IMG/VR virus record: IMGVR_UViG_3300050015_000759
Location: 1-27,298 of that record
Direction: 5' to 3' (one strand)
DNA length: 27,298 nt
DNA from: a virus
The stretch's first letter is position 1. Each line of letters opens with the position of its first letter. The translations under genes and the position numbers were made by a program. The notes beneath the pieces are model-generated. The model searched no databases. It was given only the letters and a program-made list of their open reading frames with translations, and was not told the DNA's origin. Of this stretch, positions 1 to 27,298 are shown piece after piece.

Positions 1-600
1 AGACGATCCAGTAGTACCTTGAGAACCAGTGCTTCCCTGCGTAGTGGGACCTATTGAACCCTGACTTCCAGTGGCTCCCTGAGTTGTCGTGCCGATGGCA
101 CCTTGTATACCTTGTATGCCTTGAACCGATGATCCAGTAGATCCCTGAGTTCCAGACGACCCTTGCACCGAAGCCCCAGTAGAACCTTGAATGGACGCAC
201 CCGTAGTCCCCTGACTACCAGTAGATCCCTGTAAGCCAGTGCCTGTGGCACCCTGATTCCCCAGTAATCCCTGAACCCCTTGTGATCCAGCACCACCTTG
301 GGCACCAGTGGCACCTTGAATATTGCTCTGTAATCCCTGAATTCCTTGAACACTGATACCCTGGATACCCTGAATGCCTTGAATACCCTGTATGGAAGAA
401 CCTGTTGCGCCTTGATTTCCCAACAACCCCTGAATACCTTGAATACCAATTCCAGTAGTTCCCTGTATGCCCTGAATGGCCTGTCCCTGTATACCCTGAA
501 GACCCTGAAGACCCTGTACGGTTGCCCCTGTGGTTCCTTGTATACCCTGAACACCCTGGACATATGGTCCCTGTATGCCTTGTGAACCAGGGGAACCCTG
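1..600 (-). repeat. Degenerate Gly-X-Y coding repeat
   Basis: A tandem array of 9-bp units encodes the GXQ/GXT-type collagen-like tract, continuing beyond the window. The unit is imperfect, so this is a coding repeat under amino-acid selection and not a simple satellite. Confidence 0.75.
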
Positions 601-996
601 TATACCGGTGGTTCCCTGTGTTCCTATACCTACGATCTTTAAGTTACCCCTACTATCATATGTACCTTCTATAGTCCATGTATCCTTAACATCTAATGTT
701 GTAACCACCAACGTATTTTGGGTTCCATTATCATCATATATGACAGTGAGAATAATAGGATTAACGTCGGTATTACATATTGAAATAGATTTAATAACTC
801 TCCTGTTATTAATACTGGGAGCAGAAACTATAACAACATCTGATGTACTATTAAGAGATCCGCTTTCAGATCCCTCTACAAATGATATGCCATTGTTATC
901 TGCCCATGAAGTTATGAATTCTGGCTGATATGTTGGAGCACCATCGAGTTTTGCCTTAATGGTCCTATGTATAGTATCTAAAATTAAAGTTCTCAT
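1..996 (-). CDS. Collagen-like repeat fibre protein (partial, C-terminus outside window)
   Basis: The frame opens at an ATG (996-994) and stays open to the window edge, giving 332 codons. The first ~125 residues are non-repetitive and hydrophilic, beginning MRTLILDTIHRTIKAKLDG. From about residue 130 it becomes a Gly-X-Y collagen-like tract with units such as GIQGIQG, GTTGSQG and GATGSS. Collagen-like tracts in phage proteins usually form trimeric rods in tail fibres or appendages, so I infer a virion fibre. It is the last visible gene of the minus-strand structural operon, 9 bp after the 147-aa gene. Its codons are strikingly uniform (many CAGGGT/CAGGGA units), so the DNA is itself a degenerate repeat prone to slippage. 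The other long open frames here are shadows of this repeat. Confidence 0.8.
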   Translation of the reverse strand, partial: MRTLILDTIHRTIKAKLDGAPTYQPEFITSWADNNGISFVEGSESGSLNSTSDVVIVSAPSINNRRVIKSISICNTDVNPIILTVIYDDNGTQNTLVVTTLDVKDTWTIEGTYDSRGNLKIVGIGTQGTTGIQGSPGSQGIQGPYVQGVQGIQGTTGATVQGLQGLQGIQGQAIQGIQGTTGIGIQGIQGLLGNQGATGSSIQGIQGIQGIQGISVQGIQGLQSNIQGATGAQGGAGSQGVQGLLGNQGATGTGLQGSTGSQGTTGASIQGSTGASVQGSSGTQGSTGSSVQGIQGIQGAIGTTTQGATGSQGSIGPTTQGSTGSQGTTGSS

Positions 997-1005
997 TATA
1001 ATATA

Positions 1006-1449
1006 TTAAGATATAAACCATGCATATGCAGGTGATCCACCACCACCACCACTGGCTATGGCCTCCCATAATACGGCCAGTTCTATTGACCTACTATAAT
1101 CTAACGCAGATAGATCCAACCTTCTGTGTCTTATTGGGGCAAGATATGGTGCCGAACCATCTCCAACAGATTGATATATATATGCATATTGCCCCTGTTG
1201 TGGTCCAACACCTGTGGAAAAATCATCATTAATTGTAATATATGTAGGATTACCATCAACATTAACTTCTGTAATAGAATATGTGTGACCTATATAATCC
1301 TTTAAATAATATCCAACATCAAGACTTAATGGATTTGCTCCAGGATCATTGACATCTATAGGTACTACAGTAACTCTATATGTGTTAGGAGCTGTTAATA
1401 CCACGTCATTAACAACTGTGACCCATGATACTGTAGGCAAATATGACAT
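1006..1449 (-). CDS. Small structural protein, unknown
   Basis: A 147-aa protein between the FISUMP fibre and the collagen-like protein; its ATG lies 1 bp after the upstream stop. It is rich in beta-prone Val/Thr/Tyr stretches (TYRVTVVPIDV, IGHTYSITEV) and ends in a Gly-rich linker (SGGGGGSPAYAW). I recognise no family. The position between two fibre-type genes suggests a virion component such as a fibre connector or base protein. The existence of the gene is well supported by spacing and operon position; the function is inference from context. Confidence 0.7.
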   Translation of the reverse strand: MSYLPTVSWVTVVNDVVLTAPNTYRVTVVPIDVNDPGANPLSLDVGYYLKDYIGHTYSITEVNVDGNPTYITINDDFSTGVGPQQGQYAYIYQSVGDGSAPYLAPIRHRRLDLSALDYSRSIELAVLWEAIASGGGGGSPAYAWFIS

Positions 1450-1450
1450 A

Positions 1451-4159
1451 TCAGTCGAATACTAAGTGAATAACTATATCTGTTGCTATTGTGGCAAGAC
1501 CTTCTATTATTAATGTGTTCTTATCTGGTGCTATAATACCAGAATATGCCGCATTACCTAAGAGTTGTCTTTCTGAAGTGCCACTGACAGTATAAACTGT
1601 AACGTATACTATACGTCTATCTAGATTATGAACAATCTCAATATCGTTAGGATTCCCTATATATGCACCTAATGTCCACCCTGTAGGATAATCAACACCA
1701 TCAACAGCATCAGAACATCTTGTGGCCACAGATACATCATTATCTAATGTAATAGTATATACGTTTTGCTGTGTATTATTGGCATATAGATTTCCCTCAA
1801 TAGTAAGATCTCCAACACTGGATAATGTGGCCATCTTAACCATCGTACCAGCACTCCTAAGCCACCACTCAAATCTAGAATCTTCAGAACTATGCGTTAC
1901 ATCGGTCCATATACATGCCACAGACCCAGCCTTATAGTTATTAGAATTACCAAGCCATGGCATATTATAATCCATCTGTAATCCATATTCATCTGCCACA
2001 GATGTATGAGCAGAGTCAGCCTCAAGAGCAAGACATGTCTTAATGGTATTACTAGCAGTATCTAATGTCATAGCAGAGATGGGTATGGCACTAGCCTGAC
2101 CAACAATGCCATAGCCAGTAACGCCTACACCAACACCCTGTATGCCAACATAATTAGATGTTCCTAATATAGTTATACCACTAGAACTGGAGTTAGCGAC
2201 AATATTTAATGCATTTAATTGACTGGATAATGACTTTACACCAGTGATAGTCTCTGTGCCAGATATATGAACAACATTAGAATTATCATATCCCAAATCA
2301 GATAGGGTAAGCGTTCTGGTTGTTGCATTTGTAGTGTGGCCCAAAGTATTTACCGTTAACGACGCCAATACAGTGGAACCATTAAGAGTCAATGAGATAC
2401 CTGTCTGTGTGGGATGGGTATATGAGCCACCTGGGGCATCCATATATATTATATTCTTATTAGCATCTAACGCTAACCATTTTGATGGCACACCTTTAGT
2501 TAGTAAAATATTAGAAGTGTTAATCTCGAATAGACTGGAATTACTATCTATGTTAATGTATTGTGTAGATGTGTTGTCAAGACCTCCAATATGAATAGGT
2601 ACTGTAACTGAAGAGTCATTCCAACTACTTGTTAGATATATTTTCCTTTGGGAATAATTTAATGTCTGAAAAAACGACACCTTCTCTGTGTCTCCAACGT
2701 TGGCATAAAACATGACTATCCCATCAGACTCCGTGCTAAATTGAAATGCTGGATGTAAATTTCCTAATCCAACACGAGCCCTCAGACATGATGCCGTAAG
2801 TTGTCCATCTAAAAATAATGAATTGGTATATGTTGGCCATACCCCAGAATGATAAAAATACGCAAATTCAGGATCTAAACTTAACTTATTTTCATAAGCA
2901 ATATATTGCGTACCATCCCAGTGCAAAATATTATCTAATGGAATATTTCCATTAGATGCTGATATTGTAACATTTAGTCCACTTAAATCAATAGCAATTC
3001 CAGAACCTGCAATTAAATTTAATACATCGTGAGAATATATATTAGTTCCGTAATAAGCTACGTTGGATTCATCATTATCATAACTACACATTGCCCCAGT
3101 AATGAGTGCAAACCACTCCTCCGAATCGGTAACATATGGTATAAGATCTCCATTATTATAATGCTTACACATATAATCTTGTGCGGTCCACACCTGGGTA
3201 CCTATTTTTACGGTACTATATATATTTCCATCAAAGTCAGATACAGTTCCGGTGTTATCGGAGTCATTTTTAATAAAACGCAAAGACAAACCATAAGTCT
3301 TATTTGGTACTTGTTGAACTCCGCCTATGGTAATACTTATTAATGCATTGTTATATGTAATTCCAACAGCTTCACCATACTCGGTGCCATCAAAATCATC
3401 TGATGTCCAATATTGAGCCAACTCCTTAAGTCCATAGCATAATGCACTTGCTCCTTCTCCATCCCTATATCCCGACCCTCTACTATTAAATCCGTATTCA
3501 TTCGTATCACCAATATTGGGACTATTCCAGTAGGTATATCCAATTTCTTTTAATTTACCCCCTATAGTATTAACAAGTTCATCAAATCCAGGTTCAATAT
3601 ATTCTGCCAATGCAAGCCACTCATCATTGCTTGGAACATGCCATCCTACTGGCGCAATACTTCTTCCATTTGTACTATTTGTGGCGGCATACCAGTTATA
3701 TAAATATCCATACTTAATAGATGAACCTACTATATTCTTTATAGTCCAATATCCATAGGGATCATCGGTGGAGATAGTACCATCTTCAGTGACATTGATA
3801 TTGGCACCTATCTTAACACCACCTAAAAGGATCGCCGTGGCAGGCATAAGAGTGTATGCATAGGGAGACTCATAAGTCCAGATACCATCGCTACCCATAA
3901 CAAAAAGAGATCCCGCAGGGGCATTATCTACAAGATGGTCTACATCGAGTAGTTGTGCAATCCTAGTATTGGTGATATATGTATTAAAGATATTGATAAC
4001 CTGTTCGATAGTTACTCCACCACCATTACCACCTGGCTGCCCAAGACCCTCTGACGCATCTTTACTTTGAAAAGTATAAGATACTGGAACCTGATTCTTT
4101 AGTCTGGTGCTTGTATCTGCGTTAGGATTAAAATGTGATGTCTGGTCTCCTAATTTCAT
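1451..4159 (-). CDS. Large tail-fibre/adhesin-like protein with permuted FISUMP domain
   Basis: A 902-aa protein. Residues ~1-130 are a linker region with a Gly-rich patch (GQPGGNGGGVT) and a typical fibre-leader phrase (GSLFVMGSDGIWTYES). Residues ~150-297 match the C-terminal half of a FISUMP domain (LYNWYAAT, APVGWHVPSNDEW, GGKLKEIGYTYWNSPN, YGLSLRFIKND). Residues ~306-370 match the N-terminal half (DFDGNIYSTVKIGTQVW, YNNGDLIPYVTDSEEW, GAMCSYDNDES). The halves are therefore in reverse of the usual order. The rest is beta-rich with fibre-like repeats, and the C-terminus (IIEGLATIATDIVIHLVFD) looks like a distal fibre end. I infer a virion appendage for binding host-surface glycans or proteins. 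The FISUMP match is from memory of the family. Confidence 0.75.
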   Translation of the reverse strand: MKLGDQTSHFNPNADTSTRLKNQVPVSYTFQSKDASEGLGQPGGNGGGVTIEQVINIFNTYITNTRIAQLLDVDHLVDNAPAGSLFVMGSDGIWTYESPYAYTLMPATAILLGGVKIGANINVTEDGTISTDDPYGYWTIKNIVGSSIKYGYLYNWYAATNSTNGRSIAPVGWHVPSNDEWLALAEYIEPGFDELVNTIGGKLKEIGYTYWNSPNIGDTNEYGFNSRGSGYRDGEGASALCYGLKELAQYWTSDDFDGTEYGEAVGITYNNALISITIGGVQQVPNKTYGLSLRFIKNDSDNTGTVSDFDGNIYSTVKIGTQVWTAQDYMCKHYNNGDLIPYVTDSEEWFALITGAMCSYDNDESNVAYYGTNIYSHDVLNLIAGSGIAIDLSGLNVTISASNGNIPLDNILHWDGTQYIAYENKLSLDPEFAYFYHSGVWPTYTNSLFLDGQLTASCLRARVGLGNLHPAFQFSTESDGIVMFYANVGDTEKVSFFQTLNYSQRKIYLTSSWNDSSVTVPIHIGGLDNTSTQYINIDSNSSLFEINTSNILLTKGVPSKWLALDANKNIIYMDAPGGSYTHPTQTGISLTLNGSTVLASLTVNTLGHTTNATTRTLTLSDLGYDNSNVVHISGTETITGVKSLSSQLNALNIVANSSSSGITILGTSNYVGIQGVGVGVTGYGIVGQASAIPISAMTLDTASNTIKTCLALEADSAHTSVADEYGLQMDYNMPWLGNSNNYKAGSVACIWTDVTHSSEDSRFEWWLRSAGTMVKMATLSSVGDLTIEGNLYANNTQQNVYTITLDNDVSVATRCSDAVDGVDYPTGWTLGAYIGNPNDIEIVHNLDRRIVYVTVYTVSGTSERQLLGNAAYSGIIAPDKNTLIIEGLATIATDIVIHLVFD

Positions 4160-4170
4160 ATTCTAAGTGT

Positions 4171-4473
4171 TTAAAGGAAATTTACGTCCTCCTGATGGTA
4201 GTTATTATAGTCATCTTCCACCCATATATCTGGGACTTTTTGATATGTTATCTTATTAAAAGTGGCAATGAGCTTACGCACCTTATGATGAGATAAGGGA
4301 TAATAGTCATCTTCTGGACGTTGATCATATAGCGTCTCATTGAGCATAGCGATATATCCATCTCTCCAATGGTCAGTATAGGAATATTTTCCCATCTGCA
4401 TCCTTCTTATCTGACGGTCTACATAATCAGATATTGCCCCATCTAACGAACTAAGTATATCAGAATATATCAT
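4171..4473 (-). CDS. Hypothetical 100-aa protein
   Basis: Its ATG lies inside the last codons of the upstream 185-aa gene (14-bp overlap), which suggests translational coupling. The protein is charged and mixed alpha (ILSSLDGAISDYVDRQIRR, KVRKLIATFNKITYQ) with an acidic, aromatic tail (VEDDYNNYHQEDVNFL). No family is recognised. Being between the portal block and the fibre gene, a connector or head-completion role is possible but unproven. Confidence 0.65.
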   Translation of the reverse strand: MIYSDILSSLDGAISDYVDRQIRRMQMGKYSYTDHWRDGYIAMLNETLYDQRPEDDYYPLSHHKVRKLIATFNKITYQKVPDIWVEDDYNNYHQEDVNFL

Positions 4474-5017
4474 GGTGATGTCTGTGATGATGATGTCTTA
4501 ATCTAGCGAAAACATTAAACTTATTATATATGCCAGTGGTATTTGCCACAAAGATATCTGCCATAAGACCTTGATAGAGAAGATTAATCATACAAGCATA
4601 TCTTATCTCCATAGAATTCATATCATCAACATCATTGACAGTATCGAAACATACCTCTGTCTTATATTTCCAGGACTTATAGTATATTACCTCATCGGTG
4701 GAATATGTGAGTGTTTGCATACCCGTGGTGCTTATATTGAACGTCAGTATATCGTCTGGAAACTCTTTGTCTTCACCATATAAATCTGCAGAGAATATAT
4801 CAATGAAAAAATCCCCGACAAGATCATCGCCAGATATCACCTGTTCCCATATATTAATACCACCAGCAAACTCAGGATCTTCGTCTAAAGTGCTAATAGT
4901 GAGCAATGCATCGGTACCTAAGGGATCATATTCACCCCAGTTTAGAGATGTATTGTAAATCCTTATAGCATGACCCGATAATATAGGGGTTGTTGAAAAA
5001 CTAAATGTTATTGCCAT
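4460..5017 (-). CDS. Virion-type protein with natural histidine-rich tail
   Basis: A 185-aa protein whose ATG lies 1 bp after the portal stop. It is beta-rich and acidic (LLTISTLDEDPEF, ISTTGMQTLTYSTDEV) and ends in RHHHHRHHHDIF, seven histidines in the last 11 residues. The His codons lie just before the overlap with the next gene. No family is recognised. The position directly after the portal suggests a head-tail connector or neck protein. The His-rich tail might bind a metal, or might reflect selection on the overlapping start of the next gene. Confidence 0.7.
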   Translation of the reverse strand: MAITFSFSTTPILSGHAIRIYNTSLNWGEYDPLGTDALLTISTLDEDPEFAGGINIWEQVISGDDLVGDFFIDIFSADLYGEDKEFPDDILTFNISTTGMQTLTYSTDEVIYYKSWKYKTEVCFDTVNDVDDMNSMEIRYACMINLLYQGLMADIFVANTTGIYNKFNVFARLRHHHHRHHHDIF

Positions 5018-5018
5018 A

Positions 5019-7418
5019 TTACTTTGATTTTACTGGTTTGGGTTTACTTCTATCTATCTGTTCTTTTGCCATATTAGACCTTACAGTCTCTAGGTGTTCT
5101 CTGACTTTCTGGGTGGACTCGTTTTCTTTCATATTCTTCTCAAGATCCATCATAGCCAATTTAATATCATTGTCCTCAGATGTAACTTGTAATTTCTCGT
5201 CTTTTCTAATGCCAGCCATCATGAGTTTCGTATCATTATCCCTTTGGTTTAACTTGTCAAGAAGACCCATATTATCGCGTTCCATCTGCATCTTTTCCTG
5301 CTCAACATCCTTCTTATATTGTATCTCAGCCTGTTGTGCCTGTTGTTCTGCCTGTTGTGTCTCCTGTTGCTGTTGTATCCTGTCTTGTTCATCTTTTCTG
5401 ATGATATGCATATTCTCAGCAATAGATGAAGAGGTGAAGATCTTCATTATAGTAGAGAATGATAGTGTCTGATTTTGAAGGGCGGCCTGAGCAAGTCTAT
5501 CCAGTTTCTCGTCAAGATTCTGTATTGCTGCGGAGTTGTCAATGACAATACCATAGTCAGCTTCTGAAAACTCAGCCCCACCGATATCATATATAGAGAT
5601 GCTATAGTCGTCAGATATATTCTGAAATTTCTTTTTGTTATTTTTTAATGCTATCTTAGCTGTCTCTAAGAGACATTCAAGACAGCGTTTTTTTACATTA
5701 TCGTGGACATTAAACATCTCCTCTGTTATATTAGCAGAGGCATTAACAGATCTCTCTATACCACCAACAGTCTCAGACGCAGACACTTGACCCTGTCGTT
5801 GTGGTGTGATGCCAGCGATATCAAACATCTCCTCCTTAATCCATTTAAGGAGATTAATATGGAAGTCAATAGACTTAGAGTTATCTAGATCTAAAATTCT
5901 TCCAGTAGCATTATTAATATTCATTGCCAGCTTACCAGTAGCCGCACCCTTATTACCCTCTTTGAATGAGTCAACAGCGGCAATACCATCCTGCCTCAGG
6001 AAGTGCATATAAGTCTCCATCGTCCACCCATCGGGTATCTTGGCAAAATCCAACTCCAAAACCTGACCATAGGACCTCATCATAGCCTTATTGAGTCTGT
6101 CTGCCACAATGGTATATAGATATGCATAAGGCTTCATCCTATCTATGGTGGCCACAGGCTTAGCATGATTGGTGTTGTACATCTGACCTATAACACCCAG
6201 GTGACACTGGGATGGATTACTGAGTCTGTTATATTGTATCTTACGCGGGCGCATATTAACATATATGTCCTTACCTATCTTCACGCCTTCCCATGCCTCG
6301 TTAATCCAGTATGGTGTAACCTCCTCACCCTTAGTCTTATCTGCGATATAATCTTCTGGAACAAAGATCTCCTCCTGTTCCCCTGTTTGTTCATTATAAA
6401 ACTTAAGTTTTTTTACCTGTCTTAGTGATTTCCACCTAACACGAAGAACCCTTATATTTCCATTACCATCATAATAATTAGAGAACGTCCGACCCATAGC
6501 ACCAGCAAAATATATCATCTGGTCAATAGAATTGGCTTCGTCGCCTACAGATGGAGTATAAATCATTGACGCTCTTTCGTCTATATTATCCATAGCGTCA
6601 ACCTTACTGATAGAGTTAGTCTTCTGTATCTCTTCTACATCTTCATCTTTCAACTCATCAAAATAGGTGTCCATAATACGTCCTGGGCTCCAGTAGTCAT
6701 ATAGTATGATTAAATCTGCATCTTCTACTTTAGAAGAGAAGCCATTCCTGAGGATGAACGTCTTACGTGGGTTGAGACGTTCCATCGTTGGCTCACCATA
6801 GACTATGTCAAAATCATACAACTCCTCGCCTGCTATCGCCACATCTTTGAATCCCTGATTCCACAGGATTTTCATATCCAACTGCTTGATGTAGTGATTT
6901 AATATAAAGTTGGCAGAACGCTCTCTTGCATCCTGCCATGAATATGAAAAATATTCGCTCTGTTCTTGTAGTTTTTTCTGGAAATCCTGGTCGTTCAGGG
7001 ATTCATTTTTTACCAGATCCATAACGACTTGATTCAACTCCTGAGTTTTCTCCTTCTCCTTTTCAGATATGGCATCCTCATTGGACACTATGGCCCTGAA
7101 CTCAAACCTCCTCTTAGCCTCTTCTCCGATGAGAACATTTATTGGTGAGTTTACTATTGAATAGTACTGAATATTTTCTGGTATAAGACCCTCAGAATCA
7201 ATACCAAAGGGATTTAGGACCTCCTTCATATCTGAGATATGGATCTTACCGTCGAACAGGTCGTAGTTAATCTTCTTGTGGCGAAGGGAGCTCCTCACGT
7301 TGTTATCATAAAGTTGCGAACTCATATCTGACCAATCCAACATTTCCTTACGCCACTTCTTGTTTTTCAGTGAGTTACGTAGTCGTTGCTGAGGGAACCC
7401 TGTCGGGAAGTTATACAT
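5019..7418 (-). CDS. Portal protein (crAss-like type)
   Basis: A 799-aa protein, about the length expected for portals of crAss-like phages. The N-terminal half has portal-like alternation of helices and basic/aromatic segments. The core contains a portal-type helix region (LKWIKEEMFDIAGIT, then QGQVSASETVGGIERSV), where the portal stem and tunnel loop usually lie. The last ~120 residues are a Gln/Glu/Lys-rich coiled coil (RIQQQQETQQAEQQAQQ), ending in a basic KPKPVKSK. Portals form the dodecameric DNA gateway at one capsid vertex and dock the terminase. It lies two genes downstream of terL, separated only by an HNH gene, which supports the call. An ATG at 7418 follows the HNH stop by 13 bp. 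Confidence 0.82.
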   Translation of the reverse strand: MYNFPTGFPQQRLRNSLKNKKWRKEMLDWSDMSSQLYDNNVRSSLRHKKINYDLFDGKIHISDMKEVLNPFGIDSEGLIPENIQYYSIVNSPINVLIGEEAKRRFEFRAIVSNEDAISEKEKEKTQELNQVVMDLVKNESLNDQDFQKKLQEQSEYFSYSWQDARERSANFILNHYIKQLDMKILWNQGFKDVAIAGEELYDFDIVYGEPTMERLNPRKTFILRNGFSSKVEDADLIILYDYWSPGRIMDTYFDELKDEDVEEIQKTNSISKVDAMDNIDERASMIYTPSVGDEANSIDQMIYFAGAMGRTFSNYYDGNGNIRVLRVRWKSLRQVKKLKFYNEQTGEQEEIFVPEDYIADKTKGEEVTPYWINEAWEGVKIGKDIYVNMRPRKIQYNRLSNPSQCHLGVIGQMYNTNHAKPVATIDRMKPYAYLYTIVADRLNKAMMRSYGQVLELDFAKIPDGWTMETYMHFLRQDGIAAVDSFKEGNKGAATGKLAMNINNATGRILDLDNSKSIDFHINLLKWIKEEMFDIAGITPQRQGQVSASETVGGIERSVNASANITEEMFNVHDNVKKRCLECLLETAKIALKNNKKKFQNISDDYSISIYDIGGAEFSEADYGIVIDNSAAIQNLDEKLDRLAQAALQNQTLSFSTIMKIFTSSSIAENMHIIRKDEQDRIQQQQETQQAEQQAQQAEIQYKKDVEQEKMQMERDNMGLLDKLNQRDNDTKLMMAGIRKDEKLQVTSEDNDIKLAMMDLEKNMKENESTQKVREHLETVRSNMAKEQIDRSKPKPVKSK

Positions 7419-7431
7419 AATGTTTTTATTA

Positions 7432-8112
7432 TCAATTAAAACTAAGTTCTCTTATCAGTTTGAACTCTACCGATAGTTTGTCAGATTTAGACCAATTGCA
7501 TTCTGGACATGATATCACTATATTACCGACAGAGTGCCTTCCGCCCTTACACAGTGGTATCACGTGATCCATATGATAATTTTCCAATTTTTTATTACAC
7601 CAAAAACATTCACCATTCTGTCTATTTAATTGTCTATTTATGTCTCCATCTGTCACCTTAAATACACCATTATTTGTTTTACGAAATCTTCTTTTTACGC
7701 AATATAAAATAAATTTTTGTCTATTTCTAAGTCTCCATGCATTAGCACGTCTTCTTATTTCATCCTTATGACTATCGTAATATTTTTTTATAGTAATCTG
7801 TCGAGATAGTTTTTTCTCATAATTAGTTAGAACTACCCTAACCTTAGGTTCTGACTTATGTCTCTGCATAAAAGACCTCTGTATTTCATTTCTCCTTTCC
7901 CTGTTATTATGCTGCCACTCAATAGATCTTCTATTGCAATCCTCCGTATGAGTTAAATAGTATTTTTTGCTGGATAACCTAGAACGCTCCTTAAGTTTAT
8001 CTGCATTACCCTCTGAGTATTTTCTATAATATTCATTAAGCCTTTCTTTATTTCTTTCCCTATATTCTTTCTGATACAAACGTATTTTTTCTTTACTTTC
8101 TTCCGTCATCAT
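7432..8112 (-). CDS. Free-standing HNH homing endonuclease
   Basis: A 226-aa protein. Residues 1-140 are very basic and helical with repeated KYYxxHxxExRRR-like units (KEYRERNKERLNEYY, KKYYDSHKDEIRRRANAW), as in DNA-binding regions of phage HNH proteins. The C-terminal HNH core has the zinc pairs C169-x2-C172 and C202-x2-C205, the H180-M-D182-H183 box, and N197 in GNIVISCPEC. This looks intact and catalytically complete. It lies between terL and the portal, a common landing site for homing endonucleases, and has its own promoter immediately upstream. It is probably mobile and not part of packaging. It could also be a packaging-associated HNH nuclease, but the basic repeat N-terminus favours a homing type. 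Confidence 0.88.
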   Translation of the reverse strand: MMTEESKEKIRLYQKEYRERNKERLNEYYRKYSEGNADKLKERSRLSSKKYYLTHTEDCNRRSIEWQHNNRERRNEIQRSFMQRHKSEPKVRVVLTNYEKKLSRQITIKKYYDSHKDEIRRRANAWRLRNRQKFILYCVKRRFRKTNNGVFKVTDGDINRQLNRQNGECFWCNKKLENYHMDHVIPLCKGGRHSVGNIVISCPECNWSKSDKLSVEFKLIRELSFN

Positions 8113-8118
8113 ATTTCA

Positions 8119-8149
8119 CAAAATTAACAAATTTATTCGGTAATACAAA
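8119..8149 (-). promoter_or_regulatory. Bacteroidetes-type promoter for the HNH gene
   Basis: On the minus strand TTTG (8149-8146), a 19-nt spacer and TAATTTTG (8126-8119) fit the Bacteroidetes -33/-7 consensus TTTG...TAnnTTTG. The -7 box ends only 6 bp before the HNH start codon, so the transcript would be leaderless or nearly so. Confidence 0.55.
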
Positions 8150-8154
8150 ATATT

Positions 8155-11100
8155 TTAATTTACACCCCTGTTATAGCTGTAATCATCCTTCTCCATTCGT
8201 AATGTTCCCTTGGCGTTGCGGAGGAAATAGTCGTCGAAAGCAAATGATTTAGACCGATTATTTTCATTACTCATAGAGTTCTCCAAAAACTTCTGACGGT
8301 CCTCCCTGAGTAGCATAAGCATACCGCAGGCAGATACCCTATCATAGTTACCGTTAATATTCCACTTCATGCATTCTAACAGTAATCCTATAGATCTTAT
8401 CTTGTGTAGATTAAGAACTTCTTTATTATCTTCCTGATTACCATGAGCCTTAGATAGAAGATAATCGGCTAAAAGTCTTCTAGCTCTGGCATTAATGAAC
8501 TTACCTGAGTTCGTGCCTTTATTTTTGTTCCCCCACATATTACCTTTTATCATTTCCACGTCTTTCAGCGACTGTAGGGTATCGCTTAGGAGATATAAGG
8601 AATTCTTTCTGTCGAAATACTGGAATAGGCCCTTTTTATCGTTCTCATAGTTAGCTATTGCATTATAATACAACAAGATACGCCTACACATCTCGTAAAA
8701 GTCATTGGCGAATTTTGGCCTACCAGTGTATTCACAGACCATCCTATCTGTGAATAAATCCATAACAAATATAGAACCTAGGGAAACCGTATTGCTACTA
8801 TCATCATCATATGGGTCTATACCTGCGATATATCTGTTTCTCTGAGCTTCTCCATTCAATATAAATGGCCTCTCGAATATCTCTATTGCTCCTTCGTACT
8901 TATTGTCCTGCAAAGGAAACTCCCGTATAGGCTTAACATATCCATTTACCCTCCATTCAACTACTCCACTGGGATTAAATGCCAGATCTCCAATATAATG
9001 TGGCCCAACAAATTCCTCTAGACGTGGCATTATCTTCTCAAGATATTCGCGAATGTCTGCAACAGCAAAGAGTGTCCCATCTACCCTCATCATTGAATCC
9101 TGGGGAGTAATTGGATATTCAGCCTTTCTCTGAGTTAAAGCCCTTGGGTCAGAAGAACTCTTGCGAATTCTATCCACTTCTATGAATAGATCCTTAAGAG
9201 CTTTTGTTACATTGGGCATACCATTTTCATCGTAACAGTTAGCCCTATTAAGATAAGCTCCCCAAAAGAATCCACACTGACCTGCTCCATTGGTATTTCT
9301 ATCGTATACATTAGGTAATGCGAACACATTATAAGATGCTGGATAATAGAACATATCCTCAGCACCCTCAAAATCAGATCCTTCACTACCACCGGTATTA
9401 TGTGTAATAATGTTATTACAAAGGTATGTATGCGTAGCATCTGTAGTTAAATTATGAATATAGTTGACTCCTATATCTTCAACTGAGGATATATATTCCT
9501 CTCTTATATTATCAAACTCATTTAATTTCCTATGTTTTTTAGAAAATGAAGTTATAATATTCGATAATGCATCATTCTTATATCTTATCATTATAGGAAT
9601 GTTTTTATAGAAATTCTCAATACTTCTCATTGACCTAATATTCAATTCATACCATGGGTTTTTATCCTTTCTTTCCTCACAAATTCTAGGTAAATAAGTT
9701 CTTATAACTCCAACAACTCCAAATTTTTCCAATAAAAACTTTATCTGCTCCAACATTTCCCTACTACTCTGAGATATTGAAATAGATGACGCATTCTTTT
9801 GGGTATACTGAACGCATCCGTCTGTATCGAATAAGCCAGCGAGCAATAGAGCACTATCTAATTTGTTCAGACTGGTAAAATTTGTAGGCAATCTTTTTCT
9901 GTCTTTTGATTGACCGGCAATACCTATATCTTTTAAATTTTGAATCATATCTCTAATACTAATTTCCCTGTACGTCCTTCCATCTTTTGTTGGTCTTTCA
10001 AGTTCCACATTACATGAATAGTTAGATAATATATAATTATTTAACTCATCATCACAATTAGAAAAACAAGGAGTCTTATATTCCATTTTGTTGTAATGTC
10101 TTCTCATTCCATAGGAACCATCCCCAATAAGCATTCCTACAAATCTTGCATCAAAAAGCTTATCATTTCCCCAAATGTCAATTTCATCTGCACACAAGAT
10201 GACATCTCCCTTTTTTAAATCTGCAGCATTAACCCACTCCTTTGTGTAATAAAAACATCTATTTTCGTTGTGACTATTTCTTTCATGTTTTTTTCTACAT
10301 AAAATTGGATGGTCATTACTGCAATTAAGTTCTCGATATAAAGTCTTTATTTTTACACAATCTTTCCGAGAAGGTTCTTTAATGTATGATATATTTTCAA
10401 CTGACAACTTTTCTCCAAAACCAATTATACCGTCTGATGCTACTATATCCTCAATATTAATAACCCTTCCATCTGAAGTCCAAACCTTTGTTCCGGCACA
10501 TACGCAACCACCAGCGATAAGCTGAGCAAAGACATTATCACCATCTTCAACAGATGCCCTACTCAGGGCCCAGGCTTTTTTGATATGAGGATAGGCACCA
10601 TATTCCTCGAATATTATGTCTCCTCTCTTACCCCTTATCTTGTCTGGATCATCCTTGGTGGATATACCCATAATATCAGACTTCATACCTTTCTCTGACC
10701 CAGTCCTAGTATCTTTATAACCTATCCTCTTCTCTAAGGCTGTATCTTTTACCCTTAGACGTGGAAAAGGAGTGTGTTCTGCAAGAAAATCTAGATAGTC
10801 CCAGGCTTTTGTGATAACACCATCTTTTGTTAGATATTGCATATCATGAGCCACATAAAAAGTCTTACTCTTCTCTACAAAGAGTGCGTTCCTGGGACCG
10901 ATAGCACCCATCTTAAAGGAGTTACCAATACCACGAACCTTTAGTAGTTCTGCATGTTGCCCCAAATCTTTTGCCTGATCTATATAATGATAGAATAGGT
11001 AATCACCAAGCCAGATATCCCCGAAGTCGTGTATCCTGATAGATCTCTTACCCTTACCTACACGCTTTGTTTTCATTATGGGACAGTAATTCCAGTACCA

Positions 11101-11499
11101 GTATAGGTTACCTGTTATCCACTCACCATCTTCCCTTACCAGTCCTTCCCTTATCCGTCGCTTCTCCTCTCTCCAAAAGACGCTATAAGCAGATTTTGGG
11201 TGTTTGTTTATTGGATATAAGGTATAGGCACCATTCTCCCTAAAAAATTCTGCTGCCTTTGTGAAATAACTCATATTCTCCAGACGATGAGGATTGGTAA
11301 CGTCTACTACTATCCTGCCTAATTCATCTTTCGGCAGATCTGCAATAGTTGGCATATCTTTAGATACCAACCTACTGATGAATACTATCTCGTCAATGGC
11401 GGAGTTAATCTCCTCCGCCACATCTGAGTTTATATCTGAATAAAATTCAACATCTAAAGGAGTATTATACTCATTTACTGTTCTAAATTGCTCTATCAT
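8155..11499 (-). CDS. terL: Terminase large subunit, interrupted by an intein
   Basis: A 1114-aa precursor; without the intein the terminase is 744 aa. The ATPase half has a deviant Walker A (LLKVRGIGNSFKMGAIGPRN, ~186-203) and a Walker B (GDIIFEEYGA, ~293-302). The following coupling motif reads AGG/TGGSEG once residues 332-701 are removed. The RNase H-like nuclease half has its first acidic residue in AGIDPYDDD (D895) and a late one in NYDRVSACGMLML (D1053). TerL pumps DNA into the prohead and cuts the concatemer. The ATG overlaps the stop of the upstream 191-aa gene by 4 bp. Packaging activity should depend on accurate protein splicing, because the insertion falls in a conserved motif. Confidence 0.92.
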   Translation of the reverse strand: MIEQFRTVNEYNTPLDVEFYSDINSDVAEEINSAIDEIVFISRLVSKDMPTIADLPKDELGRIVVDVTNPHRLENMSYFTKAAEFFRENGAYTLYPINKHPKSAYSVFWREEKRRIREGLVREDGEWITGNLYWYWNYCPIMKTKRVGKGKRSIRIHDFGDIWLGDYLFYHYIDQAKDLGQHAELLKVRGIGNSFKMGAIGPRNALFVEKSKTFYVAHDMQYLTKDGVITKAWDYLDFLAEHTPFPRLRVKDTALEKRIGYKDTRTGSEKGMKSDIMGISTKDDPDKIRGKRGDIIFEEYGAYPHIKKAWALSRASVEDGDNVFAQLIAGGCVCAGTKVWTSDGRVINIEDIVASDGIIGFGEKLSVENISYIKEPSRKDCVKIKTLYRELNCSNDHPILCRKKHERNSHNENRCFYYTKEWVNAADLKKGDVILCADEIDIWGNDKLFDARFVGMLIGDGSYGMRRHYNKMEYKTPCFSNCDDELNNYILSNYSCNVELERPTKDGRTYREISIRDMIQNLKDIGIAGQSKDRKRLPTNFTSLNKLDSALLLAGLFDTDGCVQYTQKNASSISISQSSREMLEQIKFLLEKFGVVGVIRTYLPRICEERKDKNPWYELNIRSMRSIENFYKNIPIMIRYKNDALSNIITSFSKKHRKLNEFDNIREEYISSVEDIGVNYIHNLTTDATHTYLCNNIITHNTGGSEGSDFEGAEDMFYYPASYNVFALPNVYDRNTNGAGQCGFFWGAYLNRANCYDENGMPNVTKALKDLFIEVDRIRKSSSDPRALTQRKAEYPITPQDSMMRVDGTLFAVADIREYLEKIMPRLEEFVGPHYIGDLAFNPSGVVEWRVNGYVKPIREFPLQDNKYEGAIEIFERPFILNGEAQRNRYIAGIDPYDDDSSNTVSLGSIFVMDLFTDRMVCEYTGRPKFANDFYEMCRRILLYYNAIANYENDKKGLFQYFDRKNSLYLLSDTLQSLKDVEMIKGNMWGNKNKGTNSGKFINARARRLLADYLLSKAHGNQEDNKEVLNLHKIRSIGLLLECMKWNINGNYDRVSACGMLMLLREDRQKFLENSMSNENNRSKSFAFDDYFLRNAKGTLRMEKDDYSYNRGVN
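9397..10506 (-). mobile_element. LAGLIDADG-type intein in TerL (370 aa, in frame)
   Basis: Residues 332-701 of the TerL precursor. The N-terminal splice block starts CVCAGTKVWTSDGRV with Cys1 as nucleophile. A second splice block has CSNDHPILCR (the N-x2-H-type block B). The endonuclease has two LAGLIDADG-like motifs, FVGMLIGDGSYG (~453) and LLAGLFDTDGCVQ (~552). The C-terminal block ends HTYLCNNIITHN with the penultimate His and terminal Asn, followed by Thr as +1 residue. All splice residues are present, so it looks active. The extein joint would read QLIAGG-TGGSEG. Codon use looks more AT-rich than the flanking terL, consistent with recent insertion. Confidence 0.93.
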
Positions 11500-12071
11500 A
11501 ATTCGTTATCTTCGTATAAAGCTTTCTCCTGGGACCCTCGGTGGGTATCGGTACCATCTTTCTCCCTTAAAACCTTTTCTTCTAAGTTGGTGAGAGTGAT
11601 GAGCATCTTTGGAACATTGGTAATAAAAGACTGTATTTTTGTGATATCATATTTTGGTCTCTCGCCAAACTTTGTTTCCACCATTTCATCAAGATTCTCC
11701 GCCGCAGTCTTAGCCCATCGAGACATATTATCTACTACAATCCTTGCATCTTCAAGCATCCTAACTGTTACCGTATAAGATCCTCTCTTATACGCTTCTA
11801 TAGCATCTCTTACCACCTGATCTGGCTTCCAGTTCTTAGGCAACCCATCTAAAGCGTCTATAATAGACTCAGATCGTTCTTCCTCATCTATAATTTGAAC
11901 AAAATCTGATTTATAGTCAGAGAAAAACCATATATAAGCCATCTCAGCCATAGCCGTAGGCTTTCCCTTGGCCTTATCGCGTCTTATAACCGCAGAAAAC
12001 TCTTTTATAAGTAGCACCTCAGGTTCAAAGTCTAAGATAAAAGACTCTGGATCCATTTTAAATATTCTCAT
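11496..12071 (-). CDS. Conserved-type protein upstream of terL, small-terminase candidate
   Basis: A 191-aa, largely helical, charged protein (IIDEEERSESIIDALDGLP, YTVTVRMLEDARIVVDNM, LITLTNLEEKVLREKDG). Its stop overlaps the terL start by 4 bp and its own start overlaps the metallopeptidase-like gene by 4 bp, so the three are translationally coupled. The position directly before terL and the helical make-up make a small terminase subunit or a packaging accessory protein possible. I see no clear helix-turn-helix, so this is only a positional guess. Confidence 0.72.
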   Translation of the reverse strand: MRIFKMDPESFILDFEPEVLLIKEFSAVIRRDKAKGKPTAMAEMAYIWFFSDYKSDFVQIIDEEERSESIIDALDGLPKNWKPDQVVRDAIEAYKRGSYTVTVRMLEDARIVVDNMSRWAKTAAENLDEMVETKFGERPKYDITKIQSFITNVPKMLITLTNLEEKVLREKDGTDTHRGSQEKALYEDNEL

Positions 12072-12451
12072 ACTTGTATATCTTTACATAATTGTGTTCC
12101 AATATATCCAGAAAGATAAGCCCTAGCCTCTTTGTCATTGACATTACAATGTTCCAATATATTCCATACAGCATGGTCACATTCATGGAATAATACAGAC
12201 ATCAATTCATTAAAATTTTCACATCTGTATACGACTATCACCATTTTTTTATATCCATCATTATATGTACAACAGCCACCATCAAATTTATCGTTGGTTA
12301 TATTATCCTTATCTAATTCAAAATCTATCTCACTATTAAATCCAAAATTTTTGACAACTTTATTAAATTCTTTTATATCTTCCTTAGATTCTATTCTTAT
12401 GTATAATATTTGCCAGTCATAAACTGGAACTTTAATTTTCTTATATCTCAT
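12068..12451 (-). CDS. HExxH metallopeptidase-like protein
   Basis: A 127-aa protein with the zinc-protease signature H89-E-C-D-H93 in SVLFHECDHAVWNIL, and a possible third zinc ligand E108 in VNDKEARAYLSGYIG. This matches small phage and ImmA/SprT-type zinc peptidase folds. The N-terminal half has beta strands and a Cys-Cys pair (GGCCTYNDG). It lies in the late operon between a hairpin terminator and the gene before terL. Roles could include processing of a virion or host protein, but no substrate can be read from sequence. Confidence 0.72.
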   Translation of the reverse strand: MRYKKIKVPVYDWQILYIRIESKEDIKEFNKVVKNFGFNSEIDFELDKDNITNDKFDGGCCTYNDGYKKMVIVVYRCENFNELMSVLFHECDHAVWNILEHCNVNDKEARAYLSGYIGTQLCKDIQV

Positions 12452-12465
12452 ATATAAATATTTAA

Positions 12466-12484
12466 GGGGACCCTCTCGGACCCC
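12466..12484 (-). terminator. GC-rich hairpin between co-chaperonin and metallopeptidase genes
   Basis: GGGGACC and GGACCCC flank a 5-nt loop, with one central mismatch. On the minus strand it is followed by an A/T-rich run without a pure U tract, so it may be a partial terminator or an RNA-processing/stability site within the late operon. Confidence 0.5.
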
Positions 12485-12491
12485 CTATTAA

Positions 12492-12911
12492 TTATTCAGT
12501 AACCTCTTTATCCCACCAATATTCCACATCACCCTGGTCTATCTCAAGATATTGATCTCCAGCAAATTCCACTATGGGAATATAGAAGTCCAGCATAGTC
12601 TCGTCAAACTCGTTACCATCTTTAAGTGATTGTCTAGACTTAGGCTTTACAAACCTGGTGAAGTTTATCTTAACCCAGTCGCCCTCTCCAAAAGACACCT
12701 TTCGAGTCGGAGAACTTGAAATAGATGGAGAAACCGCCTCGTAAGTTCTTACATATGGACCAACCTTAATAACTCTCTGTATCTCACTTAGTTCAAACTG
12801 ATCTGGCAGTATTAGACCTGAACTACTCGCCGCCTTCCTCTTTAAAGCCGTTGTCAGCATCAGCCCCTTCGTCATGTTTGGAATTACTTTTTCTAATCGC
12901 TTCTCGTGCAT
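12492..12911 (-). CDS. GroES-like co-chaperonin
   Basis: A 139-aa protein with Cpn10 landmarks. KGLMLTTALKRKAASSSGLILPD corresponds in layout to the first strand, mobile loop and GGI-hydrophobic-LP segment of GroES (only key positions cited: G32-LILP). This is followed by VIKVGPYVR, FGEGDWVKINF and, near the end, GDQYLEIDQGDVEYWWD, matching the GxxV, GDxV and 'hydrophobic-EEDhh' parts. It is longer than bacterial GroES (~97 aa), like other phage versions that enlarge the folding cage for capsid protein. The start overlaps the upstream gene by 89 bp; internal ATGs at 12875 or 12860 would shorten the overlap, but the upstream VIPN segment fits the family. Identification is from pattern memory. 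Confidence 0.65.
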   Translation of the reverse strand: MHEKRLEKVIPNMTKGLMLTTALKRKAASSSGLILPDQFELSEIQRVIKVGPYVRTYEAVSPSISSSPTRKVSFGEGDWVKINFTRFVKPKSRQSLKDGNEFDETMLDFYIPIVEFAGDQYLEIDQGDVEYWWDKEVTE

Positions 12912-13140
12912 ATGAAACCCTATTTGGTGTTGTATATAACTTAAAAATTCTTGGTATATTAAAATTTACTCTGGCTTTTCTAAGATCCTCCTCCGTGGTA
13001 AGCATATCGAAATCGACTTCTTCTATCGTCTTTCTTATGAACTTAAACATATCGGAGTAGATAAGTTCTGCAGTATGTTTGTCTACACCATACTTCTCGC
13101 AGACATCGTCTATGATCTTATTTATTACCTTGTCCATCAA
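12823..13140 (-). CDS. Hypothetical 105-aa protein
   Basis: The N-terminal half is helical (INKIIDDVCEKYGVDKHTAELI), followed by a basic segment (FNIPRIFKLYTTPNRVSYAREA) and an acidic Asp/Glu/Gly tail. The start overlaps the winged-helix-candidate gene by 23 bp and the end overlaps the co-chaperonin gene. No family is recognised; the basic middle segment could contact nucleic acid. The tail codons double as the start of the co-chaperonin frame, one reason for the odd composition. Confidence 0.65.
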   Translation of the reverse strand: MMDKVINKIIDDVCEKYGVDKHTAELIYSDMFKFIRKTIEEVDFDMLTTEEDLRKARVNFNIPRIFKLYTTPNRVSYAREAIRKSNSKHDEGADADNGFKEEGGE

Positions 13141-13507
13141 TGATAAAATTAAATATCAGCCTGAAATTATTGGAGCCATCTTCGTAGTTGGGAATGAGTT
13201 TTCTGTTTATCCTATTCTCATCTATGACACCCTTACTACGCATCGACGACAGGTAATTTTGAAACGACCCCATCTTAAAACCTAACTCTTTCATTATCTC
13301 TCTACGCGTCTCAGTAGACATAAGAAACTTATCAACCAACTCCTCATCTTTTATGTGTATCATATATTGATGTCTCTTACGCAAGAACTGTAAAAAGATA
13401 AGTGCCTCTGTATCCGTGAGTTTATGGAGTGGCTGTGTTAGAGCCACCCAATATTCAAACAGATCTTCGGGGTTAGTTTTTATAGTCGCAATGTTTACAT
13501 TTTTCAT
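13118..13507 (-). CDS. Winged-helix-like DNA-binding candidate
   Basis: A 129-aa protein with the layout of a winged helix-turn-helix: helices around TDTEALIFLQFLRKR and STETRREIMKELGF, a recognition-helix candidate KMGSFQNYLSSMRSKGVI, then a beta-wing (NRKLIPNYEDGSNNFRLIFNFII). The SxxNxLSxMRxKG-like pattern resembles replication-initiator/regulator wHTH domains. It starts within the end of the preceding zinc-ribbon gene (35-bp overlap). It could be a late regulator or a packaging-site binder, since packaging genes follow. Function is inferred. Confidence 0.65.
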   Translation of the reverse strand: MKNVNIATIKTNPEDLFEYWVALTQPLHKLTDTEALIFLQFLRKRHQYMIHIKDEELVDKFLMSTETRREIMKELGFKMGSFQNYLSSMRSKGVIDENRINRKLIPNYEDGSNNFRLIFNFIIDGQGNK

Positions 13508-13736
13508 ATGGTATATCGTATCCCGTTAAATGATCTTTGCCGTATTTTTCCCTGTAAGATTGTTCCCAGAATTCTAGTGATGTTCTGCCAACAGAGGCAC
13601 TACCACAGGTTCCACAGTAAGAACCTAATCCATCGCTCTCATTTTTTATTCCTAGCCCAAGACATGACTTACAATAAAATACTGGGACATTATTATACTC
13701 TTCCTTAGTTATACCACTGTAATTAATTATCTTCAT
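13473..13736 (-). CDS. Small zinc-ribbon protein
   Basis: An 87-aa protein with two CxxC knuckles, FYCKSCLGLG and SYCGTCGSAS, and a third CKHC pair at the very C-terminus. The first two can form a rubredoxin-like or DnaJ-type zinc ribbon. It overlaps both neighbours by 14-35 bp. Such proteins are common in phage genomes; a nucleic-acid or protein-binding role is likely but unspecified. Confidence 0.68.
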   Translation of the reverse strand: MKIINYSGITKEEYNNVPVFYCKSCLGLGIKNESDGLGSYCGTCGSASVGRTSLEFWEQSYREKYGKDHLTGYDIPYEKCKHCDYKN

Positions 13737-13947
13737 ATGTAGTAAGTTCTTTAAGATCCATTGTTAAATATTCTCGTAATTGTCTCTGCACTAAATCCAG
13801 CGTTGCATAAGACGATTTAATACATGCACTTCTCTGGTGATCTTCTGATGGATGTAATGCCAAAGCCTTTAAATTTTCATTGGCTACATCGGCGGCCAAT
13901 TTACATGTGTCTAACCTAAAATAAAGTTGATCTTTCCTAAAGTTCAT
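13723..13947 (-). CDS. Hypothetical 74-aa helical protein
   Basis: Predominantly helical by composition (ACIKSSYATLDLVQRQLREYL). It overlaps the zinc-ribbon gene by 14 bp at its end and the upstream gene by 4 bp at its start (ATGA). No family recognised; possibly a small helical-hairpin adaptor. Confidence 0.6.
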   Translation of the reverse strand: MNFRKDQLYFRLDTCKLAADVANENLKALALHPSEDHQRSACIKSSYATLDLVQRQLREYLTMDLKELTTYEDN

Positions 13948-14294
13948 ATGATAATAGTTTCAGTTTCCTGTGTTCGTACCATCTCTGGCTGTAATACTGG
14001 GATCTCTATCCTTAATGCCTCTCGACACATGACCATATCCGTGGAGATCCTAAAACAGACAAAGTCATTAAAAGCTAGCTCATTAGATAATAATGTAACC
14101 TTAAACTTGTTACAGTTACAGTCAGCCTTTATAATTTCTATTGACAGTTCCCTATCTGTTGAAATAAGTTGTACCCCATCTTCTGGAATACTGGTGAGGA
14201 TGAGTTCGAAATAAAACACTCCATCACATAACTCAGCCCGCTTAATAGGTGGCTCACCATATCCCAGTTTTACTTTTACTATAGATTCTTTCAT
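13944..14294 (-). CDS. Hypothetical 116-aa beta-rich protein
   Basis: Alternating hydrophobic/charged strands (GVFYFELILTSIPEDGVQLIS, ELSIEIIKADCNCNKFKVTLLS cited by ends) suggest a beta-sandwich. A CNC pair is present. It follows the 75-aa gene by 3 bp and overlaps the next gene by 4 bp. No family recognised. Confidence 0.65.
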   Translation of the reverse strand: MKESIVKVKLGYGEPPIKRAELCDGVFYFELILTSIPEDGVQLISTDRELSIEIIKADCNCNKFKVTLLSNELAFNDFVCFRISTDMVMCREALRIEIPVLQPEMVRTQETETIII

Positions 14295-14297
14295 ATA

Positions 14298-14525
14298 TTA
14301 ATCTTCTGATATTTTTAGTTCCTGTAACCGATTAATTACACCGCTTAAATCTTGTGGCAATTCATCTGGATGATATATATTCCAGATGCCATCCCCTTCT
14401 CCCTGAGTAATCCAAAATGGTAAATTATAATATACATTCTCATTTGAGGTCGTTATTCGAGTTCCCATATTTAGGAAATCTTTAAACAAATAACCAACAT
14501 CCTCCTTAAGTTTTATCTTCATCAT
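14298..14525 (-). CDS. Hypothetical 75-aa protein
   Basis: I chose the ATG at 14525, one base after the upstream SEC-C stop (TAA-G-ATG), instead of a longer frame starting at 14588 inside that gene. The product begins MMKIKLKEDVGYLF, with an aromatic core (YYNLPFWITQGEGDGIWNIY) and an amphipathic C-terminal helix (INRLQELKISED). No family recognised. Confidence 0.6.
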   Translation of the reverse strand: MMKIKLKEDVGYLFKDFLNMGTRITTSNENVYYNLPFWITQGEGDGIWNIYHPDELPQDLSGVINRLQELKISED

Positions 14526-14526
14526 C

Positions 14527-14805
14527 TTATTTATAGTTTTCGTATTTACCAGACCGCATACAGCAGTTCTTATATTTATTAGGAACATTCCAGAAGTCCA
14601 TACGCATACTCATATTATTTAACGGCAATTCAATTGTTTTATTACCCTTAACATTATGTGTTGCCCCACAGGGACAAGGATCATTCCTTCCAATCTTATA
14701 CTCCCTTATGATGGACGGATTAGTTGTCGGCAACATCGCGCTGACATTGTGAGAACCCATACCCATCTTCTTCAATTGTTCCTTTCGTTGTCTTCTATTC
14801 ATCAA
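14527..14805 (-). CDS. SEC-C motif protein
   Basis: A 92-aa protein with the SEC-C zinc signature: IGRNDPCPCG at residues 38-47 and the second pair KYKNCC (C81-C82). In SecA this zinc knuckle binds SecB and phospholipid; stand-alone copies occur in many small proteins. The spacing between the pairs (about 35 residues) is longer than the usual ~8-10, so an insertion lies inside the knuckle. The N-terminus is basic (MMNRRQRKEQLKK). It overlaps its upstream neighbour by 4 bp. Confidence 0.8.
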   Translation of the reverse strand: MMNRRQRKEQLKKMGMGSHNVSAMLPTTNPSIIREYKIGRNDPCPCGATHNVKGNKTIELPLNNMSMRMDFWNVPNKYKNCCMRSGKYENYK

Positions 14806-15011
14806 TATGTAAGTTTTTTAAATATTAACATAGCATCATCACCAGTAAACTTAAACTCTTCCTTCTGGCTCTGTTCATTCTTGGTGTCCATCTTAATGAC
14901 ACACTCCCTACGCTCTTTACTCCAGATAATCTCACGGACATGACTATTGAAAAATTCCACGTTCATATCCCTGATGATATTCTTAACCACATCTTTAGAT
15001 ACTTCAGTCAT
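14802..15011 (-). CDS. Hypothetical 69-aa protein
   Basis: A charged alpha/beta mini-protein (SKDVVKNIIRDMNVEFF, RECVIKMDTKNEQSQK, FTGDDAMLIFKKL). It is coupled by an 8-bp overlap to the gene before it and a 4-bp overlap to the gene after. Unrecognised. Confidence 0.6.
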   Translation of the reverse strand: MTEVSKDVVKNIIRDMNVEFFNSHVREIIWSKERRECVIKMDTKNEQSQKEEFKFTGDDAMLIFKKLTY

Positions 15012-15237
15012 CTATGTCAACTTTTATATAGTCATCAATAGCCTCAAAGCCTATCCTTATCAAGAGAGATTTGATGGCACCCTCCTCACCAACTCTTGCA
15101 CAGACCCATTCTTCGGACTCTGGAAACATCTTTAATATTACGTATATAATCAAGTTGTCCTGTCTGTCCATCAACAAATCCCCAGGGACAACATCTTCTA
15201 AATCAAACGATCTATTGTATTTTAATCTTATTGTCAT
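15004..15237 (-). CDS. Hypothetical 77-aa protein, possible SH3-like barrel
   Basis: Short beta strands with a typical barrel phrase, EDVVPGDLLMDRQDNLIIY and WVCARVGEEGAIKS, resemble small SH3-like barrels. Its ATG overlaps the stop of the 48-aa Cys-rich gene (ATGA). The function is unknown. Confidence 0.6.
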   Translation of the reverse strand: MTIRLKYNRSFDLEDVVPGDLLMDRQDNLIIYVILKMFPESEEWVCARVGEEGAIKSLLIRIGFEAIDDYIKVDIDD

Positions 15238-15380
15238 TTTATATCTTCTAACTTTTGATATATATTATGATCCTCAACCTTTATAGCATCACAGTGTTTG
15301 CATTCATACACGAAGACATCAGTGCAACAATACCTTAACTTCCAACTGTGGATGCCAAAGAAACAACATAGTTTTTTCAT
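15234..15380 (-). CDS. 48-aa Cys-rich zinc-finger-like protein
   Basis: A short gene with ATGA overlaps at both ends: its start overlaps the exonuclease stop and its own TGA overlaps the next ATG. The product begins MKKLCCFFGIHSWKLRYCC and has a CKHCDA knuckle. The pattern MKKLxCxxGxHxW...CxxC is that of small phage zinc-finger proteins (DUF1660-like). Perfect coupling on both sides makes it a real gene despite its size. Confidence 0.72.
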   Translation of the reverse strand: MKKLCCFFGIHSWKLRYCCTDVFVYECKHCDAIKVEDHNIYQKLEDIK

Positions 15381-16354
15381 CGTGCCACACTTATTACGAG
15401 GTTAGTCTTCTCATCTTTCGTAAGATCTGAATGACGGTCTCTGCTGATAGCACCACATTCACACCTATAAGTTTTATATCTTCCTGCAGGAGTGTAATAA
15501 TAATTGCCATCAGCATAGATATTATGACTACCACAGTTGGGACATATCTGACTGTCACCCTCCATATATAGTCCCAGATTGACGTGAGCCTTAATCCAAG
15601 GTCTAAGTTTTAAATATACCTCTTCTAAAACTACTACATCCTGTCGGTTATAGATCTCCATCTGTTCCAAAGCTTCATTGCTTCCCGCTAAACAATCAAC
15701 CCATAGTTGAAAGTTGGTCTTAATCTTTCCTTCCATCCCAAATACCTTTGCCAATTCATCCAATTTATTAGAAGTAAAAGCAAACTGTTTTCTGGCAATT
15801 AATAGTGTATCTATCTGTTGATATGGACTGGTAGGTGCCAATCCCCAGCGAAGAAACCTAGAATTAATTTTGGGTACATCAAAAGAGTTTCCATTATGAG
15901 CAATAACAATATCTGCCTGATCTAACACATTCCATAGCCCACACACTAATCTCTTATCATTTTCCTTTAACGCTTCTTCTCCGCTTAATCTATCAGACAT
16001 AACCCTTGCATCGTATAACCACTTAGCACTCCAAGACAATATAAACCAGTCGCTGATAATAGCGTCCAACCGTACATCTTGTTTCCATATGCCCCAGACA
16101 TATGCCTTGATGGGTGCAGTCTCAATATCGAGGATGAGGATCTTAGGTATCTTCTTAGTGGGTATATATTGCGCTACAAACTTCTCACCACCACACTCTC
16201 CTAGATCATTGAGAATCTTTCGGGCTATAGCCCTGGCTTCTATGATATCCTCTCTGGAACAGTGAAACCAATTGCTAACCCTACCTGCCCCCATCTCGAT
16301 AATATATGGTCTCGCAACCATCTTATCGGCAACATAATCTACTTTTTTTGACAT
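15377..16354 (-). CDS. DEDDy-type 3'-5' exonuclease with C-terminal zinc ribbon
   Basis: A 325-aa protein with an RNase H-like exonuclease fold of the DnaQ/PolB-exo class. Motif I is ILILDIETAP (D76, E78), motif II is VIAHNGNSFDVPKIN (D159), motif III is YNRQDVVVLEEVY (Y235, D239), so all DEDDy residues are present. The C-terminus carries a zinc ribbon, CPNCGSHN (C271, C274) and YRCECGA (C298, C300). It has no polymerase domain. It probably degrades or proofreads DNA or RNA 3' ends during replication or recombination. It has its own promoter at 16410-16380 and leads the block of small genes to its left. Confidence 0.85.
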   Translation of the reverse strand: MSKKVDYVADKMVARPYIIEMGAGRVSNWFHCSREDIIEARAIARKILNDLGECGGEKFVAQYIPTKKIPKILILDIETAPIKAYVWGIWKQDVRLDAIISDWFILSWSAKWLYDARVMSDRLSGEEALKENDKRLVCGLWNVLDQADIVIAHNGNSFDVPKINSRFLRWGLAPTSPYQQIDTLLIARKQFAFTSNKLDELAKVFGMEGKIKTNFQLWVDCLAGSNEALEQMEIYNRQDVVVLEEVYLKLRPWIKAHVNLGLYMEGDSQICPNCGSHNIYADGNYYYTPAGRYKTYRCECGAISRDRHSDLTKDEKTNLVISVAR

Positions 16355-16379
16355 TACTAAGTGTTTAGATTTTACACTA

Positions 16380-16410
16380 CAAAGGTACTAAGAATCTGCC
16401 GAATCTACAA
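16380..16410 (-). promoter_or_regulatory. Bacteroidetes-type promoter for the exonuclease operon
   Basis: On the minus strand TTG (16410-16408), a 20-nt spacer and TACCTTTG (16387-16380), 25 bp before the exonuclease start. Same spacing and same -7 box as the promoters at 17332 and 19521. Confidence 0.65.
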
Positions 16411-16445
16411 CCTTTTAACCAATTATTTTTGCCCTTTAACAATAT

Positions 16446-16757
16446 TTAACACAACATATCTATATTTTTTCTTAAATCATCACTGAGAAGAACCAGGTAG
16501 AGACCTGCATTAGCCTTCTCGACGATGAGATCTTTGGTGCTGGCCATCTCATCTAACACAGCAATGATATTCTCGGGTCTAACCCTTAACTTAAGACTCT
16601 CCTTCTCTAGGTAGAGAGTGTATCGCTCCTGCCGTCTGCTATTGAAATGGTGCACACGGATAAGTAACATGATAACCCACAACGGAACATCTTCCTTAAA
16701 AAAACTTAGAGCCCCCTCCGTAACAACACTATACGGCACACTAGATCTTGTATTCAT
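16446..16757 (-). CDS. Hypothetical 103-aa protein, possible winged helix
   Basis: Helix-rich with a possible winged-helix layout: VPLWVIMLLIRVHHF, then RPENIIAVLDEMASTKDLI as a recognition-type unit, then a beta pair NAGLYLVLLS. It lies between the ExoX-C-like protein (6 bp) and the exonuclease promoter region. No family recognised; a small DNA-binding or adaptor role is possible. Confidence 0.6.
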   Translation of the reverse strand: MNTRSSVPYSVVTEGALSFFKEDVPLWVIMLLIRVHHFNSRRQERYTLYLEKESLKLRVRPENIIAVLDEMASTKDLIVEKANAGLYLVLLSDDLRKNIDMLC

Positions 16758-16763
16758 AACATA

Positions 16764-16964
16764 TTATTTATTGGTTGATTTTATATTCCTTATGCATCGT
16801 TTTATATTGTCTGTGACATTAAAAGAATCACTGTTACTGATAACCCACCATCGCAGATATTCAGGATCTATAGCCATAACAAAACATATCATAGACCCCT
16901 TGTACTTCCCAGTAGGCATCTTATCATCAAAAGCCAAAATTCTTCGTCTAGTTGAAAAAATCAT
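16764..16964 (-). CDS. ExoX C-terminal-like domain protein
   Basis: A 66-aa protein with the signature MPTGKYKGSM (residues ~16-25) and DPEYLRWWVISN, matching the small domain found at the C-terminus of exodeoxyribonuclease X and in stand-alone DUF3820-like proteins (consensus PFGKYKGxxhxxhPxxYLxWh). In ExoX it follows a DEDDh nuclease; here it is separate, two genes upstream of the DEDDy exonuclease. It may supply a DNA-binding function to it in trans. The family match is from memory. Confidence 0.72.
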   Translation of the reverse strand: MIFSTRRRILAFDDKMPTGKYKGSMICFVMAIDPEYLRWWVISNSDSFNVTDNIKRCIRNIKSTNK

Positions 16965-16977
16965 GAAAAATAATTTG

Positions 16978-17050
16978 AGCCGAAGGTAGGAGTCGAACCT
17001 ACAACCTGATGATTACAAAGCACCGGCTCTGCCAATTGAGCTACTTCGGC
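16978..17050 (-). tRNA. tRNA-Thr(UGU)
   Basis: A 73-nt cloverleaf. The acceptor GCCGAAG pairs with CTTCGGC, followed by discriminator T. The D arm is GCTC/GAGC with an AATTGGCA loop. The anticodon loop TTTGTAA gives anticodon UGU. The T arm is GTAGG-TTCGACT-CCTAC. The anticodon stem has one C-U mismatch next to the loop and one G-U. No CCA is encoded. It probably supplements host decoding of ACA codons. Confidence 0.92.
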
Positions 17051-17058
17051 GGCAAAAG

Positions 17059-17099
17059 ACTCGCCCAGGTGCGCTGTTCAAGTGGGAAGCGTGGCGAGT
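17059..17099 (-). terminator. Hairpin between the holin-like gene and the tRNA
   Basis: ACTCGCC and GGCGAGT are perfect inverted repeats separated by 27 nt. On the minus strand the right arm is followed by CTTTTG. It could be an intrinsic terminator of the holin-like transcript or a tRNA 5' processing element. The large loop and short U run make it imperfect. Confidence 0.45.
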
Positions 17100-17111
17100 A
17101 CTGTTTGTCAT

Positions 17112-17294
17112 TTAGACCGTCTTAGGGTCATCAGCATCCTTACCCAGGATCTGACCGATACCTGCAACAACAGCAGTAGCAAGACCAACGACAGCAGCCA
17201 CTGGAAATGCAGAGGCAAAAATAGCAATAAACGTACATACGGCACCGACAATAGTGATGATACCCGTAGTAGTAGTTTTCCAACTTGTAGCCAT
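17112..17294 (-). CDS. Holin-like small membrane protein
   Basis: A 60-aa product if started at the ATG at 17294; the longer frame from 17429 reads through the promoter and is unlikely. It begins MATSWKTTTTGIITIVGAV, has two hydrophobic Gly/Ala-rich segments (GIITIVGAVCTFIAIFASAF and AAVVGLATAVVAGIGQIL), and ends with a polar KDADDPKTV. The pattern SWKTTxTGI...GxILAKD recurs in small Bacteroides phage/prophage holin-like proteins, which permeabilise the inner membrane at lysis. A promoter lies 38 bp upstream. It could alternatively be another small membrane protein; no endolysin gene is adjacent. Confidence 0.7.
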   Translation of the reverse strand: MATSWKTTTTGIITIVGAVCTFIAIFASAFPVAAVVGLATAVVAGIGQILGKDADDPKTV

Positions 17295-17331
17295 AATGAT
17301 AATTTTTAATTTAACGTTAAAAGAATAGCGA

Positions 17332-17362
17332 CAAAGGTAATACATATTTTTCACAAAAACAA
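17332..17362 (-). promoter_or_regulatory. Bacteroidetes-type promoter, left arm
   Basis: Minus-strand TTG (17362-17360), a 20-nt spacer, TACCTTTG (17339-17332), 38 bp upstream of the holin-like gene. A 23-bp stretch covering the -7 box and spacer (17331-17353) is identical to 19520-19542. Confidence 0.65.
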
Positions 17363-17445
17363 TACCCCAGAAAAAATTTCCAGAAAAATATTTTTCACCT
17401 CGTGGGATATATTCGTCATCAGATACCATCCTCTCCTTTGACCCC

Positions 17446-17496
17446 GGCTACGCTTTGCGGGACCCTGGTAGCCCCGCCGTCTGTCGCCGTTGACAG
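17446..17496 (+). promoter_or_regulatory. Leader hairpins before the acidic-tailed 112-aa gene
   Basis: Two inverted repeats precede the ATG at 17513: GGCTAC (17446-17451) with GTAGCC (17468-17473), and CTGTC (17481-17485) with GACAG (17492-17496). The second ends 16 nt before the start codon. They suggest a structured 5' UTR, possibly stabilising a highly expressed early mRNA. No plus-strand promoter matching the consensus was found with confidence. Confidence 0.4.
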
Positions 17497-17512
17497 ATGA
17501 AAAAGCATTCTT

Positions 17513-17851
17513 ATGGCTAATTTTAAGATCAAAGTACTGCAAGCAGCATACGCTGCAGCAGGCAGACATTTCTCAACATTCGATTTAGGACAGTCATTCG
17601 GGATCATTGGGATCAAAGACCCTGCATTTGCAGGCAGAAGGACTGGTCAATTTGGTGAGTATTTACAGTTACGCACACCTGACGGCAAGACGATGAATAT
17701 CACCCTTGCCAGTGGCACGGCAAAAGGTGCAAATAAATTTGAGATCTTTGAGATGATCGCAAACGAGACTGTCACCATTGGCACTAATACCATTCATGAA
17801 GGCGATAAGACCTTCAGAGCAATGGAAGTCGTTGAAGAAGAGGAAGATTAA
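17513..17851 (+). CDS. 112-aa protein with acidic tail, first gene of the right arm
   Basis: It begins MANFKIKVLQAAYAAAGRH and has a compact beta-rich body (GEYLQLRTPDGKTMNITLAS, TVTIGTNTIHEGDKTF) and a C-terminal VVEEEED. Acidic tails of this kind occur in ssDNA-binding and other abundant early proteins, but no OB-fold motif is certain. Codon use is more GC-rich than the genes to its right and it has its own terminator, both consistent with high expression. Unrecognised family; an ssDNA-binding role is only a guess. Confidence 0.7.
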   Translation: MANFKIKVLQAAYAAAGRHFSTFDLGQSFGIIGIKDPAFAGRRTGQFGEYLQLRTPDGKTMNITLASGTAKGANKFEIFEMIANETVTIGTNTIHEGDKTFRAMEVVEEEED

Positions 17852-17868
17852 ACCCCTAACGGGGTTTT
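17851..17868 (+). terminator. Intrinsic terminator
   Basis: AACCCC-TAAC-GGGGTT followed by TT, overlapping the stop codon of the 112-aa gene. Short but perfect 6-bp stem. The following 18-bp-free stretch to 18053 has only weak inverted repeats and no gene. Confidence 0.6.
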
Positions 17869-18053
17869 GCCCCCCTTCACCGCAAACTCCACATGCATGG
17901 TTTAGGAGATTATAGTATAACCCTCGCGTAATCATAACGAGACGGAACTATCTACTCATATTCTCTTAGATCATGCATTTTTTTCCCTAAATAGGTAGTA
18001 GCCGCAACGGCGATTGAGTTGATATACCTTTTCACCCCTTAATAACAAACACA

Positions 18054-18227
18054 ATGATTAATAAAGCAGTTTGGATATCAGATGGTAATAGTGAGTCAGA
18101 GAGGCAGAATACGCTTAATATTCTATTCCTTGAAGGATGGACAGTGAAAATGATTTCTCCCCAAAATGCAACATCTAAAGTATATGCTGGCGTAATGTAT
18201 ATATTGGAGAAAAACCCTGGACATTAA
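18054..18227 (+). CDS. Hypothetical 57-aa protein
   Basis: A short frame beginning MINKAVWISDGNSESERQN, with a mixed alpha/beta feel (TLNILFLEGWTVKMISPQ, VYAGVMYILEKNPGH). The layout hxIxD...LxxGWxVxxh resembles the first half of a small Rossmann-like unit, where a nucleotide- or acceptor-binding strand is followed by a helix and a second strand. The start follows an A-rich stretch (AACAAACACA) typical of Bacteroidetes initiation regions, and a terminator lies 45 bp downstream. Unrecognised. Confidence 0.55.
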   Translation: MINKAVWISDGNSESERQNTLNILFLEGWTVKMISPQNATSKVYAGVMYILEKNPGH

Positions 18228-18271
18228 ATAGCAAACACGATGAATATTCGGACGTAAAACATTGATGTTCA

Positions 18272-18310
18272 GGGGGAGAAGGTCTCACGCTCCCCATTTC
18301 CCCCTTTTTT
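18272..18310 (+). terminator. Intrinsic terminator
   Basis: GGGGAG (18273-18278) pairs with CTCCCC (18290-18295); alternatively GGGGG (18272-18276) pairs with CCCCC (18300-18304) just before six T residues. Either fold ends with a U tract. Confidence 0.7.
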
Positions 18311-18353
18311 CATATTCTCCATTTTACATTCAATTATTTAATAGCTAAATATT

Positions 18354-18590
18354 ATGAAGACAACTATATTTCTTATTTTACTGATGGCTCTTATGGCCTC
18401 ATGTACACCACCTGACACCAGCCTCACTAAGGTAGTTATCTTAGAGGTAAGACCCAGGATACATATGGATTATATCACTTATAAGGTGAAAATTCTAGAC
18501 TATTCTACCGTTGGTTATGTGTCTCTATATAATGAGTTTGATCCTGGAGATACTATTGTCGTCAAGAGGTGTGAAATATCTATCAATTAA
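18354..18590 (+). CDS. Small phage lipoprotein
   Basis: A 78-aa protein with a signal peptide MKTTIFLILLMALMASC whose lipobox LMASC puts the lipidated cysteine at residue 17. The mature ~62-residue domain is beta-rich (TKVVILEVRPRIHMDYIT, YKVKILDYSTVGYVSLY, PGDTIVVKRC) and has one more cysteine near the end. Phage lipoproteins of this size often act in superinfection exclusion or lysis at the cell envelope, but neither can be assigned. It sits alone between a terminator and a structured non-coding stretch. Confidence 0.8.
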   Translation: MKTTIFLILLMALMASCTPPDTSLTKVVILEVRPRIHMDYITYKVKILDYSTVGYVSLYNEFDPGDTIVVKRCEISIN

Positions 18591-18592
18591 CA

Positions 18593-18881
18593 CATATGTA
18601 TCTTTAACACCACTGTAACTAAGTAAAGGCCTCTTATCAGGTGGTACAGGGTAAAGGAGAAAGATCATATGGAGAGATGCCAAGCTGATAACCTAACAAC
18701 CTATTATTTTATTATTCATTAACCAATATATATGGCTATGCATAATGTATTCTTATAAACAATAATTAAATATCGTTTGGGCTTTAAGCCTTCTGGGTTA
18801 CACAAATAAAATATATGCTCAGTAAACATTGCCACCGTTTAAATATCATCTAATGGTGGGACGTGGGAAGTCGGTGTCCCA
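18593..18881 (+). ncRNA. Structured non-coding stretch, possible small RNA
   Basis: The 343-bp gap between two genes contains no plausible gene. It starts with a long stem: CATATG-T-ATCTTT (18593-18605) pairs with AAAGAT-CATATG (18660-18671), 12 bp with one bulged T. Inside it, CTGTA/TACAG or CCAC/GTGG can pair as alternatives. It ends with a hairpin TGGGAC (18857-18862)/GTCCCA (18876-18881). The strand is assumed from gene direction. No known RNA family is recognised. Confidence 0.4.
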
Positions 18882-18933
18882 ATAATTTCAATTTAACTAT
18901 GATGTCCTAATTTTCATTTAATCATTTAATTTT

Positions 18934-19173
18934 ATGGCACGTAAACACACGGAGGATGAAGTGCTAAGAGCACTGTCCCTCAAAAAAGATTGTAAAGTTG
19001 ACCGTTATGATGGTGAGATTAAGATCTTAACAGATAAGATCTGGGATAAGAACATACCTGATTATATCCGTAACCCTCATAAGTCTTTTGACTTGGGTAA
19101 TGGTAGCTGGGGTAGCATTGACTTTTTAGTCAATTATCTGGGATATCGTATTATCTATGTAGGGGAGTTTTAA
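18934..19173 (+). CDS. Hypothetical 79-aa protein
   Basis: It begins MARKHTEDEVLRALSLKKD; the N-terminal part is helical and basic, followed by beta-like stretches (GEIKILTDKIW, GSIDFLVNYLGYRIIYVG). The ATG follows an ATTTAAT-rich leader. Unrecognised. Spacing to the next gene is 10 bp, so the pair is probably co-transcribed. Confidence 0.65.
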   Translation: MARKHTEDEVLRALSLKKDCKVDRYDGEIKILTDKIWDKNIPDYIRNPHKSFDLGNGSWGSIDFLVNYLGYRIIYVGEF

Positions 19174-19183
19174 ATCTCATGCT

Positions 19184-19369
19184 ATGTGTAACTGTAAGAA
19201 GACAGAGATTCATAAAGATAAGCATCTTGAAGATCTCACCATACCTGAGTTAATATCTCTCGTTGGCAGAGCACAAAATATGATCTCATATAAAAGACGT
19301 CAGAATTGGAATCAGGATGTATCTAGTCATACAACTGAGATATCTTGGGGATCTAAGGGGAGGGTCTAG
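19184..19369 (+). CDS. Hypothetical 61-aa protein
   Basis: Starts MCNCKKTEIHKDKH, with Cys and His residues that could bind a metal, then an amphipathic helix (LEDLTIPELISLVGRAQNMI) and a basic segment (YKRRQNWNQ). The helix resembles the SLxELxxLxxxA helices of small phage coiled-coil proteins. Two GC hairpins follow directly. Confidence 0.6.
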   Translation: MCNCKKTEIHKDKHLEDLTIPELISLVGRAQNMISYKRRQNWNQDVSSHTTEISWGSKGRV

Positions 19370-19372
19370 GCA

Positions 19373-19422
19373 CCCGCTACGCGGGCAGAGAGGAATATTG
19401 TTAATACGGGGGCTTCGCCCCC
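19373..19422 (+). terminator. Two GC-rich hairpins at end of the unit
   Basis: CCCGC-TAC-GCGGG (19373-19385) and GGGGGC-TTC-GCCCCC (19408-19422). Neither has a U tract on either strand, so they may be bidirectional barriers or RNA 3'-end stabilisers. They lie between the plus-strand genes and a minus-strand promoter at 19521. Confidence 0.5.
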
Positions 19423-19520
19423 ATATACATACCAAATTGTATTTGCTTTAAAGAAGCATTTATCTGATCCAACAGGTGTTGTTCCTGAAGTGTAGTCTCG
19501 GTGTTTCTCCATTGACGATA

Positions 19521-19552
19521 CAAAGGTAATACATATTTTTCAATTATCCAAA
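19521..19552 (-). promoter_or_regulatory. Orphan minus-strand Bacteroidetes-type promoter
   Basis: TTTG (19552-19549), a 20-nt spacer and TACCTTTG (19528-19521) fit the consensus perfectly and share 23 bp with the promoter at 17332. It points left, against the plus-strand genes 19369-17513, where no convincing minus-strand gene exists. It may make an antisense RNA or a short leaderless message. Confidence 0.55.
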
Positions 19553-19595
19553 TGTTTTAAGAATATTTACACAACAAACACATATTATAGCTAAA

Positions 19596-20261
19596 ATGAA
19601 AAAACTATCGTCTCTTGTTTACGATTTTTCTCATGGTGATCTTGCAATAAAACCACTAATAGAATGGGAATTTTATATTGCAGCTTGTAATGCATTAAAA
19701 TATAGAGAGAATTTTAATATATCATTAGTAACAGGTCCTGCAGTATTAAGGCATCTTGGATTTGCTCGTAGAATACCATATCAAATAATTAATATCTATG
19801 AAGTAGATCGTGAAATATATAATGGAATACTTTTGAAGACAAATAAGCTAAAAAATGTAAAGGTACATCTCGAATCTATTCATAAAAGTAATGATCCATT
19901 TATTGATTGTGACTTAACATGCGTCAGTGATATTACTGCCATAAAAATGTGTATTGAAAATCAATCTAAAATAAGTGGTGGTAAAGCTTTTATATGGAGT
20001 GTTTCTTTGAGGAATAAAGAAGGCTTAGATGCGTCAAAGATAATTGCAACCATTTTTCGATCTATAGGTGTAAAGGCCATTTTATCGGAACATGAAATGC
20101 CTCTTAAGCATTATAGAAAAGCAACACCTAAAGGTGGATATAAAAATTATTATTTAAGGCAGTTATATATTCAGATATCTGGACGAGTAATTAATTATAT
20201 CTGTTACAAATATGATGCTGGTGGTGGTTGTATGTTAACATGTTTTATGAGTTATATATGA
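19596..20261 (+). CDS. 221-aa protein of the radical SAM cassette, possible Rossmann/methyltransferase-like
   Basis: Begins MKKLSSLVYDFSHGDLAIKP. The middle resembles a class I methyltransferase-like Rossmann fold: a Gly-containing strand-loop (ISLVTGPAVLRHLG, 42-55), a strand ending in acid (IINIYEVDREIYNGIL, 64-79), and later strands DLTCVSDITAI and GKAFIWSVSL. The SAM-binding GxGxG is not clear, so this is tentative. The C-terminus contains GGGCMLTCF. Its stop overlaps the radical SAM start by 4 bp (ATGA), so the two are coupled. The cassette is visibly more AT-rich than the 17513 gene, suggesting recent acquisition. Unknown function. Confidence 0.75.
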   Translation: MKKLSSLVYDFSHGDLAIKPLIEWEFYIAACNALKYRENFNISLVTGPAVLRHLGFARRIPYQIINIYEVDREIYNGILLKTNKLKNVKVHLESIHKSNDPFIDCDLTCVSDITAIKMCIENQSKISGGKAFIWSVSLRNKEGLDASKIIATIFRSIGVKAILSEHEMPLKHYRKATPKGGYKNYYLRQLYIQISGRVINYICYKYDAGGGCMLTCFMSYI

Positions 20262-21100
20262 GCAAGCTATTGATCAATTCATGTGATGGTGCATATTCTA
20301 GTCTTGATGTTAGATTTACCAAATACTGTGATAATGCATGCCCATTTTGTGTTGAAAAGACAGGCATTGAGGCGATGAAGATGAATGTGCAAGAGATGGT
20401 TAAGTCGACAATTACGTCTGGTATTAAAAACGTGTTGATACTTGGGGGAGAGCCATTTCTATATCCATCGAGCTTAATTTACTATATCAAAGGAATACGC
20501 GAACATGTAGATAAAATATATATCACAACCTCTCTACCCGCAACTTTTGCAGTAAATCCCGAGCTCTGTAATGAGATCTTAGACCTAATTGATGGCCTCA
20601 ACGTATCAATTCAACACTATATTCCAGAAGTAAATAATATGGCGCTTAGAGCGTCTAAAACTCATAATAGAATAGATATTCTTAAAGAGTTAAATAAAGA
20701 GTATGCTGATAAAATCCGAACGTCTATAAATCTTGTTGCTGGCATAATATGGGATAAAGATTCTCTAACAAAATGCCTGAAAGCCCTAGATAATATAGGT
20801 TGTAAAAATATTAAGATTAATGAGCTTCAAAATAGTGGTATGTATTCATCTTATGAGAAATGTATGGGAATTAAACTTCCATCACCATTTGCCCATGGAT
20901 GCCAAACATCAATTAAAATTGAAGGAATTAAAGCCAATCTAATATTAAAGAGAAGTTGTTTTATGACGGAATCAAGTGGTAGGGCTTCAATACTAGACAT
21001 GGCAAAAGCTTTTTTGCGAATATTTATTAAATCAAATCATAAATTTAAAGTATTGTATGAAAACGGGAAAATTGAAAATGGATGGCTTAAGAAGGCCTGA
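20258..21100 (+). CDS. Radical SAM enzyme
   Basis: A 280-aa protein from the ATG at 20258 (the ATGA overlap is preferred over the upstream ATG at 20228). The [4Fe-4S] motif is C24-DNA-C28-PF-C31, the canonical CxxxCxxC, after the MoaA-like strand SSLDVRFTKY. The SAM amino-group contact GGEP is at 63-66 in VLILGGEPFL. The rest has TIM-barrel-like strands (INLVAGIIWD, KNIKINELQNSG). The C-terminal ~70 residues are basic, contain two more cysteines (HGCQTS, KRSCFM) and end in VLYENGKIENGWLKK, which may be a substrate or auxiliary-cluster region. It generates a 5'-deoxyadenosyl radical; the substrate is unknown. Candidates are a peptide (RiPP maturase), tRNA or a nucleotide. Confidence 0.9.
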   Translation: MSKLLINSCDGAYSSLDVRFTKYCDNACPFCVEKTGIEAMKMNVQEMVKSTITSGIKNVLILGGEPFLYPSSLIYYIKGIREHVDKIYITTSLPATFAVNPELCNEILDLIDGLNVSIQHYIPEVNNMALRASKTHNRIDILKELNKEYADKIRTSINLVAGIIWDKDSLTKCLKALDNIGCKNIKINELQNSGMYSSYEKCMGIKLPSPFAHGCQTSIKIEGIKANLILKRSCFMTESSGRASILDMAKAFLRIFIKSNHKFKVLYENGKIENGWLKKA

Positions 21101-21233
21101 TCTAATTACATCATTAACAAAAAAAGTTATTGATCTTGAAAAAGAGATTAGATCTCTTAGATCAAAAAATAGCAACTCAAATATTGAGTTTTCTGGTTGT
21201 CATAGAAGTGGAAGAAATGTAGGACATTGTTGA
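21078..21233 (+). CDS. 51-aa Cys-containing peptide, candidate radical SAM substrate
   Basis: The ATG lies 23 bp inside the end of the radical SAM gene in another frame. Residues ~8-30 form an amphipathic leader-like helix (LITSLTKKVIDLEKEIRSLR). A polar Ser/Asn linker follows, then a short C-terminal core, FSGCHRSGRNVGHC, with two cysteines, one of them the last residue. Leader helix plus Cys/Gly/Ser core is the layout of ribosomally made, post-translationally modified peptides, whose precursors usually adjoin the maturase gene. It could instead be a small coiled-coil partner. Existence is supported by coupling and a sensible amphipathic pattern. Confidence 0.6.
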   Translation: MDGLRRPDLITSLTKKVIDLEKEIRSLRSKNSNSNIEFSGCHRSGRNVGHC

Positions 21234-21242
21234 TTATAGAAA

Positions 21243-21263
21243 CATTCATAATGTTAACATGAA
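21243..21263 (+). terminator. Short hairpin after the cassette
   Basis: ATTCAT and ATGAAT pair across a 9-nt loop just after the 51-aa gene. It has no U tract, so it may be a weak terminator or the first element of the structured RNA that follows. Confidence 0.3.
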
Positions 21264-21268
21264 TAATC

Positions 21269-21567
21269 CAGCCGAGGTAGCCAGTATATTGTATATCCCT
21301 GAAACCTGTCAGAAATCTATCTTCATCTGTGGGGATATGGCTGAACAGAGAGTGGCACCAAATAGTGCAAAGTCCTTAAGTAGGATATTGGAGGTTGAGT
21401 GACTATTACCTCCGCCAATATAACCCTGCGTTGGTGTGGATATTTGACGCAGGATAAATATGTTTATAGTTATTTGTGAACTCAACTCTGGTACCCATAT
21501 AGCCATGAGGCGGGCTAAGTAAGATACGATTTCTCTCCGCTAGAAGTAGAATGCCAGAGAAGTTCAC
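21269..21567 (+). ncRNA. Chain of four long hairpins, candidate structured RNA
   Basis: No gene fits here. Four consecutive stems occur: (1) CAGCC (21269-21273) and ATATCCC (21293-21299) pair with GGGATAT (21332-21338) and GGCTG (21339-21343); (2) ATATTGG-AGGT (21385-21395) pairs with ACCT...CCAATAT (21408-21421), bulge CCG; (3) CCTGCGT (21425-21431) pairs with ACGCAGG (21447-21453); (4) GTGAAC and CTCTGG (21476-21491) pair with CCAGAG and GTTCAC (21554-21567). It ends 13 bp before a tRNA-like gene. It could be a phage large ornate RNA of the kind found beside tRNA genes, but I recognise no known family. Confidence 0.55.
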
Positions 21568-21580
21568 ATTTAATTTTTAT

Positions 21581-21659
21581 GCGACATAGCTCAATGGTAG
21601 AGTCTCATAGGGATAATTACCCTTTGACGGATAAGGGTTCGACTCCCTTTGTCGCGCCA
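21581..21659 (+). tRNA. tRNA-like gene with extended anticodon stem
   Basis: Acceptor GCGACA pairs with TGTCGC (6 bp), followed by G and encoded CCA. U8-A9, a D arm (GCTC-AATGGTA-GAGT), a 5-nt variable loop (CGGAT) and a T arm (AAGGG-TTCGACT-CCCTT) are all standard. The anticodon arm is not: TCATAGGG and CCCTTTGA form 8 bp with one T-T mismatch around loop ATAATTA, three pairs more than normal. If the loop is read normally the anticodon would be AAU, unusual in bacteria. It may be inactive, a non-canonical decoder or a tRNA mimic. Confidence 0.7.
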
Positions 21660-21688
21660 GTGTTTAGTATAAATTTAAAACAAACAAA

Positions 21689-21766
21689 ATGAAAAACTAT
21701 TTTATTGTTGGAGAAGATGAAGAAGAAGATGATGATCCTTATTCTATTAAAATTGAAGAGTTATGA
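21689..21766 (+). CDS. 25-aa acidic peptide
   Basis: Begins MKNYFIVGEDEEEDDDPYSI. Eight of ten consecutive residues are acidic (GEDEEEDDDP). The ATG follows an AAACAAACAAA leader and its stop overlaps the next ATG by 4 bp. Too short for certainty, but coupling and leader support translation. Possible nucleic-acid mimic or inhibitor. Confidence 0.45.
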   Translation: MKNYFIVGEDEEEDDDPYSIKIEEL

Positions 21767-21879
21767 AAAAACAACATTATTTCAACGATTACATTGTAAA
21801 GGTTTTAAAAAATCTTGTAAAAGGTGAGTGTATTGTATTAGCTTCAATTATAATCCTTAAAATCTGTTTAATATGGTAG
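21763..21879 (+). CDS. 38-aa single-pass membrane peptide
   Basis: Begins MKKQHYFNDYIVKVLKN and ends in one hydrophobic segment CIVLASIIILKICLIW. It overlaps the neighbours at both ends (4 bp and 7 bp). Positive residues before the membrane segment suggest an N-in orientation. No family. Confidence 0.45.
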   Translation: MKKQHYFNDYIVKVLKNLVKGECIVLASIIILKICLIW

Positions 21880-22145
21880 CTGTAGCTATACGTTATTGGG
21901 AAGAAGAATATATGGATCATTTTGAAGATGATCAGTGGAAAGAAGATGAAGCTGATTTCGTTGAAATGCCATTACAGTGTTCTGATGAAGAAGGAGAGGA
22001 GTTAATATGCTGTATTTATTGTGGAAATATGAAACCTGCATTATCACCCGATCATGATTTTTGTGCTGACTGTTTATCACCAGCAAGTGATCATCTGGAA
22101 TTTATGGAAGATGTTATTTTAATGCGGGAACTATCAGAAGAATAA
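21873..22145 (+). CDS. Acidic zinc-ribbon protein
   Basis: A 90-aa protein, strongly acidic (EEEYMDHFEDDQWKEDEADF) in the N-terminal half. A zinc ribbon follows, CCIYCGNMKP and DFCADCLSP (C-x2-C...C-x2-C), then an acidic helix (LEFMEDVILMRELSEE). Small acidic zinc proteins in phages are often host-takeover or inhibitor proteins, but nothing specific is recognised. Confidence 0.68.
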   Translation: MVAVAIRYWEEEYMDHFEDDQWKEDEADFVEMPLQCSDEEGEELICCIYCGNMKPALSPDHDFCADCLSPASDHLEFMEDVILMRELSEE

Positions 22146-22171
22146 TTTATTAATCTTAAAAACAAAATCAA

Positions 22172-22339
22172 ATGAATGAGACATTAAACATTAAACAACG
22201 TGTTATGCTTAGGAATGAATTTGGTATTATTGCTAGTGCACAGGCTACCGAAAAAAGTGTCATCGGTCAAGTAAAAAAATCAGCCAAATTGGATTCTGTA
22301 AGAGGAGCTACTGTTTGGCATAATAAGGTAGTACGATGA
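22172..22339 (+). CDS. Hypothetical 55-aa protein
   Basis: Begins MNETLNIKQRVMLRNEFGII and is basic at the end (GATVWHNKVVR). The ATG follows an AACAAAATCAA leader; TGA overlaps the next ATG (ATGA). No family. Confidence 0.55.
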   Translation: MNETLNIKQRVMLRNEFGIIASAQATEKSVIGQVKKSAKLDSVRGATVWHNKVVR

Positions 22340-22551
22340 TCTGGCTGTGGATTTATATAGGGGGATTTATAATAGTCCCCTTATTATGGTTTTTATTAGT
22401 GAGATATGGGGTCAAATATGAAAAAACAGAAATAAATATAAGGAATTTTGTATTAGGCATGTTATTTGCATCATTTTTATGGCCATTATTTCTACTTATT
22501 ATATTTTTTATATTTCTTTATATATATTTCATTAAAAAATCATTACAATGA
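22336..22551 (+). CDS. Two-pass small membrane protein
   Basis: A 71-aa protein with two hydrophobic segments (WLWIYIGGFIIVPLLWFLL and FVLGMLFASFLWPLFLLIIF) joined by a short basic/polar loop (VRYGVKYEKTEINIRN), ending KKSLQ. The size and topology suit a holin-like or envelope-active protein. Coupled to both neighbours by 4-bp overlaps. Confidence 0.65.
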   Translation: MIWLWIYIGGFIIVPLLWFLLVRYGVKYEKTEINIRNFVLGMLFASFLWPLFLLIIFFIFLYIYFIKKSLQ

Positions 22552-22715
22552 AAAAATATTCATCCTTAACAATTGGTATTATGTTAGGCATATTATTGTC
22601 ACTTCCATTCACTTTTTTTAGTGTAGCATTTTCTGAAATTATTACTGGTATTGCTATTTCCATAATAGTGATAATATTAGTTAATCAAATAATAGACAAT
22701 CATCATGAATGCTAA
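22548..22715 (+). CDS. Small membrane protein (55 aa)
   Basis: Begins MKKYSSLTIGIMLGILLSLP, with two hydrophobic segments (one near residues 8-27, one near 31-48, IITGIAISIIVIILV) and a short tail NHHEC. Together with the preceding two-pass protein it forms a membrane-protein pair, as in holin/antiholin sets, but no lysis enzyme is adjacent. Confidence 0.55.
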   Translation: MKKYSSLTIGIMLGILLSLPFTFFSVAFSEIITGIAISIIVIILVNQIIDNHHEC

Positions 22716-22755
22716 GATACAATATGTAAGATCTAAGCCAGCTAAAAACTGGTGA
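22705..22755 (+). CDS. 16-aa mini-ORF linking two genes
   Basis: MNAKIQYVRSKPAKNW bridges the membrane protein and the next gene with overlaps at both ends (TGATG). It may only serve translational coupling. Confidence 0.25.
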   Translation: MNAKIQYVRSKPAKNW

Positions 22756-22886
22756 TGGTAAAAAAGGGTCGTAAAATGGTTCCCGCCACTTATGTGACAA
22801 AATCTGGACAAACAAAAAATCGTTATATTGATGACCCAGAGTCAAAGGTTATAAAATTCATAAAACATACCAAACCCCATGGATGA
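22755..22886 (+). CDS. Basic 43-aa protein
   Basis: Begins MVKKGRKMVPATYVTKSGQT and is strongly basic (IKFIKHTKPHG), consistent with RNA or DNA binding. The stop overlaps the start of the next gene by 8 bp. The phrase YVTKSGQTKNRYIDDPES suggests a beta hairpin. No family. Confidence 0.5.
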   Translation: MVKKGRKMVPATYVTKSGQTKNRYIDDPESKVIKFIKHTKPHG

Positions 22887-23106
22887 AAATACTAAGGGTG
22901 CTAAGTTATATGGTAAGTATATGGGTAATACTGTATCTGTGGATAAACATAAAGGTATTGTTTGCGGATATTGTGATGAGGGCAATCTCATCGTTGCCAT
23001 AACCAGTGATACACACGGATGGAACTACCTCTCAGATGGTGATCATATGGTCACACACCAAGATCATGGTAATTTCTGTTACTGGTTAGAACCCCATTGG
23101 GATTAA
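22879..23106 (+). CDS. SH3-like paralogue family member 1
   Basis: A 75-aa protein (MDENTKGAKLYGKYMGNTVS). Shares the pattern LYxKYxGxTVxV...GxVxGY...LxxxIxxxxxGW-xYxxxDHxV with the protein at 23992, so the two are paralogues; the barrel-like strands suggest an SH3-like fold. It lacks the C-terminal helical region of the longer paralogues. Function unknown. Confidence 0.68.
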   Translation: MDENTKGAKLYGKYMGNTVSVDKHKGIVCGYCDEGNLIVAITSDTHGWNYLSDGDHMVTHQDHGNFCYWLEPHWD

Positions 23107-23117
23107 TGATTAATGGT

Positions 23118-23267
23118 TAGGATAGTCGTCTAACATAGAGCAAGTGAGATTATAGCACCAGAGCATCTACTAGATAAAAAAGTTTAGCATCATAGCTTAG
23201 CACTCAGTATATCGAAAAATCAATTGGTCAGAACATCTTGATGCAGGTTCGAACCCTGTCTATCCTA
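23118..23267 (+). ncRNA. tRNA-like element S1 with oversized interior
   Basis: An 8-bp closing stem TAGGATAG (23118-23125)/CTATCCTA (23260-23267) is abutted by a canonical T arm, GCAGG-TTCGAAC-CCTGT (23243-23259). Between them are ~117 nt instead of ~40. A D-loop-like AATTGGTCAGAAC and a stem ATCAA (23219-23223)/TTGAT (23238-23242) lie just before the T arm. No standard anticodon arm is seen. Confidence 0.55.
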
Positions 23268-23270
23268 CAA

Positions 23271-23402
23271 TACGGTTCCACTGTTGGTATCTAAAATCCT
23301 AAGATATACTATATAACTTGAAGTATAGGCATAAGGGCATAGTAATAGCTATTTGACCATAGGGGCTTATATTAGATAATAACTTCAGATGTTATAACCG
23401 TA
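23271..23402 (+). ncRNA. tRNA-like element S2 with oversized interior
   Basis: Closing stem TACGGTT (23271-23277)/AACCGTA (23396-23402) with T-arm-like hairpin ATAAC-TTCAGAT-GTTAT (23379-23395) directly abutting it. Interior ~101 nt contains small hairpins such as TATACT/AGTATA. It starts 3 nt after S1 ends. Confidence 0.45.
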
Positions 23403-23417
23403 AAAATATTAAAGACA

Positions 23418-23490
23418 ATAGGCACATTATTATAATTAGTGAAACACTGCATCGCAGGTCGATGATTCAACGTCATCATAATGTGCCTAT
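23418..23490 (+). ncRNA. tRNA-like element S3 with 13-bp closing stem
   Basis: ATAGGCACATTAT (23418-23430) pairs perfectly with ATAATGTGCCTAT (23478-23490). T-arm-like hairpin GATGA-TTCAACG-TCATC (23461-23477) abuts it. Interior of 30 nt holds only two mini-hairpins (AGTG-AAA-CACT, TGC-ATC-GCA). Confidence 0.5.
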
Positions 23491-23521
23491 AACTTATTTT
23501 GTTTGGTTTGTTTTAAGGTAG

Positions 23522-23557
23522 ATGAGGGGAGGGAAATTTGCAATCCCTCTCTCTCAT
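23522..23557 (+). promoter_or_regulatory. Hairpin in the leader of SH3-like paralogue 2
   Basis: ATGAG...GAGGGA pairs with TCCCTC...CTCAT (10-11 bp in two parts), ending 22 nt before the ATG at 23580. No U tract on the plus strand, so a translation-regulating or stabilising hairpin is as likely as a terminator. Confidence 0.4.
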
Positions 23558-23579
23558 TCTAAATCTAAAAATAAAAATT

Positions 23580-23987
23580 ATGAATCTATTAGAATGTCAG
23601 GGTAAAAGATTTAGATGTAATCTTATTTCTCATGGAGTTGTAGAGGGAAGAATTCAAGTACAATGTGGAAGAATATATCTATGTCAAAATTCAGCTGATG
23701 GACAACATTGTAGTGATAAATTAGGATATAAATATTCTTGGATTCTAAGCGCAGGATATGAAACTAATCCTAATAACAGTCCACAGAATATAAGTAATTT
23801 TTATCTTTTATCGGAAGATGGCAAGATAATAGAAGATACCACCATTTTTAATATAGACAAAGAAGCTTTTAAATGGATATCTGAACTTCCTGGCTATGAT
23901 AAAATGGATGAAAAAGAAGCCAACTATCTTCTTAATGGATTTATAGCTGGAGCAAAGATGTCTGAAAGATATTTTAAGAAAACATAA
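23580..23987 (+). CDS. SH3-like paralogue family member 2
   Basis: A 135-aa protein from the ATG at 23580 (an upstream ATG at 23538 lies in the hairpin region). Starts MNLLECQGKRFRCNLISHGV. The C-terminal ~40 residues (WISELPGYDKMDEKEANYLLNGFIAGAK) match those of the 23992 protein (MNEEEANIRLNSFIEGAKW), so a helical module is shared. The N-terminal barrel is more diverged. Function unknown; tandem paralogues suggest duplication and divergence. Confidence 0.65.
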   Translation: MNLLECQGKRFRCNLISHGVVEGRIQVQCGRIYLCQNSADGQHCSDKLGYKYSWILSAGYETNPNNSPQNISNFYLLSEDGKIIEDTTIFNIDKEAFKWISELPGYDKMDEKEANYLLNGFIAGAKMSERYFKKT

Positions 23988-23991
23988 TAAT

Positions 23992-24396
23992 ATGACAGGA
24001 CAAGAATTATATTCTAAATACTGTGGATGCACAGTTAAACTCAGCAATGGTACCACAGGCGAAGTGATAGGATATTCCAATAAATATGATTATCATGTTT
24101 TAATAGGAATATCTATTTCCCAAAATGGAAAAGGATGGCGTTATGATCAAGCTGATCACCATGTATTACCTAAAGGTCTTTTAGGATATACTCTTTTTTA
24201 TTATATAACAGAAAATGAATTATTTATTATAAAACCTAAAACTAATGATATTAAAATTGATAATTTAGAAGAGTCAGCAGAGGAATGGTTAAAATCCCAA
24301 GAAAATTTTCAGTCTATGAATGAAGAAGAAGCAAACATAAGACTTAACTCATTCATTGAGGGGGCTAAGTGGTATAAGAAACAAACAAAACAATAA
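23992..24396 (+). CDS. SH3-like paralogue family member 3
   Basis: A 134-aa protein beginning MTGQELYSKYCGCTVKLSNG. Its N-terminal ~70 residues align with the 22879 protein and its C-terminal helix module with the 23580 protein, so it links the two and probably shows the ancestral two-module layout. It follows the preceding gene by 4 bp. No catalytic motif is seen; a binding role is inferred. Confidence 0.68.
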   Translation: MTGQELYSKYCGCTVKLSNGTTGEVIGYSNKYDYHVLIGISISQNGKGWRYDQADHHVLPKGLLGYTLFYYITENELFIIKPKTNDIKIDNLEESAEEWLKSQENFQSMNEEEANIRLNSFIEGAKWYKKQTKQ

Positions 24397-24465
24397 GATA
24401 TAAGTTAAACAGTCCATGTCTAAAGTTAAGAGTTACCGAGAGATAACCTTTTAATTTTTTTCGAT

Positions 24466-24726
24466 ATGGTGAATTATGTGACTACACAGGGTATCTATCG
24501 CGACTTCAGCGATATCGCTATTCTTTCCATGAAAAACGGAGAGGCAAAGTTGATTCAACATCTAACAAGTATCAAAGATGGTAACAGTTATCACGAAGTT
24601 CGTGAGACTGTGATACCCGTAGTTGATAATGAAGATAGAGAATCTCTTGCTGTACGTTTAAATAAAGATAGTAATGTGATAATCAATACCTCTGGTAAAT
24701 TGGCCGCATTAAAATTAGCTGTTTAA
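24466..24726 (+). CDS. Hypothetical 86-aa protein in its own transcription unit
   Basis: Begins MVNYVTTQGIYRDFSDIAIL; beta-rich, with ESLAVRLNKDSNVIINTSG. It uses more GC-rich codons than neighbours, like the 17513 gene, and has a strong terminator directly after it, so may be highly expressed alone. A small hairpin (GTTA...TAAC) and T-rich stretch precede it. No family. Confidence 0.7.
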   Translation: MVNYVTTQGIYRDFSDIAILSMKNGEAKLIQHLTSIKDGNSYHEVRETVIPVVDNEDRESLAVRLNKDSNVIINTSGKLAALKLAV

Positions 24727-24735
24727 TTAAGATGA

Positions 24736-24763
24736 GGGGGAGGGAAACTTCCCCCTTTATTTT
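24736..24763 (+). terminator. Strong intrinsic terminator
   Basis: GGGGGAGG-GAAA-CTTCCCCC (8 bp with one G-U, GNRA-type tetraloop) followed by TTTATTTT. Confidence 0.85.
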
Positions 24764-24784
24764 AAAATTATTAATATAAAAAAA

Positions 24785-25063
24785 ATGATTAAATCTCAAA
24801 ATATACCCAGGCAATTAATAGAATGGGTTAATATGCTACCCGAAGACACACGAAATAGATTTTTAGAAAACTGGAAATTTCAACATCCTTCTGGTGATAT
24901 ATATAATTTAGATGATTGCTATTTTCGTATGTCTGATGTGATAAATCATTCATTAGCTTGGGATCAGACAAAAGAAAGACATGATTTTTGGGCATTAATA
25001 TATGATGATTATTTACGATTAGAAAGAAAAAGGAATTTTACAATTAAAACAAAAGAAAAATGA
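24785..25063 (+). CDS. Hypothetical 92-aa protein
   Basis: Begins MIKSQNIPRQLIEWVNMLPE. Helical, aromatic-rich (RFLENWKF, HDFWALIYDDYLRLERKR), with a basic tail. Its stop overlaps the next start by 4 bp. Unrecognised. Confidence 0.62.
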   Translation: MIKSQNIPRQLIEWVNMLPEDTRNRFLENWKFQHPSGDIYNLDDCYFRMSDVINHSLAWDQTKERHDFWALIYDDYLRLERKRNFTIKTKEK

Positions 25064-25371
25064 AAAAGCAAATCAACCAATCAGAGATTAGTATCAGATG
25101 GCAGTATGGTCGTAACAGATCTAATGGGTTAAAAGAAAATGAAACACGATGTATCGTTACCATTCAAGATCCAGAATGCGAGCCAGTAGAACTTGTTGGT
25201 AATACTTTTTGCTGTAAAAAAGATCCATTTTGTAAAGAAACAGCAAGAAGGACTTCTCTTACAAGAGCCTTATGGGCAGAAGAAGCAGTGGTTTTAATTG
25301 GTAGACCAGAGAGAGCTGAAGTATGGAATATGTATTGGGAAAGAAAGCCAGAGATAAAACATGAAAAATAA
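25060..25371 (+). CDS. Hypothetical 103-aa protein with Cys cluster
   Basis: Begins MKKQINQSEISIRWQYGRNR. The middle has a Cys-rich turn (GNTFCCKKDPFCKETARR) that may bind metal, followed by a helix (SLTRALWAEEAVVLIGRPE). Overlaps the next gene by 11 bp. Unrecognised. Confidence 0.62.
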   Translation: MKKQINQSEISIRWQYGRNRSNGLKENETRCIVTIQDPECEPVELVGNTFCCKKDPFCKETARRTSLTRALWAEEAVVLIGRPERAEVWNMYWERKPEIKHEK

Positions 25372-25576
25372 TTTCATTGACACCGAAGAAGGACGTATTA
25401 AGATAGATGACTTCCTAACTTCATTTAAGGAATTTTCATTTAAAAATGAAGAAGAAATAGATCTTGATGTAATACGTCAGAAGACTAGATTACAAAAATT
25501 CTGGTGCTGGCTTACATATGGTCATTTACTTGACGATAACAATAAGTGCAAACGTTGTGGAAAACAAATTAAATGA
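25361..25576 (+). CDS. 71-aa protein with C-terminal zinc knuckle
   Basis: N-terminal helix (DDFLTSFKEFSFKNEEEIDL), then LQKFWCWLTYGHLLDDNNK and CKRCGKQIK. The last 25 residues resemble the small phage zinc-finger proteins of the DUF1660 type (compare the 48-aa gene at 15234), but fused to a helical N-terminus. Overlaps the RNase H gene by 4 bp. Confidence 0.65.
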   Translation: MKNNFIDTEEGRIKIDDFLTSFKEFSFKNEEEIDLDVIRQKTRLQKFWCWLTYGHLLDDNNKCKRCGKQIK

Positions 25577-26070
25577 TTAAAATATATACTGACGGTGCGT
25601 GCTCTGGCAATCCAGGTATTGCCGGATGCGCATTTGTCGTCGTAAATAATGAAGAAGAGTGTGATAATGGTAAATTTATTCTTGGAGAAGCAACAAATAA
25701 TATAGCAGAATTATACGCTATGTATAAGGCATTATATTATATACATACATTTACAAGTAAGTGGATAGAATGTGAAATATATTCTGATTCTAATTATGTC
25801 GTAGAAGGTATTAATAAATGGCTACCCAAATGGATGCAAAATGAATGGATTGGATCTAATGGAAAAGTTATAAAAAATGTTGAACTGTGGAAAAATGTTG
25901 CTTTTCAACTGATGAGAATTAAAATAGCCAAACAATCTGTAAATGTCATTCATATCCTCGGACATTCTGGTAATAAATGGAATGATTTAGCTGATAGATA
26001 TGCTAAAGAATGTATAAAAAAATATAAGATAGCCTTAAAAAACTTAAATAATGAAGATAATACGAAATAA
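25573..26070 (+). CDS. rnhA: Ribonuclease HI
   Basis: A 165-aa protein of normal RNase HI length. The catalytic carboxylates are D7 (IYTDGACSGNPG), E46 (NNIAELYAM), D72 (YSDSNYVVEGI) and D138 (NKWNDLADRYA), with the catalytic-loop His H131 (GHSGNKWN). It removes RNA from RNA-DNA hybrids, for example replication primers. ATG overlaps the previous stop by 4 bp. The N-terminal hybrid-binding domain of some RNases H is absent. It supports an early/replication identity for this arm. Confidence 0.95.
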   Translation: MIKIYTDGACSGNPGIAGCAFVVVNNEEECDNGKFILGEATNNIAELYAMYKALYYIHTFTSKWIECEIYSDSNYVVEGINKWLPKWMQNEWIGSNGKVIKNVELWKNVAFQLMRIKIAKQSVNVIHILGHSGNKWNDLADRYAKECIKKYKIALKNLNNEDNTK

Positions 26071-27037
26071 GTTTTTAACTAGGATAATAGGACATAATAT
26101 AGAGCTAAAGCTTACCACCCAAAAGTTCGATGATTTAATGGGTATCATTGATGGTAAACTACCAGAGACGCGTAGAGATATTTCAGACATTGATTTTGAG
26201 AAAAAATCTAATAAAGATGAAAACCTACCTTCATCAATATTTAAATCTGGGGAATATGTTATATCTTTGAATGACAAGGTGATGTTTATGAATGAATTAA
26301 TGGAGTTTGCTGATATCAATTATGAATTATTTTCAAAAATAATTGATCAAGCAACTATTAAATTTATAAACGATGAATATTTTAAGGAATTGTCATCTAT
26401 CCATCTTGCAGAGATATTGATAAAAATATCTACCAATGTATCTGATCCTAAAGAATTTCTTAATAGATATGGTACATATAATGCCAATTATTTTGAAAGA
26501 TCTATAGGTAATTTACTTATCCCCGATAAGAAGTATCTCAACCCAAACATATTTTATCCAAAAAATTTCCTAGTTATTGCAGGATGTCATAAGCCTTTTT
26601 CATTAGATTGTGTACAAGAAAATATGTTGGCTGATATAGTAAAAACATTGGGAAATCTATATGATAGTATTACCGAAAAAGAAGAGTTTTATGATTGCGA
26701 TGGAAATAAATATGTCTTTCCATCTATAACTCATGAGTTACCCAATATTATAAAATCTTTTATCTATGAAGAATTCTTTTGTAACATTAACGATTTATTA
26801 AAATTGTTTTTCTTAGATAGAAGAAATATCAACAATATAATATTAAGAACAGACACATGGAAACATTGCGGAGTGGGCATCATAACATTGATGAAGGTTG
26901 GTCAGAATCAAAAAGTGCCAGTGAGTATTTCAAGTCTATTAAGCAAAGAGATATTCCTAAGTCTTCAAGAATCACCTCTTATGACAAAGATGATTTGTAC
27001 TACGAATGTGAAGAAAATAGAAGAAACGCCATGGTAA
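26051..27037 (+). CDS. Hypothetical 328-aa protein
   Basis: Begins MKIIRNKFLTRIIGHNIELK. Charged, helical (FMNELMEFADINYELFSKII, IHLAEILIKISTNV), no recognised motif. The last ~60 residues (from about RTDTWKHCGVG) overlap the next gene by 181 bp and have a less protein-like character, so the stop may have been lost or a frameshift is present. It overlaps the RNase H gene by 20 bp. Confidence 0.6.
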   Translation: MKIIRNKFLTRIIGHNIELKLTTQKFDDLMGIIDGKLPETRRDISDIDFEKKSNKDENLPSSIFKSGEYVISLNDKVMFMNELMEFADINYELFSKIIDQATIKFINDEYFKELSSIHLAEILIKISTNVSDPKEFLNRYGTYNANYFERSIGNLLIPDKKYLNPNIFYPKNFLVIAGCHKPFSLDCVQENMLADIVKTLGNLYDSITEKEEFYDCDGNKYVFPSITHELPNIIKSFIYEEFFCNINDLLKLFFLDRRNINNIILRTDTWKHCGVGIITLMKVGQNQKVPVSISSLLSKEIFLSLQESPLMTKMICTTNVKKIEETPW

Positions 27038-27168
27038 ATGAAGATTGGGAGCTGGTATCTCGATTTTGTTCACCACAAGTAAAAAATTATTTAAAACTAT
27101 TAGAAGAACATGAAAGAATCAATAAATATATGGACAGGGCCCACCTATCTAAGGAAGAAAAACATTGA
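26857..27168 (+). CDS. Hypothetical 103-aa protein
   Basis: Begins METLRSGHHNIDEGWSESKS. Polar and charged, with a helical C-terminal half (NYLKLLEEHERINKYMDRAH). The start lies within the previous gene; an alternative ATG at 27031 would give a 45-aa product with an ATGGTAA overlap of 7 bp. The region before 27031 looks protein-like (YFKSIKQRDIP, DKDDLYYECEENRR), so I keep the longer form. Confidence 0.55.
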   Translation: METLRSGHHNIDEGWSESKSASEYFKSIKQRDIPKSSRITSYDKDDLYYECEENRRNAMVNEDWELVSRFCSPQVKNYLKLLEEHERINKYMDRAHLSKEEKH

Positions 27169-27298
27169 ATATATAATAGATAAGTTTCTTGAAGCTGCAA
27201 AACTAAGTGACTATAAATTTAAATGTGGAAAGATTATCCCTGATGAAAATGATTATAGTCAATTTATTCCAAATTTTATAGTTATAAATGTTGACAAG
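27110..27298 (+). CDS. Hypothetical protein, partial (C-terminus outside window)
   Basis: Frame starts with ATG at 27110 and stays open to the window end, giving 63 residues: begins MKESINIWTGPTYLRKKNIE and continues FLEAAKLSDYKFKCGKIIPD. It overlaps the previous gene by 59 bp. Too short to identify. Confidence 0.45.
   Translation, partial: MKESINIWTGPTYLRKKNIEYIIDKFLEAAKLSDYKFKCGKIIPDENDYSQFIPNFIVINVDK

Follow-up and report, generated by a model that had tools for sequence, protein, structure and literature searches.

We analysed a window of 27,298 nucleotides, positions 1 to 27,298 of the virus record IMGVR_UViG_3300050015_000759, which derives from a gut phage. The terminase large subunit encoded in this 27-kb window (8155-11499, minus strand) is closest in sequence to that of Dulem virus 41 and other crAss-like phages, which identifies the window as a fragment of a crAss-like phage. 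Its plus strand carries three overlapping genes, the last of which encodes a small protein with a cysteine-containing C-terminal tail:

19596-20261, plus strand: 221-aa ORF, overlapping the start of the enzyme gene by 4 bp
20258-21100, plus strand: radical SAM ORF, 280 aa from ATG 20258 or 290 aa from TTG 20228
21057-21233, plus strand: small partner ORF, 58 aa from ATG 21057 or 51 aa from ATG 21078
21192-21230, plus strand: C-terminal tail SGCHRSGRNVGHC of the small ORF, read from the sequence
21198-21200 and 21228-21230, plus strand: TGT codons of the tail cysteines in the small ORF, the second encoding the final residue

The three overlapping frames are present as first described: the 221-aa and enzyme genes share 4 bp (ATGA), and the small ORF overlaps the 3′ end of the enzyme gene by 23 bp from its second ATG (21078), or by 44 bp from ATG 21057. 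The original prediction also called the cassette AT-rich and recently acquired. Its GC content of 31-34% does not set it apart from the plus-strand half of the window (28-33% from ~22 kb to 27 kb), and recent acquisition is without support because the cassette matches its surroundings. Elsewhere, the window encodes a tRNA-Ile with anticodon AAT, unusual for bacteria (21580-21658, plus strand), a tRNA-Thr (TGT; 16977-17050, minus strand), a 185-aa protein with a natural His-rich C-terminal tail, RLRHHHHRHHHDIF (4460-5017, minus strand), and an apparent virion fibre protein with collagen-like GxQGxQG repeats (1-996, minus strand). The terminase gene is seemingly split by an intein-like insert that begins CVCAGTKVWTSDGRV..., has a LAGLIDADG-like middle and ends ...CNNIITHN before TGG.

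The enzyme reads as a radical SAM protein with the CxxxCxxC motif (CDNACPFC) and GGEP motif both intact, as originally reported, together with SIQHY, a C-terminal block GIKLPSPFAHGC...KRSCF and a closing C-terminal ENGKIENGW hairpin. It matches Pfam PF04055 at 43.6 bits against a cut-off of 29.5, and its structure model matches radical SAM structures with a Z-score of 13.2 at a pLDDT of 60, at which only the core fold is supported. The motifs, the PF04055 match and the partial TIM barrel of the model together place the enzyme in the radical SAM superfamily. Cysteines beyond the core are also conserved, as GIKLPSPFAHGC...KRSCF in the window enzyme and its relatives in Lak megaphages and as CPVCR in relatives with a fused tail, and these C-terminal cysteines may be auxiliary cluster or metal ligands. 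Extra C-terminal cysteines are common in peptide-modifying radical SAM enzymes. The window enzyme and its relatives fall far below the cut-offs of NCBIfam peptide-maturase models (HxsC, nif11-class, YydG and others), and Pfam and NCBIfam models, which often miss RREs, detected no leader-recognition domain (PqqD/RRE) in the enzyme, the 221-aa protein or the 58-aa protein.

Prokaryotic viperins are among the best weak profile matches of the enzyme (PADLOC pVip, E 2.5e-10) and viperin structures match its model, as would be expected if it shared viperin-like nucleotide chemistry and made a modified nucleotide, the neighbouring tail gene being incidental. We consider this improbable. The similarity lies in the generic radical SAM core, which is all that aligns; the viperin models give 29.5 bits (NF038283, cut-off 180) and 20.6 bits (TIGR04278, cut-off 450); structures of PFL-activating enzyme and MoaA match equally well; and the phage enzyme differs from viperin in its C-terminal part and in having a tail partner. 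Activase models also appear among the weak matches and prompted us to consider a GrcA-like spare part, a glycyl-radical reading that we rejected on the absence of the RVxGY signature.

In a BLAST search of 50,697 phage records with the window enzyme, full-length relatives occurred only in 15 Lak megaphages of Prevotella, at 30-32% identity. All 15 records encode, directly downstream of the enzyme, a protein ending SGGCGNTYG...SGGC. This partner is the next ORF, about 20 bp downstream and 153 or 166 aa long, in Lak-A1, C1, B5 and B1; in Lak-A2 the same tail is reached only after a one-base frameshift. The partners terminate in SGGCGNTYGGFSRSGGC, SGGCGNTYSGFSRSGGC (C1) or SGGCGNTYGSPYHHWSGGC, and comparison of Lak-A with Lak-B reveals a conserved N-terminal, helical domain and tail joined by a variable linker. 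Production of enzyme and partner as one chain by frameshifting or readthrough was considered and rejected: the two genes lie in one reading frame in the Lak loci examined, but TAA stops stand between them and the partner starts from an ATG of its own, and in the window and in phage locus L097, described below, the frames differ by +1, with no clear slip site seen in the window. For the window enzyme, scans of viral and genome contigs that used single proteins or were based on A2 returned Lak phages only, or nothing, and a DNA pattern for GxKLPxPFxxGC returned only Lak and chance matches.

The small frame of the window is a real gene. Its 58-aa product ends ...FSGCHRSGRNVGHC and comprises a predicted helix or coiled coil at about 21087-21160, judged by eye, and then the tail (helix-plus-tail stretch ...LITSLTKKVIDLEKEIRSLRSKNSNSNIEFSGCHRSGRNVGHC), which is probably flexible because it is short and Gly/Ser-rich. 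The end motif GC-x(6-16)-[GS]xC-end was present in 3 of 1,064 real ORFs, namely the 58-aa ORF and two Lak partner proteins, and in none of 13,078 ORFs from random DNA of matched trinucleotide content. Outside the overlap, the frame has a codon score of +0.090, compared with a median of 0.158 and a 5th percentile of 0.000 for window genes, and exceeds every one of 19 spurious frames (mean -0.185, maximum 0.020). The rare end motif and coding-like codon use indicate more than a chance ORF, and the sister clade of Lak phages has a tail of the same kind at an equal position. Only a single copy of the crAss-like version was found, so the exact gene has no direct conservation test, but that the frame arose by chance and resembles Lak tails by coincidence is highly improbable.

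Using the Lak enzymes as a bridge, and then alignments of newly found members, we widened the family to 99 phage radical SAM loci in 62 enzyme clusters at 70% identity. Loci were fetched by enzyme similarity alone, and tails played no part in their selection. Under one fixed tail rule, 18 of the 62 clusters have a tail fused to the enzyme and 10 have a tail on an adjacent ORF. Non-adjacent ORFs of the same loci, used as a control, satisfy the rule in 36 of 2,558 cases (1.4%), well below both the fused set (18/62; Fisher p = 2e-17) and the adjacent ORFs (10/132; p = 5e-5). Several clear cases (L039, L056, L057) escape the rule, and among the clusters scored as having none, many appear to be unrelated radical SAM types pulled in by motif patterns. 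Recurrence of the tail beside or on the enzyme is too frequent for the incidental gene that viperin-like chemistry would imply. Two Listeria/fecal matches were dropped as pyruvate formate-lyase activases, and Dulem virus 40, whose radical SAM protein is tailless and of another type, was set aside.

In phages of 600-735 kb and related contigs, a small ORF beside the enzyme ends in cysteine and lies upstream, nearly contiguous with the enzyme gene, in almost all cases. Partner proteins from these loci end as follows:

LR745206: ...SDGCGGGSYRRSSC, also given as DGCGGGSYRRSSC
LR756502: ...CGMGGGYSTSRC, also given as ...GGGYSTSRC
LR756501, second copy: ...KPSYSGC
L049: ...DSSYSRSSC
L052: ...SGCGGGGRGYSRPSC
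L053: ...YSGCGSSSNTGC
L054: ...DGCGRGGYPRSSC
L055: ...DPCSCSSYTVRSSC
L056: ...DPCARGGYTRGGC
L057: ...DPCSHGNFTRTSC

About 2% of ORFs have cysteine as their last residue, and a binomial estimate for this run of Cys-ended neighbours is 1e-13. No tail is recognisable near one of the huge-phage enzymes (L030/L060). Downstream of the enzyme, loci L054, L057 and L058 share a conserved 43-64-aa ORF, possibly a second small partner, that ends ...GY(D/E)(Y/F)AVAIAT..E...GAACGQLAII(V/N)E. In the 735-kb phage LR756501.1 (L030, L038-L043), two of at least seven radical SAM proteins fall in the tail-linked family. Rows of different radical SAM genes also occur in phage contigs L059, L061 and L098, most clearly in L061, with a similar tandem in Dulem virus 40, and in L070, L073 and L068 a gene of another radical SAM type precedes an apparent nicotinamide phosphoribosyltransferase gene, either directly or at a short distance.

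A second set of relatives carries the tail on the enzyme itself. Every Alexandra-type protein that we read, from Erwinia and Dickeya jumbo phages, has the tail fused to the enzyme C terminus, with ends such as ...CSYSRGSSCSFGSGMC and ...CNYPSPCSYSRGSSCSFGSGMC, and fused tails are likewise found in Erwinia phage Y3, in Yersinia phage fHe-Yen9-02, in metagenomic phages such as L062 (...GGCGSRPSSCGGGCGGGCG), L063 (...EYSGGSCHSPSGGGCH), L078, L081 and L100, and in L076 and others. The record of the Cys-tailed Y3 enzyme (KY984068.1, Y3_274) names it GTP 3′,8-cyclase MoaA, which is probably wrong. In L097, a separate gene of 60 aa shares 23 bp with the 3′ end of the enzyme gene, an arrangement close to that of the window. 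Across the family, tails hold from 1 to 7 or more cysteines with widely varying spacing, some partners (L049, L039) have a single terminal cysteine, and some are helical-domain proteins of 86-169 aa. In split systems the tail follows a helical domain, and its last residue is usually cysteine. A small frame with a Cys tail is a conserved companion of the enzyme in distant phages, encoded separately in Lak phages, huge phages and L097, whereas elsewhere the tail is fused. As the original prediction had anticipated for a peptide substrate, the tail cysteines are kept beside enzyme homologues and the remainder of the small protein varies; the window protein resembles other partners only in its helix plus tail, not along its length.

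A tree of the core domain groups the window enzyme with the Lak enzymes, with support of 100/98. Trans and cis tail states require 6 changes on this tree, compared with 22.6 for shuffled labels, and the fused enzyme of L076 and the split enzyme of L097 are sisters (support 96/87), demonstrating at least one supported change between the cis and trans layouts. The number of switches is uncertain because deep branches are weak. Profile searches across 395 Bacteroidota and 398 Pseudomonadota genomes recovered nothing but other radical SAM proteins, namely a MoaA-like protein in Pseudomonadota and generic matches in Bacteroidota; plasmid matches were likewise generic, and two scans of the GTDB contig set, with narrow patterns only, did not find the tail-linked family. 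As these sampled genomes and GTDB scans hold no members, the enzyme family is phage-borne as far as sampling goes.

The 221-aa gene follows a different pattern. It had been proposed as a component of the cassette, and a single three-gene operon in which it encodes a methyltransferase or leader-binding partner would fit its 4-bp overlap with the enzyme gene. The only relative we found, at 41% identity, lies in a 97.7-kb crAss-like phage contig (L002/G001) whose neighbouring genes resemble those of the window and in which no radical SAM gene was detected. No relative occurs in the four Lak records tested, no other locus pairs the 221-aa protein with the enzyme, and the protein has no family-profile match. 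A functional three-gene operon is quite improbable on this distribution, and the 221-aa gene is probably independent and outside the enzyme-tail system. The AlphaFold model of the protein is too poor for use (pLDDT 44). With its L002 relative (7974-8648), the window protein (19596-20261) defines a small crAss-like phage family with invariant KSNDPFIDCDLT and GGGxMLTC motifs, perhaps with a methyltransferase-like fold.

The gene pair, its conserved tail and the switching between cis and trans are directly visible across phages. From these features we infer how the tail might be handled, and we lean towards reading the 58-aa protein as the substrate of the enzyme, the two forming a phage-borne pair in which the enzyme modifies the tail. 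The short helical N terminus of the 58-aa protein would dock on the radical SAM enzyme and deliver the flexible Gly/Ser-rich tail into the active site, where a 5′-deoxyadenosyl radical would modify either the tail cysteines themselves, in the conserved SG(G)C and at the last residue, or positions beside them, most plausibly forming a thioether or similar Cys/Gly-alpha linkage. Because relatives carry the same tail fused to the enzyme C terminus, enzyme and substrate tail could form one chain, acting in cis, or two chains, acting in trans, as in borosins. Inspection of neighbourhood ORF lists revealed no protease, exporter or other maturation gene that stood out near the enzyme, and a search for common neighbour genes across loci found none. 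Without an evident protease or exporter in the neighbourhood, the modified tail would probably remain attached to its protein within the infected cell. The comparative data that favour such a pair are the recurrence of tails beside or on enzymes far above control ORFs, the downstream tail protein shared by the nearest, Lak relatives, the cis/trans changes on the tree and the conserved extra cysteines of the enzyme.

Several features weigh against this reading. A fused enzyme that modifies one tail, its own or that of a partner subunit, is wasteful for a catalyst; the variable number and spacing of cysteines leave no fixed acceptor residue apparent; no export or protease genes are recognised and no known maturase model is reached; and the modification is deduced from the genes. 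The main rival is that the tail is a mobile Cys arm of the enzyme, built in or on a docked subunit, that shuttles electrons, sulfur or a metal/Fe-S group to the active site, with the true substrate elsewhere, for instance a nucleotide, RNA or virion protein. In class I ribonucleotide reductase, a C-terminal Cys pair acts as such a mobile shuttling arm, and the phage tails resemble it as flexible C-terminal arms with cysteines. A Cys arm would account for the many clusters with fused tails, in which self-modification would occur once per enzyme, for Gly/Ser-rich flexibility, for the lack of recognised secretion genes, and for multi-Cys tails such as GGCGSRPSSCGGGCGGGCG, which could bind metal. 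However, ribonucleotide reductase is another enzyme, and known Cys-arm enzymes keep the arm in cis, whereas the tail is in trans in the window clade; the number of cysteines in phage tails is not fixed; and the single terminal cysteine of the L049 and L039 partners means that a dithiol pair is not obligatory. We regard a Cys arm as possible but less likely than tail modification.

The preferred reading of the tail as substrate partly recovers the initial view of the locus as a RiPP precursor beside its maturase. Small Cys-tailed ORFs do stand beside homologous enzymes, but a RiPP precursor in the strict sense is no more than a candidate reading, as no maturation gene stands out, some partners are helical-domain proteins as large as 86-169 aa and the tail is often part of the enzyme. 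For these same reasons, the product may instead be a modified tail kept in the cell, or the tail may be the enzyme's working arm. Pairs of the sactipeptide, ranthipeptide and HxsC type likewise place a radical SAM gene by a small ORF with a Cys-rich C terminus and have extra enzyme cysteines; the phage enzyme differs in scoring below every NCBIfam maturase cut-off, in having no recognised protease or exporter nearby and in often carrying the tail fused.

The layout has a characterised parallel in borosins, whose methyltransferases act either on a core within the same chain, as autocatalytic fusions, or on one borne by a separate helical-domain precursor, as in split SonM/SonA (PMC8429565). Both systems place a C-terminal core or tail either on the enzyme or on a separate small helical-domain protein, with both layouts in related systems, and the phage family has fused and split tails on one enzyme tree. 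The phage enzyme is excluded from the borosins proper as a radical SAM protein rather than an alpha-N-methyltransferase, and it differs further in its occurrence in phages and in its Cys/Gly tail, whose role as a substrate is proposed here from the genes. AD1_267 appears as a list entry among phage radical SAM genes (PMC6143709), and an Aeromonas giant phage has eight radical SAM genes (PMC12390700). The open-access literature that we searched, to which our coverage was confined, gave no account of Cys tails or partner proteins of phage radical SAM enzymes, and neither for radical SAM enzymes nor for phages does the layout of this enzyme-peptide pair seem to have been described.

A broader proposal, which we advance tentatively as close to evenly balanced, is that a virus-only class of radical SAM enzymes modifies its own or a borrowed Gly/Ser/Cys tail to make a protein-bound cofactor or warhead used in infection. 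Such a class would span crAss-like phages, Lak megaphages, 600-700-kb phages and enterobacterial jumbo phages. Radical SAM genes are widespread in large phages and are mostly annotated as "radical SAM protein" or mis-named, as with the Y3 member called MoaA. Should the Cys tail prove to be their substrate, a large set of phage enzymes would gain a common, testable target, including in cultured phages, and would represent a radical SAM system whose substrate tail moves between the enzyme chain and a separate small protein.
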